Counted from the first letter of the stretch, positions 1 to 64,000 are shown. The stretch is 64,000 nucleotides of DNA from SAR324 cluster bacterium REDSEA-S27_B3 (GCA_001627865.1 LUQO01000005.1:1-64000), one strand, 5' to 3'. Program-made: numbers and translations. The notes: generated from the letters alone by a model not told the origin.

Positions 1-421
1 GACATAAGGCATTCCTTTCAATTGGTTTTTTGCTACATAACCAATTATAAACGATATGCCAATTTTTCGTATTTCTAGTGAACCAAGACAATTACCTTAA
101 TACCAAAAGTAAAACACTACTATTTGTATCAGGAGAACCCAATACATAACATTTATTGGTTTGTTTTACAAGAAATGGGATTTTTACTTGGATTGTCATC
201 TAACTGCGAAGAATTAGTGGGAGTTACTCACAGGAGATTATATTTAATTTAAAGAAATTTCATGCGAGTTGACTTCACTTGCGGCAGCAACCATAGTATA
301 TGAAATCATTAACCTGCTGGCACGATCACCCGGAAAAGAATCTTGAAATGTTCGGGGATTCGGCTTTAATCGATTAAAAACTAAATTGCTGATTTAATTA
401 CTCAAATGAACTGCTTCTTGC
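1..421. other. Non-coding stretch downstream of ald
   Basis: No convincing gene is seen. An 8-bp perfect inverted repeat (AATTGGTT at 20-27, AACCAATT at 39-46) lies near the left edge with a 11-nt loop. It lacks a clear T-run on either side, so I do not call it a terminator. No clear terminator for ald was found just below 422. Confidence 0.4.
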
Positions 422-1534
422 TCAAATGACTTTTTCAGGTGGAACAAATTCATAACCAAATGCTTCAGAAACACCTTTGCAGGTAACTTTGCCCGCATGG
501 GTATTCAAACCCAAGGCTAGGGCTGGATCTTCTTTACAGGCCGTTTCCCAGCCTTTGTTGGCCAATTGAATTGCATAAGGCAGAGTGGCATTTGTCAATG
601 CTAATGTGGATGTCCGCGCAACTGCTCCCGGCATGTTTCCGACAGAATAGTGGACAACACCATGTCGCTCATAAACCGGATTGTTATGATAAGTAACACG
701 GTCAATTGTTTCAATGCAGCCTCCCTGATCAATTGCAACATCAACGATAACAGAGCCGTTCTTCATAGTTTTCACCATTTCTTCCGTTACAAGATGGGGG
801 GCTTTTGTTCCCGGAATTAACACACCACCAATCAATAAATCGGCACCTTCCACGGCTTTGGCGATATTGTAGCTGTTTGACATGATCAGTTGAACGCGTC
901 CGTTAAAAACATCATCAAGGTAGCGCAATCTGTCCAGACTGATATCAAGAATTGTGACTTTCGCGCCTAAACCAATCGCCATTTTAGCAGAATTGATTCC
1001 AACTACACCTCCTCCGATGATCACGACATCCGCAGGTTCAACACCGGGCACGCCCCCAAGCAAAACACCCTGCCCTCCCTGGGGTTTTTCCAGAAAACGA
1101 GCCCCGACCTGCACCGCCATGCGGCCCGCGACTTCACTCATAGGCGTAAGCAACGGCAGGCTGCGATCCGCAAGCTGCACTGTTTCGTAAGCAATAGATG
1201 TGGTTTTTGAGTCCATCAACGCTTTGGTCAATGGTCCTTCAGCGGCTAAATGCAGATAAGTGAACAATAACAGATCCTCACGAAAATAATCATACTCCTC
1301 AGCAAGTGGCTCTTTGACTTTGTAAACCATCTCGCAAGCCCACACATCAGAAGCAGCATCAACTATGATGGCGCCGGCTTCCTGATATTCTTCATTGCTG
1401 AAGCCGCTTCCAACTCCAGCATTGGTTTCAATACATACTTGATGTCCGTTTCTTACAAGTTCAGACACACCTGCCGGAGTAACACCGACACGATTTTCCA
1501 TTTCCTTAATTTCTGTTGGTACGCCTAATCTCAT
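422..1534 (-). CDS. ald: Alanine dehydrogenase
   Basis: Predicted NAD-dependent alanine dehydrogenase (L-alanine + NAD + water to pyruvate + ammonium + NADH), cytosolic. At 370 aa it has the usual family length. The N-terminus [20 protein letters not shown] is the standard Ald/PntA opening, and the dinucleotide-binding glycine motif ([13 protein letters not shown], about residues 170-182) sits mid-protein. It is the last gene of xsc-tpa-ald, 91 nt after tpa. Tpa moves the taurine amino group onto pyruvate to make alanine, and Ald regenerates pyruvate and releases ammonium, so the neighbourhood explains its presence. The start is a plain ATG. The function is well supported by sequence and context. 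Confidence 0.95.
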
Positions 1535-1625
1535 TTATTATTCCTTTTGATCTGATAATAATTCTTGCAGGATTAAGCTCCTTCATGATTGTTATAAATA
1601 ATGGATGAAACCATCCGTTAAAATT

Positions 1626-2978
1626 TTAATTCAATGCCTGGTTTAATGATTTCCCAATAGCATCTACAATCTGATCGGCTTCGCTTTCCTGTAGAATCAA
1701 AGGCGGAGCCATGATCAGTACATTCCCCAGTCCAGGGACAGTATTGCCGTTACGCATGACTAAGACGCCTTCTTTAAGACAATTTTGCACAATTCCATTT
1801 GCCTGAGCCAATGTTACAGGGGTTTTCTTTTCTTTGTCTGAAACCAGTTCAACTCCGAGCAGTAATCCCTTGCCCCTGACCTCACCTACAAGTGGATGAT
1901 CAGAAAATTCATTCAATCTTTCTTGCAGATAATTCCCCATTTTAGCAGCATTATCTGACAGATTTTCCTCTAAAACAATATCAATATTCCTCATACTCAC
2001 AGCGGTCGCAACAGGATGGCCTCCATAAGTATTGACATGCCTGAAATGCTTAAGTTCTGATGCATCTCCATAAAATGCTTCAAAGATATGTTCCTTTACA
2101 ACTGTGGCCGCCACTGGCATATAACCACTGGCCATACCTTTGGCAAAGGTGAAAATATCAGCCTTGATACCCCAATGTTCATGTCCGAACATTTTTCCTG
2201 TTCTTCCAAATCCTGATACAACTTCATCCAGTATCAACAGGACATTGTATTGATCACAAACTTCTCGAATTCGTGTCAAATAATTGTCCGGAGGTATAAG
2301 CACTCCTCCTCCGGAAATCATTGGTTCCATGATAAACGCAGCCACTGTTTCTTCACCTTCATAAATGATAGTGTCTTCAAGAAACTTTGCGCATTCTTCG
2401 CCATGCTCCTCCTCAGTCAATTTTGGATGTCGGCGATACGGATAAGGGGGAGGAACATGAAGGAATCCGGGAGCAAGAGGTTCATAGCCGATTTTACGCT
2501 CGGCTTGTCCCGTAGCAGTCATCGTGGCAAGTGTGTTACCGTGATAAGCCCTGTGGCGTGAAATTATTTTATGTTTGCGTGGATTCCCTGCCTGTAAATG
2601 GTACTGTCTGACAATCTTGAAAGCAGCTTCATTGGCCTCTGATCCACTGCTTGTGAAATAAACATGGCCTTTTTCCATGCCCAGCATTTCCAGCATTTTA
2701 GCAGACAATTCCACAGCAGGATCACTGGTCATAACAGGAATCACGTAAGCCAGTTTTTCCATTTGTTCCTTAGCCACTGCCGCCAGTTCTTCTCTTCCGT
2801 GGCCTACATTCACACACCATAATCCTGCAGTACCATCAAGAATTCGGTCGCCATCTTCATTAATGATATAACAACCTTCTCCTTTCACGATGTGTTTTGG
2901 ACGGTTGCTCAACAATGGTTTGTGTTGTGTCATGGGACGCCAAAGTGCGTCAGGGGAATATAAATTTTGTGTTTCCAT
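1626..2978 (-). CDS. tpa: Taurine--pyruvate aminotransferase
   Basis: Class III PLP-dependent aminotransferase, 450 aa. The Asp of the PLP-pyridine contact is in LILDEVVSGFGRTGK (about residues 240-254) and the Schiff-base Lys is in FTFAKGMASGYMP (about 272-284). SSGSEANEAAFK is the phosphate-binding loop. Class III enzymes have many substrates; the assignment to taurine rests on the adjacent xsc and ald, the classic taurine dissimilation set. The reaction would be taurine + pyruvate to sulfoacetaldehyde + alanine in the cytosol. It lies 105 nt downstream of xsc. An omega-amino-acid transaminase acting on another amine is the main alternative, but the context makes it less likely. Confidence 0.92.
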   Translation of the reverse strand: METQNLYSPDALWRPMTQHKPLLSNRPKHIVKGEGCYIINEDGDRILDGTAGLWCVNVGHGREELAAVAKEQMEKLAYVIPVMTSDPAVELSAKMLEMLGMEKGHVYFTSSGSEANEAAFKIVRQYHLQAGNPRKHKIISRHRAYHGNTLATMTATGQAERKIGYEPLAPGFLHVPPPYPYRRHPKLTEEEHGEECAKFLEDTIIYEGEETVAAFIMEPMISGGGVLIPPDNYLTRIREVCDQYNVLLILDEVVSGFGRTGKMFGHEHWGIKADIFTFAKGMASGYMPVAATVVKEHIFEAFYGDASELKHFRHVNTYGGHPVATAVSMRNIDIVLEENLSDNAAKMGNYLQERLNEFSDHPLVGEVRGKGLLLGVELVSDKEKKTPVTLAQANGIVQNCLKEGVLVMRNGNTVPGLGNVLIMAPPLILQESEADQIVDAIGKSLNQALN

Positions 2979-3083
2979 TTTTTCTCCTGCTCTTATATAA
3001 GTTTTTGATGGTATTAACCGAAAATATTTACAAAGTTATTTCTACTTTCTGATAGTTTCAGTACCGTTAATTAACAAACCTGC

Positions 3084-4859
3084 TTAACCCTGCTGTACGC
3101 ACATATCATCTTTGTTTATTCCTGCAACAGGAACCGGTGTTTTCATTGCATCACGGCGGAACGGTTCACCTAGTTCCTGATTTAATACTGCCTCAATAAA
3201 AGTAGTTTCGCCCTGCTCCATTTGAGCCTTGATTGCTGTTTCCAATTGCTCAGTAAGTTCGTTCATCGACTTTGCTTTCACACCTTTGACACCGCAAGCT
3301 ACCGCTATTTCAGCGAACGAAACCTGTAAATCAAGCTCAGTACCGACAAAGTTGTCATCGTACCAGAGAGTGGTGTTACGCTTTTCTGCCCCCCACTGAT
3401 AGTTCCTGAAGATTACCATTGTGATCGCCGGCCAGTCATTACGTCCAACTGCAGTCATCTCATTCATTGAAATACCAAATGCTCCATCTCCTGCGAAGCC
3501 CACTACAGGTGTATCAGGATTACCTATCTTTGCGCCAATTATCGTAGGGAATCCATAGCCACATGGGCCAAATAACCCCGGGGCCAGATACTTACGTCCT
3601 TGTTCAAAAGTCGGGTAAGCATTACCGATAGCGCAGTTGTTACCGATGTCTGAAGAAATGATTGCTTCTTTAGGAAGCGCTTCCATAATTGCACGCCATG
3701 CCATGCGAGGAGACATATGGTCGGGCTGCCGTTTACGTGTACGCTCGTTCCATGAAGTGCCGTCGTCATCGTCTTCGTGATTCATCGAGGCCAGTGTTTC
3801 GGCCCATGCAGATTTAGTTGTTGCAATCCTGTTGCGGCGCTCCTCGCGTCCAGCATCTCCGGCACTCCCAGAAAGCTGTGCCAGAATCTGCTCAGCCACT
3901 TGTTTCGCGTCTCCTACAATACCCACTGAAACAGGCTTGGTCAGCCCTATGCGATCCGGATTGATATCTACCTGAATCAGTTTAGCGTCATTGGGCCAGT
4001 AATCCATTCCATAACCTGGTAGTGTTGAAAATGGATTCAGTCTTGTCCCCAGTGCCAACACTACGTCCGCCTGCTTGATTAATTCCATTCCTGCTTTAGA
4101 TCCGTTATATCCAAGCGGCCCTGCAAACAGTGGGTGTGAACCTGGAAATGCGTCGTTGTGCTGGTAATTGCAGCACACAGGGGCATCAAGTCTTTCAGCC
4201 AAAGCCTGTGATGCCGAAATCGCGTCCCCTAGTACCACGCCAGCACCGTTGAGAATCACAGGAAATTTCGCGTTTGACAACAGTTCCGCGGCCGCAGCAA
4301 TTGCGCCCACCCCTCCGGATGGCCGTTCAAAATTCACAATCGGCGGTAGTTCTATGTCAATCACCTGAGTCCATAAATCTCGAGGCACGTTGACCTGTGT
4401 CGGTGCAGACATGCGTTTGGCCTTTGTAATCAGACGGTTGAGCACTTCCGCGACCCTGGAAGGATCACGAATCTCTTCCTGATAGGCCACCATGTCCTTG
4501 AAGGCAGCCATCTGCTCTACTTCCTGAAAACCGCCCTGCCCTATGGTCTTGTTAGCCGCCTGTGGTGTTACCAGCAGCATTGGGGTGTGATTCCAATATG
4601 CTGTCTTGACGCAGGTGACGAAGTTAGTAATCCCAGGCCCGTTCTGCGCTATAATCATGGCCATTTTACCTGTTGATCGCGTGAATCCATCAGCCATATA
4701 ACCACCATTGCATTCATGTGCACAGTCCCAAAAAGTGATCCCGGCCTTGGGGAAGTAGTCTGAGATGGGCATGAAAGCTGAGCCAATAATACCAAAAGTA
4801 TGCTCGATGCCGTGCATTTGCAAAACTTTGACAAATGCTTCTTCTGTGGTCATTTTCAT
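3084..4859 (-). CDS. xsc: Sulfoacetaldehyde acetyltransferase
   Basis: Thiamine-diphosphate enzyme of 591 aa that converts sulfoacetaldehyde plus phosphate to acetyl phosphate and sulfite. The N-terminal pyrimidine-binding domain opens MKMTTEEAFVKVLQMHGIEH and has the GIIGSAFMPISDYFP segment typical of Xsc rather than acetolactate synthase. The C-terminal ThDP motif starts GFAGDGAFGISMNE (about residue 457) and continues to RNYQWGAEK. It is the first gene of the operon. An AAGAG ribosome-binding site lies a few bases before the ATG. No sulfite oxidase, sulfite reductase, sulfite exporter or Pta is in the window, so the fate of the products is encoded elsewhere. Confidence 0.95.
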   Translation of the reverse strand: MKMTTEEAFVKVLQMHGIEHTFGIIGSAFMPISDYFPKAGITFWDCAHECNGGYMADGFTRSTGKMAMIIAQNGPGITNFVTCVKTAYWNHTPMLLVTPQAANKTIGQGGFQEVEQMAAFKDMVAYQEEIRDPSRVAEVLNRLITKAKRMSAPTQVNVPRDLWTQVIDIELPPIVNFERPSGGVGAIAAAAELLSNAKFPVILNGAGVVLGDAISASQALAERLDAPVCCNYQHNDAFPGSHPLFAGPLGYNGSKAGMELIKQADVVLALGTRLNPFSTLPGYGMDYWPNDAKLIQVDINPDRIGLTKPVSVGIVGDAKQVAEQILAQLSGSAGDAGREERRNRIATTKSAWAETLASMNHEDDDDGTSWNERTRKRQPDHMSPRMAWRAIMEALPKEAIISSDIGNNCAIGNAYPTFEQGRKYLAPGLFGPCGYGFPTIIGAKIGNPDTPVVGFAGDGAFGISMNEMTAVGRNDWPAITMVIFRNYQWGAEKRNTTLWYDDNFVGTELDLQVSFAEIAVACGVKGVKAKSMNELTEQLETAIKAQMEQGETTFIEAVLNQELGEPFRRDAMKTPVPVAGINKDDMCVQQG

Positions 4860-5435
4860 ATTCTTACTCTTTTAATGGGTGTTTTTTAAAATCAAGGAAT
4901 AAATTCTTTGCGAAGTAAAAAACAATTTGCACTTTGTTTTTCCAGCCAACTAATCATCATCCTGAAGATTAACCAAGTTATTTGGCAAAGTGTTCTTCTA
5001 AGGTAATTTATCCTGAAATATGATGTACTAAAAGAAAAAACTGAATACTGAATGTTTTCAATAAATGAAAAAGAATTCTAAACAATGAGAATAACGCTTC
5101 TCATAAAGAACTTAAACCCCACACTTGTATTTAATTTTTTGAATCAAGTCAATTCAAAACTTAATCAATTACTTTTTTGAATGTACTGGTGGACATGTCA
5201 AATATCCTCTTGCACTAAACCTTCACCAAAATTAATTGCCTAAAGTTGTAGCTTGCACTTGAACTATGATAGGCTAATATCTTTGGTCATTAAGTTGATA
5301 GACAGATTCTGAAATGCTGTAAATTCAGCTGACAGTCCAATGATTATGTCTATAAATATAAAGAATTTGCACCTTTAGATTTGTATTAAGTTCGAAAAAA
5401 AATATTTTTTTTAACCTCGCTATGCGGAGTCACTT
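4860..5435. promoter_or_regulatory. Divergent intergenic region upstream of xsc
   Basis: This AT-rich 576-bp gap between xsc (minus) and the DUF350 gene (plus) should hold both promoters. A perfect 8-bp inverted repeat with an 8-nt spacer (AAAAACAA at 4918-4925, TTGTTTTT at 4934-4941) lies about 60-80 nt upstream of the xsc start and could be an operator. A TTGACT hexamer on the minus strand near 5149 is a weak -35 candidate. No small gene is seen. Confidence 0.35.
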
Positions 5436-5912
5436 ATGGTTTTCAATCATTTTGTAAATGTTTCCATTGAAATTCTGCTTTACTTCATTGTCAGCATCGT
5501 TTGCCTGTTCATCGGAAGGAAGGTGCTGGACTGGATTACTCCCTATGATCTTAGTAAGCAGACTTCAGTTGAGAAGAACCTTGCTTCAGGAATAACTGAA
5601 GCCGGATTTTTCATAGCAATGGCAATCATTGTCCACGCCTCAGTTTCAGGAGTTGTTGACTATGAAATGTTTCCTTTCATTGACAATGATGAGCCTGGTC
5701 GATTCGCACTGCTCAGCGCAGAGTTGATCACTACAGCAGTTTACCTGGTGTTAGGCTTGATTTGTCTCAGTCTTGGACGTCGTGCGCTTGACTGGATTAC
5801 ACCATTTGACTTGAATAAGGAAATACAAACCGAACGCAATGTTGGAGTTGGGGCCATTGAGGCTTCAATATACATTTCCATTGCAGTCATTATTCACGGC
5901 ATCATAGTCTGA
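5436..5912 (+). CDS. DUF350 (UPF0719) inner-membrane protein, internally duplicated
   Basis: Membrane protein of 158 aa with about four hydrophobic helices. The two halves are visibly related: GRKVLDWITPYDLSKQ then EKNLASGITEAGFFIAMAII in the first, GRRALDWITPFDLNKE then ERNVGVGAIEASIYISIAVI in the second. This doubling of a two-helix unit is the DUF350/UPF0719 layout. The conserved W-I-T-P-[YF]-D-L and Glu in each repeat are intramembrane or interfacial polar sites. The biochemical function of the family is not established. It stands alone, divergent from the taurine operon, and a link with that operon is speculative. Confidence 0.8.
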   Translation: MVFNHFVNVSIEILLYFIVSIVCLFIGRKVLDWITPYDLSKQTSVEKNLASGITEAGFFIAMAIIVHASVSGVVDYEMFPFIDNDEPGRFALLSAELITTAVYLVLGLICLSLGRRALDWITPFDLNKEIQTERNVGVGAIEASIYISIAVIIHGIIV

Positions 5913-6059
5913 GTAAAATCAGGATTCTAATCTTTTCCGGATTTAAGTCAGTTTCAGCCTAAACACCTGCACAGAAACACATCCCAAGACAAATGCTTGC
6001 AGATAGTTTTTATCTGATTTTTCAAGCAATTCCCATTTTTTCTCCAATATCAACATTCA

Positions 6060-6896
6060 ATGAGCAATTACGAAAATTATCAACATGTAAGCCGGTTTTA
6101 TGACAATACACGAACCGCAGTCGGTGCTGAAATAATCCGGGTACAGCTTGAAGCAAGCGAACTGCCAATAAATCAACAATTACTTGTGGATGCGGGTTGC
6201 GGAACAGGACTGTATTCTGCTGCGTTTGTGCGAGAGGTCGGAAAAATAGAAGCCGTAGATATGAATTCTGAAATGCTGGATATTGCCAGGAAAAAGATGA
6301 AAACAGAAGAAAAAAACGGCCGAATCAATTTTCATATTACATCAATTGATTCACTGCCTCTTGACGACAAATCTGCCGATGCTGTGATGATAAATCAGGT
6401 GCTGCATCATCTTCCGGACAATTCATCCAATGGTTGGGTGCATCACAAACAAGTCTTCAGCGAATTTTGGCGTGTGCTAAAACCGGGAGGAAAGTTGATT
6501 GTAAACAGCTGCAGTCCGGAACAAATCGAGCACGGATTTTGGTTTTACCACTTAATTCCGGATGCTTTGCAGGTAATGAAGAAAAAAGTGATTGGTCTTA
6601 GTGATATGCATAATTTGCTTGCGGAGTGTGGATTTACTTCCACACACCAGGTTGTACCGGCAGATTTGATTCTTCAGGGTGATGCTTACTCTTATGCTGA
6701 TGGGATCTTCGATCCTGACTGGCGAAGCGGTGACTCCATCTGGAGTTTAGTCTCTGAGGATTTTCTGGAAACTGTTTTGGATGTGGTAACTAATTTACGC
6801 AAATCCGGAAAACTCGAAGCATTTGTCAATCACCATGACCAGAAAAGGGCAACTACAGGACAGGTGACTTTCAGCATTTCCCATAAAATACCCTGA
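6060..6896 (+). CDS. SAM-dependent methyltransferase (class I), substrate unknown
   Basis: A 278-aa Rossmann-fold methyltransferase. Motif I is LLVDAGCGTGLYS (about residues 40-52), the acidic SAM-ribose residue is in IEAVDMNSEML, and motif IV is DAVMINQVLHHLP, followed by FSEFWRVLKPGGKLIVN. These features place it with UbiE/Methyltransf_11-type enzymes acting on small molecules. The roughly 110-residue C-terminal extension (PDALQVMKKK onward) is not recognised. It starts at an ATG after a 147-bp gap and ends 10 nt from the convergent permease remnant. The substrate cannot be inferred. Confidence 0.8.
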   Translation: MSNYENYQHVSRFYDNTRTAVGAEIIRVQLEASELPINQQLLVDAGCGTGLYSAAFVREVGKIEAVDMNSEMLDIARKKMKTEEKNGRINFHITSIDSLPLDDKSADAVMINQVLHHLPDNSSNGWVHHKQVFSEFWRVLKPGGKLIVNSCSPEQIEHGFWFYHLIPDALQVMKKKVIGLSDMHNLLAECGFTSTHQVVPADLILQGDAYSYADGIFDPDWRSGDSIWSLVSEDFLETVLDVVTNLRKSGKLEAFVNHHDQKRATTGQVTFSISHKIP

Positions 6897-6906
6897 ACTT
6901 TGCGAC

Positions 6907-7386
6907 TCATCCTTTTCCAAACCATGGAATAGTTTTAGCTATTATTTTTCTAAGAGTTTTATCAAATAAAAGTCCCAGCATTCCCATTACAAAAATAGTA
7001 ATCCAGATGACTTCATATTGCATATATTTTCTTGCTGCATTTTCAACAAATCCAATACCAGTAGTTCCTGCCAAAAATTCGGCTGCAACCAATGTCCCCC
7101 AACACATACCAACCGCAACTCTTATTCCCGTGAGTATTTCAGGTAATGAATTAGGAAAAATCACATGTCTTAATATTTGCCATCTGGATGCTCCCAGTGA
7201 GTGTGCAGCATGAATTTTTGATAATTGTGTTCCCGAAGCACCTGCTCTTGCAGAAATTATCATTTTTGAAAATGAGACCATAAATAATAAAAATACTTTT
7301 CCAAGGTTATCAATTCCAAAAACAGTAATTACTAATGGAGCCCAGGCAAGTGGAGGCACGGGTCTATACAATTCACGCTGAACCAA
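6907..7386 (-). pseudogene. Truncated TauC/SsuC-type ABC permease fragment
   Basis: Encodes only the C-terminal ~158 residues of a BPD-type permease, where the family is usually about 250-280 aa. The remaining part begins at LYRPVPPLAWAPL, equivalent to the RPIPPLAWIPL segment of TauC/SsuC. It keeps the cytoplasmic EAA loop (AAHSLGASRWQILRHVIFPN) and the last membrane helices. The first available start is a TTG at 7386. Upstream in frame there are only about 15 non-homologous codons before a stop at 7432-7434, so the N-terminal helices are gone. No ATP-binding or substrate-binding partner is nearby. It may be a relic of a sulfonate importer linked to xsc-tpa-ald. Confidence 0.8.
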
Positions 7387-7520
7387 TACAACTTGACCTT
7401 GATTACCGATCCTGGTGACAATTAAATAGCTTCAGTCAGTTACAAACATATACCTCACCAAAATTGAACTGTGTCTGATTCTCAGATCTGAGTTTCAAAT
7501 CCTTAGTACATTGTTGGAAA

Positions 7521-8135
7521 ATGAATGAACACTATGGTGCAATTCTGCTGGCAGGAGGACGATCATCACGAATGGGACGGGATAAAGCCTTTCTTGAAAT
7601 TTCAGGCAAAACAATGCTTGAGAGACTGTTGCTGAGCTTATATCCAATTGTGGCTGAAACGGTAGTGATTCGCGCACCAGGGCAGAAAATGCCCCGATTG
7701 CCTCAGGAATTACAGGAATGGATTCGGGTGGGGCAGGATTCCGTGGAAGGCCGCGGACCATTGCAGGGAATTGTTGATGCTCTTCCTTTGTTGAGTTCAG
7801 CAATAGACAAGGTATTTCTGATTACATGTGATTTACCAAGTTTATCCACCAATTGGCTGCAAACATTAAGTGACATTATGACTGATGAATATGATCTTGT
7901 CTGTACGGAAGAAAACAACATTGCCAATCCACTTCTGGCACTATACAGGAGACCTGTTCTTGAGCCAGCTTCAAAACTGCTGGCTGAAGGAATACGCCGC
8001 CCAATTTCCCTTTGGGAAGGATGGCGTGTTGCACGACTCTCGGCACCACTTGAAACACCCTGGATTTGCCGGGATGTAAATACACCTGAAGAATTTCAGG
8101 AAGCACAAACCTATTTAAGTAAAAATGAAAAATGA
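7521..8135 (+). CDS. mobA: Molybdenum cofactor guanylyltransferase
   Basis: Predicted to transfer GMP from GTP to molybdopterin, giving the MGD cofactor of DMSO-reductase-family enzymes. Cytosolic, 204 aa, typical MobA length. The nucleotide-binding signature [16 protein letters not shown] (about residues 9-24) is diagnostic of Mob[11 protein letters not shown] and [10 protein letters not shown] (metal-binding Asp) follow in the usual order. The ATG overlaps no upstream gene. The stop overlaps the start of the GST gene (ATGA at 8132-8135), implying translational coupling. No molybdoenzyme is encoded in the window. Confidence 0.93.
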
Positions 8136-8803
8136 TTGATTTTTATACAAGTCATACTCCAAATGGATACAAAGTCTCAATCATGCTGGAAGAAATTAAT
8201 CTTCCTTACAATGTGATTGCAGTTGATCTTGGGAAAAAAGAACAAAAAAAATCTCAGTATATGAAGCTTAACCCGAACGGCAGGATTCCAACAATAGTTG
8301 ATCATGATAACGATGATTTCGCCGTTTTTGAGTCCGGAGCAATTCTGATTTACCTGGCAGAAAAAACAGGACAGTTACTTCCGGATGATCCAAAACAGCG
8401 TTCAGTTGCACTACAGTGGCTGATGTTTCAGATGGGAGGAATAGGACCAATGCAAGGTCAGGCCCATGTATTTTATCGCTATGCTCCGGAAAAAATTGAA
8501 TATGCAATCAATCGCTACCAAAATGAAACACTGCGTCTTTACAAAGTTCTGGACAAACAACTAAAACAGCATGAATATCTTGCAGATGATTTTTCTATTG
8601 CGGACATTGCCACGTGGCCCTGGGTCAGGCGTTATCGCTGGGCTGGAATAGAAATTGAGAAATTGAAGCATTTGCATCGATGGATGGATTTGTTAGCCCA
8701 ACGCTCTGCTTTCCAGAAAGGTATTGAAGTTCCTTACAAACTTGAACGAAGTAAAATGACTGCAGATAAGGCACTTAAAATGGGAGAAAAAATTCTGATC
8801 TAA
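8132..8803 (+). CDS. yfcG: Glutathione S-transferase-like disulfide-bond oxidoreductase (YfcG type)
   Basis: A 223-aa two-domain GST. The thioredoxin-like N-domain opens [21 protein letters not shown], with the TPNG...K segment seen in YfcG/YghU-type (nu-class) enzymes, and carries [13 protein letters not shown] and the glutathione-binding [15 protein letters not shown] (Glu-Ser pair about residues 66-67). The helical domain follows, with [12 protein letters not shown]. Family members reduce disulfides using glutathione and lack the classical catalytic Tyr/Cys. It is coupled to mobA by a 4-nt overlap and followed after 14 nt by the YejF-like gene. The physiological substrate is unknown. Confidence 0.85.
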
Positions 8804-8817
8804 ATAATTCTACCCTC

Positions 8818-10404
8818 ATGCCTCTACCTATACTTTCCATAAAAAATTTATCAGTTGATTTCAGTCAGGGAAAGCGTGTAACCCACGCTGTACGTGATGC
8901 CACGCTGGATTTATACAAAGGTGAGACACTTGCTTTAGTCGGAGAAAGCGGCTCCGGAAAATCTGTCACTGCACATTCAATCCTTCGTCTTTTACCAGGT
9001 TCAGCATCCCATCCTAACGGAGAAATTATTTTTGAAGGTGAAAACCTGCTTCAAGTGTCTGAAGCAAAAATAAGGGGAATCCGCGGAAACAGAATAGGCA
9101 TGATTTTTCAGGAACCGATGAGTTCTTTGAATCCGTTACACACAATTGAAAAACAAATTAAGGAAGTTTTATTTATCCATCAGGGATTGCGTCAAAAAAA
9201 AGCACGAGAGAGAGTACTTGAACTGCTGGAAATGGTGGAAATACAAAATGCTGAAAAACGCATGGGAGCATTCCCTCACGAGTTAAGCGGAGGACAAAGA
9301 CAGAGAGTGGTGATCGCAATGGCTCTCGCAAATAACCCTGATGTATTAATTGCAGATGAGCCTACTACCGCATTAGATGTAACCGTGCAAGCCCAGGTGC
9401 TCAAACTTCTGGGACAGCTTCAGCAACAATTTAAGATGGCGATTATATTAATCACACATGATCTTGGACTTGTTCGTCACCATGCAAACAGGGTTGCAGT
9501 GATGACACAGGGCCAGATAATTGAAAGCGGCAAAATTGAAGCTGTATTTCAAAACCCAAAACACTCATACACTAAAAAACTATTGGAATCAGAGCCAAGT
9601 GGATTTCCTGTTGAAATCTCAGCTTCAAGATCAGCTTTAATCTCAACTCAGAATTTAAAAGTCTGGTTCCCAATTCAAAAAGGTATTTTAAAGAGGACAG
9701 TCGATCATGTAAAAGCAGTTGATGGTGTCAGCTTACAGATCAGAATGGGTCACAGTCTTGGTATAGTTGGAGAAAGCGGTTCAGGAAAAACAACACTTGG
9801 ACTCGCTTTGCTGAGGCTTGTTAAAAGCGAGGGAAAAATACAGTATGGAGATATCTTCCTCAACGGTTTAAACCACAAACAAATAACTCCTGTGCGTAAG
9901 TCAATGCAAATTGTTTTTCAGGATCCTTTCGGAAGTTTAAGTCCCCGGATGACTGTGGAACAAATAGTGGCAGAGGGACTTGAAATACATTATCTTAACA
10001 ATGCACAAAATCACCAGGAGCAGATAGTGCAGGCACTTAAGGAAGTTGATCTAGATCCGGAATTGAGACACCGATATCCCCATGAGTTTTCCGGAGGACA
10101 GCGACAACGTATTGCAATTGCACGTGCACTGGTGTTAAAACCAAGTTTTCTGGTATTGGATGAACCCACTTCTTCACTGGACCGTACGGTTCAAAGCCAG
10201 GTACTGAAACTGCTGCGCAATTTGCAAATAAAGCATAATCTGACTTATCTTTTCATCAGCCATGATTTAAAAATAATTCAGGCACTTTGTCATGATATCA
10301 TTGTGATGAAAGACGGTATTGCCGTAGAAGCAGGACCTGCAGAGAAAATCCTGCAACAACCTCAGAATACATATACAAAAACGCTGTTGGATGCAGCGTT
10401 TTAA
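8818..10404 (+). CDS. yejF: Peptide-type ABC transporter, double ATP-binding protein (YejF-like)
   Basis: A fusion of two ABC ATPase domains, 528 aa. Domain 1 has Walker A GESGSGKS (about residues 42-49), signature LSGGQRQR and Walker B VLIADEPTTALD. Domain 2 repeats this with GESGSGKT, FSGGQRQR and FLVLDEPTSSLD. The family is YejF/DppD-DppF, which energises import of peptides or microcin C-like compounds. All ATPase motifs look intact in both halves. No cognate YejA binding protein or YejB/YejE permeases are next to it, so it is an orphan here and its partners must lie elsewhere. It is the last gene of the apparent mobA-GST-yejF run. Confidence 0.85.
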   Translation: MPLPILSIKNLSVDFSQGKRVTHAVRDATLDLYKGETLALVGESGSGKSVTAHSILRLLPGSASHPNGEIIFEGENLLQVSEAKIRGIRGNRIGMIFQEPMSSLNPLHTIEKQIKEVLFIHQGLRQKKARERVLELLEMVEIQNAEKRMGAFPHELSGGQRQRVVIAMALANNPDVLIADEPTTALDVTVQAQVLKLLGQLQQQFKMAIILITHDLGLVRHHANRVAVMTQGQIIESGKIEAVFQNPKHSYTKKLLESEPSGFPVEISASRSALISTQNLKVWFPIQKGILKRTVDHVKAVDGVSLQIRMGHSLGIVGESGSGKTTLGLALLRLVKSEGKIQYGDIFLNGLNHKQITPVRKSMQIVFQDPFGSLSPRMTVEQIVAEGLEIHYLNNAQNHQEQIVQALKEVDLDPELRHRYPHEFSGGQRQRIAIARALVLKPSFLVLDEPTSSLDRTVQSQVLKLLRNLQIKHNLTYLFISHDLKIIQALCHDIIVMKDGIAVEAGPAEKILQQPQNTYTKTLLDAAF

Positions 10405-10414
10405 CTCCTTCCTT

Positions 10415-10921
10415 TTATCTGCCTGGATTTATATGTGACAGTTGGTCCATCCCTGCCCCTGAGATATGGTATGCTTTTCCAAATCCTTTGACGAAACGTC
10501 CTGATAAAGGAATTAAACGAATCAATTGAAAATCAGAAAGTGAACGTAAAGTTTGCATCAGTTCACCATCAAGCTGATCAAACAGAGTCATGATTTTCTG
10601 CCAGTCTTCAGTGTCTCTAGGAACCAACTCAACTACACATTCAAAAGTAACCCTCTTCCTGGCAAAGATATTTTCAGCCTGTTCTTCAGGTTCAATGAAC
10701 ATGATTCCCGCACGACCATCTATCATCAAATTCTTTGTATGAGCAGCCAGATTACTCACATAAATATAAAATTGCCTTTTATCATCTTTAACAAAAGGGG
10801 CATAACTGCATACAGGATGACCGTTTTCTCCAATTGAAGAAAGATGCAGGCTTCGAAATTTTTTTAAAAAATTTAGATATTCTGAATTTATTTTTTTTAG
10901 TATTGATGAACCCTGTTTCAT
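10415..10921 (-). CDS. HugZ-family FMN/heme-binding split-barrel protein
   Basis: A 168-aa protein of the pyridoxamine-phosphate-oxidase-like split-barrel fold. Characteristic stretches are FRSLHLSSIGENGHPVCSYAPFV (about residues 22-44), YIYVSNLAAHTKNL and the C-terminal SGRFVKGFGKAYHISG, the pattern of the HugZ heme-utilisation family. It is shorter than HugZ proteins that carry an added C-terminal domain. Family members bind heme or FMN, and some degrade heme. No heme uptake genes are adjacent. It converges on yejF with a 10-nt gap. Confidence 0.75.
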   Translation of the reverse strand: MKQGSSILKKINSEYLNFLKKFRSLHLSSIGENGHPVCSYAPFVKDDKRQFYIYVSNLAAHTKNLMIDGRAGIMFIEPEEQAENIFARKRVTFECVVELVPRDTEDWQKIMTLFDQLDGELMQTLRSLSDFQLIRLIPLSGRFVKGFGKAYHISGAGMDQLSHINPGR

Positions 10922-11293
10922 TTTAACTTTATGTAAAATAATTTTTCTGAAATTCAGAATATCACGAAAAATAATTATTAAAATTTATTTTTTTTGTAAC
11001 CCATATATCACTAAAATTGAACAACTTTTTTTAGTCTTTGATTTTGTATATATAATAAAATGAGAAAATATTTTAATTTTTATTTTCATTTATTATCAGT
11101 TAGTTATGAGTAAATAATTCATCTTTTTGTGATTCTTTTTTGTTGATCTTTCATAACAGTTTGCAATAAACTGTTCAGGCCAGTCTGGCACAGCAGCCAT
11201 TCCATGGACAGGAAAAATTCCCCTCAAATTAATAATGATTATGAAAGATTAAGTGATGATACTAATAGCAAATGGATTTGAAATATAAGCAAG
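10922..11293. promoter_or_regulatory. AT-rich divergent region upstream of dnaA
   Basis: Very AT-rich 372-bp gap between the HugZ-like gene (minus) and dnaA (plus), so it should hold both promoters. A perfect 7-bp inverted repeat, ACAGTTT-GCAAT-AAACTGT, occupies 11156-11174, about 120 nt upstream of the dnaA start, and may be an operator. I found no DnaA box matching TTATNCACA on either strand, so there is no support for calling it an origin. Confidence 0.4.
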
Positions 11294-12778
11294 ATGGAGC
11301 TTGATCAAAAACAATCCCAGGAATTTATAAACAGTGTACGAAGTTCTTTGCCAGCACATGCAAGTCAGTCATGGTTAAATACTCTTCAGCTGCAAAAAAT
11401 TACACCCACAAAAGTTTTCATATCCGGAATTCCCCACAAAGTATATCTTTACGAAATTAAGACGAATCATGAATCACTGCTTAAAAAAGTCCTCGAAGAG
11501 CATTTTCCGGAAAGAGCCCCTTTTGCTGAAAAACGTTTTGTCTATAAAGTTGGCTGCAATGCTGCACGCAATAAAGCAGTCCAGACAGAATTTGATCTGA
11601 ATCAAGAAGAATTTGCAGCCAAAATTGACAATCCTGCAATAGAAACTACTTCATCTTCAATGCGGATAGAACCTGCTGAATGCAAAACCAGCTTAACATT
11701 GCTGGATTCCTACATTCCCGGCAAACGAAACCTGCTGGCCATCAGGGCTTGTAAAGCTGTTGTTGATATGCCGGGAATTGCCTTCAATCCTTTTGTGATT
11801 TACGGTGAATCCGGTGCAGGCAAATCACATCTTCTGGAAGGTATAAACAATGAACTGCAGCTAAGCACACCTAATAAAAACACCATACTTGTTTGCGCAG
11901 AAGATTTTTTGAATAATTTTGTCACTCATCTTAGATTGAACAAAATGAAAGAATTTCGTGACATGTACCGAAAGGTTGATGCATTTCTGCTGGATGATTT
12001 ACATGCTTTAGCTCCATCGACAAAATGCCAAACTGAACTGCTATACACGATAAATGCCCTGCGCAAGAAAAAAGCACAGATTGTAATTGCTTGTAAGGAG
12101 CCGCCAGCACAAATGAAGAATCTGAGCGCAGGACTGTGTACGAAGCTGGAATCAGGATTGACAGTTGACATCGGAATTCCAGACATCTTTACAAAGATTA
12201 CAATTCTGGAAAGCAAAGCTAATGAACGCGGTATCCCATTGAACAATGAACTTGCTGAATTTATTGTAAAGCATATAAATGGAGGAATCGGACGCCTGGA
12301 AGGTGCACTGATCCGACTTGGAGTTCATGCTTCTCTGTTAAATGAAGAACTTACAATTGAATTAGCACAATATGCTTTAAAAGACTGGCTGGACAAATCT
12401 GTTCAAAAAGCAAATCAAGAAAAAATCTTTTCAGAACATTTTACAGAAGAAACAGCAATCAAGATTATGCAACGGGTTTGTACTATGTTCCAGATTTCAA
12501 AGGAAGGGCTTCATTCGTTTCGACGTGACAGAAAACACACCAAAGCAAGACAGGCGGCGGTATTTCTGCTGAAAGAACTTACCACTCTTTCACTTAATGA
12601 AATTGGTATAATTGTTGGCCGCAATCATTCTACAGTCCATGCAACATTAAAAAAAGTCAGGCAAAGGATGTCTGAAGATGATTTCTTTCTAAAACAAATG
12701 CAGTCATTTCAGCAGGAGTTTGATAATAAGACTGTTACCCAAAAATCGTCTGGCCAAAAACATTATTACGGATTTTGA
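11294..12778 (+). CDS. dnaA: Divergent DnaA replication initiator homologue
   Basis: Has the full DnaA layout in 494 aa: domain I (about 1-85), a linker, an AAA+ domain with Walker A YGESGAGKSHL (170-180) and Walker B AFLLDDLHAL (230-239), sensor II in GGIGRLEGALIRL, and the C-terminal DNA-binding signature GRNHSTVHATLKKV. It is clearly diverged: Walker A is GESGAGKS rather than GGVGLGKT, and the box VII arginines that form the Arg finger in E. coli DnaA align with Gly280 and Lys284. dnaN, recF and gyrB are absent nearby. It could be the sole initiator or a second copy with another role. Confidence 0.8.
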   Translation: MELDQKQSQEFINSVRSSLPAHASQSWLNTLQLQKITPTKVFISGIPHKVYLYEIKTNHESLLKKVLEEHFPERAPFAEKRFVYKVGCNAARNKAVQTEFDLNQEEFAAKIDNPAIETTSSSMRIEPAECKTSLTLLDSYIPGKRNLLAIRACKAVVDMPGIAFNPFVIYGESGAGKSHLLEGINNELQLSTPNKNTILVCAEDFLNNFVTHLRLNKMKEFRDMYRKVDAFLLDDLHALAPSTKCQTELLYTINALRKKKAQIVIACKEPPAQMKNLSAGLCTKLESGLTVDIGIPDIFTKITILESKANERGIPLNNELAEFIVKHINGGIGRLEGALIRLGVHASLLNEELTIELAQYALKDWLDKSVQKANQEKIFSEHFTEETAIKIMQRVCTMFQISKEGLHSFRRDRKHTKARQAAVFLLKELTTLSLNEIGIIVGRNHSTVHATLKKVRQRMSEDDFFLKQMQSFQQEFDNKTVTQKSSGQKHYYGF

Positions 12779-12799
12779 GTTTTCTTTCAATACTCCGTG

Positions 12800-12819
12800 A
12801 AAGGAATTTGATTTCCTTT
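12800..12819 (+). terminator. Weak hairpin after dnaA
   Basis: AAAGGAA (12800-12806) pairs with TTCCTTT (12813-12819) around a 6-nt loop, followed by TCTCCCCC. It starts 22 nt after the dnaA stop. The stem is short and AT-rich, so termination efficiency is doubtful. Confidence 0.35.
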
Positions 12820-12908
12820 TCTCCCCCTATTGTCTTTCCCCATAAATTAGGCTAATTTAACAGCAGGATTCATGAATCCTGAAAATTATCATACAGTTTA
12901 ATGTTGAC

Positions 12909-13205
12909 ATGTGTTTAAGGTCTTTGTTGAGTTTTTGCAGTCTGTTAATTTTTTGGATATTGTTCATCACCGGATGTTCCAGCCCACAGAAAAAAGTCTA
13001 TACGAGGACTCCGGACAACTTAAACAAACAAGCAGTAATAATCTGTTCCAACATAGATGCCTCACATTTTGTAGTTAGAGCTACAAAGGTGTGGGTGAAG
13101 CTTAAGGACGATCAGGAAGTTGTGTTGAATCATTATAAATCATACCTTCCGAATGGATATTATTTCTGCAGTGGCCAGGAAAAGGAATCGAAGATCCTGG
13201 AGTAA
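12909..13205 (+). CDS. Small predicted lipoprotein, unknown function
   Basis: A 98-aa protein with a signal peptide (CSLLIFWILFITG) and a lipobox ending ITGCSS, so lipidation at Cys23 is expected. The mature part is about 75 residues, mixed charge, with two further Cys (VIICSN and YYFCSG) that might form a disulfide in the periplasm. I recognise no family. It lies 8 nt upstream of waaF, which suggests co-transcription and perhaps an envelope role. The chosen ATG gives a canonical signal peptide; an ATG 8 nt earlier is out of frame and stops at once. Confidence 0.65.
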   Translation: MCLRSLLSFCSLLIFWILFITGCSSPQKKVYTRTPDNLNKQAVIICSNIDASHFVVRATKVWVKLKDDQEVVLNHYKSYLPNGYYFCSGQEKESKILE

Positions 13206-13213
13206 AATCTCAA

Positions 13214-14215
13214 ATGCCTGAATCAGTCCCAAAAAAAATTCTAATTCGCACGCCTAACTGGCTTGGTGATCTTGTGATGTCAACCGGATTTTTGCGAGCC
13301 GTTCTTGAGAGTTATCCGGATTCACAAATTGATATCATTGTAAAATCCGGATTAGAATCCTTACCACTTCCACACCAGGGTAAAATAATTATATTTGACA
13401 AAAACAAAGATTCCGCAGGAGGATTTGGAAAATCGCTGCGTTTTGAAAATTACGATTGTTTTTTTGTTTTACCTCCGAGTTTTTCATCAGCATGGATGGC
13501 CTTCAGAAGTAAAATACCTAAACGAATAGGTTACGCTGGCGAGTTCAGAAGTTTTCTGCTGAGCTCCGTAAAAAAACAGGATGGACCACGAGGCAGCCAG
13601 CACTTGCTCAAACAATACCTTAAATTACTTTCTACCGACCTTACTGTTGAGAAATACCCTCCGCGGCTTGAAGTGAACCCTGATTGGGTGGATAAACATT
13701 TAATTTCATGTCAATTTACAATCCCTGAAACTTTTATAGTTTTCACACCTGGTGCCATTTATGGCCCAGCCAAACAATGGCCGATTAAGCACTTTCGAGA
13801 GTTGGCCACACAGCTTCACCAAGCTTTTGGATTCCCAATTTTAATTTTGGGCACCCTTGATGATATTGAAGCAGGGGGAACAATCAGTCAGGGACATGAA
13901 TGGATATTTAATTATTGTGGTAAAACATCTCTTGCTCAATTGCTTGCTATTTTAACAAAAGCCAAATTGCTGGTAGGAAATGACTCCGGGAGCATGCATC
14001 TTATGGGCGCATTGCAGCGTCCGCAAATTGCGATTTTCGGTTCAACCTCTCCCTCATGGACAGCTCCAATTAATAAACACGCGTCTGTTCTAAGCCGCGA
14101 CTTATTTTGCTCTCCCTGTTTCGCAAGAACATGCCGTTACGGGCACTATGACTGCCTGAATCAAATTAAGCCGGGAATGGTTCTTACAGAGGCACAAAAA
14201 TTACTTTCTAGCTGA
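13214..14215 (+). CDS. waaF: LPS heptosyltransferase II (GT9 family)
   Basis: A 333-aa glycosyltransferase of family 9, predicted to add heptose from ADP-heptose to the LPS inner core at the cytoplasmic face of the inner membrane. N-terminal IRTPNWLGDLVMSTGFL (about residues 10-26) is the WaaF signature. The C-domain has PGAIYGPAKQWP, and LVGNDSGSMHLMGAL is the nucleotide-sugar binding motif. A Cys-rich tail (FCSPCFARTCRYGHYDC) is also seen in WaaF-type proteins. No other LPS core genes are adjacent. It follows the small lipoprotein gene with an 8-nt gap. Confidence 0.88.
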   Translation: MPESVPKKILIRTPNWLGDLVMSTGFLRAVLESYPDSQIDIIVKSGLESLPLPHQGKIIIFDKNKDSAGGFGKSLRFENYDCFFVLPPSFSSAWMAFRSKIPKRIGYAGEFRSFLLSSVKKQDGPRGSQHLLKQYLKLLSTDLTVEKYPPRLEVNPDWVDKHLISCQFTIPETFIVFTPGAIYGPAKQWPIKHFRELATQLHQAFGFPILILGTLDDIEAGGTISQGHEWIFNYCGKTSLAQLLAILTKAKLLVGNDSGSMHLMGALQRPQIAIFGSTSPSWTAPINKHASVLSRDLFCSPCFARTCRYGHYDCLNQIKPGMVLTEAQKLLSS

Positions 14216-14315
14216 AATAGCTGTTTTAAACCAGATTATTATGTGAAGAGGAAAATGCTTTTAGGAGGTCAACAGGAAGATTTTCACAGCTATGCTGATT
14301 AACGAAATAACAGCA

Positions 14316-16061
14316 TCAATCAGGTTCACGCATTGCGCTTGAAAGAGATTTTAAAATAGGATTTGTAAAGTATGTAATTAATCGTCTTTTGCCTACCTTT
14401 AAATCAGCCGAAGCAAGCATGCCTGGCGTTAAATCGAAGTCTTCTGGTAAACCAAGAATTTCTGAATCTGTAACCTCAACTCGTCCTCGATAATACGCAC
14501 CTGATTCTCCTTGAAGAGATTCTTCAACAGTGTCATCCGATACGTAAACCAGTGTCCCCTGTATATCCCCAAATTGCTGAAAGGGAAGTGCATCAATTTT
14601 AACCGAAACAGGATCGCCAATGAATACATCACTTGCATCTTTGGGATCAATATCAATTTCTAACACCAGAGGTAATCCGGTTCGGACTAATGTAACTATA
14701 GATTCTCCTTTATTCAACAGTGACCCAACAGTTACAGTTGGTAAGTTTAATACAACTCCTTCAACGGGTGACTTCACATGCAAATTGCTTTTTTCAAGTT
14801 CATTTTTAATTAATTCTTCGTTTAATTGCAGCAACTGATCATTAAATGAAGACAGCTCTTCTGCAAGAGAAGACAATTGCTCAGACAAATAAGAATTCAT
14901 TTGGTCAACAATAGCTGTTTTTTGTGATTTCAATTTTTCTATATTGCTGACGGTTGACTGTAACTGACGATTTAGAGCAATCCTTTGATCAGTTGAATTC
15001 AGAACATCCATTAATGAACCAACATTTCTTTCAAATAATTTCTTTTTGCCGTCTTCAATTTTAATTTTAATTTCTAACTGATCACGCAGTAACTTATGAT
15101 CTTTTTTCATTGAAACAATTTCATTCTCCAACTTTATGATATCAAAAGAAAAAGTTTTCATTTTGATCATAAATTCATCAAACTTCTTTTCAAGTATTTC
15201 TTTATTAATATCGTCCAATTTATCTAATCCATCTTCCTTAAGTTTTTTGTTTATGATGGAATTTTTTTGAAGTTTCAGTCGCAATATTTTATTTTTTACA
15301 GCATTTATTTTGTCTTCAACAATTTTCAGATTTGCATTTACGACAGTACCATCAAGTTTTGCTATCGTCTGACCTTTTTTAATGTGTTGTCCGCGTTCCA
15401 AATTTAATTCCTTAATGAACGAACTACCAGTAGACTGAATTTCAATATTCGGTGCAGTATTGGTGAATTTACCACGAGCAGAGACTGTTTTATCCACAAA
15501 AGAAAAAGAGGACCACAGTGTCATCACAACAATAAATATCAATAAACTGACTGCACTGATAATTACAGGTCTGGAAGGTGGCCTTGAATAAATTGATTCT
15601 GTATCTTCAATATTATTTACTGCAGCTTTATCTGTTTGATCATTCTGATTTTCTTTGACTGATTCATCATCCGTTTTTTTATGGTCAAGCATGGTTCCAA
15701 TAGCCCTTTTATCAGCAGCTCTTACATAACCAGACAGCCTTACCATCATATTAAAGGCTGCTTCAGGTTTTTGAGATAAGTATTTTATAAATGCTTTCTT
15801 ATCTACTTCCTGAACTTTGCAGTCAATCAATGCACGGGCTGAAGCACTTCGTGGTGAACCATCAATGATTGCCATTTCGCCAAAAATAGTACCTTTCTGT
15901 ACCTTGCCCAGAACCTGTTCTCCTTCAGGTGCATCACGTACTATCTCAATTTGACCCTCGTTAAGGACATAAGCAAAATGGGCTACATGGCCCTCTTCAA
16001 ATATATATTCTCCTTTGCTTAATTCCAGTAATTTAGGTCCCCTCGCGGTATTTTCAGCCAT
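14316..16061 (-). CDS. HlyD-type secretion adaptor fused to an N-terminal cyclic-nucleotide-binding domain
   Basis: An unusual 581-aa fusion. Residues about 1-125 form a Crp-type cyclic-nucleotide-binding domain with an intact phosphate-binding cassette (FGEMAIIDGSPRSASARA, 60-77; Glu62 and Arg71 are the ligand contacts in the family). A charged linker leads to one membrane helix (about 165-187). The rest is a periplasmic adaptor: a split lipoyl-like segment (EIQSTGSSFIKELNLERG...), a long coiled coil (about 245-410) and beta-barrel regions. Topology puts the cNMP domain in the cytosol. It starts 13 nt after the ABC exporter ORF ends, so the two form a unit. The inferred role is secretion gated by cAMP, cGMP or a related ligand. 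No TolC homologue is in the window. Confidence 0.85.
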   Translation of the reverse strand: MAENTARGPKLLELSKGEYIFEEGHVAHFAYVLNEGQIEIVRDAPEGEQVLGKVQKGTIFGEMAIIDGSPRSASARALIDCKVQEVDKKAFIKYLSQKPEAAFNMMVRLSGYVRAADKRAIGTMLDHKKTDDESVKENQNDQTDKAAVNNIEDTESIYSRPPSRPVIISAVSLLIFIVVMTLWSSFSFVDKTVSARGKFTNTAPNIEIQSTGSSFIKELNLERGQHIKKGQTIAKLDGTVVNANLKIVEDKINAVKNKILRLKLQKNSIINKKLKEDGLDKLDDINKEILEKKFDEFMIKMKTFSFDIIKLENEIVSMKKDHKLLRDQLEIKIKIEDGKKKLFERNVGSLMDVLNSTDQRIALNRQLQSTVSNIEKLKSQKTAIVDQMNSYLSEQLSSLAEELSSFNDQLLQLNEELIKNELEKSNLHVKSPVEGVVLNLPTVTVGSLLNKGESIVTLVRTGLPLVLEIDIDPKDASDVFIGDPVSVKIDALPFQQFGDIQGTLVYVSDDTVEESLQGESGAYYRGRVEVTDSEILGLPEDFDLTPGMLASADLKVGKRRLITYFTNPILKSLSSAMREPD

Positions 16062-16074
16062 TTAATTATTTTTA

Positions 16075-18297
16075 CTAACAATTATTGATGCCCGTTACTT
16101 CATGCTGATCCGGAATCGCTTTAACATTTATTGGATTTAATTTTTCTTCTTTACTCAACATCTGTTGGTATAATTCACATGTATTTATTAATTGCTCATG
16201 AGTACCTTGCCCGACTATTTCTCCTTCATTCAAAACGATAATTTTGTCATAGCCTTCAATTGCATCTATTTCATGACGAATTACGTTTTGAGCGTCAAAA
16301 ACTGTTCTGTCAGTGCAAATAGATGAAAAATTTTCCTGTAGTTTTAGACGGGTATTTATATCAAGTGAGTCAGCAAATTCATCCAGCAACAATACTTTAG
16401 GTTTTGCAAGCAAAGCCCTTGAGAGTGCCAGTAGGCTTGAACCCGCTCCTGCCAGCTGGCTGGCATTCTCATCAATTGTTGTGTGGATGCCATCAGGCAG
16501 TTTCATCAAGTGTTCATCAAAACCTGTTAATGAAAAAATACTATCCAGTTCACGGTGTCCTGTCCTCTGGGAAACACGGAAAAGGTTCTCTTCAATTGTC
16601 CCTTTAAAAAAACCAGGGTTTTTACTCAAAAGCATTACCTGTGTTCGGTAATATGAAAGGTCATATTGTGTGATACGTATTCCATCAATATCCATTTTAC
16701 CTTCTGTTGGGGTGTATACACCTGCAATAAGATTCAACAAGGTTGTTTTACCTGCGCCAGTAGGTCCAATGATTCCAATTTTTGATTTAGGATTAATTTG
16801 AAAAGAAATATTTTTTAATGCCTTTACTTCCCCAAAGTTCATTCCAACATTTGCTAAAGCATACTTACCGCGAATAGTGGAATGAATACCTGCTCCCAAA
16901 CGCTCTTTTTCCTTATTCCAAATATCTCCGATATGTGAAACAAGACCTAAAAGCTGATTTCTTTCTCCCATTAATGTGATCGCTGCAATAACAGGCGCAA
17001 CCAGTCTGCCAGCAACCATATTAATCGCAATGATTGAACCTGCAGACAATTCTTCCATGAAGACCAATTGAACTCCTGTAAAAATAATTACAATAGTCAT
17101 TGCTTGTTGCAGGAAGCCGGAAAACTCAGTGGAAGTGCTGGTAATTTGATTTTTCTTAGCCCTCACTTCAATGGAAGCAGCCGCAAGTTCTCGCCAGTTT
17201 TTTCTTTGTATCTCTTCTTCCCCTAATTCCTTAAGCATGTGCATGCCGCTTAAGGTTTCACGAATTAGACTGTTTTTATGGCTTTCTATTCCTGCAAGAT
17301 GTTCGGAGGTTTTTTTACCGATATTATTAAATATTATTTTGCTTAATCCCATCGCAATGGCAAATGCCAGCACAATAGTTCCCATCAACAAATTATAGGC
17401 AAATAAAACTGGAACATAGACGATAACTGCGGTCAAATCAAAAATTCCATGAAAGACTTTTGTTACTAAACTGTTTCTTAATGATGTAACTGACTGAATA
17501 GAAAGCCCATATTTGCCAATGTTTTCTCCTTGAACAGACATCAAAGGCAAGCCTAACAATTTATCGAAGATATCACTTGAAATTCTTGATTCAATTTTGT
17601 CGCCAATATAATTAAAGATGTATTCTCTGATGAACCCCATTACGGCATTAAAAAATAATGCAACTACAACCCCCCCTGTTAACACATATAAAGTGGATAC
17701 AGCCTTATATCCCACAACTTTATCTAATGCTATCTGAATGAATATAATAGGAGTAAAAGCTAAAATGTTAAGTATGATTGAAATCAGAAAGGCACAAATT
17801 AATACAAACCGACAATTCCATAATTCAGGCAGGAACCAGTTGACATTAAAACTTCGATCTTTACTTTCAGTTCCTCGAATTACATTTAGAGCAATGAAAA
17901 TATTTTTCCATAGTTTTTCAAATTCACTTAATTCCAGGTCCTGCTGTTTACCTTCTGTATCAAGGGGATCAAGATATTTAACGATATAATCATCGTCTTT
18001 CTTTTGTAAATTCAAGACGATTATTGACCCGCCATTCTGCAGGGGGACAGCGCAAGGAAAAACAAAATCTTTACTCTTTAAATCATTGAGTGAAATATTG
18101 ATTGCCTTTGCCTCAAGTTTTTTCTCTACAAGGAAATCATTTAAATCTTTGATTGATTTTGGAGAACTTTTTTCAGGGAAGTGTTTTTCTATTTCTTCAC
18201 GATTGACATAGACTCCATGTCTTCTGGTGGTTAATGAGATACAGTAAGCCAACCAGTGGTCAACAAGAATGTTATTCTCTTTCTTGCCAAACATCAC
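16075..18297 (-). CDS. Type I secretion ABC exporter with C39-like domain and atypical ATPase motifs
   Basis: A 740-aa half transporter. The N-terminal ~140 residues resemble a C39-like domain without the peptidase Cys/His arrangement (NGGSIIVLNL where a His is expected). Residues about 160-460 form the membrane domain, and the rest is an ABC ATPase. Walker A GPTGAGKTT (511-519) and Walker B VLLLDEF (635-641) are intact. Other motifs are altered: the signature reads LAGAGSS (615-621) instead of LSGGQ, the Q-loop Gln appears as Lys (LLSKNPGFF), and the H-loop reads FDAQNVIRH, with Gln where His is expected. It would be the inner-membrane pump for the HlyD-type neighbour. Weak ATPase activity or strict regulation is an inference. 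It has no clear ribosome-binding site. Confidence 0.85.
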   Translation of the reverse strand: MMFGKKENNILVDHWLAYCISLTTRRHGVYVNREEIEKHFPEKSSPKSIKDLNDFLVEKKLEAKAINISLNDLKSKDFVFPCAVPLQNGGSIIVLNLQKKDDDYIVKYLDPLDTEGKQQDLELSEFEKLWKNIFIALNVIRGTESKDRSFNVNWFLPELWNCRFVLICAFLISIILNILAFTPIIFIQIALDKVVGYKAVSTLYVLTGGVVVALFFNAVMGFIREYIFNYIGDKIESRISSDIFDKLLGLPLMSVQGENIGKYGLSIQSVTSLRNSLVTKVFHGIFDLTAVIVYVPVLFAYNLLMGTIVLAFAIAMGLSKIIFNNIGKKTSEHLAGIESHKNSLIRETLSGMHMLKELGEEEIQRKNWRELAAASIEVRAKKNQITSTSTEFSGFLQQAMTIVIIFTGVQLVFMEELSAGSIIAINMVAGRLVAPVIAAITLMGERNQLLGLVSHIGDIWNKEKERLGAGIHSTIRGKYALANVGMNFGEVKALKNISFQINPKSKIGIIGPTGAGKTTLLNLIAGVYTPTEGKMDIDGIRITQYDLSYYRTQVMLLSKNPGFFKGTIEENLFRVSQRTGHRELDSIFSLTGFDEHLMKLPDGIHTTIDENASQLAGAGSSLLALSRALLAKPKVLLLDEFADSLDINTRLKLQENFSSICTDRTVFDAQNVIRHEIDAIEGYDKIIVLNEGEIVGQGTHEQLINTCELYQQMLSKEEKLNPINVKAIPDQHEVTGINNC

Positions 18298-18413
18298 TTA
18301 ATAGTACTTGAAGATTGAATAATTATTAATTACGAAGAATATATTGTAAAGAGAGAGGAATCTCTTGATGGAATCAGGAAAATTTATTCGGTTTTTCCCC
18401 AAACCAGATTTGT

Positions 18414-18448
18414 AAGTGGTGCACTTATAAAAAATTAGTGCACCACTT
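18414..18448 (-). terminator. Strong hairpin between the repeat-protein gene and the exporter genes
   Basis: A perfect 12-bp stem, AAGTGGTGCACT (18414-18425) with AGTGCACCACTT (18437-18448), and an 11-nt loop. It begins 15 nt beyond the stop of the repeat protein. In the minus (gene) direction the sequence after the stem is not T-rich, whereas in the plus direction it runs into TTT. It may be a leaky terminator, an mRNA 3'-end stabiliser, or a stop for readthrough from the other side. Any of these would keep exporter levels below cargo levels. Confidence 0.6.
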
Positions 18449-18463
18449 TTTAACATACCAGTA

Positions 18464-19440
18464 TTAACCCACGTCATCAAATGTTGGCGCATCTGGGGCA
18501 TCTTCCGGCATATCAGTGCCAGGTTCTGCTGGAGGACCTTCTCCCGCAGGTGGACCTTCTGGTGGTGGTCCTTCCTGTTGCTGGGCAAGAGCTCCATCCA
18601 TAGCTCCTCCCATAGGATCATCTTCTGGAGGAGGCATATCGCCGCCTGCGGGATCACCGCCAAGTGCCCCGTCAAGTGCGTCCATTCCTCCAAATTCCCC
18701 TTCAGGTTCAGGTCCCGGGCCCATTCCTGGTTCACCGTCCATCATTCCTGGAGGAGGTTCTCCAAAAGCTTCTACCGCCTCAGGTGAATTAGCAATCTCT
18801 CCCATGTCTGGAAGTGCTTCCATGCCGGGAAGATCTGAAGGCGGCTCATCGCCTGCTTCCCAGGTTGTAGTTTCACCATCCGAACCGGTCCATGAGCCTG
18901 AACCATCAGGATTCATTTCTCCGGATATTCCAGAACCTTCCGGACCTTGGAATGATGCAGAACCATCTGCACCCATTTCACCATGTGAGCCGTCAGCTCC
19001 ATCAAAGCTCATGTTTCCTTCACCATCTGAAGACAGAGTGTTTCCGTCAACCTGAACTTCACCAGCTGGTGGTGGGCCTGCTTCACCTTCGGGTGGTTTA
19101 CCGTCATCATGATCTGCTTCTCCACCTGGTGGTGGACCTGCTTCTGGTCCCGGTTCTCCACCTGGAGGTGGACCTGCTTCTGGTCCAGGTTCTCCGCCTG
19201 GAGGCGGGCCTGCTTCTGGACCCGGTTCTCCGCCTGGAGGCGGACCTGCTTCTGGTCCCGGTTCTCCTCCTGGAGGCCTCCTGGAGGCGGGCCTGCTTCT
19301 GGTCCCGGTTCTCCGCCTGGTGGCGGGCCTGCTTCTGGTCCAGGTTCTCCGCCTGGGGGTGGACCTGCTTCTGGTCCAGGTTCTCCGCCTGGTGGCGGGC
19401 CTGCTTCTGGTCCTTGTCCTGCTGTTGGATCTTGTGCCAT
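18464..19440 (-). CDS. Gly/Pro/acid-rich tandem-repeat protein, frameshifted; candidate cargo of the adjacent exporter
   Basis: Read as one gene interrupted by a frameshift. From the ATG at 19440 (AGGAG site just upstream) the frame gives MAQDPTAGQ, then 12-residue repeats GPEAGPPPGGEP. After the fourth repeat an 11-bp tandem duplication (19267-19288) shifts the frame. Removing it restores four more repeats, then GEADHDDGKPPEGEAG and an acidic Gly/Pro/Met-rich domain down to TFDDVG at 18464, giving 321 aa. As sequenced, the upper part runs out of frame to 19009, while an internal ATG at 19012 could start a 182-aa C-terminal piece. There is no signal peptide and essentially no Cys. It lies upstream of an ABC exporter and HlyD-type adaptor, so a secreted acidic repeat protein is plausible. 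No family is recognised. Confidence 0.65.
19115..19413 (-). repeat. Eight 36-bp tandem repeats encoding GPEAGPPPGGEP
   Basis: The span is 299 bp, exactly eight 36-bp units plus an 11-bp insertion. Units are near-identical, differing mainly at third positions (GGAGGC, GGTGGC, GGAGGT variants), which suggests expansion by slippage or recombination. The GC-rich block contrasts sharply with the AT-rich surroundings. Confidence 0.9.
19267..19288 (-). repeat. 11-bp tandem duplication causing a frameshift
   Basis: CTCCTGGAGGC occurs twice in a row (19267-19277 and 19278-19288, plus-strand reading) where every other 36-bp unit has one copy. Eleven bases is not a multiple of three, so it breaks the reading frame. 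It may be a real slippage mutation, a phase-variable state, or an assembly or sequencing error in a repeat. Confidence 0.85.
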
Positions 19441-20088
19441 TTTTATTCTCCTATATTTGGGTTATATGAGATAACTAGCTTTAGTTTGTTTACTTAATTT
19501 CTCTGAGTTAATTATCTATTGATATTGTGAAATGAAATTGTTTTAGTGAAACTTTATTAAACTAGCATAATCACTTTCAAACTGATCATTTTTTTATCAA
19601 TACTAAAATCAAGAATGATCCTCATGCAGATCACGGAACACTAAAATTAAATTTTCCAGATCAGCCGTGAAGAACAAAATATCCAGAGAAAACAAACCTG
19701 AATGTCCCATCGTTAATAATTGAGAGATTCAGTATAAGTTGAAGGTACCATAGTTATATACTATGTCAAGCTTATATTTGGCAAAAAATTAACTGTTGTT
19801 TAAAAGAGTTATGTATATAAAATTCAAATATTTCGATTTAGATAAAATCTGATGTATTATCAATTATTTCAGTGTATTAATATATCATGTATTCACAGAT
19901 TGATTATTCATTCAGTACTAAGGATAATTGTTCACAAGATTTTTTTATTACAAAAATAAAATATATTCAATCCTGCCAAGGAATTAAAGAAAACTCAAAC
20001 TTCAGATTTTCAGGAATTTTCTTCTTATTTTAAAAAAAAGTATTATACATAATCTCCTATACAATCATTTTTTTCCACTTGACAATTT
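19441..20088. other. Intergenic region between repeat-protein gene and uppP
   Basis: AT-rich 648-bp gap with no gene recognised. It should hold the divergent promoters of the repeat-protein gene (minus) and uppP (plus). A perfect inverted repeat CATAGT-TATAT-ACTATG occupies 19749-19765, and its half-site recurs as the palindrome ATAGTATACTAT at 48142-48153. Whether either is a protein-binding site is unknown. Confidence 0.4.
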
Positions 20089-20895
20089 ATGGATTGGATA
20101 CAGTCCCTTGTGCTGGGGATAGTTCAGGGATTAACTGAATTTTTACCGATCAGCAGCACAGCTCATTTGCGAATTGTTCCCCATCTGCTGGACTGGGATG
20201 ATCCCGGAACAGAATTTTCTGCAGTTATTCAACTTGGTACTCTAATGGCGGTAATGCTTTATTTCCGGAGTGATGTTGTAGTGCTCTCGCGTGCAGCAGT
20301 AAAAAGCTGCTGGAATCGAAATTTCTTTGAATCCACGGATTCACGCATGGCCTGGAGCATTGCGGCAGGAACAATGCCTGTGGTTGTATTTGGTCTTGTC
20401 TTTAAAGATATGATAAAAACTGACGCACGTGAACTTTGGGTAACCGGTACTGCGTTGATAGTACTAGGAATATTTCTATATTTAGCAGAAAGGCTTTCAA
20501 ATTCCAACAGACAGATTGGTCAATTAAAATTTATACATATCCAATGGATTGGCCTGACTCAGGCCCTTGCTCTGATTCCGGGCTGTTCACGTTCCGGTTC
20601 CACCATAATGGGGGGATTGATGGTTGGATTGAACAGAGTAGAAGCGGCGCGGTTTTCCTTTTTGCTCGGTTTACCAGCAATATTCGGAAGCGGTCTCTTT
20701 GAGTTTATGGAACTGATTGAAAACGGAATCAATATTGATGATTATCTGAACATAATCGTGGGTATTGCAGCCGCATTTGTTGTAGGCTACCTTTCAATTG
20801 AATTCTTACTGCGCTTCCTGCGTAAACACGGTACTCTTGTTTTTGTTGTTTACCGCATAGTTTTAGGCACAGGAATTTTGATCTTTTTAGCATAA
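20089..20895 (+). CDS. uppP: Undecaprenyl-diphosphatase
   Basis: Integral inner-membrane phosphatase (UppP/BacA), 268 aa. It recycles undecaprenyl diphosphate to the monophosphate carrier for peptidoglycan and O-antigen synthesis, and its gain can give bacitracin resistance. Diagnostic motifs are present: IVQGLTEFLPISSTAHL (about residues 11-27, with the catalytic Glu and Ser-Ser) and the second conserved loop PGCSRSGSTIMGG (about 164-176). About eight hydrophobic helices are seen. The ATG start reproduces the family N-terminus. It is followed by the protease pair after 83 nt, which may or may not share its transcript. Confidence 0.95.
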   Translation: MDWIQSLVLGIVQGLTEFLPISSTAHLRIVPHLLDWDDPGTEFSAVIQLGTLMAVMLYFRSDVVVLSRAAVKSCWNRNFFESTDSRMAWSIAAGTMPVVVFGLVFKDMIKTDARELWVTGTALIVLGIFLYLAERLSNSNRQIGQLKFIHIQWIGLTQALALIPGCSRSGSTIMGGLMVGLNRVEAARFSFLLGLPAIFGSGLFEFMELIENGINIDDYLNIIVGIAAAFVVGYLSIEFLLRFLRKHGTLVFVVYRIVLGTGILIFLA

Positions 20896-20978
20896 ATATG
20901 CTTTTTATCTGTAAAAAGAATAATTTCCATTAATTTTTCTTCTATGTTTAATATCTCAGCTTTTTTCCCAATTTTTTT

Positions 20979-22466
20979 ATGAAAAAAACTAAATCCATAA
21001 TTTTCATTGCCATTTTATGTCTTTGTATCAACTTGGCAAAACATGGATTTGCCGCAACAGATTACATTGAGCAATCCGTTTTCCGAATCACCAATTTCCA
21101 ACAAAGACCGGATTGGAAGTCACCATGGAAAATGAAGCCAATGAGCAAAGACCAGGGAAGTGGATTTTTAATACATGATGGTTTGATATTGACAAACGCT
21201 CATGTGGTAAGCGACTCACGAATGCTGCTGGTAAATAAAATTTCAAGTCCAAAGCCGTTTTTGGCTGAAGTTGTGGCAATTGCACACGATTCTGATCTGG
21301 CTCTGCTTAAAGTACGTGATCCTGAGTTTTATACAAACTTGGTACCACTGGAATTGGGTGGAGTTCCGGAATTACGCAGCAGAGTCCGGGCATACGGTTA
21401 TCCGGTAGGAGGACATGAGTTATCCCGCACTGAAGGAGTTGTGTCACGTATTGAATTTGGTACATATATCCATCCAGGCATTGATTCACACCTTTTGATC
21501 CAAACTGATTCTGCAATCAATCCCGGAAACAGTGGTGGTCCAGTCACCCAGTCCGGACAAGCTATAGGTGTTGCTTTCCAATCAAATTTACGCCTTAACG
21601 ATGTGGGATATTTTATTCCTGTTCCGTTAATTAAACGTTTTCTTGTTGACATCAAGGATGGAAATTATGACGGAGTTCCTGAAATCGGAATTGAAACCAG
21701 TTCCCTTATAAATCAACATCACCGCCGATATTTAAGTCTTCCGGAAAACTCCGGAGGTATTTTAGTGGAACGTATTGTACCTTACTCCTCAGCAGATGGA
21801 GTTCTTGAAAAGGGAGATGTGCTTACAAAAATTGAGGAATTAAAAATTGACTCAGCGGGCATGGTGAACTATCGAGAACAACAGGTGGCATTTTTCATTG
21901 AAGCAGAAAACCTGCAAATCGGTGATTCGCTTAAATTACAGGTTTGGAGAAATGGAAGATTTCGAAACCTGACTCTGACTCTGAAAGAACCCCCATTTAG
22001 TGTAGAAATGCGTAACAGTTATGACAGGCTACCAGAATATCTGATTTTCGGTGGACTGGTTTTTATTGCATTGAATCGCAATTATATCCATTCCTCGGGG
22101 AACCTGATACCTCGTTTGGCATACGAACATTGGTACCGAGAAGTTGAACGACCGAGGACTCGCCGTCAGCAGGTTGTGCTGATTACCCACGTTTTACCTG
22201 CTTCAGTAAACAGTGGCTACACCAATGTAAAAAACTTCACAGTTAACAGCTTAAACGGTGAACCGGTTAATTCGCTATCCCATTTAGATAACATGCTGAA
22301 AAACATGCCTGAGGAAACATCTCATATTGTTTTTGAAAGCGAATGGCAGAACATGCCTTTGGTACTGGATTATAAAGAGAGTTTAGAAGAACATCATGCT
22401 GTTCTGAAACGTTATGGAATTAAAGACAGCTCGTTTATTGTTACTGATGGTGAAAAGGACTTATGA
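20979..22466 (+). CDS. Periplasmic HtrA/trypsin-like serine protease with PDZ-like region
   Basis: A 495-aa protein with a cleavable signal peptide (likely cut after HGFA, residue 25). The trypsin-like domain carries the full triad: His75 in LTNAHVV, Asp106 in AHDSDLALL and Ser185 in NPGNSGGPV. After about residue 230 comes a PDZ-like region (GGILVERIVPYSSADGVLEKGDVLTKI) and a second C-terminal domain also ending in a PDZ-like segment. The arrangement resembles Deg-type proteases with two PDZ domains. The stop overlaps the next start (ATGA, 22463-22466), tying it to a related but catalytically dead protein. The substrate is unknown; protein quality control or processing in the periplasm is likely. 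Confidence 0.85.
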   Translation: MKKTKSIIFIAILCLCINLAKHGFAATDYIEQSVFRITNFQQRPDWKSPWKMKPMSKDQGSGFLIHDGLILTNAHVVSDSRMLLVNKISSPKPFLAEVVAIAHDSDLALLKVRDPEFYTNLVPLELGGVPELRSRVRAYGYPVGGHELSRTEGVVSRIEFGTYIHPGIDSHLLIQTDSAINPGNSGGPVTQSGQAIGVAFQSNLRLNDVGYFIPVPLIKRFLVDIKDGNYDGVPEIGIETSSLINQHHRRYLSLPENSGGILVERIVPYSSADGVLEKGDVLTKIEELKIDSAGMVNYREQQVAFFIEAENLQIGDSLKLQVWRNGRFRNLTLTLKEPPFSVEMRNSYDRLPEYLIFGGLVFIALNRNYIHSSGNLIPRLAYEHWYREVERPRTRRQQVVLITHVLPASVNSGYTNVKNFTVNSLNGEPVNSLSHLDNMLKNMPEETSHIVFESEWQNMPLVLDYKESLEEHHAVLKRYGIKDSSFIVTDGEKDL

Positions 22467-24067
22467 TTTTGAAAAAATATAAGTTTTATTATTATGTCGG
22501 ATTGAACTTTATTTTGACAATTATTGCCGGTCCTGCCCAATTAACGGCTGAACCACCAGACATAGATCAGTGGTTTCATAAAGCAGTTATTCTGAAAACA
22601 TATAAACAGTCTTATGATTGGCACATTCCCTGGGAAAAAGGTGAAATTACCACACAAACCGGTATGGCAATGGTTGTCCATTTGCCTGAACCACCAAATA
22701 GCCCGGCTTCTGAAAATGCTTCAAGAAAAAACCTTTACCTTTTGACAACCACGGAAATGGTTGCTGACGCAACTCTAATTGAGGCCACACTTAAAGATAT
22801 AAGAACCCCATTTCAAGCTGAACTCATGCTGATGGACTATGCGGCAAACCTGGCTCTGCTTCATATTGAAAAAGAAAAATTCTGGGATGATCTCAAACCT
22901 GTACAATTTTATCCTGTTAAAGAAACTTCTAATTCTGATACAAAATCAGTTAAATCACTGACAATTAAATCTCTTGATGAATGGGAGTTTGAGTCCGGAA
23001 CAATAGAAAGAATGGCAGTAGGATACCGTGAAAAGAGTGACGCCTTTTTTCCAGTGCTGAAACTCAGCGGCCTGTCAAAAAGTGAGCACGGATATCCAGT
23101 TCTACAGGACAACAAAACTGTCGGCATGATTATAGACTCAGGTGGTGTTGAAGGGGTAAAAGCTATTCCTGCCGGAATGCTGCTTGAATTTTTACTGCAC
23201 GCAGGTAGTGATCTGTACCAAAGTTTATCGCACCGTGGTTTTAGATGGAAACGTCTTCCCCAGAGAAGCATGGCAGATTATTACGGAATTCCTCTTGATA
23301 AATCCGGAATTTGGATCAGTCAGGTTTTACCATACGGAACAGGATCTGATGTTTTACAACATGGAGATTATTTAACAAAAATAGGCAGGTGGGAACTTTC
23401 ACACGATGGGAAAATCATGCATCCTAAATGGGGACTTTCACTGTTTGATTTGCTTTTCCTGGATCAATTGAAAGTTGGTGATTCGGTGGAACTTAGTTTA
23501 ATCCGTGATCGAAAACTAATAGCCAGTCAAACAAAAATTGCAACCTATGAAAATGATAGACGTCTTATACCTTTGAAAAGTGTAGGGCATTCCCCAAGGT
23601 ATATCATACAAGGAGGATTGTTATTTCAGGAATTGACCATGAACTACCTCTCAATGTGGGGCAAGAACTGGAAATCAAGGGCGCCTTTACGACTTCGTAT
23701 GTACTTAGAGCAGAACAATTCTGTTTTGATTCAAAGCGAAGAAAAATCCACAGAATTAACATCCGTAAAGTCAAACATGTCTAAGAAACAACCTCATGTT
23801 GTTTTGGTGACACAAGTAATTCCTGATGAACTGAATATAGGATACCAAAAACTTTCAAATGCCATTGTAATGAAGGTCAATGGACGGTCTATACAAAGTT
23901 TGGATGATGTTTCAGAAGCATTTGCAAACCCGAAATCTGAATTTCATAAAATTGATTTTATTCCCGGCTCAGAACGCATGAGTGTAGTAATGCCTGTTAA
24001 TAAACTGGAAGAATCCAATCAAAGAATAAAAGCCAATTATCGTATTCCGGAGCTGTACTCTCTTTAA
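22463..24067 (+). CDS. Catalytically inactive paralogue of the upstream HtrA-like protease
   Basis: A 534-aa protein with a signal peptide (probable cut after QLTA, residue 29). It parallels the preceding gene throughout: LLTTTEMVADA matches LTNAHVVSDS, AANLALLHI matches DSDLALLKV, KSEHGYPV matches GNSGGPV, and ISQVLPYGTGSDVLQHGDYLTKIG matches the first PDZ. All three catalytic residues differ (His to Glu98, Asp to Asn129, Ser to His), so it is a pseudoprotease. The PDZ-like regions and overall length are retained, arguing that it is maintained. The 4-nt overlap suggests stoichiometric synthesis and a heteromeric complex, which is an inference. Confidence 0.85.
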   Translation: MILKKYKFYYYVGLNFILTIIAGPAQLTAEPPDIDQWFHKAVILKTYKQSYDWHIPWEKGEITTQTGMAMVVHLPEPPNSPASENASRKNLYLLTTTEMVADATLIEATLKDIRTPFQAELMLMDYAANLALLHIEKEKFWDDLKPVQFYPVKETSNSDTKSVKSLTIKSLDEWEFESGTIERMAVGYREKSDAFFPVLKLSGLSKSEHGYPVLQDNKTVGMIIDSGGVEGVKAIPAGMLLEFLLHAGSDLYQSLSHRGFRWKRLPQRSMADYYGIPLDKSGIWISQVLPYGTGSDVLQHGDYLTKIGRWELSHDGKIMHPKWGLSLFDLLFLDQLKVGDSVELSLIRDRKLIASQTKIATYENDRRLIPLKSVGHSPRYIIQGGLLFQELTMNYLSMWGKNWKSRAPLRLRMYLEQNNSVLIQSEEKSTELTSVKSNMSKKQPHVVLVTQVIPDELNIGYQKLSNAIVMKVNGRSIQSLDDVSEAFANPKSEFHKIDFIPGSERMSVVMPVNKLEESNQRIKANYRIPELYSL

Positions 24068-24126
24068 ATACCACAAAATAATCTGTACAGGAATAGTAAA
24101 TAAATACAACATAGAAAAATGGTAAA

Positions 24127-25185
24127 GTGAAAATATTTTCAAATGATCATGAAAATCTAAATTCATATCTCAGCTCTGCCAGCAAGTGGATCGAAGAAGA
24201 AACTCTGCGATATATTCCGGATGGTGAACCAAAGGAGTATCTTTATGATTTGATGCGAGATTATCCTCAAAGGGGAGGAAAAAGATTTCGTCCAGCACTG
24301 GTTTTGCTTAGCTGTGAATTATTTGGTGGAGATCCACAGAAGGCTTTAACTTCTGCCATCGCCTTTGAGTTATTTCATAATTTTGCCCTTGTTCATGATG
24401 ATATCGAGGATGAATCTTTACTCAGGCGTGGAGAAGCTACATTGCATCGCAAACACGGAACAGCCCTGGCTATAAACGCTGGTGACGCATTGATGTGCAT
24501 TGTTCATGAAATTCTGCTGGACAATTATTCAATATTAGACAGCAATCTGGCTTTGCATATCCATAAATATTTGAACAATGTCATGCAGTCAACTTTTGAG
24601 GGGCAGGCTCTTGATATCGGCTGGGTAGTAAATCAGAAATTCCCAGACAGGAATGAGTACCGAAAAATGATTATCAGAAAAACAGGTTGGTATTCTGGAC
24701 GAGGACCATGTCAGTGTGGAGCAATGATTGCGGGTGCTTCCGAGTCAGATTTGGAAAATATTGGCAGTTTTGGTGAAGCTATAGGGATTGGTTTTCAGGT
24801 GCGTGATGATTTGCTGAATTTGATTGAAGAAAGTGAAACTGAAGCTCCGCTAGCAGGTTCGGGTGGTTACGGAAAAGAACGTGGCGGTGACATTGCCGAA
24901 GGCAAGCGTACACTAATTACAATTGAATTACTTGAGAGGCTTGTTGAAAAAGACTCAACAAGAGCAAGAAGTATTCTATTACAATCTCGTGAAAAGGTTT
25001 CAAAATCTGATATAGACTGGTGTATTGATCAAGCTGAAATCACTGGTGCTCTGGATGCTGCTTCTAAATACTGTCATGAACAGGTTGAATCAGCATCTTC
25101 TGAGTTAAGAAAACTTCCTGATAATTCTTGTAGAACAAAGTTAGCAGAAATTGTCAACTATTTGACACTAGACCGTAAAGCATAA
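24127..25185 (+). CDS. Polyprenyl diphosphate synthase family protein
   Basis: Trans-type isoprenyl diphosphate synthase, 352 aa. The first Asp-rich motif is LVHDDIEDESLLRRG (about residues 95-109). The second region is QVRDDLLNLIEE, followed by GDIAEGKRTLI, where the Lys contacts diphosphate. Chain length (farnesyl, geranylgeranyl or octaprenyl) cannot be decided by reading. The start is GTG at 24127. A cytosolic role in quinone, carotenoid or carrier-lipid synthesis is expected. It precedes rimP by 98 nt in the same direction. Confidence 0.85.
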   Translation: MKIFSNDHENLNSYLSSASKWIEEETLRYIPDGEPKEYLYDLMRDYPQRGGKRFRPALVLLSCELFGGDPQKALTSAIAFELFHNFALVHDDIEDESLLRRGEATLHRKHGTALAINAGDALMCIVHEILLDNYSILDSNLALHIHKYLNNVMQSTFEGQALDIGWVVNQKFPDRNEYRKMIIRKTGWYSGRGPCQCGAMIAGASESDLENIGSFGEAIGIGFQVRDDLLNLIEESETEAPLAGSGGYGKERGGDIAEGKRTLITIELLERLVEKDSTRARSILLQSREKVSKSDIDWCIDQAEITGALDAASKYCHEQVESASSELRKLPDNSCRTKLAEIVNYLTLDRKA

Positions 25186-25283
25186 AAACGCTAAAAAATA
25201 AATCGACATCATATAAGGATAATGTTAGTATGAAATGTTAACTATCAAACAAACATTAAGTTTATCTTAATATATTATCCCCC

Positions 25284-25751
25284 GTGATTCAGAAAGAAGA
25301 AAAGTTGTTTAATATGTTAGCTGAACCAATCAAAAACAAAGGATATGAACTTTTTGATATTGAATTTAAACGGCAAAACTCACAGCAAATAATCCAGTTA
25401 TATATTGACAGCCCAAATGGAATCGGAATTGAAGATTGTGTAACAGTAAATCAAGTCGCACAAGAGATACTGGAAGACACTGATCCAAATTTTGAAGATT
25501 TCACATTGGAAGTCTCTTCACCAGGAATTTTCAGAAAACTTAAAACACCTGAACATTTTAAATCTTCCACAGGAAAACGTGTCAAAGTACATTTGCAGGA
25601 AAAAATACATGGAATCAGCAATGCAACAGGCGATTTACAAGAATGTACTACTGAGAAAATTTGCATCAAACTGGAGTCAGATGGTTCAAATTTAACAATT
25701 CCATTTTCACTAATAGCTAAAGCCAATCTTGCACCAATATTAAAATTCTAA
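25284..25751 (+). CDS. rimP: Ribosome maturation factor RimP
   Basis: A 155-aa 30S assembly factor. It has the N-terminal alpha/beta domain (MLAEPIKNKGYELFDIEF) and the conserved DCVTVNQVAQEILED and LEVSSPGIFRKLKTPEHF segments, then the Sm-like C-terminal domain. It uses a GTG start with no strong ribosome-binding site; an ATG ten codons later is possible but trims the usual N-terminus. It opens the classic rimP-nusA-infB-rbfA-truB-rpsO-pnp order. Confidence 0.92.
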   Translation: MIQKEEKLFNMLAEPIKNKGYELFDIEFKRQNSQQIIQLYIDSPNGIGIEDCVTVNQVAQEILEDTDPNFEDFTLEVSSPGIFRKLKTPEHFKSSTGKRVKVHLQEKIHGISNATGDLQECTTEKICIKLESDGSNLTIPFSLIAKANLAPILKF

Positions 25752-25794
25752 AGATATAATTTTTGAAAGCAAAACTATAAATAGAAGGTAAATT

Positions 25795-27216
25795 TTGAAA
25801 GAAAATTTGTATGAAATAATCAAGGACTTCTCAAAAGAGAAGGGCTTAGACCACGAGGTAGTGAAAAAGCTGGTAGAACAGTCTCTTATACAGGCTGCTC
25901 AACGTAAACTTCCCTATCGTGAGATTGAAGGTCAAATAAACGAGAAAACCGGCAATATAAACTTATACCATTTTAAAGAAGTAGTTGATCTGGTGGAAGA
26001 TCCGAACAATGAAATTTCGGTGGAGGATGTATTCGAAATAGACCCTGATGCAGGAATTGGTGATGAGGTTGAATATGAAATCAGTGATCGGGAATTTCAG
26101 CGAATTGCTCATTCAACACGACCTATTATTTTCGGCAGTTTAAAAGAGGCGGAACGTCAAATGGTCGTTTCCACTTTCACAGAAAAAATTGGAGACGTAT
26201 TAACCGGTACAGTCTTGCGAGTCGAACCCAACGGTCGTGTAGCATTGAGTTTTCAAAATAAAGTTGAAGCATACTTGTTCCGCAGAGAACAAATTTACGG
26301 TGAAAACTTTACATTTGGTGACCATGTCAGAGTGTTGCTGCTGGATGTTAATGACAACCCACACAAAGATTCTCAACTGACAATATCAAGGACCCATCCC
26401 GGATTGCTGATAAAGTTGTTCGAAATGGAAGTCCCGGAAATTTATGACGGAATAGTTAAAATAGTCAGTGCTTCAAGAGAACCAGGTCGAAGGGCAAAAA
26501 TTTCAGTATATTCCACAGATGAAGAGGTCGATCCCGTAGGTTCATGTGTGGGAATGCGTGGAAGCAGAGTACAGACCATTGTCAATGATTTGCATGGAGA
26601 AAAAATTGATATTGTGCGCTGGAGCGAAGATATTGACGTATATACCTGCAATGCACTTGCACCTGCAGAAATTGACAGTCTTGAAATTGATGAAGAAGCA
26701 CAACAAATTGATGTTGTAGTTGCTCCAAATCAACTTTCATTAGCAATCGGACACAAAGGGCAAAATGTACGTCTGGCCTCAAAATTGATCGGTTACAAAA
26801 TCAACATTGTTGCATCTGAAGAAGAAGACCTTTCTATTGATGAGCAGCTGGAAAAAGAGTTTGCAAAATCAAAGGATAATGGAGAAGAGAATGCAGAAGT
26901 TACAGAGAACCTGTCAGAAGACAGTAATAGTGAATCAGCTGAAATTACAGCTGAAATTGAGCAACATGATAATATTCTGGATGCATCCTCTGAAACAGCT
27001 GAAGAAACAGTAGTTGAAGGTGAGAAAGAGGAACCGGCAACATTAAAAGAAGATCTTGTTGCAGAAAATATTCCGGCTGAAGAAACGAATGAAATCATTG
27101 ATGCTGATGAAACATCTGCATCAGACAATGAAACAGAGTCTAATGCTAATAATAAGACTGAGACTGAGACTGAGAATGAAACAGAAGTAGAAACAGAAAC
27201 AACAGGTACAGCCTGA
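25795..27216 (+). CDS. nusA: Transcription termination/antitermination factor NusA
   Basis: A 473-aa protein: N-terminal RNA-polymerase-binding domain (about 1-130), S1 domain (VLTGTVLRVEPNGRVALSF), and tandem KH domains (GSCVGMRGSRVQTIVNDL and AIGHKGQNVRLASKL). The last ~120 residues are a low-complexity acidic tail rich in Glu, Thr and Ser instead of the helical AR repeats of E. coli NusA. It begins at TTG (25795) with AAGG six bases upstream. It binds the elongating polymerase and is encoded 43 nt after rimP. Confidence 0.93.
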   Translation: MKENLYEIIKDFSKEKGLDHEVVKKLVEQSLIQAAQRKLPYREIEGQINEKTGNINLYHFKEVVDLVEDPNNEISVEDVFEIDPDAGIGDEVEYEISDREFQRIAHSTRPIIFGSLKEAERQMVVSTFTEKIGDVLTGTVLRVEPNGRVALSFQNKVEAYLFRREQIYGENFTFGDHVRVLLLDVNDNPHKDSQLTISRTHPGLLIKLFEMEVPEIYDGIVKIVSASREPGRRAKISVYSTDEEVDPVGSCVGMRGSRVQTIVNDLHGEKIDIVRWSEDIDVYTCNALAPAEIDSLEIDEEAQQIDVVVAPNQLSLAIGHKGQNVRLASKLIGYKINIVASEEEDLSIDEQLEKEFAKSKDNGEENAEVTENLSEDSNSESAEITAEIEQHDNILDASSETAEETVVEGEKEEPATLKEDLVAENIPAEETNEIIDADETSASDNETESNANNKTETETENETEVETETTGTA

Positions 27217-27272
27217 TAAAACCTGCTGACAAATCATTCTTGTAAATTCGTTTAAACATCAATTGTAACCAC

Positions 27273-29966
27273 ATGTCTGAAGTAAGAGTATTTGAACTGG
27301 CAAAAGAATTAAAAATGCCTGCAAAGCAGTTGCTCACCAAAATGCGCAAAGCAGGAATTCCTGTTACAGGGAATTTCTCTGAAATGTCTGTTGAGCAAGC
27401 CGAGATAGTCAGGAAAATGGCTAAGAGTACTACAGGCATAGTTTTACCAGAGTCTGTAAAAAGATCCGGTCTGCGTCCGGTCAAACCCACTGAAAAAACA
27501 ATTGAAGCAACTGATGATTCTAAAAAGAGAAAAATTTCAAAAACAGCAAAAATTGTCACAATCTCCACCAAATCTAAATTAGATGAGGATGAGGTTGAAG
27601 AATCACCAAAAAGGAGAGTACGCAGGAAACTAAAAGATAGTCCCTCAATAAATGATGCTGAATTGAGTACTGAATCAAAAAACAAACTTGATTCAGAAGC
27701 AATTGAGACTGAAACCAAGGAAGCAGAAACATCCCCACAAATATCATCAGTAGAAGATAAGAAATCAAAAAAGGATGAAACTGCCCAAGTTATACTACAC
27801 GACGAAAACACTTTATCAGGGGCTGAAAAACTCAGTGATGACAGTGTAAAAGAGTTACATGTTGAAAAAATTTCCCCTTCCAAAGCATCTGAAGATAATA
27901 CAAATTACAAAGCTGCTGAAGCAGGTACAGATTCAGATGATTCGGCTCTCATCAAGACAGTTAAAAAATCAAAGAAAACCAAATATATCTTTAAGCACAC
28001 TCAAACAGATGGAGAAGATGTACCGGCAAAAAGGAAGAATTTTCGTCGACCAGAGTCAGATATAAAACGCAGAGGCGGAGGAGGACAAAGAGATTATTAT
28101 AATATTCGTGAGAGAAGACCACGCCGTCAAAGGAAAGCTGTCACTAAGGATCAGGTTTTAGCAAAAGGGTTGGAAAAAACACCAGAAACCGCAGCACCAA
28201 AGCATGTATTCAATCCAAGGAAAAAAAACATCCGTATAGGTAATCAGGTTGGTGTTGCTGAACTGGCAGGACTGATAGGGATTAAAGTACCTGAAATCTT
28301 AAAGAAACTTATGTCCTTAGGCATAATGGCAACTATTAACCAAACAATATCTGGTGATACTGCAGAACTGATTGCTGCAGATTTCGATGTAACAGTTGAA
28401 GTTGAAACATTCGAATTATCTGATCTGCTTAAAGAAGAAGAACTGGATGTTTCCCAACTTGAAGAACGTGCGCCAATTGTAACAATAATGGGACATGTAG
28501 ATCATGGTAAAACGTCTCTTCTTGACAAAATTCGTGAAACTCGTATTGCTTCCGGAGAGGCAGGTGGCATAACACAGCACATTGGCGCATATCATCTGAA
28601 GGTCGGTGGAAATAGAATCACTTTTCTGGACACACCTGGCCATGAAGCTTTTACATCAATGCGTGCAAGAGGTGCGAACATAACAGACATAGTAATTCTG
28701 GTTGTTGCAGCAGATGATAAAGTCCAACCTCAAACAATTGAAGCAATCCAGCATGCTCGCGCAGCAGACGTACCAATCATTGTTGCTGTAAACAAAGTTG
28801 ACCGCCCGGAAGCTGATCCAACAAGAATCCAACAGGAACTGCTTAGCCACGAACTGATACCGGAAGATTTGGGAGGAAATACCATTTTCGTCAAAGTTTC
28901 CGCAAAAACAGGCGAAGGAATTGATGAACTGCTGGAAATGATACATTTACAGGCAGAGATACTGGAACTCAAATCAACACCCAAGGGGATGGCACGTGGA
29001 ACCATCATTGAATCACGCGTGCGTAAAGGACAAGGTCCCGTTGGTACTGTTTTAGTTCAACGAGGAACAATAAAGATTGGCGATTATTTTGTAATGGGCA
29101 GCATCCATGGACGAATCAGGGCAATGTTCAATGAAAGCGGAAGCACAATGGATGAAGCAGGACCATCAATTCCTGTTGAAATATCCGGATTAAGCAACGT
29201 ACCTGAAGTAGGAGAATTGTTTGTTGTTCTTGAAGATGAAAAGAATGCACGTCTAATTGCAGAGGAACAGGAATATAAATTAAGAGCTGAAACTATCAGA
29301 GAACATCAAAAAACAAGTCTGGATAATCTTTTCAACAAAATTGAAGAAGGTGAGGCTACAGAACTACGGCTTATATTAAAAGGGGATGTACAGGGTTCAG
29401 TTGAGGCTCTCAGAACCTCAATAGAACAAATAGGCGATGAACGGATTTCTCCGCGATTTCTGCTGTGTTCAGTAGGCAATGTCACAGAAACTGATATTAC
29501 TTTAGCTTCCGCATCAGATGCGATTATTGTTGGCTTCAACGTACAGATGGATGCAAAAGCCAGAGAGATACGTGCAAATGAAGGAGTTGATGTACGGCTT
29601 TATGATGTTATTTACAACGCATTGGATGATATCAAGGCAGCAATGGAAGGTCTCCTTAAACCAGAAATGCGTGAAGAAATTATTGGACATTTGGAAATTA
29701 GACAGGTCTTCTCTTCCGGAAAGAATGGTATTGTAGTTGGAGGACTTGTCACAGACGGTAAGATGTCCCGGAATAGTATGATTCGTGTGCTTCGAGATGA
29801 AAAAAACATTTTCGAGGGTTCAATTATTTCCTTAAAACGCTTTAAAGATGATGTACAGGAAGTATCACAAAATTATGAGTGCGGCATGATTTTGGATTTT
29901 GCGGAAATTGAAAATGGCGACATAATTGAAGCCTTTGAGCAAATTGAGGAGAGCGCACGGTTATAA
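27273..29966 (+). CDS. infB: Translation initiation factor IF-2
   Basis: A GTPase of 897 aa that places fMet-tRNA on the 30S subunit. The N-terminus has the IF2_N subdomain ([20 protein letters not shown]) and a long, charged, Lys/Glu/Ser-rich linker (about 60-300). A second IF2_N unit ([20 protein letters not shown]) follows. The G domain has [10 protein letters not shown] (G1), DTPGHEAF (G3) and NKVD (G4). Domains II-IV follow. ylxR, often between nusA and infB, is absent. The start is an ATG 56 nt after nusA. Confidence 0.96.
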
Positions 29967-29971
29967 AAAAG

Positions 29972-30343
29972 ATGAACAAAGCAGGAAAAAGTAATCTGAG
30001 TACTTTGGTACATCGTCGCCTATCAGAAGTACTGCTATTTGAAAGTAATGATCCCCGTTTCAGAAATGTTACAATAAGCCGAGTAGAGGCATCGGCAAAT
30101 TTGAGCTTCGCGAAAGTCTATGTTTCTATTTTCCCTCCAGAAGGACACGAGGAGCTCATCAAATCATTAAATCATGCATCAGGGTTTTTCAGTCGACAAC
30201 TTGGACAGATTCTAAAAACTCGTAATACACCTCAGTTACTCTTTAAATATGATGCCGGATATGACCATAGTGATGAAATTGAAACTTTGTTGAGGGATGT
30301 TATTCCAGATGAAACAGATAGCAGTCAAAAAAACCGATTTTAA
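29972..30343 (+). CDS. rbfA: Ribosome-binding factor A
   Basis: A 123-aa KH-fold 30S maturation factor. The conserved VHRRLSEVLLFESNDPRF, VTISRVEASANLSFAKVYVSIF and TPQLLFKYDAGYDHSDEIETLL segments are in order. It starts 5 nt after the infB stop, so coupling is likely. Normal length, no anomaly seen. Confidence 0.94.
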   Translation: MNKAGKSNLSTLVHRRLSEVLLFESNDPRFRNVTISRVEASANLSFAKVYVSIFPPEGHEELIKSLNHASGFFSRQLGQILKTRNTPQLLFKYDAGYDHSDEIETLLRDVIPDETDSSQKNRF

Positions 30344-30405
30344 CCATAAATTAACAGGTTCCGTTATACATTCATTTTGGTTTATGGTTAACCTATAAAG
30401 GTTTC

Positions 30406-31338
30406 TTGAAGATCATCAACATTGATAAGCCTAAGGGTTGGACATCTTACGATGTTGTTCATTTTATTAAACGTCAATTTAATGAAAAAAAAGTAGGCCA
30501 TCTCGGTACTTTAGATCCTCTTGCAACTGGTGTTTTGCCTGTATTCTTAGGTAAAGCAACTCGTCTTATTCCTCTTTTCAATGAATCAGATAAAACTTAC
30601 CGTGCCGTATGCAAGTTGGGTGAGTCAACCGACACATACGATGCGGAAGGCACTGTAACAAACTGCGGTGATATCAGCTCCTTAAATCCACTGGACATAA
30701 TAAAAACAGTTAATTCATTTCATGGGAATCAAATACAAAAAACACCTGCATTTTCCGCAGCAAAAGTAAAAGGGGTTCCAGCTTATAAACTGGCCCGGCA
30801 AGGCCTGAAGGTTCCAGACAAAACAAGGTCTGTGATATTCCATGAATTAGTAGTTGAATCCATTGAACTTCCTTATGTCCAGATTTGGATACATTGCTCG
30901 AAAGGCACCTACATAAGGTCTCTGGCAAATGATCTGGGGCAAGTATTGAATGTTGGTGCATACCTGACTTCTCTGGAAAGATTAGCTTGTGGGAAATGGT
31001 TCAATAGTGAAAATTCAGTCACAGTTGAGAAACTGAAAATGTTTGACAACGAAAATGAGGTCCCCTGGATTAGTCCATTAGAAGTTCTTGATCACCTTTA
31101 CACTGTTGTTTCCAATAACCGGATGGTTAGCTTAATAAAACATGGAAGAACTGTTGAACTTACAAATGTGCCCTATGGTGATGATAATGGTGTGAAAGCT
31201 GAAAAAACAGATTTTGTTGAAGGTAAATCAGACAAACAAGCCAAAGTTATAGATACTTGCCAAAATTTAGTTGCCATAGGCCGAATTATATGGGAGAATG
31301 GCGGAAGTTATTTTAAACCTACAAAAGTTTTCGTTTAG
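30406..31338 (+). CDS. truB: tRNA pseudouridine(55) synthase
   Basis: Makes pseudouridine 55 in the T-loop of tRNAs. It is 310 aa with motif I INIDKPKGWTSYDVV at the start, the catalytic Asp in KVGHLGTLDPLATGVLPV (Asp about residue 38), YRAVCKLGESTDTYDAEG, and KGTYIRSLANDLG. A C-terminal PUA-like segment is poorly conserved. The start is TTG at 30406 with AAGG close upstream. Confidence 0.94.
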   Translation: MKIINIDKPKGWTSYDVVHFIKRQFNEKKVGHLGTLDPLATGVLPVFLGKATRLIPLFNESDKTYRAVCKLGESTDTYDAEGTVTNCGDISSLNPLDIIKTVNSFHGNQIQKTPAFSAAKVKGVPAYKLARQGLKVPDKTRSVIFHELVVESIELPYVQIWIHCSKGTYIRSLANDLGQVLNVGAYLTSLERLACGKWFNSENSVTVEKLKMFDNENEVPWISPLEVLDHLYTVVSNNRMVSLIKHGRTVELTNVPYGDDNGVKAEKTDFVEGKSDKQAKVIDTCQNLVAIGRIIWENGGSYFKPTKVFV

Positions 31339-31355
31339 ATTATAATAAACTATAA

Positions 31356-31625
31356 ATGCTATCAAAAAAAAGAAAGGTTGAAATCGTAGAAAAGTTCGGT
31401 AAAAACATTGCCGATACGGGCTCTACCGAAGTACAGGTCGCATTATTAACTGAGAGGATAAACTCATTGACTGATCATTTACGCAAGCAACCGAAGGATT
31501 TTAGTTCCAGACGTGGATTATTAAAACTGGTTGGACAGCGAAGAAATTTCATGAATTATCTCAAAAACAGAAGTAGTGATAGTCATGCATCTGTTTCAAA
31601 ACAGCTCAAAATACGTATCAAGTGA
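31356..31625 (+). CDS. rpsO: 30S ribosomal protein S15
   Basis: Complete 89-aa S15, an rRNA-binding protein of the 30S platform. STEVQVALLTERINSLTDHL and KDFSSRRGLLKLVGQRRNFMNYL match the family core. It lies 17 nt after truB and upstream of pnp, the usual arrangement. Confidence 0.96.
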   Translation: MLSKKRKVEIVEKFGKNIADTGSTEVQVALLTERINSLTDHLRKQPKDFSSRRGLLKLVGQRRNFMNYLKNRSSDSHASVSKQLKIRIK

Positions 31626-31960
31626 CTCACATTAAGCATCACAGAGGACTTAACCACGGGGGGTGGTCTTCTTTGAGTATGGAATTATTTGGCTGATGCG
31701 TCAATATTCCATTTCAATTCCCCCGCATTATGTATTACACATTCTGCATTCCCTTTTCCTGCTTTCCATCAATTGCTTAAAACAAGTATCAAGGATTTTG
31801 CAAGAAGCATTATCTCATATATCTGCATAGCCTTCGGCTTTACAGGTACTTGAAGAGAATTAATGCAGAATGTTTCTTATGGTTAAGTGTAGTGAATAAT
31901 CATCGTAAAATGGCATTGCCACATGTATGAATCGATAGAACGTTGAATATCAGGAGAATA
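31626..31960 (+). promoter_or_regulatory. rpsO-pnp intergenic leader with hairpins
   Basis: A 335-bp spacer with several foldable elements. An imperfect GC-rich hairpin lies at 31643-31672 (AGAGGA and CCAC pairing with GTGG and TCTTCT, with a bulge), just after rpsO, and could be a terminator or attenuator. A second hairpin, AGCC-TTC-GGCT, is near 31830. The flanking AAGAAGCATT (about 31803) and AATGTTTCTT (about 31870) could close a larger stem. In E. coli this region carries a terminator and an RNase III site that control pnp; a similar role here is inference. Confidence 0.45.
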
Positions 31961-34033
31961 ATGAAAACAGTAGAAAGAGAATTTGGACCGGCAACTTTAA
32001 AGCTGGAAACAGGAAGAATGGCAAAACAGGCAAATGGGTCTGTTTTAGTAACATATGGTGACACAGTAGTACTTGTTGCTGCAACTGCAGCTAAAGGATC
32101 AGGGAGTGGATCAGATTTTTTCCCATTATCCGTGTTTTATGTAGAAAAAGCCTATGCCTCCGGACGAATCCCTGGAGGATTTCTAAAACGAGAAGCACGA
32201 CTTTCCGATCATGAAACACTAATTTCCCGAATTATTGATCGTCCACTCAGACCAGCATTTGAAGACAATTATTTGGCGGACACATTAATTGTTGCAACCG
32301 TTTTGAGTCACGATTTAGTTCATCCATCGGATGTTGCCGCAATGAACGGGGCCTCAGCAGCATTGGCAATTTCAGACATTCCATTTTATAACCCTCTTGG
32401 AGGTGTAAGAGTGGGACGTATCGATGGGGAATTTACAATTAACCCAAGTCCGGAATTGCTTGAGAACAGTGACCTCAACATTTTTATGGCAGCATCTAAA
32501 GACGCAATACTGATGGTTGAAGGTGAGGCAAATAATGTCAGTGAATCTGTAATGCTGGATGCGCTTTGGTATGGTCATGAGCAAATTCAGCCCATAATTG
32601 CCATGCAGGAAGAATTGATGAAAAGTGTTGGCAAGAAAAAACGTGAGGTAGAAGTTCCCGAAGTTGATATTGAACTGAAAAATAAAGTTGAAGCAGTTAC
32701 ACCAGAACGTTTACGACAGGCATTAAGCATAAAAGAAAAGATGGAGCGCTATGAGAGCTTGGCTTCCTTACATGATGAAATGAGTAATGAAATTCTAGGT
32801 GAAACTCCTGAAGCTGATGTATCAAAAGAGTTCAGTCAAATATTTTCAGATATTAAAAAAGAGGAAATGCGATCGCGTCTGATTAAAGATAATATTCGCA
32901 TTGACGGACGAAAACCTGAAGAAATCAGGCCTATCACCTGTGAAACAAAAGTATTGCCGAGGACTCATGGTTCCGCATTATTCACTCGTGGAGAAACACA
33001 AGCCCTTGCTGTTACAACATTGGGTGCTCGTGAAGATGAAAAAATGATAGACTCACTGGAAGGTGTTTCTTTCAAAAGATTCATGCTGCACTACAACTTC
33101 CCCAGTTTTAGTGTTGGAGAAACTAGTCCTCCACGAGGTCCTGGCCGAAGAGAAATCGGTCACGGGACTCTTGCCGAACGCGGCTTGACCCCAATTGTAC
33201 CTACTAAAGCAGAATTTCCTTACACAATTCGACTTGTTTCAGAAATACTTGAATCAAACGGATCATCCTCAATGGCTACCGTTTGCGCGGTATCATTGGC
33301 AATGATGGATGCCGGAGTGCCGCTCAAAGAAGCCACTGCGGGAATTGCAATGGGATTGATCAGTGACGGAAAAAACCATGTTATTCTTTCAGATATTCTA
33401 GGCGATGAAGATCACCTTGGGGACATGGATTTTAAAGTTGTTGGTACTGAAAGTGGTATCACTGCACTACAGATGGATATAAAGATCAAGGGACTCAGTC
33501 GTGAAATTGTGGAAAAATCCTTGATGCAGGCACGTGAAGGGCGTTTGCATATCCTGGGAAAAATGGGGGAAGTCCTGAAAGAATCACGTGAAGGATTATC
33601 ATCATACGCCCCACGATTTATAACGCATAAAATCTCACAAGACAAAATCGGGACTGTAATAGGCCCCGGAGGGAAAATGATCAAAAACATAGTTGATCAA
33701 ACCGGAGTGAAAATAAATATTGATGATGACGGAATTGTTTCAATAATGTCCCGAAACCATAAAGCTGTTGATGAGGCTTTGGAAATAGTAAAAAATCTGA
33801 CAAGAACAATTGAAATTGGAGAGACCTATACCGGACCTGTAAAGAAAGTGATGGACTTTGGCGCATTCGTGGAAGTTTTTCCAGGAACAGAAGGACTTGT
33901 TCACATCTCAAATTTGGCAGAAGGCAGAGTTGAAAAGGTGACAGATGTTTGCCGAGAAGGTGATGTTGTCACAGTTAAAGCAACCGGTGTTGACAGACGG
34001 GGGAAAATACAGCTCAGCATAAAAGACGTTTAA
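31961..34033 (+). CDS. pnp: Polynucleotide phosphorylase
   Basis: A 3'-5' phosphorolytic exoribonuclease of 690 aa. Two RNase PH domains (FFPLSVFYVEKAYASGRIPGGF and FMLHYNFPSFSVGETSPPRGPGR patterns) flank an alpha-helical domain. They are followed by a KH domain (GTVIGPGGKMIKNIVDQTG) and an S1 domain (GPVKKVMDFGAFVEVFPGTEGLVH). I place the start at ATG 31961, preceded by AGGAGA, rather than an in-frame TTG 18 nt upstream. Degradosome partners are not in the window. Confidence 0.96.
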   Translation: MKTVEREFGPATLKLETGRMAKQANGSVLVTYGDTVVLVAATAAKGSGSGSDFFPLSVFYVEKAYASGRIPGGFLKREARLSDHETLISRIIDRPLRPAFEDNYLADTLIVATVLSHDLVHPSDVAAMNGASAALAISDIPFYNPLGGVRVGRIDGEFTINPSPELLENSDLNIFMAASKDAILMVEGEANNVSESVMLDALWYGHEQIQPIIAMQEELMKSVGKKKREVEVPEVDIELKNKVEAVTPERLRQALSIKEKMERYESLASLHDEMSNEILGETPEADVSKEFSQIFSDIKKEEMRSRLIKDNIRIDGRKPEEIRPITCETKVLPRTHGSALFTRGETQALAVTTLGAREDEKMIDSLEGVSFKRFMLHYNFPSFSVGETSPPRGPGRREIGHGTLAERGLTPIVPTKAEFPYTIRLVSEILESNGSSSMATVCAVSLAMMDAGVPLKEATAGIAMGLISDGKNHVILSDILGDEDHLGDMDFKVVGTESGITALQMDIKIKGLSREIVEKSLMQAREGRLHILGKMGEVLKESREGLSSYAPRFITHKISQDKIGTVIGPGGKMIKNIVDQTGVKINIDDDGIVSIMSRNHKAVDEALEIVKNLTRTIEIGETYTGPVKKVMDFGAFVEVFPGTEGLVHISNLAEGRVEKVTDVCREGDVVTVKATGVDRRGKIQLSIKDV

Positions 34034-34076
34034 GTCCAAAAAGCTAAGTCAAATCAAATTATTGCACAGAATATAG

Positions 34077-34115
34077 TGCCTGTTGACATTTATCATTTCA
34101 AAATGTCAGCAGGCA
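34077..34115 (+). terminator. Terminator-like hairpin after pnp
   Basis: A 15-bp stem with one G-T pair (TGCCTGTTGACATTT 34077-34091 with AAATGTCAGCAGGCA 34101-34115) and a 9-nt loop. It lies 44 nt after the pnp stop and is followed by a pyrimidine-rich stretch (TTCCCTCC...TTTCTTCT). It probably ends the rimP-pnp cluster. Confidence 0.7.
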
Positions 34116-34280
34116 TTCCCTCCATATTCCTTTCTTCTATAAACAATTTTCACTCTCAGAATTGTTCTAAGATCAATCAGCAATTCTTAAGAATCAGGAC
34201 AATATAGATTGAATTTGGACTGGTCACAGGATATGTTGAAATGATGTTTCAATCATTTCATCCACCTTTTATTACACTTA

Positions 34281-35201
34281 ATGCATCTAGTCATCACTGA
34301 TTCTGGTTTGGGAGGTTTATCAGTCTGTGCCAGGTTGATGTATCTCTTAGAGAATCACGCGCAATCCGGACTTTCTAATTTCCCACCTGAAAATATAAAA
34401 ATCACTTATGTAAACTCTGTGCCGTCTGATGACCGCGGATACAATAGCATGTCCGGAAGGACCGAACAAATTGAGACATTTGATAAAATTATCCGCAACA
34501 CAACTCGTTTGCTTTCACCCGACAGTATTTTTGTTGCCTGTGGTACACTCTCGGTATTATTGGAACATATGCTTCTTCCTGCGGAAAAAACAGTTAAAAT
34601 AGAAGGAATTGTACCGCTTGGTGTCAGGATGCTATTGGGAAGCCTGAAAAAAAAACCGCGATCAACTGCTCTGATCTTTGGCACACCGACTACAATAAGT
34701 AATAAAACTTTTCAGCAAGAACTTCTCAGGAATGGAATCGCAGAAAAACAAATAATTGCACAATCATGTCCGGATTTGGCAAGTGAAATATCAAATGATC
34801 CGGAAGGTATAAAAGTATATGAAAGCATTCAGCACTGGGTTAAAAAAGCCCTGCTGCAGCTGCAACAAAATATCTCAGATCATTTAATAGTATTTCTAGG
34901 TTGCACCCATTATAGTTATCGTGAAAATTTGTTCCATCAGGCTTTTATTCAAGAGGGATTCAGCAATATTACTATGCTTAATCCAAATCATGCTGCAGCA
35001 GAAAAATTGCAAAAAAGCATAATGGATGCTAAGCAATCTGATCAGTCAAAAAAAAACAAATTTACAGTTGATTTTGTAACTCCTTATGAAATTCCAGAAC
35101 AGGAAAGAATCACCCTCAAAAATTTGCTGAATCCAATTTCGCCTCAAACAAGTAATGCTTTCCAAAACGCCAGATTATTACCTGATCTTCTTGATGATTG
35201 A
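34281..35201 (+). CDS. Glutamate-racemase-like (Asp/Glu racemase superfamily) protein
   Basis: A 306-aa relative of MurI. TDSGLGGLSV near the N-terminus holds the conserved Asp-Ser, and the two catalytic-type cysteines are present in VACGTLSVL and GCTHYSYREN. Differences from standard MurI: the first Cys motif is C-G-T-L instead of C-N-T-A, and the D-T-A-x-x-P-Y-G segment is replaced by NSVPSDDRGYNSM. It could make D-glutamate for peptidoglycan or act on another amino acid. It lies 4 nt upstream of the isomerase-like gene and shares an operon with priA. Confidence 0.7.
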   Translation: MHLVITDSGLGGLSVCARLMYLLENHAQSGLSNFPPENIKITYVNSVPSDDRGYNSMSGRTEQIETFDKIIRNTTRLLSPDSIFVACGTLSVLLEHMLLPAEKTVKIEGIVPLGVRMLLGSLKKKPRSTALIFGTPTTISNKTFQQELLRNGIAEKQIIAQSCPDLASEISNDPEGIKVYESIQHWVKKALLQLQQNISDHLIVFLGCTHYSYRENLFHQAFIQEGFSNITMLNPNHAAAEKLQKSIMDAKQSDQSKKNKFTVDFVTPYEIPEQERITLKNLLNPISPQTSNAFQNARLLPDLLDD

Positions 35202-35204
35202 CCC

Positions 35205-36677
35205 ATGACTCCACAAACCCTGTCAAATCATGATTTGATTTCATGTGTAAAATCATCTCAAATGCTGGACTTTTTGCCTGAATCAAAAGTTTGGTTTACC
35301 CATCTCAATCTGCATAAATATCAGGGAAAAAAAATACCGGACAATGACATAATTGCGGAACAGCTAATTTCATATTATGACTTAGCTGATATTCAGCATT
35401 TCCTGTTATTGATTGATCATCACCAAATTGAACAATGGACAGAAGAAAATGAACCTGTCTCTTTTCAGGTATTAATAGAGATAGAACTTTGCAACAGAAA
35501 AAACGAATTACAAAACAATCTTCTGGAAATGAGGGGATGCGTCTGGAAAAACGTTATTGATCCGGAAACAATTCTGGAAATATTCAAGAATAATCCAAAT
35601 TCATTACTGGATGCTGTGGCATTAAACAGACAGGCGGTTATTGTTGATTCAAAACAGCCTTTACGTCTTGAAGTGCTTAAAATTCCAAAGCCCTGGGGAT
35701 ACGAAGGCTGGTACACCGGAGTTGAAAAACGTGGTGTGGTAAAAGTTACAGACGATTTCGGGAAAACTGAACTGCCTTGTGCTTTAACTCTTTTTAAAAA
35801 ACAGATGCTCGCTGGTCATTCTGAATCATTAATCTTGCTCAAAACACTTAATCCTGTTGCTGAGGAAGCAGTTGGAGATTTGTATTTTGAGTTGCACGAA
35901 AAAAAATGGGAAGTATATGTGGTTACAGAAATCGATAATACTGCCTGGCCTTCCGGAACAGGAATTATTAAAGCAGGATTATGTCCGGAAAAAATTGAAA
36001 AATATCAGCAAAATCATGGTAATGAGTGGACGACAAAGCTGCTTCATGATTTTAAATCAGCAGTCGGAGAATATGAAAAAATACGTCGCCAGATAGATGA
36101 TTCCCAAGACCAAATCACAAAAGAAATGCTGGCACAGGAGTTGGAATTGAGAGAAAATGCCTCCGATTTTGTTGGCGATTTACCGGTAAAAGTAGGTGAA
36201 ATTATCAGCTTTCCTGTGCTGCAAATACATTCTTTGCGTCATGGCATAAAAGTTATAGAATTTCAAACACCTCATTACGAACGTCTGATACTGATGTTCG
36301 CCCAAAAAGTTCTCACACAAAATCATTGGGACACAGAAGAAGCGATCAACAAAATGCAAGCGGATGTATATCATCCGCCTAAGCTTGAATGTATCCAAAA
36401 ATCAACAGGCTTGGCAGTGGAGCGATTTAATGAATTCCCGCAATTCGCATTTGACAGAATTTGTCTGGAACCAAATAATTCTTTTAAGGACCAGCTAGAC
36501 GGTAAATATCATCTGCTAATTGTCATCAGTGGTCAGGCTGAAGTATCACCTTTAAAAGGCAAACCGATTGTACTGAATGCTGAAGAATCTTTGTTTATGC
36601 CTGTAGCGATGGGAAGCTATCGACTGGAAAGCACTGGTGAGAGCCAACTGATTTGCTTAAAGGCAGCACCAAAATAA
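35205..36677 (+). CDS. Cupin protein resembling class I mannose-6-phosphate isomerase
   Basis: A 490-aa protein with a central segment like ManA: IPKPWGYEGWYTGVE (the K-x-W-G motif, about residue 165) and ELHEKKWEVYVV, which carries metal-binding-type His/Glu. A jellyroll follows, with FPVLQIHSLRHGIKVIEFQTPH, and a C-terminal cupin-like strand set with FMPVAMGSYRL. The N-terminal ~150 residues are not recognised. It may be a sugar-phosphate isomerase for envelope precursors, but the metal-site order differs enough that the reaction is uncertain. It is packed between the racemase-like gene (3-nt gap) and priA (0-nt gap). Confidence 0.6.
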   Translation: MTPQTLSNHDLISCVKSSQMLDFLPESKVWFTHLNLHKYQGKKIPDNDIIAEQLISYYDLADIQHFLLLIDHHQIEQWTEENEPVSFQVLIEIELCNRKNELQNNLLEMRGCVWKNVIDPETILEIFKNNPNSLLDAVALNRQAVIVDSKQPLRLEVLKIPKPWGYEGWYTGVEKRGVVKVTDDFGKTELPCALTLFKKQMLAGHSESLILLKTLNPVAEEAVGDLYFELHEKKWEVYVVTEIDNTAWPSGTGIIKAGLCPEKIEKYQQNHGNEWTTKLLHDFKSAVGEYEKIRRQIDDSQDQITKEMLAQELELRENASDFVGDLPVKVGEIISFPVLQIHSLRHGIKVIEFQTPHYERLILMFAQKVLTQNHWDTEEAINKMQADVYHPPKLECIQKSTGLAVERFNEFPQFAFDRICLEPNNSFKDQLDGKYHLLIVISGQAEVSPLKGKPIVLNAEESLFMPVAMGSYRLESTGESQLICLKAAPK

Positions 36678-39134
36678 ATGATGATCGTTGAAGTTGCTCT
36701 CAATTTACCCATGCGAAAGTGCTTTGATTATTGTTGGCCAAAGAAACTTGAAAAGACTCCGGAAGCAGGATTGCAGGTATTAGTTCCATTTGGGAGACAG
36801 AAAAAAGGCGGTGTAGTTGTAAGTGTAAAAGAGCATTCGAAATTTCCTGAACTAAAAAATATTGAATCTCTTGTTGATGAGAAACCATTATTTTCTGCAG
36901 AAATCCTAAAATTTACCAAGTGGACTTCCGAGTATTATTTTTGCGGATGGGGTGAAGTGCTTAATGCCGCAATCCCCGGCGGACTTTCCCTGCGTCTCTG
37001 TACGGCATATTTCCCTCAAACTAACCCTCTCCCTGAACTGGACAAACTAAACAAAAAGCTGACCGCTCTTATCTGCAGTCAGCAATCCTGGACTGAACAG
37101 GAATGGCAAAATTGTCGTCCTGATAAAAAAGATCAGCTGATAATGCAGCAATGGATTGAAAAACAGCATATTCACAAAAAGCAGGTTTTAGAGGGTCAAA
37201 AAACAAAACCTAAAATGGAGCGCTGGGTAAGACTACTCTCTGATGATAATACAAAAAAAACTGATAATCGAAGAAAAACTAAACGCCAGCAAATATTTGA
37301 AATTTTAAACGAAAGTCCTGAAATATGCTGGAGCGATATTCAAAGCAGAATCAACACTCCTGCACAAGCATTAAATAAGCTTAAACATGAAGGTCTGATT
37401 GAATTTTTTGAAAAACGTGTTTATCGCCGATTTTTAGATGGAGGACTGCCGGAGATTGAGCCTTTCCTGGAGTTGAATGCTCATCAAAATTCGGTATTTG
37501 AAGAGGTTTCACAATCAATAAAAAATGGATTATACCACACTTATTTACTGGAAGGCGTAACAGGAAGTGGAAAAACGGAAATCTATCTTCATGCAGCACA
37601 AACAACACGGGCAACAGGAAAATCATGTCTTGTTCTTGTTCCTGAAATATCACTTACACCACAGCTTGTCAACCGTTTTCGCTCTCGTTTCGGAGATCAG
37701 GTTGCGGTACTGCATAGTGGCATGGATGATGGTGAGCGGTTTGATGAATGGTCAAGAATACATCAGGGAATGGCATCAATTGTTATTGGAGCACGCAGCG
37801 CTGTATTTGCACCCATGAACAATTTAGGACTGATCGTGGTCGATGAAGAACACGATACTTCCTATAAGCAAAGTGAGAGCCCACGCTATCACGGACGTGA
37901 TGTGGCTATTTATCGCGGATTTATTTCTGGTGCGACTGTTTTGCTTGGTTCCGCGACACCTTCTCTGGAATCCGCAAACAATGTAAATATTGGAAAATAT
38001 AAACTTTTAAGCCTCCCTTCCCGTATCCATCAAGAATTTTTACCGGATGTCAGGCTCTTGGATATGAAAACTGTTACATGCCAAAAGGGTAGCCCTTATT
38101 TTGCCAGTGAATTGGTAGAAGCCCTGCGTCTCAGACTACGAAAAAAAGAACAAAGTATTCTATTTTTGAATCGCCGTGGTTTTGCTCCTTTGGTTTGCTG
38201 TCCAAAATGTGAAACTACTACTACCTGTCCAAATTGCAGCTTGAGTATGGTTTACCATCAAGGTGCAAATCAAATACGCTGCCATCAATGTGATTTGGTA
38301 AAACCTCTACACCAGATATGTCCGGATTGCGGAAGTGACCAGGAGCCACTGATTATCGGCACAGGAACAGAACAAGTTGAAGAGAATCTAAGAATGTTTT
38401 TTCCTGACGCGCGAATTTTAAGAATGGATCGTGACACGTTGCATGGCAAATATGCCCTTTCAAAAATGCATGAGCGAATTCGTAATCATGAGGTGGATAT
38501 TGTTATCGGCACCCAATTAGTAACCAAAGGCCATGACTTTCCGGAAGTGACTCTGGTCGGTGTAATTTTATCCGATTTGTCGCTGAACATTCCGGATTTC
38601 CGAGCAAGTGAAAGGACTTTTCAATTATTGACTCAAGTTGCCGGTCGTGCGGGGAGAGGGCATAAACCTGGAGAGGTACTCATCCAAACACACAACCCTC
38701 GTCATCACAGCCTGCTTTGCTCAAAAGAGCACGACACAGTCCGGTTTCGTGAGCTGGAACTTGAACAGCGAAAAAATCTCAGTATGCCACCATTTAATTC
38801 ATTAACACTGATTTTGTGCAGCAGCCCTCTAGAAGAACGTGCTGAAAAACTAGCAAGAGAAATAGATGAAAAAATCAAAGTGATTATTAAAAATCGCAGA
38901 CAAACACCAATTGATAAAAACCCTGAACATGCTAGTTTCCTTCATGTTAAGATAATCGGCCCCGTAGAAGCGCCAATGAAAAAATTGCGAAACCGATTTC
39001 GCTGGCTGCTACTGCTAAAAGCTGACACTGCAAAACCAATTCTGCATTTATTACCTCAAATTTTTGAAAACCCTCCCAAAACAATGCGTAATGAACTGAT
39101 ACAGATTGATGTGGATCCACACAATTTGATGTAA
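36678..39134 (+). CDS. priA: Primosomal replication restart helicase PriA
   Basis: An 818-aa superfamily 2 helicase that reloads the replisome at collapsed forks. It has an N-terminal DNA-binding domain, Walker A LEGVTGSGKTEIYL (about residues 294-307) and the DEEH box IVVDEEHDTSYKQ. A zinc-binding insert has eight Cys (CCPKCETTTTCPNCS, then RCHQCD and CPDCGS). QVAGRAGRG is motif VI. It starts at the first base after the upstream stop; of the two successive ATGs either may serve. Length is typical or slightly long. Confidence 0.95.
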   Translation: MMIVEVALNLPMRKCFDYCWPKKLEKTPEAGLQVLVPFGRQKKGGVVVSVKEHSKFPELKNIESLVDEKPLFSAEILKFTKWTSEYYFCGWGEVLNAAIPGGLSLRLCTAYFPQTNPLPELDKLNKKLTALICSQQSWTEQEWQNCRPDKKDQLIMQQWIEKQHIHKKQVLEGQKTKPKMERWVRLLSDDNTKKTDNRRKTKRQQIFEILNESPEICWSDIQSRINTPAQALNKLKHEGLIEFFEKRVYRRFLDGGLPEIEPFLELNAHQNSVFEEVSQSIKNGLYHTYLLEGVTGSGKTEIYLHAAQTTRATGKSCLVLVPEISLTPQLVNRFRSRFGDQVAVLHSGMDDGERFDEWSRIHQGMASIVIGARSAVFAPMNNLGLIVVDEEHDTSYKQSESPRYHGRDVAIYRGFISGATVLLGSATPSLESANNVNIGKYKLLSLPSRIHQEFLPDVRLLDMKTVTCQKGSPYFASELVEALRLRLRKKEQSILFLNRRGFAPLVCCPKCETTTTCPNCSLSMVYHQGANQIRCHQCDLVKPLHQICPDCGSDQEPLIIGTGTEQVEENLRMFFPDARILRMDRDTLHGKYALSKMHERIRNHEVDIVIGTQLVTKGHDFPEVTLVGVILSDLSLNIPDFRASERTFQLLTQVAGRAGRGHKPGEVLIQTHNPRHHSLLCSKEHDTVRFRELELEQRKNLSMPPFNSLTLILCSSPLEERAEKLAREIDEKIKVIIKNRRQTPIDKNPEHASFLHVKIIGPVEAPMKKLRNRFRWLLLLKADTAKPILHLLPQIFENPPKTMRNELIQIDVDPHNLM

Positions 39135-39147
39135 AAAAGGTTTGGTG

Positions 39148-39633
39148 ATGACAGAAATCAGAGAGGCAGTTAAAGAAGATTTTGACCAGATTTGGAAAAT
39201 TTTTCACCAAATTGTATCTGCTGGTGAAACCTACCCATATCCAAGGAATACAAGCAAAGAGGAAGCATATCATCTATGGATAACTCTACCGAAAAAAACC
39301 TTTGTCTGTGTAGAAAATCAAATTGTGCTTGGAACGTATTACTTGAAACAAAACAATCCCGGTGGGGGAAGCCATGTCTGTAATTGCGGTTATATGGTTG
39401 GAAATGAAGCCAGAGGGAAAGGTGTGGGATCAATGATGTGTGAGCATTCTCAAAACATTGCCAGAGAACTTGGCTTTAAAGCAATGCAGTTTAACCTGGT
39501 AATATCCAGCAATAAACAGGCAATAAGGTTATGGAAAAAACATGGATTTGATACGGTTGGAAAAATCCCGAAAGCATTTGATCACCCAAAAAATGGTTTT
39601 GTTGACGCACTGGTGATGTATAAATGGCTATAA
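39148..39633 (+). CDS. GNAT-family N-acetyltransferase
   Basis: A 161-aa acetyltransferase. The acetyl-CoA pyrophosphate loop is VGNEARGKGVGSMMCEH (Q/R-x-x-G-x-G/A type), followed by GFKAMQFNLV and a C-terminal AIRLWKKHGFDTVGKIPKAF segment seen in small-molecule (phosphinothricin-type) GNATs. Start ATG 39148 is chosen because AAGG lies seven bases upstream; in-frame TTG and GTG codons sit just before it. It is 13 nt after priA. The substrate is unknown. Confidence 0.8.
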   Translation: MTEIREAVKEDFDQIWKIFHQIVSAGETYPYPRNTSKEEAYHLWITLPKKTFVCVENQIVLGTYYLKQNNPGGGSHVCNCGYMVGNEARGKGVGSMMCEHSQNIARELGFKAMQFNLVISSNKQAIRLWKKHGFDTVGKIPKAFDHPKNGFVDALVMYKWL

Positions 39634-39723
39634 GATATTAATTGGAATGTACTCTGTCAGATTGATTTAAAATGAGAAACGAATACTACTGATTTTTTCA
39701 ACTATTCATCAGTGCTCATGCAG

Positions 39724-40539
39724 TTATACTAACTGCATTTCCAGCGGTTGAAATGCTTCTTCATAATCCGCTATCAACTTCAACTCTTTCCCTGTCCAAT
39801 TGTAATTATTCCATTTGATCCGAAAAGTTTTACATAAACATTCAAGCAGCAGCCTGCACAATTCGACTCTGGAATGTTTTGGATAAATCCCAACAGATTC
39901 AAGCGAATGTATCTCACGACGCAGGTTTTTCTCACGAGCGTATGGGAATATTTGCATAATCTGGGGAATAGAATCTTTGAGTAAAATAGAACCATGCTGC
40001 AAAAACACTCGCGTTGACTGTGCCTTTTTTCGCCGTATAATTCTTACTCGTTGTGCGCTGCCGATTATTTTTCGGCCTTCAATTAAGATTTCATAAGCTG
40101 ATGGTTCAGCAAAACAAATATGAGGTTCCTGATTTTTCTTCAGTGAGGATTTTTTGTGTAATTCCGGATTCAGTCCCAACTCCTTAAAAAAAAGCATAAA
40201 TCCATTGGCAAGGTATTGATAATTATCGAGTACACCTCCAGGGAATTGCTTGTCCAGAACTCCTGCAGTTAAAGAATATGTAAGATCAAATCCATGTAAA
40301 ACTGCTTTTCCACCTGTCATTCTCCGGACAACAGGTATTGCAAGACTCTGACAAGCCTGCAAATCAATTAATGAATCAAGCTGTTCATTTCGACCAAGTG
40401 AAAGAGTCAGGCATTCCCAATCATATAGTCTGAAAATCGGCTGTTCATCATGAGAAAAATTGTCCAGCAGTACCTGATCCGCAGCCATATTAAAACTTCC
40501 GGAACATGGAACATCTTCGATCAGGCGCCAACTATACAT
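39724..40539 (-). CDS. Lipoate/octanoate transferase family protein (LipM/LplA-like)
   Basis: A 271-aa member of the biotin/lipoyl ligase superfamily. VVRRMTGGKAVLHGFDLTYSL matches the R-R-x-T-G-G-x-A-V-x-H motif. CFAEPSAYEILIEGRKIIGSAQR contains the Cys of LipM-type octanoyltransferases (about residue 145) and the Lys-x-x-G-S-A lipoyl-AMP contact. The Cys argues for octanoyl transfer from ACP over ATP-dependent lipoate ligation, but both are possible. It provides lipoylation of GcvH or 2-oxoacid dehydrogenase E2 proteins. It follows ybaB by 16 nt on the minus strand. Confidence 0.8.
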   Translation of the reverse strand: MYSWRLIEDVPCSGSFNMAADQVLLDNFSHDEQPIFRLYDWECLTLSLGRNEQLDSLIDLQACQSLAIPVVRRMTGGKAVLHGFDLTYSLTAGVLDKQFPGGVLDNYQYLANGFMLFFKELGLNPELHKKSSLKKNQEPHICFAEPSAYEILIEGRKIIGSAQRVRIIRRKKAQSTRVFLQHGSILLKDSIPQIMQIFPYAREKNLRREIHSLESVGIYPKHSRVELCRLLLECLCKTFRIKWNNYNWTGKELKLIADYEEAFQPLEMQLV

Positions 40540-40555
40540 CTTTACAATTGACGAG

Positions 40556-40891
40556 TCATGACTTTGGATTCAGTAAGCTTGAAAAATCCATACCTCCAGT
40601 CATTTTCCCAATTTGCTGGCCAAGCGAATTCTGCATATTCTGCTGACTTTTCCTTAGTCCTTCATTGACAGCAGAAAGGATCAAATCCTGGAGTGTTTCA
40701 ATATCATCCACATCAACAACTTCAGGATCAATTTCTATACTTTTTGCCTCCTGTTTTCCATTGAAAGTCATCTTAACCATCTCACCGCCAACAGAGACAT
40801 CAAAAGTCTGTTTAGCCAGTTCTTCCTGCTGCTGTTTCATTGTTTCAGAAAGTTCCTGCGCCTTTTTCATAATTTCATTCATATCAATCAT
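40556..40891 (-). CDS. ybaB: YbaB/EbfC nucleoid-associated protein
   Basis: A 111-aa DNA-binding protein. MIDMNEIMKKAQELSETMKQQQEEL is the helical N-terminus, EAKSIEIDPEVVDVDDIETLQDLILSAVNEG is split across the conserved core, and a Gln/Met-rich C-terminus follows. The position directly downstream of dnaX is the conserved dnaX-ybaB arrangement. recR, the usual third gene, is replaced by the LipM-like gene. Confidence 0.9.
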   Translation of the reverse strand: MIDMNEIMKKAQELSETMKQQQEELAKQTFDVSVGGEMVKMTFNGKQEAKSIEIDPEVVDVDDIETLQDLILSAVNEGLRKSQQNMQNSLGQQIGKMTGGMDFSSLLNPKS

Positions 40892-40948
40892 TTCGTACTC
40901 CGTTTTAATTGTTCACATTATTTAATCAAGCAAATTATTTTGATTTCC

Positions 40949-42943
40949 TCAAGCATCTGATAGTTCAATACTTGTTATTTTACTGTTTTTAAATACAGAA
41001 AGAATATCTTGTACTAATGGAAATTCCATGGCATTTTTGCGCTTTTCTTCTTTCTCATGCTCTAAAAGAATTTGTTCATATTCAGCAATTGTGTGCCGCG
41101 ATGTCTCAGCGATAGTATCCTCACATTTAATTGTGACAGAATGTCCTGTAATTTCTGATACAGCTTTTTCCAATAACTCTATGTGTTGCTGAGTCAGCAT
41201 TTTCGCGTAGTTTTCACTTTTAAAAACCAGTTTCAAATCGGAACCATCCAATTTCTGTGGGACAGCATTTCTCACATAACTTGCCAGTATTGACGAATAT
41301 TTTTGAACCGCCTCGGAAAACTGATACCATTCCTCCGGAGGTTTTTCACTTAACTGTGCTGTATTTTGTAATGCGTCCGAACTCCTCTTTTCTTCGGTTG
41401 GGGAATACGAACTCTCCGTATCACCTTCTATTTGCTGATGAGAATCTTCAGCAACTTTGTCATCTGCCTGAGGAGCCGGTGGTTCCATCACATTAACCAT
41501 TTCCTGATCAACTTGTGAATCGTTTAGTTGCTCCGGATTATAATCACTTAATTCCGCAATCTGCGGTTCGGAAACATTAAAATCCGTTGCGCCCTGTATT
41601 TCTCCAGCAGATTCTTTCTTCCCTGACTGCAACAAGTTTTTGATCATTGATGCGTCAGCTTGAGGTGTGTTTACTGATGGTTCATCTGTAGATATTTGCT
41701 GCTGTAATGATTCTGAATTTGCCTTTTCATTTTCTGTCTGATCCGTTTTATCCTTTTTTTCTGCTTCTGACCGCGGTGTAAACCTGTCGGCAACTGGTTT
41801 ACCTCCGCGTATGTTCTGTATTTCTCTGATCATCTCCGGAAGTCCTACCAGAGGTACAATTGAGGCTATTTGCAAAATAGCCATTTCAAAACATATTTTG
41901 GTATGCGCGCTGCGTTTCATCTGCTCTTCAAGATCAAGCAACACATGAAAAATCTGTTGCAATTCATCTGCACTTACTAATTTTCCCAAAGAAGCAAATG
42001 CCTCCAGATCATCAGAGGAAAGTTCCTGAAACAACGCTGGATTTGTTCCAAGCGTCCGCACAAGTGAAACAGTTTTAATTGTTTGCAATAAATCTGACAA
42101 AATATCATGTACATCATGTCCATGTTCCTGAAGTTTTTGAAAATATTGCAGAGCCTCAGCAGCATTTTTTTTCAGAATTGCCTCTATGAAGGCAAAGCGG
42201 GACTCACTATCTAAAATCCCAAGAATCTGGGCTACTTTCTGGTCAGTGGCAGATGTACCGGTAAAACTGAGAATTTGATCAATTGCAGTAAGCGCGTCCC
42301 TCATTCCTCCGACAGAGTTACGTGCAATCATTTCCAGAGCCTTTCTTGAGAGCTCCAGACTTTCATCCGCCACAACTTTCTCCAGAAAATCTGCCATTTT
42401 TTTTATCGGTATTCGTAAAAAATCATAGCGCTGACAACGAGAAATAATGGTCGCGGGAACTTTATAGGGATCGGTGGTTGCGAAGATAAATTTAACGTGT
42501 GCAGGCGGTTCCTCCAGAGTTTTTAAGAGCGCGTTAAAAGACTCAAGGGTCAGCATGTGTGCTTCATCAATTATGTAAACTTTATAACGGCATCTTGCCG
42601 GCACATAATTCACATTTTCTCGCAGTTCGCGTATATTTTCTATCCCACGGTTGGACGCGGCATCAATTTCATACACGTCAGGAGACGCGTTCTGATTGAT
42701 CTCAAGGCAGTTTTCACAAGTATTACACGGATCCCCATTGTCAGGATTTAGGCAATTTAGTGCACGTGTCAATATCCTTGCCGCACTGGTTTTGCCAACT
42801 CCACGTGATCCTGCGAACAAAAAAGCATGAGCCACTCTGTCAGAGATTACTGCGTTGCGCAGGGTTTGAGCTGCTGTTTCCTGACCAATCAGATCGTCAA
42901 AGCGTGAGGGTCGCAGCTTTCGCGCAAGAACTACATAAGACAT
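40949..42943 (-). CDS. dnaX: DNA polymerase III subunits gamma and tau
   Basis: The clamp-loader ATPase, 664 aa. MSYVVLARKLRPSRFDDLIGQ is the standard start at 42943. A longer in-frame start at 42988 would run into the SRP RNA gene and is rejected. Walker A FAGSRGVGKTSAAR is followed by the zinc-binding Cys set (CLNPDNGDPCNTCENC), Walker B VYIIDEAHML and the sensor segment LLKTLEEPP. After about residue 370 comes a low-complexity Gln/Glu/Ser-rich linker and a C-terminal tau-like domain ending ELSDA. No internal frameshift signal for gamma was recognised. Confidence 0.95.
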   Translation of the reverse strand: MSYVVLARKLRPSRFDDLIGQETAAQTLRNAVISDRVAHAFLFAGSRGVGKTSAARILTRALNCLNPDNGDPCNTCENCLEINQNASPDVYEIDAASNRGIENIRELRENVNYVPARCRYKVYIIDEAHMLTLESFNALLKTLEEPPAHVKFIFATTDPYKVPATIISRCQRYDFLRIPIKKMADFLEKVVADESLELSRKALEMIARNSVGGMRDALTAIDQILSFTGTSATDQKVAQILGILDSESRFAFIEAILKKNAAEALQYFQKLQEHGHDVHDILSDLLQTIKTVSLVRTLGTNPALFQELSSDDLEAFASLGKLVSADELQQIFHVLLDLEEQMKRSAHTKICFEMAILQIASIVPLVGLPEMIREIQNIRGGKPVADRFTPRSEAEKKDKTDQTENEKANSESLQQQISTDEPSVNTPQADASMIKNLLQSGKKESAGEIQGATDFNVSEPQIAELSDYNPEQLNDSQVDQEMVNVMEPPAPQADDKVAEDSHQQIEGDTESSYSPTEEKRSSDALQNTAQLSEKPPEEWYQFSEAVQKYSSILASYVRNAVPQKLDGSDLKLVFKSENYAKMLTQQHIELLEKAVSEITGHSVTIKCEDTIAETSRHTIAEYEQILLEHEKEEKRKNAMEFPLVQDILSVFKNSKITSIELSDA

Positions 42944-42970
42944 GAAGGGAATCCCTTTTTTTAGAAGAGT

Positions 42971-43061
42971 GGCTGAGGAATGCGGCACATCTCCGAAATC
43001 TTAGTGCTGCTTCCGCTAGGATCTGACACGGTTCGAAATTTTCGATTGCGCACCCCCAGCC
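42971..43061 (-). ncRNA. ffs: Small signal recognition particle RNA (4.5S type)
   Basis: On the minus strand the 91-nt segment begins GGCTGGGGGTGCG and ends CGCATTCCTCAGCC. These ends pair to close the long hairpin (one A-G mismatch or bulge, plus G-U pairs). The Ffh-binding core is visible: GTCAG, then ATCC-TAGC-GGA, then AGCAGCAC. This is the conserved domain IV shape, with a UAGC (U-R-R-C type) tetraloop where GGAA is usual. It lies directly upstream of dnaX, a common bacterial location. Ends are set by pairing and may be off by a few bases. Confidence 0.88.
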
Positions 43062-43309
43062 ATAAGAAGTGTTTTGCAGTAACAATCTCAGCATGTGTCA
43101 GGAAAGAACTAAATTCTAATGTATTTCTTGTATATTGGCAATTTGTTTTTCAGCTATTAAAACTATCATCCAACTCATTTCAGCAAATTGTATCCAAATA
43201 TCGATCACAGATTAATTTTATCAGTACTGATTATTCACAAATTTTGCAAATATTGTTAAAATGTGTTTCCGAATAACTATTTTTTTCTACCTGTTTGTTG
43301 GAGTTAGTA

Positions 43310-43996
43310 ATGGCTAAATGGTTGATGGTATCAGATGTAGTTCAATTGCTGCATGTTCCGGAGGCAACCATTTATCGCTGGATACGCCAGGGGGACATCC
43401 CTTGTATCGTTCGCCGTGGGAAATATTACTTCAAACAGTCCACTCTTTTTTCCTGGGCAGAATCAAAGCACATCCACCTTGAAGAACATTTACTTAATAA
43501 GCAAAAGAGAAAACAGGATGTTAAAACCTCACAGTTCCTGCTGGTGGAAGCTCTCAAGGCAGGAAAAGTTTTTCATGATGTTCCTGCCGATTCTATTGAA
43601 ATACTGTTTCAGGAAGTTTCTTCCCGCATGGAATTGTCTCGTTCTGTTTCAGACTCATTAGCCGAACAACTGCTGCAACGAGAAAAAATTTCTTCTACCG
43701 GAATTGGCAACGGTTTTGCTATACCTCATCCAAAAACACCTCTGGGTCAGCAAATAACGCAATCAATGGTTGGAGCATTTTTTTTGCGGACTCCATTGGA
43801 TTTTAAAGCTCCGGACGGGCTGCCTGTCTTTACGGCATTTGTGCTTTTGAGCACAGATTCCCATCATCACCTGCTGTTGCTTTCTCAACTGGCTCGTTTG
43901 CTTGGCAATTCAAAACTGAATGAATTACTCAACAACTCACCTTCATTAGAAATTTTAGTTGAACAATTTGAAAAAACTCTGGCAGAAACAGCTTAA
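43310..43996 (+). CDS. Excisionase-type HTH fused to a PTS EIIA (PtsN-like) domain
   Basis: A 228-aa two-domain protein. Residues about 1-60 are a MerR/excisionase-like winged HTH (MVSDVVQLLHVPEATIYRWI, then GKYYFKQSTLFSWAESK). Residues about 80-225 are an EIIA fructose/nitrogen domain with the phosphorylatable His in GIGNGFAIPHPKTP. Start ATG 43310 follows TTGGAG. The fusion suggests phosphorylation-dependent DNA binding or ion-transport control. Its end overlaps the likely ClC start by up to 38 nt, so the two are probably co-translated and the EIIA may regulate the channel. Confidence 0.82.
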   Translation: MAKWLMVSDVVQLLHVPEATIYRWIRQGDIPCIVRRGKYYFKQSTLFSWAESKHIHLEEHLLNKQKRKQDVKTSQFLLVEALKAGKVFHDVPADSIEILFQEVSSRMELSRSVSDSLAEQLLQREKISSTGIGNGFAIPHPKTPLGQQITQSMVGAFFLRTPLDFKAPDGLPVFTAFVLLSTDSHHHLLLLSQLARLLGNSKLNELLNNSPSLEILVEQFEKTLAETA

Positions 43997-45725
43997 GCTT
44001 TTCCTTCCAAAAAGTTTTGCTGGATCTGACACTGATCTGCTGTCACGCTTCCAGGCAGTCTCAGCGAGAGAATCTCTGGTAATGATGACTGCGGCTCTTG
44101 TTATCGGCCTGATCTGTGGTATTTTCGCGGTTGCACTTAACTGGAGTGTCCATTCATTAAGACTGTTTATCACAGAATTAGAATTAGGTTGGCGTGCTAT
44201 TTTTTTCCCTGCTTTAGGGGCAGGCATTGCGGTTTTTTTGGTGCGCTCAATAATACGTGATTCTGCAGCTCATGGTGTTTCTGATGTGATCAAGGCAATT
44301 GCAATGGGTTCAGAAACTTTGAAGAGACGCATGATTCATTCACGTTTCATCGGCAGTTTACTGACAGTAGGCAGTGGAGGATCAACAGGCTTGGAGGGTC
44401 CTATTGTGAGTATCGGCGGCGCCATTGGTTCAGCCCTTGGGCGATATATAGACATGAATGAGCGTCACAAAAAACTGCTTGTGGGTTATGGTGCAGCAGG
44501 CGCGGTTGCGGGTATTTTTAATGCGCCGCTTACGGGATTAATTTTTTCATTGGAAATAATAATTGGTGAATGGACATATTTAACCATTTTGCCTACTATC
44601 ATTGCCGCAGTTTCAGCGACAGAAATCAGCCGCTTTTTAATGGGAAATAAAATCGCCTTTTATCAGGAAATTGCCGGTTTTTCCATCACCTCCCTGCTTG
44701 CCTGCTTTGTTCTTGGCGCCTTAACAGGAGTTATCTCAATTTTGTTTGCAAGGAGCCTTCAATTCTGGGAAAAAACTTTTTCAAAAATATCTCATATTTT
44801 TTGGTTACGAGCGGCAATCGGCGGTTTAGCCGTTGGTACAATTGGATTTTTTATGCCGGAAGTTTTGTCTGAAGGATATGCAACCACACAGTCATTTCTA
44901 ACTGACATCATTCGACCGGAACTGGGCTTTGTACTGTTGTTTGTGCTGCTCAAGTTCCTTGCCTGTGGTATTACTCTGGGCAGCGGCGGAATAGGAGGTG
45001 TGTTTGCGCCAAGCCTTGTGATTGGAAGCGGTGTAGGTTTGGCTTTTGGCATGATATTGCATTTGCTGCCGCTGGATGGTGTCGCAGAGGATGCTGCTTT
45101 TGCTTTGGCAGGCATGGCTGGAATGGTCGCGGGAGTCATGCATGGCCCATTGACCGGTATATTTCTGGTTATGGAATCAACACGTGGATATTCAATGATT
45201 TTACCGCTAATGCTGACTGCCAGCAGCGCCATGGTTATAAGTTCATTTTTTGAAAAAGGATCTGTTTACACACAGGCTTTGATTAAACAGGGAAGTTTAA
45301 TCCGGCGTGGTACGGATAGATACCTGCTGCATCATCTGAATATTGTGGACATACTGGATAAAGATTTCATCACAATTCGTGAAGATTTGCTTCTCAAGGA
45401 TTTTGTTGACGAATTTAAGAAATCACATCGCAACTATTTCCCTGTGCTGAACAATGAGCAGCAATGTGTTGGAGTAGTATTTCTTGATGACATACGTCCT
45501 CACCTTTTTGACACAAGTTTGTACGAACTGGTCACGATGGGCTCTGTCATGCGATCATTGCCTGTGATAAATCTTCATGAGCCGATCAGTGCGGCATTAA
45601 ACAAGTTTGAAACTTCTAAAGCCTGGTCATTACCTGTTGTGGAGGGAGAAAAATTTTTAGGAATGCTTTCCAAGTCAACACTCTTTGATCATTACAGAAG
45701 GGAGTTGCAAATTCAGGAAATTTAA
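43959..45725 (+). CDS. ClC-family chloride channel/antiporter with C-terminal CBS pair
   Basis: A 588-aa membrane protein with ClC selectivity-filter motifs: GSGGSTGLEGPIVSIGG (about residues 138-153; the gating-type Glu is present in GLEGP), AAGAVAGIFNAPLTGLIFSLE, and GSGGIGGVFAPSLVIG. The C-terminal ~150 residues contain two CBS domains (IVDILDKDFITIREDLLLK and SVMRSLPVINLHEPISAAL). The start is uncertain: TTG at 43959 or a nearby TTG inside the upstream gene, since no ATG occurs before the first helix. Whether it is a channel or an H+/Cl- antiporter cannot be read from the sequence. Confidence 0.88.
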   Translation: MNNLKKLWQKQLKLFLPKSFAGSDTDLLSRFQAVSARESLVMMTAALVIGLICGIFAVALNWSVHSLRLFITELELGWRAIFFPALGAGIAVFLVRSIIRDSAAHGVSDVIKAIAMGSETLKRRMIHSRFIGSLLTVGSGGSTGLEGPIVSIGGAIGSALGRYIDMNERHKKLLVGYGAAGAVAGIFNAPLTGLIFSLEIIIGEWTYLTILPTIIAAVSATEISRFLMGNKIAFYQEIAGFSITSLLACFVLGALTGVISILFARSLQFWEKTFSKISHIFWLRAAIGGLAVGTIGFFMPEVLSEGYATTQSFLTDIIRPELGFVLLFVLLKFLACGITLGSGGIGGVFAPSLVIGSGVGLAFGMILHLLPLDGVAEDAAFALAGMAGMVAGVMHGPLTGIFLVMESTRGYSMILPLMLTASSAMVISSFFEKGSVYTQALIKQGSLIRRGTDRYLLHHLNIVDILDKDFITIREDLLLKDFVDEFKKSHRNYFPVLNNEQQCVGVVFLDDIRPHLFDTSLYELVTMGSVMRSLPVINLHEPISAALNKFETSKAWSLPVVEGEKFLGMLSKSTLFDHYRRELQIQEI

Positions 45726-45868
45726 AAAAAATTCATGAATCACTTGAAATTTTTTCCTGTTAACCTAACTTTACATAACCCTGTTTGTTTGCATAGAAGA
45801 ATTGGGATTGATACATATCTATAGTACAACTTATAATTTTCAACCCTAAACCGAGTTTAAAGGGAGTT

Positions 45869-46144
45869 ATGAACAAATCAGAATTGATCGAAGAACTGGC
45901 GGAACGTACCGGTCATAGCCCGAAGTTAACGGACAAGATTGTGCGCATCTTTTTTGACCGCATCAAATATGCTCTCAAAGTCAATGATAAAGTGGAAATC
46001 CGAGGATTTGGTTCTTTTAATTTGAAGAAATATAAGGGTTACACCGGAAGGAATCCTAAAACTGGAGAAACAGTGGAAGTAAATCAAAAACAACTTCCTG
46101 TGTTCCGGACCGGCAAAGATTTACGCATCCGTGTAAATAAGTAA
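45869..46144 (+). CDS. HU/IHF-family DNA-bending protein
   Basis: A 91-aa member of the HU/IHF family, IHF-like in its arm. NKSELIEELAERTGHSP is the dimerisation helix region, RGFGSFNLKKYKGYTGRNPKTGE covers the DNA-contacting beta arm with the GRNPKTGE turn, and VFRTGKDLRIRVNK ends the body. The ATG is preceded by AAAGGGAG. It is monocistronic, converging on fliM with a 10-nt gap. Which IHF subunit or HU it represents cannot be settled. Confidence 0.9.
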   Translation: MNKSELIEELAERTGHSPKLTDKIVRIFFDRIKYALKVNDKVEIRGFGSFNLKKYKGYTGRNPKTGETVEVNQKQLPVFRTGKDLRIRVNK

Positions 46145-46154
46145 CACGGGGAAA

Positions 46155-47180
46155 TCAGGAATCCTGATCAGAATCTTCTGTCGGCTGATCCAGTAAATCA
46201 GAGAATCTTTGTGGAGGTTCAATAATCTCTGTGATCTGAACTGCGTTCTTTCCTTTGTAAGCACCTTGAGTAGCCAGATATTTTAGTTTGTCCTGTACAA
46301 GCACCTTTAGAGGTTTTTCCTGATCCTGATCAAGTAGTATTCGATCACCTGATTTCAAGCTTAGAAAATGCCGAAGTGTCATGCGGGCTTCTCCAAGAGC
46401 AACTTTGACATTAATTTTTGAGTTGCGCAGATTTTCCTCAAGTCGACTAACATTGATGGCATTTACCTCCTCATCATAACTTGATTTTCCTGCCTCAAGT
46501 CTTGTGCGTACAGGATCGAGCATTGAATAAGGAAGACAAAAACTCATTGTATAAGGGACACGGTTGATTTCAACATCAAATGTTGTACTTGCCACCACTT
46601 CTTCCTGTGGAACAATGGCCGTAAATTTCGGATTGACCTCAATACGTTCAAAATATGGTTCCAGGGGAGTCAATCTTTTCCAGGCTTTACCGAGATCATC
46701 GAGTGCGCTGTACACAACTTTGGTAAGCATCCTTATTTCAATACCTGTAAATTCACGTTTCGGAGGTGGATTTTCAAACCAGCCGTTTCCCCCAAATAAC
46801 AGATCGATCAGGATGTGAACCAGATGATGTTCAAAAACAAACAAGGAATGTCCCTGCAGAGGATTCATTCCAAAAATTGTCATTGAAGCCGGAGTTGAAA
46901 TTGCTTCAAGATAATCCCGGAAACTGACCAACTCAGTCGCACGTCTTGTAATGGTTACATGGCGTCTGACATGATGTGAAAAAGTCTGTCCAAAAGTTCG
47001 AGCAAAGCGGTCATACACAGCTTCCAGCCCGGGCATTCGTCCGCGAATAACAGGTGCTTGATGCCCCAGCTCGTATGGCAAAACAGCCGTTTCATCGTTT
47101 TCATAGAGGTTCAGTCTGTTGTCTTGATCATTCGAAATGCGTTTCAAAATCGTATTCAATTCATTATTTGTCTGAATCAT
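46155..47180 (-). CDS. fliM: Flagellar motor switch protein FliM
   Basis: A 341-aa C-ring protein. The middle CheC-like domain (RMPGLEAVYDRFARTF, FDVEINRVPYTMSFCLPYSML) and the C-terminal SpoA/FliN-like domain (VKVALGEARMTLRHFLSLKSGD) are complete. The N-terminal CheY-binding peptide, typically L-S-Q-x-E-I-D-A-L-L, is replaced by NNELNTILKRI, so CheY-P binding may differ. It is an orphan, with no other flagellar or chemotaxis gene in the window. It is divergent from the Nudix gene with an 18-nt gap. Confidence 0.9.
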   Translation of the reverse strand: MIQTNNELNTILKRISNDQDNRLNLYENDETAVLPYELGHQAPVIRGRMPGLEAVYDRFARTFGQTFSHHVRRHVTITRRATELVSFRDYLEAISTPASMTIFGMNPLQGHSLFVFEHHLVHILIDLLFGGNGWFENPPPKREFTGIEIRMLTKVVYSALDDLGKAWKRLTPLEPYFERIEVNPKFTAIVPQEEVVASTTFDVEINRVPYTMSFCLPYSMLDPVRTRLEAGKSSYDEEVNAINVSRLEENLRNSKINVKVALGEARMTLRHFLSLKSGDRILLDQDQEKPLKVLVQDKLKYLATQGAYKGKNAVQITEIIEPPQRFSDLLDQPTEDSDQDS

Positions 47181-47198
47181 AATTGTTGAGTTAATGCT

Positions 47199-47672
47199 GT
47201 GAAATTAGGTGTACTTGTTTACATTGAAAACGATCAGGAGCAAGTGCTGATGATCCACCGTGACAAGCAGGATGAACATCAGGGGCTCTGGTTAGCCCCT
47301 GGCGGAAAAGTTGAACCAAATGAAGCTCCTTATGAAACCGCAATCAGGGAAATGCTGGAAGAAACTGGTCTGCAAATAAAGGACCATGAACTGAAGGCTG
47401 TACTTTCTTTTCCTGACAATGGTGACTCACCATTTGGTGATGAGTGGCATGTCTTTGTTTTTTACTCAACCAGCTTTTCCGGAACACTATCAGCACACTG
47501 TCCTGAAGGAAAACTTGAATGGGTTCCAAAAAACTCACTGACTGAGCTGGCAACATGGGAAGGCGACAGGTTATTTACTCCAATGATTTTTAAGTCCGGA
47601 TGTTTTTCAGCAAAGTTTCTTTATTCCGGTGAATCACTACTTGACCACACGTTTTTTGAAAATACTGAATAA
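47199..47672 (+). CDS. Nudix hydrolase (MutT/8-oxo-dGTPase-like)
   Basis: A 157-aa Nudix protein. The box GGKVEPNEAPYETAIREMLEETGL (residues about 35-58, given here in two parts: GGKVEPNEAPYETA and IREMLEETGL) fits G-x5-E-x7-R-E-U-x-E-E-x-G-U exactly. The following LSFPDNGDSPFGDEWHVFVFY resembles 8-oxo-dGTP diphosphatases. It starts at GTG 47199, 18 nt from the divergent fliM start. Sanitation of oxidised nucleotides is the likely role, but Nudix substrates are hard to predict. It overlaps no other gene once the lipoprotein start is set at 47704. Confidence 0.85.
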   Translation: MKLGVLVYIENDQEQVLMIHRDKQDEHQGLWLAPGGKVEPNEAPYETAIREMLEETGLQIKDHELKAVLSFPDNGDSPFGDEWHVFVFYSTSFSGTLSAHCPEGKLEWVPKNSLTELATWEGDRLFTPMIFKSGCFSAKFLYSGESLLDHTFFENTE

Positions 47673-47703
47673 AATTAAATTATTCATAATAGAAATTACT
47701 GAA

Positions 47704-48012
47704 ATGATCCGTACACAATTTCTTTTTTACTTCCTCGTTTTAATTATGATTATACTCCTTTCCGCCTGCAAAGTTCAGGTACGTTATCCTTCAGAATTCC
47801 CCTCAAAAACAGTCATCACAAATGAAGAGATATTTTGGTTTTGGGGGCTGGTTGGTGAAAAAAAATACGAAGTTTATGATCTCTGTCCTCAAGGCCGAGT
47901 TTACGAAGTTCGAGTGTACAACACAATGATGCAAAGCACTTACACAGCTTTATCACTTGGAATCTTTAGTCCCCGCACAGTCACCATCGTCTGTTCAATT
48001 CGAGGTGAATAA
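47704..48012 (+). CDS. Bor-like small lipoprotein
   Basis: A 102-aa lipoprotein. The signal peptide FLFYFLVLIMIILLSAC ends in a lipobox with Cys about residue 21. The mature part, FWGLVGEKKYEVYDLCPQGRVYEV followed by LSLGIFSPRTVTIVC, matches the pattern of the Bor family (phage lambda Bor, serum resistance): G-L-V-G-E-K...CP-G...LG-I-[YF]-[ST]-PRTV...C. The ATG at 47704 is chosen because it starts a normal signal peptide; an upstream in-frame ATG would overlap the Nudix gene. Outer-membrane location is inferred. Confidence 0.7.
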   Translation: MIRTQFLFYFLVLIMIILLSACKVQVRYPSEFPSKTVITNEEIFWFWGLVGEKKYEVYDLCPQGRVYEVRVYNTMMQSTYTALSLGIFSPRTVTIVCSIRGE

Positions 48013-48392
48013 ACTACTGTAAAACTGAGACCCCACGAATTATACTTTAGTTTTTTCAGTTATTCCCTTCAATTCAATATATTCCTATCCTCCTGGATTT
48101 ATTGTTTTCTCAATGCTGCATCAGGAACTAAAAGCAGTAGTATAGTATACTATTTCCAGATCATGACATGAATTATCATAAGCATAACTTATCAAACTTA
48201 TAAAAACTGTTTACTGTTTTTATATTGCAAATTCTTATAAAATGAAGCATTAAAGTAATGGATCGTCTCAATATAAAATCCTGAGAAATGACTGAAATTC
48301 AAAGTTATATCATTTAATAATCTTCATCAATCCCTTCTTTACACTAAATCCAGATCATCATTCATCTTTCCTGTAGAAATTAAATTCCTCTT
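48013..48392. other. Intergenic region upstream of the DMGDH-like gene
   Basis: AT-rich 380-bp gap without a recognisable gene. A perfect 12-bp palindrome, ATAGTATACTAT, lies at 48142-48153. AAAACT (48022-48027) and AGTTTT (48049-48054) could form a weak stem after the Bor-like gene. The promoter of the downstream catabolic genes is expected here, but no convincing -35/-10 pair was found. Confidence 0.35.
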
Positions 48393-50873
48393 ATGAAATC
48401 TCATTTTCGGGCAGTCATCATCGGCGGTGGAGTGGTGGGCTGCAGTGTAATGTATCATCTGACCAAACTGGGCTGGAAAGACCTGGTGCTTCTGGAGCGT
48501 TCTGAATTAACAAGCGGTTCAACATGGCATGCCGCGGGCGGAATGCACACTATAAACGGCGACCCAAATGTAGCAACACTGCAGTTGTACACCATAAATA
48601 TTTACAAGGAAATTGAAGAAATTTCAGGACAGGACATTGGTATGCACATGACCGGCGGTATCATGCTGGCAGCAACACAGGAACGTTTTGACTGGCTTAA
48701 AAGCATGCATGCCAAGGGTAAATATCTAGGCATGGAAACAGAAATTATCAGTCCCATAGAAGCAGCCGAAATAATGCCCTTGATCAATCCGGATCATTTT
48801 GTGGGAGCAATGCACGATGTAAATGAAGGTCATCTGGATCCAAGCGGAACAACATGGGCTTATGCCAAAGCCGCGAAAAAACAGGGCGCTGAAATACATG
48901 AACAAACAAAAGTAACTAAAATCCAAGTGGATCAGCAGGGAGGCTGGCTTGTAACCATGGAATCAGGAAGCTCCGGACAAAAACACGAAATTCATGCTGA
49001 ACATGTGGTCAATGCCGGAGGACTATGGGCACGTGAAGTTGGGCGAATGGTCGGTCTGGAGTTGCCTGTTCTGGCAATGGAACACATGTACTTGATGACT
49101 GAAGATATGCCGGAGGTGATTGATTTTAATCAGCAAAATGGGCACGAGATTCCTCATGCCGTGGATTTTGACGGTGAACTATATCTGCGTCAGGAACAAA
49201 ACGGGATGCTGATGGGAACTTATGAAAATGCCTGTAAACCATGGTCACCCAAAGAAACTCCGTGGGATTTCGGACTGGATTTACTGCCTCCGGATTTGGA
49301 ACGCATTGCACCTTCGCTTGAAGTGGGTTTCCAGCATTTTCCCGCGTTTGAAAATGCCGGAATAAAAAAAGTGATAAACGGCCCTTTCACTTTTGCTCCG
49401 GACGGGAATCCTCTGATAGGGCCAGTTCGAGGACTTCCGGGATTCTGGTGCGCGTGTGGTGTGATGGCCGGATTCAGCCAGGGTGGCGGTGTAGGTCTGG
49501 CACTGGCCAACTGGATGATCGAAGGCGATCCGGGATTTGATGTTTGGGGAATGGATGTCAGCCGTTTTGGTGATTGGGCAACGTTATCTTACACAAATGC
49601 CAAAGTACGGGAAAACTACTCCCGTCGCTTTTCTATACGCTTTCCCAATGAAGAACTTACAGCCGGAAGACCGCTTCGGACAACTCCTGTTTATGACCGC
49701 ATGATGGCGGAAGGCGCGCAAATGGGTGAAGCTTTCGGTTTGGAAGTGCCGCTGTGGTTTGCTCCCGAAGGTGTGCAGGAAGAGTTTTCATGGCGTCGCT
49801 CCACTGATTTTGCACATGTTTCAGAGGAAGTACGTGCTGTACGTGAAAGTGTCGGATTAATGGAAATATCCGGTTTTGCTAAATATTCAGTTGTCGGAGA
49901 GGGAGCTCATGACTGGCTAGACTATCTGCTGGCATGCCGTATTCCAAAACCTGGACGAATGACACTTGCTCCCATGCTTAACCAGAATGGCAAACTGATT
50001 GGAGATTTTACCCTCACAAATCTTGGTCCAGGAAAGTCCGGAGAAAGTGATGAATTTTTTATTGCAGGTTCAGGAATTGCTGAGGAATTTCATTTACGCT
50101 GGTTTGAGGAACATCTTCCCCAAAATGATCCTAATAAAGATGCCGCAAAAGTTGAAATAAAAGCTCTTGGAACAAGCATAGTGGGCTTGGCGATTGCCGG
50201 TCCGGATTCACGTAAATTGCTTTCAAAAATAACAGACACCGATGTAAGCGCTGAGGCATTCCGTTTTATGGACATCCGCAAATTAAACATCAGCATGGCT
50301 GCCTGTCTGGTGGGACGAGTTAGTTTCACCGGAGATCTGGGCTATGAACTGTGGATGTCTGCGGAAAGTCAGCGTTATGTGATGAGACTTCTGCAGGAAG
50401 AAGGTAAAGAATTTCGGATTCGTTTGTTTGGACTGCGTGCTTTAAATTCTTTGCGTCTGGAAAAAAACTATGGTTCATGGGCAACAGAATATCGCCCTGT
50501 TTACGGTCCTTTGGAGGCGGGATTGAACCCATTTGTGGCCTTCAACAAAGAAGTTGATTTTATCGGCAAAAACGCTGCATTTCAGGAAAAACAAGACGGA
50601 GGAGATTTGCGACTGCGTACTTTTTTGGTTAAGGCGAATGACGCTGATGTGATACGTGATGAGCCGATATGGTTCAGAGATAAAGTAACAGGAATGGTAA
50701 CATCCGGAGGTTATGCTCACAATTCCGGAGTATCTGTTGCAATGGGATATGTGCCGAAGGAAATAGCGAACGAAGTAAACGGCTGGTCGATTGAAATTCT
50801 CGGTGAACGCTGTTCTGCCACTTTACAGGAAAAACCCCTGTTTGATCCAAAAGGCGAATACATGCGTCAATAA
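48393..50873 (+). CDS. Dimethylglycine/sarcosine dehydrogenase-like FAD protein with GcvT domain
   Basis: An 826-aa two-part enzyme. The N-terminal DAO-type flavin domain has [17 protein letters not shown] (FAD ADP-binding), then SGSTWHAAGGM, whose His is the covalent FAD site in mammalian DMGDH. The C-terminal half (from about residue 440) is a GcvT/aminomethyltransferase-like tetrahydrofolate domain (VPLWFAPEGVQEEFSWRR, GDLGYELWMSAES, NSLRLEKNYGSWATEYRP). The predicted reaction is oxidative N-demethylation of dimethylglycine or sarcosine, with formaldehyde captured as methylene-THF. folD, two positions downstream, would oxidise that product. The exact substrate is unproven. Confidence 0.85.
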   Translation: MKSHFRAVIIGGGVVGCSVMYHLTKLGWKDLVLLERSELTSGSTWHAAGGMHTINGDPNVATLQLYTINIYKEIEEISGQDIGMHMTGGIMLAATQERFDWLKSMHAKGKYLGMETEIISPIEAAEIMPLINPDHFVGAMHDVNEGHLDPSGTTWAYAKAAKKQGAEIHEQTKVTKIQVDQQGGWLVTMESGSSGQKHEIHAEHVVNAGGLWAREVGRMVGLELPVLAMEHMYLMTEDMPEVIDFNQQNGHEIPHAVDFDGELYLRQEQNGMLMGTYENACKPWSPKETPWDFGLDLLPPDLERIAPSLEVGFQHFPAFENAGIKKVINGPFTFAPDGNPLIGPVRGLPGFWCACGVMAGFSQGGGVGLALANWMIEGDPGFDVWGMDVSRFGDWATLSYTNAKVRENYSRRFSIRFPNEELTAGRPLRTTPVYDRMMAEGAQMGEAFGLEVPLWFAPEGVQEEFSWRRSTDFAHVSEEVRAVRESVGLMEISGFAKYSVVGEGAHDWLDYLLACRIPKPGRMTLAPMLNQNGKLIGDFTLTNLGPGKSGESDEFFIAGSGIAEEFHLRWFEEHLPQNDPNKDAAKVEIKALGTSIVGLAIAGPDSRKLLSKITDTDVSAEAFRFMDIRKLNISMAACLVGRVSFTGDLGYELWMSAESQRYVMRLLQEEGKEFRIRLFGLRALNSLRLEKNYGSWATEYRPVYGPLEAGLNPFVAFNKEVDFIGKNAAFQEKQDGGDLRLRTFLVKANDADVIRDEPIWFRDKVTGMVTSGGYAHNSGVSVAMGYVPKEIANEVNGWSIEILGERCSATLQEKPLFDPKGEYMRQ

Positions 50874-50875
50874 GC

Positions 50876-51076
50876 ATGGTTGGTTACGGAAAAGAATATC
50901 AAAAAGGACTGAATATCTTTGGAGAACAATTTTCTGAAATTGTTGAATTCTTCGAGAATTATCTTAAAGACCGCTCGGCTGTTCTGGATTTAGGTTGTGG
51001 GCAAGGCAGGGACACTTTGTTTTTTGCCCGAAAAGGACATACAGTTCTGGGTATAGATGCAGCAAACAAAAAATAG
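50876..51076 (+). pseudogene. C-terminally truncated SAM methyltransferase
   Basis: Only 66 codons: an N-terminal helix region and SAM motif I, VLDLGCGQGRDTLFFARKG, ending GIDAANKK at a stop. A functional class I methyltransferase needs roughly 130 further residues. The sequence after the stop shows no continuation before folD at 51111. It starts 2 nt after the DMGDH-like stop, so it was once part of the operon. I read it as a deletion remnant. Confidence 0.75.
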
Positions 51077-51110
51077 GGCTTCGTGTTTGCCCACAAACTA
51101 AAAAACTAAC

Positions 51111-52025
51111 ATGAACGCGAACATACTAAACGGCAAAGAGATCGCCCAGGATATTTTTAACGAAGTAACAGGCAAAGTTGCTGACTTGAAAAAAAGCGGA
51201 TGGGAACCAAAGCTGCTCTCCTTAAAAGTTGGAGAAAATCCCGCTGTTGATCTTTACATCAGGAATCAACGCATGAAAGCTGAGCAGGTAGGGATTTTAT
51301 TTGAAGAAAAGCAATTTCCGGATGAAATTTCGTTGAATGAACTGCTTGCGGCAATCGCAAATTTCAATGTTGATCCAAAGGTAACCGGTATTATTCTGCA
51401 GCGTCCTATCCCCGAACACATTCCTATAAAATCGCTGCAGAAAGCAATTCATCCGCTTAAGGATGTGGAAGGCTTACACCCCGCTTCCATCGGCAACATT
51501 GTTTACAATGAACTGGAACTTGGTCCATGCACCGCCATGGCTTCAGTGGAATTATTAAGACGCACCGGTCAGGACCTCGAAGGTTTGGAGGTAGTAGTAA
51601 TAGGTCACTCCGAAATTGTCGGCAAACCTATTGCCTTCCTTTTAATGGCTGAGGGGGCCACAGTAACGGTTTGCCATCACATGACAAAAGATGTCGCGGT
51701 ACATTCCAGAAGCGCTGACGCAGTATTTGTGGCGGTTGGCAAACCAAATCTTATCACAGGCAGTATGCTTAAATCAGGCGCCACATTGATTGACATTGGT
51801 ATCAACAGAGTCACGGATGATCAGGGAAAAAGCAAAATTGTTGGAGACAGCGATTTTGAATCGTGCTCCAAGACTGCCGGATGGATCACACCTGTCCCCG
51901 GGGGAGTAGGCCCGGTAACAGTTTCCTGTCTGATGCGCAACACCGTTTCTGCAGCAAACCGGCTAAAAAAACATTATGAGGCACAATTTCAGTCAACTGT
52001 TGAATCTCCGTTTGAGGAAAATTGA
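51111..52025 (+). CDS. folD: Bifunctional methylene-THF dehydrogenase / methenyl-THF cyclohydrolase
   Basis: A 304-aa cytosolic enzyme interconverting 5,10-methylene-THF, methenyl-THF and 10-formyl-THF with NADP. VDLYIRNQRMKAEQVGI carries the Tyr and the catalytic Lys. GIILQRPIPEHI, LKDVEGLHPASIG, VVVIGHSEIVGKPIAFLL and the C-terminal PGGVGPVTVSCLMRNT are all family signatures. It sits between an oxidative demethylase and a Rieske demethylase, so it probably serves C1 oxidation in this cluster rather than general folate needs. A second copy elsewhere in the genome would support that. Confidence 0.95.
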   Translation: MNANILNGKEIAQDIFNEVTGKVADLKKSGWEPKLLSLKVGENPAVDLYIRNQRMKAEQVGILFEEKQFPDEISLNELLAAIANFNVDPKVTGIILQRPIPEHIPIKSLQKAIHPLKDVEGLHPASIGNIVYNELELGPCTAMASVELLRRTGQDLEGLEVVVIGHSEIVGKPIAFLLMAEGATVTVCHHMTKDVAVHSRSADAVFVAVGKPNLITGSMLKSGATLIDIGINRVTDDQGKSKIVGDSDFESCSKTAGWITPVPGGVGPVTVSCLMRNTVSAANRLKKHYEAQFQSTVESPFEEN

Positions 52026-52034
52026 AAAGAGCCA

Positions 52035-53303
52035 ATGAATTCATTTAATCAACAAAGACTTCCAACCGAATCTTTTACCAAACCGGAAACATACAATCTG
52101 AGCCGCTTGCCTGTTGATCAGGCTTCAACTTTAATTCCGGATGCTTATACTGCACCAGATTTCTTTGCACTGGAGCAGGAAAAAGTTTTTGCCATGGGTT
52201 GGGTTGCAGTAGGCTGTCTGCCCCAGGTAAGCAAACCTGGTGATATTCTTGTTACTGATGTGGCCGGTCGTTCAATTTTGGTCGTACGCGACAAAAAAAG
52301 CAAACTGGGGGCGTTTTATAATGTATGCCGTCATCGTGGTTCAAAACTTCTGTTTGAAAGCTGCAATAGCAAAAGCATTCGTTGTCCTTATCATGCCTGG
52401 GTCTATGGGCTGGACGGCAAATGTCTGGGGACACCAATGTTTAAAAACGAGAAAACCGTCGGCGCTGTCACTGAGATGCTGGACGCTGGCCAATTTGACA
52501 AAAGGGATTACGGACTATATCCGATAGCGGTGCGCAGTTGGGGATTTTTAGTTTTCGTAAATTTAAGCGCGGAAGCTGCTGATGACGCTACAGAAACTGA
52601 CGTTTCAAGCGGTTTTGAAGAATGGCTTGGTGATTTGCCGGAAAAATTTCAATCTCACGGTCTGGAACATTGGACAATAGCCAGTCAGAAAAATTATGAC
52701 GTTGCTTCAAATTACAAGTTGGTGGCAGAAAATTTCATGGAATATTATCACCTGCCTTTTGTACATCCGGAACTTTCAAATGTCTCCCGGATTGAAGATC
52801 ATCACCGCTGCCAGGGTCCGGGAATGTATACAGGAATGCTGACAACTCCTATCTCAAGGGATGTGGATTCAGTCTGGTTGAATCTTCCAGCGGCAGAAGG
52901 ATTGGAGGAACAACATCAGCAAGCCGCGTATCACATTTGGATTTTTCCCAATGTAGCAATCACATTGCTGCCGAACCATGCCTTTTGTTTGATTACCGAT
53001 CCTATTAATGCTGATCAAACTTTGGAACGGACATTCCTGTTGATACCTCCGGGAACATTGGACAACGAATGGCATCAAGCCATGTTTGGTGAGTTGGTGA
53101 CATTCTGGGACATGGTCAATACTCAGGATTTGGGTATCGTCGAGCGGGTGCAGGCCGGCCTGAGCAACACAGCCTTTCAGGGCGGGCGCATGTGCTACCA
53201 TTTCGAAGAACCTTTGCATCGCTACCATAATTGGGTGGCTGACAGAATGTGTGGCATACATCGGGTTCCTCCCGGAGATGAGGACTTGCCACAAACTAAC
53301 TAA
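52035..53303 (+). CDS. Rieske non-heme iron oxygenase, glycine betaine demethylase (GbcA)-like
   Basis: A 422-aa alpha subunit of a ring-hydroxylating-type oxygenase. The Rieske [2Fe-2S] ligands are Cys-x-His in VCRHRGSKLL and Cys-x2-His in RCPYHAW. The mononuclear iron site is in AENFMEYYHLPFVHPE (two His), with an Asp expected in QDLGIVERVQAG. Together with the DMGDH-like enzyme and proXWV, the best guess is oxidative demethylation of glycine betaine to dimethylglycine plus formaldehyde. Choline, carnitine or stachydrine oxygenases are alternatives. The ferredoxin reductase partner (GbcB) is not in the window. It starts 9 nt after folD. Confidence 0.82.
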   Translation: MNSFNQQRLPTESFTKPETYNLSRLPVDQASTLIPDAYTAPDFFALEQEKVFAMGWVAVGCLPQVSKPGDILVTDVAGRSILVVRDKKSKLGAFYNVCRHRGSKLLFESCNSKSIRCPYHAWVYGLDGKCLGTPMFKNEKTVGAVTEMLDAGQFDKRDYGLYPIAVRSWGFLVFVNLSAEAADDATETDVSSGFEEWLGDLPEKFQSHGLEHWTIASQKNYDVASNYKLVAENFMEYYHLPFVHPELSNVSRIEDHHRCQGPGMYTGMLTTPISRDVDSVWLNLPAAEGLEEQHQQAAYHIWIFPNVAITLLPNHAFCLITDPINADQTLERTFLLIPPGTLDNEWHQAMFGELVTFWDMVNTQDLGIVERVQAGLSNTAFQGGRMCYHFEEPLHRYHNWVADRMCGIHRVPPGDEDLPQTN

Positions 53304-53461
53304 ATGAGGAATCAATTGAATCAGGTAATCAATAAATTGTGTGGTTACTGAAACCTGTAGATGTGAATGATTAATGATGAAGTTGAAAAAAGTCAAAATA
53401 ACGACCTCATTAGTTATCTACACGAGAGAGAATTCCATTATTTCAGATACTTACGAGTTTT

Positions 53462-53488
53462 TGGATTCCCGCATTCGCGGGAATGACA
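53462..53488. repeat. REP-like palindromic element
   Basis: TGGATTCCCGCATTCGCGGG followed by AATGACA. The stem ATTCCCGC (53465-53472) / GCGGGAAT (53477-53484) closes a 4-nt loop. The ATTCCCGC...GCGGGAAT core is widespread as dispersed repeats in Proteobacteria. It lies 38 nt upstream of the DddP-like gene, between two genes on the same strand. No second copy was noticed in this window. Confidence 0.65.
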
Positions 53489-53525
53489 TCTATTCTTTTT
53501 ATTGAACCATCATTCTTAGAAAAAC

Positions 53526-54776
53526 ATGACATTAAATTCCGTTCAAGCAGTAAAGGCAAAACAGGAAGCACGTCAGCATGGCGCAATGGAATTTTCCCAG
53601 GCGCCGGTTGATCTGGATGTTGTGCGGCGTTATCGCTTACAACGCCTGCGCAAAAAAATGGAAGAACATGATGTTGCCGGCTTACTGCTCTTTAATCAAA
53701 TCAACACACGTTATGCTGTGGATGCCACCAATATGCAGGTCTGGTGCTCTCACTACGAAACCCGTTGCGTATTTGTCTCACTGGACGGACCGGTAATTCT
53801 GTTTGATTATGCAAACCATCCGCATCTGGCAGAGGATATACCAACCATTGACGAATACCGTTCGATGCCATCATTCTATTTTTTTGGTGCTGGAACTCGT
53901 GCAGAGGATTTTGTCAAAGAGTTCTCCGCGCAAATTGTGGATTTGATGAAAAATCATGGTGGTGGGAATCGGCGACTTGCAATAGACTGTCTTTCACATA
54001 TTGGATGTGACGCTCTACGAGAATGTGGTCTGGAACTTGTCGAAGGTGAACAAATCACAGAAACAGCACGTGCAGTTAAATCTGAAGAAGAACTGGTACT
54101 GATGCAGGCCTCGATGGATGTCTGTGAAGCCAGTGTTCAAGCCATGCGAGACGCACTCCAACCGGGAATTACCGAAAACGCGCTTTGGGCTAAATTGCAT
54201 GAAACCAACATCCGACTTGGGGGAGAATGGATCGAAACCCGTCTGCTTTCTTCCGGGCCCCGCACCAATCCCTGGTTTCGGGAATGTTCGATGCGGACGA
54301 TTGAAAAAAATGATATGGTCAGTTTTGACACCGACCTGATCGGACCTTATGGTTACTGCTCAGATTTTTCCCGTGCATGGGTTTGCGGAGACAAGCCCAG
54401 TGACGAACAGCGCCGTCTTTTTTCAAAAGCATACGAACAGATTCAACACAATATCTCTGTGCTGAAAGCAGGAATGAGCTTCCGTGAAGTTTCAGAAAAA
54501 TGCTGGCCGATTCCAGATGAATTTCTCTCTCATCGATATTCCAGCCTGATTCACGGTGTAGGACTGGCAGACGAATACCCCAACATTAAGCACTGGCAGG
54601 AATTTGAATCAAAAGGATATGACGGCATCATCGAACCCGGGATGGTGCTATGTGTGGAATCCTTCATCGGCGCAGAAGGAGGACGTGAAGGTGTTAAACT
54701 GGAAGAACAGGTTGTGGTAACAGAGAAAGGCGTGGAACGGCAATCCAGTTATCCTTATGAGATGGAAATGTTATGA
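53526..54776 (+). CDS. dddP: DddP-like M24-family protein, candidate DMSP lyase
   Basis: A 416-aa creatinase/M24-fold protein that resembles DddP more than aminopeptidase P. GGEWIETRLLSSGPRTNPWF and the metal-site order match DddP: Asp268 and Asp270 (SFDTDLIG), Asp280 (SDFSR), His343 (LIHGVGLADE), Glu378 (CVESFIG) and Glu393 (KLEEQVV). Positions reported as catalytic or substrate-binding in DddP also have counterparts: Trp73 (NMQVW), Tyr338 and Asp349. DddP cleaves DMSP to dimethyl sulfide and acrylate. No acrylate-processing gene is adjacent, so a related betaine-type substrate cannot be excluded. Confidence 0.72.
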   Translation: MTLNSVQAVKAKQEARQHGAMEFSQAPVDLDVVRRYRLQRLRKKMEEHDVAGLLLFNQINTRYAVDATNMQVWCSHYETRCVFVSLDGPVILFDYANHPHLAEDIPTIDEYRSMPSFYFFGAGTRAEDFVKEFSAQIVDLMKNHGGGNRRLAIDCLSHIGCDALRECGLELVEGEQITETARAVKSEEELVLMQASMDVCEASVQAMRDALQPGITENALWAKLHETNIRLGGEWIETRLLSSGPRTNPWFRECSMRTIEKNDMVSFDTDLIGPYGYCSDFSRAWVCGDKPSDEQRRLFSKAYEQIQHNISVLKAGMSFREVSEKCWPIPDEFLSHRYSSLIHGVGLADEYPNIKHWQEFESKGYDGIIEPGMVLCVESFIGAEGGREGVKLEEQVVVTEKGVERQSSYPYEMEML

Positions 54777-54836
54777 TTTAAAATGCTCACATAAAATCTC
54801 TTTTTAATTTTAATGAACAACAATGAATTTTGACTT

Positions 54837-55511
54837 ATGACTTCAGTTACATCTTTACCTGAACAATTTGACAGTATTGAACAAGATCAGGCATTAATGA
54901 AATCATGGCTGGCTGAAAATCGAGTGACTGACACTGTAGCCGGATTTTTTCCAGGACCGGGAATTCAAAAATTGAAGATCAGTTTTGACATTATAAAGTT
55001 ACAAGAAGCTTTTGAAGATGCTAAAAAACATATTCTCGATGTTGGAGATGGTTTTATGTCGATCCCAATAACACGTCGTCCCGGTGTAAATACACCTACA
55101 GAGACAGATTTGATTGGCCGATACTATTTACGTCCGGATGAAACATACGAGGAAGTGGTACGTGATGAACTTGTTGACGAATTCGCGTTTTCAGAGCTGT
55201 GTCCGGAGATTGAGGGAACTTATTTTGAAACTCTCCATCAACAGCTTAGCCGGCGTTTTCCGATTGGACGTATGCGTGCCTTAGTGCTAAACACTTACAA
55301 AAATAATTCATGGCACCGTGATCCTGAGCCACGACTTCACATTCCGATCATTACTAATCCGGGATCGCTATTTGTTGTGAATCATCATGTCACGCATTTG
55401 CCGGCAGACGGTTCAGTTTATTTCACAGACACTCGCGGCTACCACACTGCAATGAATGGCGGAGAACAACCCCGTGTACACATTGTCGCCGCTTTGCCTT
55501 TGAAACATTAG
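54837..55511 (+). CDS. Fe(II)/2-oxoglutarate-type oxygenase (Asp/Asn beta-hydroxylase-like)
   Basis: A 224-aa protein whose C-terminal half shows the facial-triad pattern: WHRDPEPRLHIPIITNPG (His-x-Asp), followed by FTDTRGYHTAMNGGEQPRVHIV (distal His, then Arg for 2-oxoglutarate). This order, with H-T-A-x-N and P-R-x-H, matches the aspartyl/asparaginyl hydroxylase family. The N-terminal ~110 residues are not recognised. It starts 60 nt after the DddP-like gene. A role in oxidising an osmolyte or a derived metabolite is a guess from context. Confidence 0.65.
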   Translation: MTSVTSLPEQFDSIEQDQALMKSWLAENRVTDTVAGFFPGPGIQKLKISFDIIKLQEAFEDAKKHILDVGDGFMSIPITRRPGVNTPTETDLIGRYYLRPDETYEEVVRDELVDEFAFSELCPEIEGTYFETLHQQLSRRFPIGRMRALVLNTYKNNSWHRDPEPRLHIPIITNPGSLFVVNHHVTHLPADGSVYFTDTRGYHTAMNGGEQPRVHIVAALPLKH

Positions 55512-55549
55512 CTGCTTTGCGGAAAAAAGCAGTATTTCCAGGATAATAA

Positions 55550-55720
55550 AATCCAAACCGTTGGCAGAAAAACGGCAGTCTTGACTCCTTTCAGCGCGCC
55601 AACAAAATCTGGAAACAGGCCCTTGCTGATTATCAGCTGCCTCCGTTGGAACACTCAAGAAAGGAAGAATTGCTGGCATTTGTGGAAAAATGGAAGGAAA
55701 ATCCGGGAATTGCAATATGA
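55550..55720 (+). pseudogene. Remnant of an MttB-type methyltransferase (C-terminal ~50 codons)
   Basis: An open frame from just after a stop at 55547-55549 to the TGA at 55718-55720. It reads WQKNGSLDSFQRANKIWKQ, then ALADYQLPPLEHSRKEELLA and FVEKWKENPG. That is the C-terminal signature of trimethylamine/glycine-betaine:corrinoid methyltransferases (RAN-x-x-W-K-x-x-L-x-x-Y-x-x-P-P-L-...-F-V). The catalytic body, about 450 residues, is missing. The TGA overlaps the ATG of the next gene as ATGA, the typical spacing of coupled genes, so the ancestral operon probably ran mttB-phnD-like. No start codon or ribosome-binding site is evident. Confidence 0.75.
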
Positions 55721-56511
55721 CTGAAATGACTTTTCCGTATGCGACACTGCCGCTGTATGATTTACCGGAAACAAAAACTCAGACGGACTCATTGTGGAAT
55801 GGGTTGGCTGATTCTTTCCGGAAGGAAGGTATTAATGATGTCCCGAACTCATTATTTCGAGGAGAGTGGATTTATCAAAAGGAATTATTATTCGGGCAAA
55901 TCTGTGGTTATCCACTGACACATGAGTATGCTGGACGCTTCACGGTGATTGCCACACCGCTATACCGGACTCCATACTTCAAAGGTCCGGAATATCTGAG
56001 CGTGATTGTGGTGCATCAGCAATGCAAATGGCAAAAACTTGAAGATGCCCGAGGCAGCAAAGTAGTAATTAACGCCAAATCATCGCACTCCGGATTTAAC
56101 ATTCTACGTTCAATGGTAACCCCATTGACAAATGAAACACCGTTTTTCAGCGAAGTTTCAGTCAGCGGTGGACATCGGGAAAGTATATCGTACATTGCGC
56201 AGAAACAAGCGGACCTGGCTTCAATTGACGGATTGACCTGGAGTTTGCTGGAAAAGTATGCTCCGGATACGTTGAAGGATTGCCGAATTTTAACCTTATC
56301 TCCTCCGGCTCCGTCCCCGGCTTTTGTGACGGAAAAAGAAACTTCGACTGAATCGCTGGAACTCTTCCGGAATGCTTTAAAGAATGGATTTGAGGAACCG
56401 GAATTCAAATTATTGGGAGAAGAATTGTTTCTTGAAGATATACAGATTCTTTCGGAAAATGCTTATGATTGTATAATGGATATGGAACGAGAATCGATTG
56501 AGGATTTATGA
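55717..56511 (+). CDS. PhnD-like substrate-binding-fold protein without signal peptide
   Basis: A 264-aa protein of the phosphate/phosphonate-binding-like (PhnD/PF12974-type) fold. Supporting stretches are FRGEWIYQKELLFGQICGYPLT, GPEYLSVIVVHQQ, ARGSKVVINAKSSHSGFNIL and QADLASIDGLTWSLLE. Starting at ATG 55717 the N-terminus MTEMTFPYATLPLYD has no signal peptide, so it is probably cytosolic. It may be a sensor or ligand-binding accessory, not a transporter part. It overlaps the mttB remnant by 4 nt and the desaturase by 4 nt (56508-56511). Confidence 0.65.
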   Translation: MTEMTFPYATLPLYDLPETKTQTDSLWNGLADSFRKEGINDVPNSLFRGEWIYQKELLFGQICGYPLTHEYAGRFTVIATPLYRTPYFKGPEYLSVIVVHQQCKWQKLEDARGSKVVINAKSSHSGFNILRSMVTPLTNETPFFSEVSVSGGHRESISYIAQKQADLASIDGLTWSLLEKYAPDTLKDCRILTLSPPAPSPAFVTEKETSTESLELFRNALKNGFEEPEFKLLGEELFLEDIQILSENAYDCIMDMERESIEDL

Positions 56512-57398
56512 TTTCACGCCTGAAGCCTGAATGGCTCACCATTTTGTTGGCTGTTTTGATTTACGCTTTATTTGGTGTTGCCACCTGGTTTTATCACAGT
56601 TTGCCGGGATGGTTTGTTTTTGTCATTGGAGGTTACGTTGTGGCCTGGCACGGCTCATTGCGGCATGAAGCAGTTCACATGCACCCAACTACTTCTGCAC
56701 AACTCAATGAACTGCTTGTGCTGCCCAGTCTGGATTTGTATCTGCCTTTTCGACTTTATGCGCAAACTCATACCCAACATCATATCAACCAAAATTTAAC
56801 TGATCCTGAACTTGATCCGGAATCGTACTATTTGTCTGAACAGCGCTGGCATACCTTGCCTCGTGCAAGGCAGTGGAGTTATTGGATTTTTCACACCCTT
56901 GCCGGACGGTTGCTGCTGTATCCATTCTGGATAATTCCATATTTCTGGTATGAAGAAGCACAACGTCTTGTGCGCGGAGATCATAGAAATCTGCAAGCTT
57001 GGATCCGGCATCTTCTGGGAATCGCGCTGACAATGAGCTGGATTATCGGAGTATGCGGCATCCCATTCTGGGAATATCTTTTGCTGTTCGTCTATCCCGG
57101 AACATCGCTTACACTGCTGCGTTCTTTCGCCGAACACAGAAGTCATCCGGATTGGCAGGGCCGCAGCGCTATACTCGAAGCAGAACACTTATTTGGTATT
57201 TTGTACCTTTACAACAATTATCACGCTTTGCATCATAACAAACCGGATGTGCCTTGGTACAAACTTCCCAAGCTGTTTCGAATAGAGCGAGAACAATTAC
57301 TGCATAGAAATGATAATTATTTGATTCGTGGTTATCTAGAATTACTTTGGAAAAATTTATTCTATCCAAAAGGAATACCATATCTTTTTGAGCGCTAA
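56508..57398 (+). CDS. Fatty acid desaturase-family membrane di-iron protein
   Basis: A 296-aa integral membrane protein with the three His boxes of the desaturase/hydroxylase superfamily: HEAVHMHP (about residues 53-60), TQHH in YAQTHTQHHINQ (about 84-95) and NNYHALHHNKPDVPW (about 238-252). Several hydrophobic helices flank them. The superfamily also includes alkane, carotenoid and methylamine-type hydroxylases, so the substrate may not be a lipid. Tight coupling to the PhnD-like gene in an osmolyte cluster makes oxidation of a small amine or a headgroup worth considering. Confidence 0.75.
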   Translation: MISRLKPEWLTILLAVLIYALFGVATWFYHSLPGWFVFVIGGYVVAWHGSLRHEAVHMHPTTSAQLNELLVLPSLDLYLPFRLYAQTHTQHHINQNLTDPELDPESYYLSEQRWHTLPRARQWSYWIFHTLAGRLLLYPFWIIPYFWYEEAQRLVRGDHRNLQAWIRHLLGIALTMSWIIGVCGIPFWEYLLLFVYPGTSLTLLRSFAEHRSHPDWQGRSAILEAEHLFGILYLYNNYHALHHNKPDVPWYKLPKLFRIEREQLLHRNDNYLIRGYLELLWKNLFYPKGIPYLFER

Positions 57399-57538
57399 AA
57401 CCAGTAATATATCACAACTCAATATCACCAAATACGGAATATTGATCTGATCAGCACTTTTTTTACACACAGTGTTTTTTTGAAGAAATGCGGAATTGAT
57501 GAGAGAAATGGTACTTTTACGAATAAACTGAAATCACA

Positions 57539-58624
57539 CTAACGATATGTGCCGCTGCGAGCTGTGCCTACTTTTGGTTTGGCAACAGCTGCTATCAGCG
57601 CATCCAAACCGACTGAACCTACAGGCTTCTCATTTTCAGTGACTATTGCTTTTTTGGTGCCGGCTTTTGAAAGCACTTGAAGCGCGTCATCAACCACCAC
57701 AAATCGATCAATCGTTGGACCGCTTTCCGGTTTTGTGTCATCCATTACAGATCCAACTTCCACGACTCTGCCCCGATTTATATCCTTTATAAAATCAGAC
57801 ACATATTCATCAGCAGGATTCAATATTATCTCTTGCGGAGTTCCTTTCTGAACAATTGCACCATCCCGCAGGATGGCGATGTTGTCACCGATGCGCAGAG
57901 CCTCGTCCAGATCATGTGTGATAAAAAGAATAGTCTTGTGCAGTTCATCCTGCAGTCCCAGCAGAATATCCTGCATATCTGTGCGGATCAATGGATCCAG
58001 AGCAGAGAATGCTTCATCCATCAACAGGATTTCGGCATCTGTGGCAAGAGCACGTGCCAGGCCAACTCGCTGCTGCATGCCGCCGGAAAGCTGATCAGGG
58101 TAATGGTTTTCATATCCTGCAAGTCCGACACGATCAATCCACCTGTGACTGCTCTCAAGCGCTTCATTCTTTGGAATATGCTGTATAGTCAGACCATAGG
58201 CAACATTATCAGCAACAGTGTGATGAGGAAGCAGTGCAAATCTTTGAAACACCATTGAAGCCCTGTGTCGCCGAAACTCCCTTAACTCATTCTGATTCAT
58301 CTCCAGAACGTTTTGGCCATCGACTACGATCTCTCCTGTGGTAGGCTCGATTAACCGGTTGACGTGCCTGATCAGAGTGGATTTACCTGAACCTGAGAGG
58401 CCCATGATTACCTGAATTCTGCGGGGTGGAATATCTATATTTACATCCGTCAGCGCGAGTACATGACCGTGCTTTTCAAGCAGATCCTTCTTTGACATCC
58501 CCTTTTCGACTCGGTCCACCATTGCGGAAGGGTTGGAGCCGAAAATCTTGTACAGGTTCCGGATCGCGACCTTCGTGTCAAGCGTTGTGTCTTTATCTAT
58601 TGTAGAAACATTGTTATCAGGCAC
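57539..58624 (-). CDS. proV: Quaternary-amine (glycine betaine) ABC transporter, ATP-binding protein
   Basis: A 361-aa ATPase of the ProV/OpuAA type. The characteristic N-terminal extension (VAIRNLYKIFGSNPSAM) precedes Walker A MGLSGSGKSTLIRHVN, with signature LSGGMQQRVGLARAL and Walker B ILLMDEAFSALDPLIR. A C-terminal CBS-like region (FVVVDDALQVLSKAGTKKAIV) is shortened. I place the start at GTG 58624, overlapping the proW stop by 8 nt; the open frame continues to an ATG at 58711, but that would overlap proW by 95 nt. It energises import of glycine betaine or related compounds. Confidence 0.92.
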   Translation of the reverse strand: MPDNNVSTIDKDTTLDTKVAIRNLYKIFGSNPSAMVDRVEKGMSKKDLLEKHGHVLALTDVNIDIPPRRIQVIMGLSGSGKSTLIRHVNRLIEPTTGEIVVDGQNVLEMNQNELREFRRHRASMVFQRFALLPHHTVADNVAYGLTIQHIPKNEALESSHRWIDRVGLAGYENHYPDQLSGGMQQRVGLARALATDAEILLMDEAFSALDPLIRTDMQDILLGLQDELHKTILFITHDLDEALRIGDNIAILRDGAIVQKGTPQEIILNPADEYVSDFIKDINRGRVVEVGSVMDDTKPESGPTIDRFVVVDDALQVLSKAGTKKAIVTENEKPVGSVGLDALIAAVAKPKVGTARSGTYR

Positions 58625-59507
58625 CGTGCCCACTTTCCCGATGCTTTTGAAGTCGAGCACCGAATTTTTGTGAGACCCGGTCGAAAATGATGGCCAGTGC
58701 AACAATCGCAAGACCGTTCATCAAACCAAGCGCCAGATATTGATTATTAATCGCACGGAGTACAGGACGACCCAGGCCGGGCACACCTATCATGGAAGCT
58801 ATAACCACCATCGCCAGAGCCATCATGATGGTCTGGTTCACACCGGCAAATATATTTGGCAACGCCAAAGGGATTTGAACACCGAACAGTTTCTGTCTGT
58901 CGCTTGCTCCAAAAGCTTCCGCGGCTTCAAGTACTTCCTTGTCCACCAGCCGAATCCCAAGATTTGTCAGGCGTACAATGGGCGGCATCGCGTAAATACA
59001 TACCGCCAGCAGGCCCGGAACCTTTCCGATACCAAGCAGCATAATTATGGGAATCAGGTATACAAAACTCGGGATAGTCTGCATCACATCCAGAACAGGT
59101 GTCACAATGGCTTGCGCGCGACTAGAGCGCGACATCAATATCCCCAGCGGAATACCTACTGCGATACATAAAAGTGTCGCAACAGAGATGATGGCCAGTG
59201 TTGCCATTGTGTCTTCCCACATACCGAAATAGCCGATCACTAGGAAGCAGGCGATGGTTCCACCCACCACTATCCAGCTGCGAGCACCAATCCAGGCCAG
59301 GACGGCAACCACGAAAATTATTATAGGCCAAGGGGTATTGATCAGTAGTTTTTCCAGCCAGACGAGGAAATAGAGCAAGGGATCAAAAAAAGTCTCGATC
59401 CCATCGCCGTATGCGCGAGAAAATTCACGAAAGCTCAAATCAATTGCTTTTTTCAGATCACGCAAATCCTGACGGCCCAGTGTTGGAAATTCGTCCAGCC
59501 ACTCCAT
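58617..59507 (-). CDS. proW: Quaternary-amine (glycine betaine) ABC transporter, permease
   Basis: A 296-aa inner-membrane permease. It begins MEWLDEFPTLGRQDLRDLKKAID (start ATG 59507 with TAGG upstream), then a helix-rich core. The conserved cytoplasmic loop is EVLEAAEAFGASDRQKLFGVQIPLALPNIFAG, shown here as the family EAA loop. GVNQTIMMALAMVVIASMIG is the usual ProW motif. It lies downstream of proX and a strong hairpin, and its stop overlaps the proV start. Confidence 0.93.
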   Translation of the reverse strand: MEWLDEFPTLGRQDLRDLKKAIDLSFREFSRAYGDGIETFFDPLLYFLVWLEKLLINTPWPIIIFVVAVLAWIGARSWIVVGGTIACFLVIGYFGMWEDTMATLAIISVATLLCIAVGIPLGILMSRSSRAQAIVTPVLDVMQTIPSFVYLIPIIMLLGIGKVPGLLAVCIYAMPPIVRLTNLGIRLVDKEVLEAAEAFGASDRQKLFGVQIPLALPNIFAGVNQTIMMALAMVVIASMIGVPGLGRPVLRAINNQYLALGLMNGLAIVALAIIFDRVSQKFGARLQKHRESGHGA

Positions 59508-59576
59508 TGCAATACCTATTGTTTTTGTAATAAAAAGTAACAGTTCACCATTCAGGTAAAACCGCAACCAATTAAA

Positions 59577-59615
59577 ACACGGAACTGCTGAAACAGATTG
59601 TCAGCAGTTCCGTGT
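59577..59615 (-). terminator. Strong hairpin between proX and proW
   Basis: A perfect 15-bp stem, ACACGGAACTGCTGA (59577-59591) with TCAGCAGTTCCGTGT (59601-59615), and a 9-nt loop. On the minus strand it is followed by TTTTAATT. It begins 23 nt after the proX stop and 70 nt before proW. It probably terminates part of the transcripts and protects the proX 3' end, giving more binding protein than permease. Confidence 0.8.
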
Positions 59616-59638
59616 AAATATTCCCTCAAAAAATATAA

Positions 59639-60697
59639 TCAGAGGGAGGCTTTTACCTTGGCAGCAACGCCTGAAGACACCCACTTTGTCCAGACATCTT
59701 CATGTTTTAACAGATACTCAATTGCCGCGTCTTCACCGCCAGCCTGGTTTTCAGACATATATACCAGCATACCGTTCATAATTGCGCCCGGGTATACTCG
59801 ATCCCGCAAGTAGTCAATTGCAGCGCCACCTCTCTTGGCGAAACTGTCAGTTATTACGGTATTGACTTCAGACTTGGTCCAGGCTGAAGGCTTTGGATCA
59901 GCACAATCCTGCTCAGGTTTTACTATGCAGTTGTCCCAGTTATCACGACCCGCGAAAGGGATTCCGAAATCAACCGGAACCATTTTGTATTTACCAATCA
60001 TAGAGGTTGGTGACCAGTAGTAGCCGAACCAGTTTTCACCACGCTCAACGGCTTTAGCCATAGAACCGTCCAGGCCTGCGGCTGAACCCGGATCAATCAG
60101 CAGCCAACCCTTCTTTTCCATCTCGAAAGCACGGAACAAGTTGGCATTGGCCAGTTGACAACCCCAACCGGAAGGACAGCCGACAAATCCACCTTTGGAC
60201 GAATCTTCAGGATGCGGAAATAAATCTGGTCTTTCGAGAATATCCAAAGCTGTTTTCAGCTCTGGGTACTTTTTGGCTGTATGAGGCGGAATCCACCACC
60301 CCTCACCCAAACCAGTGATCGGAGCTTTGTTTACACGGTGCAATCGACCTTCCGCGACCGCCTGTTTCAGCGGTTCAAAAACAGCATTGGCCCACAGTTC
60401 ACCTGCCACGTCAGGCTGGCCTTTTTCGTTCATTGAGGTGAAAGTTGGCATGGTGGAACCGGCGACCAACTCTACATCACAACCATAGCCTTTTTCGAGG
60501 ATAATCTTATCCACATGAGCCATTAGTTCACCTGAAGCCCAGTTCCATTCCGCGATAGTTATGGAACCACAAGCCGCGTAAGAGGTAACTGAGATCACCA
60601 TCGAGGCTGTGGCAGCAATTAATACCATCAGAGCACGTTGAATCATACGTTTCATAAAACTCTGTTTAACATGAGTTGTTAGATAGTCTATAGACAT
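59639..60697 (-). CDS. proX: Quaternary-amine (glycine betaine/proline) ABC transporter, substrate-binding protein
   Basis: A 352-aa periplasmic protein of the OpuAC/ProX family. The signal peptide (MIQRALMVLIAATASMVISV, cut near SYA-ACG) follows a long positive N-region. Start ATG 60697 is six bases after AAGGAG; another ATG two codons upstream abuts that site. Trp-rich segments (IAEWNWASGEL, GEGWWIPPH, WFGYYWSP) suggest an aromatic cage for a trimethylammonium group. Several Cys (CGSITI, GCDVEL, GCPSGWGC) may pair. The ligand may be glycine betaine, TMAO, DMSP or similar. Confidence 0.9.
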   Translation of the reverse strand: MSIDYLTTHVKQSFMKRMIQRALMVLIAATASMVISVTSYAACGSITIAEWNWASGELMAHVDKIILEKGYGCDVELVAGSTMPTFTSMNEKGQPDVAGELWANAVFEPLKQAVAEGRLHRVNKAPITGLGEGWWIPPHTAKKYPELKTALDILERPDLFPHPEDSSKGGFVGCPSGWGCQLANANLFRAFEMEKKGWLLIDPGSAAGLDGSMAKAVERGENWFGYYWSPTSMIGKYKMVPVDFGIPFAGRDNWDNCIVKPEQDCADPKPSAWTKSEVNTVITDSFAKRGGAAIDYLRDRVYPGAIMNGMLVYMSENQAGGEDAAIEYLLKHEDVWTKWVSSGVAAKVKASL

Positions 60698-61137
60698 AAA
60701 CATCTCCTTTTTTCAGTTAAAGAACAACTTTTTCAGTACCAAAGCAGTTCTATGGAATACTCAGAAAATCCTGATGATTCACTGATTAGTCTGCATATTT
60801 CCACCGCGAGTAATCGCAGTAATCACATAGTAACGTACTGAATGCTATGAGAGCAGAATTATGATTTCATCTAATATTCAAATAATAAATGCAATTCAAT
60901 AAAATTACATTTATCAGGAATAGTGAAATGAAAATGAAGTTTAAAGTTTAGATACAACAATATAAATGTCAACATTTAATTATATTATTAAAGTATCGAT
61001 TAGTGACTGAGCAAGTAATTATTAATTTTTGTAACATTATTTGTGTTCATGACAGAAGCATCGAATCTTGCAACTACTCTATTGTTGGTTTTTATGACCT
61101 GAATTTAAGTCATGAATTGCAGCAGTAACAGTTAATC

Positions 61138-61182
61138 GGAACTGTCTGTTCTTATTATCATTGATTAGGAACTGAAAGTTCC
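61138..61182. promoter_or_regulatory. Paired GGAAC-N5-GTTCY inverted repeats (candidate operator)
   Basis: Two copies, GGAACTGTCTGTTCT (61138-61152) and GGAACTGAAAGTTCC (61168-61182), start exactly 30 bp apart, close to three helical turns, so they would face the same side of the DNA. This looks like a dimeric regulator site. The regulator is unknown. Confidence 0.45.
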
Positions 61183-61330
61183 GTTTTAAATTCACTTTAT
61201 TATTTTGCATTTTTCAGCAGTATTATGTTTTAACTAATTGATATTTAAACTATTTTGAATCCTGCATTGTAGTTGGATATTTTTTTGGGGCCAAACCTGC
61301 AATCTGAAACCCACATGAGTATTTAATAAC

Positions 61331-61345
61331 GGAACTTGACGTTCT
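61331..61345. promoter_or_regulatory. Third GGAAC-N5-GTTCY inverted repeat
   Basis: GGAACTTGACGTTCT, the same half-sites and spacer as the pair at 61138-61182. It lies 26 nt before the earliest possible start of the MetF-like gene. Bound protein here would affect its transcription or translation start region. Confidence 0.4.
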
Positions 61346-61472
61346 CATTTTATTTGTTTATTGAGAATTATTGAATAATATCAATTATTTATATAATGGC
61401 ATTGTGTATGCAGAACAGCACTGGACTGAATTCCAAAGCAGACTTCTACAAACAGTGAACTTTAAAAAAAAA

Positions 61473-62351
61473 ATGAGAACGGAAATGGATAAACTGAGTA
61501 CCGGCAATCAATCTTATGAAGACGATTATTATATGGAACCAATTGACGATCTTCAAAAAAACGTTGAACATAAAACAAACTGGTCAATGGAAATACTTCC
61601 ACACAATATTTCTGACATCAGTTTTATTCCGGATTTTGTAAAAGAAGTTTATATCACCATGATTCCGGGAGCAGGGTGCTGGGAAACCATCGAAGCTGCT
61701 CAACAAATTCATGCTGCCGGGAAACAGGCCGTGCCGCATATTTCCGCTAGGACCTTTCCGGGAACAGAAGAACTCCGGGCATGTCTCTCCGGACTTCAAG
61801 CAGTTGGAATTGAACGGGCCTTGCTGATCGGGGGAGGAGTTCCGCAGCCTTGTGGTAGTTTTTCTTCTGTGATGGATATGCTGAAAACCGGTTTGTTTGC
61901 TGAATACGGAATTAAATCCTTTGACTTTGCCGGACATCCGGAGGGTAACCCCGATGATCCAGACTCCGAGTTTCATCTTCTGGAAAAATTACACTGGGCA
62001 GAAGACCGTGGAATACCGGCACGCATCGTCACTCAATGGTCACTTGAGGCTGAAAAAACCAACAACTGGATTGACAGACTACGGAAAAAGGGCGTACAGA
62101 ACCCGATTCACATTGGAATTCCCGGACCATCTACATTGAAAACTCTCATGCGATTTGCCAAAGTTTGTGGAGTTAAGGCTTCAACTCAGGTTTTACGCAA
62201 ACAGGGTTTGAATCTCAGCAAATTGATGTTTGTCAATAAACCGGACAAAATCATTTCCGAACTCCACGGATACGATCAGCTCCATCTGTATCCCTTCGGA
62301 GGTATCGAAAAATCTGCTGCATGGCTGACTGAGTGGCAAAAAAAGTTTTGA
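61473..62351 (+). CDS. Methylenetetrahydrofolate reductase (MetF)-like protein
   Basis: A 292-aa TIM-barrel flavin protein from the ATG at 61473. An in-frame TTG at 61371 would add 34 unlike residues, so the start is uncertain. NWSMEILPHN corresponds to the F-S-x-E-x-x-P start of the MetF barrel. VPHISARTF, RALLIGGGVPQPCGSF, FDFAGHPEGNPDDPDS and PIHIGIPGPSTLKTLMRFAKVCG follow the pattern of the short MTHFR variants found in corrinoid/C1 clusters. It would link methylene-THF and methyl-THF. It lies 113 nt upstream of the RamA-like gene. Confidence 0.78.
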   Translation: MRTEMDKLSTGNQSYEDDYYMEPIDDLQKNVEHKTNWSMEILPHNISDISFIPDFVKEVYITMIPGAGCWETIEAAQQIHAAGKQAVPHISARTFPGTEELRACLSGLQAVGIERALLIGGGVPQPCGSFSSVMDMLKTGLFAEYGIKSFDFAGHPEGNPDDPDSEFHLLEKLHWAEDRGIPARIVTQWSLEAEKTNNWIDRLRKKGVQNPIHIGIPGPSTLKTLMRFAKVCGVKASTQVLRKQGLNLSKLMFVNKPDKIISELHGYDQLHLYPFGGIEKSAAWLTEWQKKF

Positions 62352-62464
62352 AATTAAAATTTTGAGTTTTTTTGTTTAAACTCAACATTTGATATGTGAT
62401 AGGCTCAACTTATCACTTCAGTCACCAGACTGATTTCAACGGTATTTGAAACCAAACTCGATAT

Positions 62465-64000
62465 ATGTCTCTTAGTACCACAGTTACAGACGCGAGAGTT
62501 GTTTTCACACCTTCCGGAAAGCGTGGTTATTTCCCGGTGGGAACACCTGTTTTGCAGGCCGCGCAGGCACTTGGTGTAGACGTTGATTCTGTCTGCGGTG
62601 GCCGTGGAATCTGCGGACGCTGTCAGGTTGTACAATCCACAGGTAACTTTCCCAAGCACTCAATAAACTCAAAATCTGAAAACATCTCACAACTCAGTGA
62701 AGTTGAAAAAGCTTACGCCGACCGTCCTAAAAAAAACCTGAAGGATGGCCGAAGACTAAGCTGCGCCACCCAGATTCTTGGCGATTGCGTCATAGACGTC
62801 CCTCCAGACAGTCAGGTACATCAGCAAATTGTCAGGAAAGAAGCCGATGCATTTGACATAGAAATCATTCCTCCGGTACAGCTGCATTACGTCGAAGTCT
62901 GGAAACCAAACATGCACGATCCATCCGGTGATTTACGCCGGCTGCGTGAGGCTCTGGAGCGTGAATGGCAGCTTACAGATTTACGCTTTGGTCCTGGAAT
63001 GCTGCTTTCACTGCAAAGAGAGCTAAGGAAAGGAGACTGGAAAGTAACTGTCGCGGTAGATTACCTTGGTCAGGTAATCGCGGTCAATCCAGGCTTCAAA
63101 GAGTCATTGTGCGGTTTGGCAATTGATGTCGGTTCTACCACAGTTGCCGCACACCTCTGTAATCTCAGGACCGGTAAAGTACTGGCATCCGCAGGAATGA
63201 TGAATCCTCAAATACGATTTGGTGAGGATTTGATGAGCCGTGTGTCATACGTGATGATGCATCCTGATGGTGATAAGGAAATGACAAAAGCAATTCGCGA
63301 GACTATCAATGAACTTGCTGAGAATGTTGCCAAACAAGCTAATCGTGAATTGGATGAAATCGTAGAAGTTACTTTTGTGGGCAATCCCATCATGCACCAT
63401 CTTCTACTCGGCATTAATCCTGTTGAACTTGGGGGTGCGCCTTTCGCCCTGGCCACAGATGAAAGCGTAAGGATTCGCGCTCGTGATTTAAAATTATTAC
63501 TGCACACCAACACACGCTGCTACGTTTTGCCTTGCATCGCCGGACATGTCGGCGCAGATACAGCAGGAATGATATTGTCAGAGGCACCGCACAAACGTGA
63601 AGCAATGTCATTGCTGGTTGATATCGGCACAAACGCAGAAATTGTTCTGGGCAACAATGAACGTCTTTTGGCAGCCTCAAGCCCTACGGGACCTGCCTTT
63701 GAAGGTGCACAAATTTCATCCGGACAACGTGCCGCCCCCGGAGCAATTGAACGGGTGCGCATTGATCGTCAGACTCTGGTGCCTAAATTCAAAATCATCG
63801 GCTGTGATTTATGGTCTGACGAGTCTGGATTTTCTGCAGAAAACAAAAAAATCGGCACTACAGGAATATGCGGTTCCGGAATTATAGAAGCTATTGCTGA
63901 AATGTATTTAGCAGGGATTCTGACTCCTGATGGTGTGATCAACGGAACTCTGGCAGAAAATAGTCAAAACATTGTAGCGGAGGGACGCACATTTTCCTAT
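62465..64000 (+). CDS. RamA-like corrinoid activation protein (2Fe-2S ferredoxin + ASKHA), partial
   Basis: Starts at ATG 62465 and stays open to the window edge (512 codons, right end missing). The N-terminal ferredoxin-type domain has the [2Fe-2S] Cys pattern CGGRGICGRC (about residues 44-53) with a later Cys in RLSCATQI. A linker precedes an ASKHA ATPase domain (GLAIDVGSTTVAAHLC, VGNPIMHHLLLG, LLVDIGTNAEIVLGN, GTTGICGSGIIEAIAEM) of the DUF4445/RACo/RamA type. These proteins reduce inactive Co(II) corrinoids of methyltransferase systems using ATP. Here the partner corrinoid protein and MttB/MtgB-type enzyme are not present, apart from a remnant at 55.6 kb. Confidence 0.88.
   Translation, partial: MSLSTTVTDARVVFTPSGKRGYFPVGTPVLQAAQALGVDVDSVCGGRGICGRCQVVQSTGNFPKHSINSKSENISQLSEVEKAYADRPKKNLKDGRRLSCATQILGDCVIDVPPDSQVHQQIVRKEADAFDIEIIPPVQLHYVEVWKPNMHDPSGDLRRLREALEREWQLTDLRFGPGMLLSLQRELRKGDWKVTVAVDYLGQVIAVNPGFKESLCGLAIDVGSTTVAAHLCNLRTGKVLASAGMMNPQIRFGEDLMSRVSYVMMHPDGDKEMTKAIRETINELAENVAKQANRELDEIVEVTFVGNPIMHHLLLGINPVELGGAPFALATDESVRIRARDLKLLLHTNTRCYVLPCIAGHVGADTAGMILSEAPHKREAMSLLVDIGTNAEIVLGNNERLLAASSPTGPAFEGAQISSGQRAAPGAIERVRIDRQTLVPKFKIIGCDLWSDESGFSAENKKIGTTGICGSGIIEAIAEMYLAGILTPDGVINGTLAENSQNIVAEGRTFSY

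What the first reader, a model, noticed from the sequence alone, without database searches (positions are those of the whole stretch)
14316..19440. Type I secretion-like locus apparently gated by a cyclic nucleotide
Three minus-strand genes run repeat protein - ABC exporter - HlyD-type adaptor. The adaptor carries a complete Crp-type ligand-binding cassette (FGEMAIIDGSPRSASARA) in its cytosolic N-terminus, ahead of the membrane helix. A soluble second-messenger sensor built into the adaptor would let cAMP, cGMP or a relative control export directly. cNMP domains are known on some peptide ABC exporters; on a HlyD-type adaptor, with a Gly/Pro/acid repeat protein as the likely cargo, I know of no described system.
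Basis: partly seen in the sequence, partly recalled or inferred. Interest (0 to 1): 0.75.

Follow-up and report, generated by a model that had tools for sequence, protein, structure and literature searches.

The report
Exporter adaptor with built-in cyclic-nucleotide sensor
In marine SAR324 bacteria, a protein-export machine carries an intact cyclic-nucleotide-binding domain on its membrane adaptor and sits beside a low-complexity repeat protein that is probably its cargo; the same three-gene unit recurs in many alphaproteobacteria, so a signalling molecule may switch protein export directly, although no binding has been measured.

Summary
On the minus strand lie a Gly/Pro/acid repeat gene, an HlyB-like ABC exporter and a HlyD-type adaptor whose cytosolic N-terminus is a complete CNB domain (PF00027, E=1e-21; FGEMAIIDGSPRSASARA). 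Correction: the repeat gene is split into two ORFs by an 11-bp tandem duplication.

The organism is a SAR324 bacterium. CNB-HlyD is a family, not an oddity: it occurs in half of the SAR324 genus and in dozens of sampled Pseudomonadota. Glu and Arg of the nucleotide cassette are present in all 53 full-length proteins read. The SAR324 copies nest inside an alphaproteobacterial clade, so they were probably acquired horizontally.

The cargo idea gains support: a matching acidic low-complexity ORF lies beside 20 of 38 CNB-type loci with intact flanks, 0 of 12 HlyD loci lacking an intact CNB domain, and passes in 0 of 431 background ORFs.

Unexpectedly, the exporters in all 29 cargo-bearing loci have lost the canonical LSGGQ signature (the window's has also lost the Q-loop Gln and H-loop His), while exporters of RTX-type CNB loci and loci without an intact CNB domain keep them.

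Most likely: a derived type I secretion system with a nucleotide-sensing adaptor. Gating, ligand and cargo function are inferred. New variant of a known kind.

The parts
14316..16061 (-). CNB-HlyD adaptor, 581 aa
   Evidence: PF00027 at 13-97 and TIGR01843 at 164-579; 71-74% identical full-length orthologues in 6 sister species
15771..16025 (-). cyclic-nucleotide-binding domain, residues 13-97
   Evidence: Pfam E=1.2e-21; PDB matches to PKA/PKG regulatory domains
15831..15884 (-). phosphate-binding cassette FGEMAIIDGSPRSASARA, residues 60-77
   Evidence: F60, G61, E62, R71, A73, A75 invariant in 33 of 33 aligned adaptors; FGE and Arg present in 20 of 20 more
15504..15572 (-). single membrane helix, about residues 164-186
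   Evidence: hydrophobic stretch; helix 164-186 in the low-confidence model; start of the TIGR01843 match
14325..15572 (-). HlyD membrane-fusion part
   Evidence: TIGR01843 above cut-off; HlyD of the HlyB/HlyD complex 8dck aligned at 159-579, E=7e-20
16075..18294 (-). HlyB-like ABC exporter with C39-like domain lacking the catalytic cysteine (ORF listing start GTG at 18297; relatives start at ATG 18294)
16744..16767 (-). Walker A GPTGAGKT, intact
16621..16623 (-). Q-loop position, Lys instead of Gln
   Evidence: alignment of 70 exporters
16441..16455 (-). ABC signature position, LAGAG instead of LSGGQ
16285..16287 (-). H-loop position, Asn instead of His
18416..18446 (-). stem-loop directly after the repeat gene's stop
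   Evidence: -21 kcal/mol, z=-5.3; the only match of its core pattern in the genome; similar stems at the same place in L033, L034, L035, L036
18464..19440 (-). acidic Gly/Pro repeat gene (proposed cargo), in two frames: ORFs 19009-19440 and 18464-19012
   Evidence: family in other genomes
19267..19288 (-). 11-bp tandem duplication (GCCTCCAGGAG twice) that shifts the frame
   Evidence: read; TRF rows

Best explanation
A derived type I secretion system in which the HlyD-type adaptor carries a cytosolic cyclic-nucleotide sensor. The HlyB-like exporter (C39-like domain without protease residues, so no leader cleavage) and the CNB-HlyD adaptor form the inner-membrane complex, recruit a TolC-type channel encoded elsewhere, and export the acidic low-complexity repeat protein next door, recognised by its acidic, hydrophobic-ending C-terminus. 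Binding of cAMP or cGMP to the adaptor's CNB domains, which sit beside the exporter's cytosolic domains, would switch complex assembly or channel opening. Because these exporters have lost the LSGGQ signature and often the Q-loop and H-loop residues, export is probably not driven by ordinary fast ATP cycling; the adaptor may set the ATP-bound open state. Shown by sequence: architecture, intact cassette, conserved gene unit, cargo family, degenerate NBD motifs. Inferred: ligand, gating, export of the cargo, energy coupling.
For: CNB and HlyD domains each clear by profile. FGE and Arg are conserved in all 33 aligned adaptors and 20 more, although the HlyD part alone is enough to retrieve hits, as adaptors without an intact CNB domain show. 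By PKA work the cassette Arg neutralises the cyclic phosphate and the nearby Ala avoids a clash (PMC10959531); both are present here (R71, A64). Same gene unit in 4 sister species and in alphaproteobacteria. Acidic low-complexity ORF within 3.5 kb on the same strand: 20 of 38 CNB loci with intact flank, 0 of 12 loci without an intact CNB domain, Fisher p=0.0014; 0 of 431 background ORFs. Cargo C-termini end in acid-hydrophobic patterns such as DETDVV, SDEIV, GSEVV. TolC-type genes beside the unit in L163, L166, L167 and elsewhere in the own genome. Basal CNB loci neighbour RTX and serralysin-type proteins, classic type I cargo. One origin with one loss on the tree. Degenerate NBD motifs in 29 of 29 cargo loci. 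A review says the cytoplasmic parts of such adaptors are essential for substrate recognition and assembly (PMC8277102). Class III cyclases: 19 matches in the own genome.
Against: No binding, export or gating data. HetC, the nearest tested protein, binds ppGpp and not cAMP with its cNMP domain (PMC10986499). Cyclases are ubiquitous in the order (197 of 199 genomes), so their presence does not discriminate. 18 of 38 intact CNB loci show no such ORF on the same strand (four more have one on the other strand). Degenerate NBD motifs could mean weak or lost transport. The window's repeat gene is frame-disrupted and the unit is broken in sister G005, so the system may be decaying in places. Fisher p-values ignore relatedness.
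Confidence: 0.6

Rival explanations
1. The CNB domain is a structural or assembly module: it helps the adaptor oligomerise or dock on the exporter and does not sense a cyclic nucleotide, or senses a different nucleotide such as ppGpp.
For: HetC's cNMP domain binds ppGpp and not cAMP, yet is essential (PMC10986499). CNB folds often serve as dimerisation modules (general knowledge). In one clade (L122, L125, L130, L131) a degenerate CNB without the cassette persists in the adaptor.
Against: The residues that would be free to drift in a structural module (Glu62, Arg71, Ala73) are invariant in 33 of 33, and Arg is present in 20 of 20 more.
Confidence: 0.25
2. The exporter is no longer an active transporter; with its ATPase motifs eroded the unit is a signalling or scaffold complex, or a relic.
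For: LSGGQ lost in 29 of 29 cargo loci, Q-loop Gln and H-loop His mostly lost; frame-disrupted cargo in the window; broken unit in G005 and a fragment in G013.
Against: Walker A is kept in all but one, Walker B Asp in all and catalytic Glu in 30 of 40; exporter and adaptor stay full-length and 68-74% identical in 7 SAR324 species; the cargo stays linked in two phyla. Decay alone would not keep Walker A.
Confidence: 0.12
3. The exporter handles something unrelated and the repeat protein is a chance or regulatory neighbour.
For: L046 and several other CNB loci have no such neighbour; basal CNB loci sit beside RTX or protease genes.
Against: Conserved order in two phyla and the 20/38 against 0/12 control; tails resemble type I C-terminal signals; degenerate NBDs coincide with this cargo class.
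Confidence: 0.1

Closest known systems
HlyA type I secretion system (HlyB/HlyD/TolC), E. coli
   Same: Exporter with C39-like domain and HlyD-type adaptor aligned over full length to HlyB and HlyD; substrate gene upstream of exporter and adaptor; TolC-type protein encoded separately.
   Different: No CNB domain on HlyD, which has only a short cytosolic N-terminus (general knowledge); LSGGQ, Q-loop and H-loop canonical in HlyB (general knowledge); cargo has RTX repeats, absent here.
HetC of Nostoc (PCAT exporter with N-terminal cNMP domain)
   Same: A cNMP domain fused to a component of an ABC protein exporter, essential in vivo (PMC10986499).
   Different: Domain is on the ABC subunit, the C39 protease is active, no adaptor gene nearby, ligand found was ppGpp; here it is on the HlyD adaptor and the C39-like domain lacks the catalytic Cys.
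NHLM/Nif11 bacteriocin export clusters (TIGR03794, TIGR03796, TIGR03896)
   Same: Weak similarity of the adaptor to TIGR03794 and of the CNB to TIGR03896.
   Different: All far below the curated cut-offs (58.8 against 156; 27.4 against 161); no C39 protease residues; cargo is a long repeat protein, not a leader peptide precursor.
cAMP/cGMP-binding CNB proteins (Crp, PKA regulatory subunit, SthK)
   Same: Same fold family and complete phosphate-binding cassette.
   Different: Output domain is a membrane-fusion protein rather than DNA-binding, kinase-inhibiting or channel parts.

Membership tests
Type I secretion system | HlyD-type adaptor with membrane anchor | tested here: met
   TIGR01843 266.7 bits against cut-off 208.65
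Type I secretion system | HlyB-type ABC exporter (TMD, NBD, C39-like domain) | tested here: met
   PF00664, PF00005, weak PF03412; HlyB aligned 15-710; note below the TIGR03375 and TIGR01846 cut-offs
Type I secretion system | Canonical NBD motifs for ATP hydrolysis | tested here: not met
   Walker A/B present; signature LAGAG, Q-loop Lys, H-loop Asn. Lowers the claim of ordinary ATP-driven export, not of family descent
Type I secretion system | TolC-type outer-membrane factor available | tested here: met
   OEP gene on contig C75 of the own genome; adjacent OEP genes in L163, L166, L167
Type I secretion system | Substrate with uncleaved C-terminal signal | tested here: inconclusive
   acid-hydrophobic tails recur; no export assay
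RTX substrate | nonapeptide calcium-binding repeats | tested here: not met
   no PF00353 match in the window's or sister repeat proteins; heptad xGD[MV][ST]Gx repeats in sisters instead
Cyclic-nucleotide-binding domain | CNB fold with complete phosphate-binding cassette | tested here: met
   PF00027; invariant E62 and R71
Cyclic-nucleotide-binding domain | binds a cyclic nucleotide | not testable with these tools
   needs a binding assay
PCAT / NHLM peptide exporter | active C39 cysteine protease domain | tested here: not met
   catalytic Cys position is Trp, Arg or Lys in the SAR324 exporters, not Cys
HetC-type cNMP exporter | cNMP domain fused to the ABC subunit | tested here: not met
   the domain is on the adaptor

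The most novel reading that the evidence does not exclude
A distinct class of type I secretion system in which the exporter's ATPase is catalytically degenerate and a second messenger bound to the HlyD-type adaptor, rather than ordinary ATP cycling, controls export of modular acidic low-complexity proteins (helical modules, heptad beta-solenoids, Pro/Gly repeats) to the cell surface.
Probability: 0.25. Interest if true: 0.85.

Novelty: new variant of a known kind. Interest (0 to 1): 0.64.

Why it matters
Control of type I secretion is described mainly at the level of gene expression (general knowledge). A conserved ligand cassette built into the adaptor would make export directly responsive to a second messenger, testable with one purified domain. 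The coupled loss of ABC signature motifs raises the open question of how such an exporter is energised. The family spans dozens of sampled Pseudomonadota and an uncultured marine group, and no description was found in the held literature (subscription journals are mostly not held).

Tried and rejected
AlphaFold of the adaptor with 7 rows: mean pLDDT 53.5, CNB region under 50, unusable. Fold search of the cargo model against the PDB: no match at E<=0.001. Pfam and NCBIfam on the repeat protein: nothing above cut-off. Class III cyclase presence as support: 33 of 33 CNB genomes, but also 197 of 199 in the order, so not informative. Plasmids: 796 records with HlyD-type matches, none covering 80% of the adaptor, so no CNB fusion found there. 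Literature: no paper with 'cyclic nucleotide-binding domain', 'HlyD' and 'type I secretion' together; three hold 'cyclic nucleotide-binding' and 'HlyD', and the two checked use them separately. Idea that the repeat gene is a chance ORF on a repeat: rejected by 89% identity with an intact sister gene and orthologous families. Idea of an HlyD fusion artefact in one assembly: rejected by the same fusion in many genomes.

Full report
OBSERVATION. The window (SAR324 cluster; sister loci are named so) carries on the minus strand a repeat gene (18464-19440), an ABC exporter (16075-18297, probable start 18294) and a HlyD-type adaptor (14316-16061). The adaptor has PF00027 cNMP_binding at 13-97 (E=1.2e-21) and TIGR01843 at 164-579 (E=3.5e-79); the best PDB matches are HlyD of the HlyB/HlyD complex for the C-terminal part and PKA/PKG regulatory domains for the N-terminus. 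The repeat gene is interrupted: an 11-bp unit is duplicated at 19267-19288, so the frame changes between ORFs 19009-19440 and 18464-19012. The second ORF is 89% identical over 99 aa to the intact gene of a sister species.

DISTRIBUTION. Within the SAR324 class (52 genomes) the fusion occurs only in the window's genus. Seven species have it full-length, a further one (G005) has all three genes broken and another (G013) only a C-terminal fragment. The order repeat-ABC-adaptor is complete in four sisters and cut by contig ends upstream of the ABC in two. Chromosomal neighbours differ between species. Outside SAR324, one Rhodospirillales MAG has a 40% identical full-length relative, and from it a search of its order gave about 25 further full-length fusions by matched range, with 8 more in a class sample of 385 and 13 more in a phylum sample of 399.

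CASSETTE. In 33 aligned adaptors F60, G61, E62, R71, A73 and A75 are invariant; FGE and the cassette Arg are present in 20 additional ones. In PKA the cassette Arg neutralises the cyclic phosphate, and its replacement together with that of the nearby Ala explains loss of cyclic-nucleotide specificity in kinetoplastids (PMC10959531). Retrieval did not depend on the cassette, because adaptors without an intact CNB domain were also returned. In one clade of these (L122, L125, L130, L131, with L129) the CNB is degenerate or absent.

TREE. On the HlyD part only (54 rows, quick IQ-TREE, SH-aLRT support, midpoint root), CNB adaptors need two changes, i.e. one origin and one loss; the seven SAR324 rows fall inside a starred clade of 23 otherwise alphaproteobacterial rows. 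Horizontal transfer into SAR324 is the simplest reading.

CARGO. An ORF of at least 80 aa rich in G, P, D, A, E, M, acidic and poor in basic residues lies within 3.5 kb on the same strand in 20 of 38 CNB loci with enough flank, 0 of 12 loci without an intact CNB domain (Fisher p=0.0014; relatedness not corrected), and passes in 0 of 431 other ORFs of 150 aa or more. Four more loci have one on the opposite strand (L166, L167, L168, L169). These proteins are modular: helical segments (xGASPEEAFxAA, FPPMPxEFxxA), Pro/Gly/acid repeats, heptads xGD[MV][ST]Gx in SAR324 and some relatives, and a tail that often ends acid-hydrophobic (DETDVV, DEIV, SEVV, or DDVG in the window). A model of the G011 protein shows a helical N-terminal domain (residues 11-160, pLDDT mostly 74-91) and a solenoid-like heptad stretch (about 291-350, pLDDT 67-79), the rest below 50; no PDB fold match. 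Basal CNB loci instead neighbour RTX proteins or serralysin-type metalloproteases (L113, L159, L171, L172), consistent with a type I ancestry.

EXPORTER. The C39-like domain lacks the catalytic Cys in the SAR324 exporters, and no C39-type DCG motif is seen in the relatives, as in HlyB. Unexpectedly, the NBD motifs are degenerate in all 29 exporters of cargo-bearing loci and in 11 close sisters: the signature matches LSGGQ at no more than 3 of 5 positions; the Q-loop Gln is lost in 35 of these 40 and the H-loop residue is other than His in 26 of 40. Walker A is kept in all but one and the Walker B Asp in all. The 18 exporters of loci without an intact CNB domain keep LSGGQ or FSGGQ, Gln and (in 17 scored) His; 11 of the 12 other CNB exporters keep LSGGQ, the twelfth having LSSGQ. 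The window's exporter has LAGAG, Lys at the Q-loop, Asn at the H-loop, with the catalytic Glu kept. The motif positions rest on one MAFFT alignment; H-loop positions were located by a text pattern and are the least certain.

OTHER PARTS. A stem-loop directly follows the repeat gene's stop (18416-18446, z=-5.3), its core pattern found nowhere else in the own genome, with similar stems in L033, L034, L035, L036 and a longer one upstream of the ABC in L032. It could let the cargo be made in excess over the exporter, as in other secretion operons (inference). A TolC-type gene lies on another contig. In L104 and L105 a Crp-type regulator gene lies next to the exporter gene.

MECHANISM. Shown: domain architecture, conserved cassette, conserved unit, altered NBD. 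Established for the family: cytoplasmic parts of such adaptors matter for substrate recognition and assembly (PMC8277102) and HlyB/HlyD form a complex with six HlyD (PMC9751043). Inferred: six CNB domains near the exporter's cytosolic domains, ligand-dependent switching, and export driven by something other than ordinary ATP cycling. Ligand: cAMP or cGMP is favoured by the cassette; ppGpp remains possible because HetC binds it. Cyclases do not discriminate.

NOVELTY. No paper in the held library describes a CNB domain on a HlyD-type adaptor. I file it as a new variant of type I secretion, with a smaller chance that the degenerate exporter plus sensor adaptor is a mechanistically distinct class.

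Noticed in passing
window 16285-16767 (NBD motifs) and 40 related exporters: Exporters of low-complexity-cargo loci have lost the ABC signature (LSGGQ) and often the Q-loop Gln and H-loop His while keeping Walker A/B; RTX-type CNB loci and loci without an intact CNB domain keep them.
   Followed up: partly
window 18416-18446; L033, L034, L035, L036, L032: Stem-loop directly after the repeat gene's stop, its core pattern unique in the own genome, with similar stems in sisters and a different, longer hairpin in L032.
   Followed up: partly
window 19267-19288: 11-bp tandem duplication that disrupts the repeat gene's frame; could be slippage, phase variation or assembly error.
   Followed up: partly
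L038 9700-13600: Sister genome G005 holds two successive repeat-gene copies, both frame-disrupted, beside a broken exporter and adaptor.
   Followed up: no
L122, L125, L130, L131 adaptors: A clade of adaptors with a degenerate CNB domain that lacks the ligand cassette.
   Followed up: partly
L104 12302-13024, L105 12298-13017: Crp-type regulator genes next to the exporter gene, divergent from it, in two close relatives.
   Followed up: no
L162 3947-4276, L159 11825-12232, L171 11483-11800, L114 1404-1757: A small ORF of roughly 105-135 aa ending in SPNF or SPNFV/I lies upstream of the exporter in RTX-type CNB loci; no Pfam match for the one tested (L162).
   Followed up: partly
G000, 19 places: The window's genome has 19 class III cyclase matches against 4-8 in the seven sister genomes searched.
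   Followed up: no
G000:C8:6528-6902 (L002): A CNB match inside an open frame of 1220 aa, with similar long frames (about 820-1230 aa) in most sister genomes.
   Followed up: no
L039 (G013): Only a C-terminal fragment of the adaptor remains, 1-2 kb from two ORFs that look like a split tyrosine integrase, suggesting loss by insertion.
   Followed up: no
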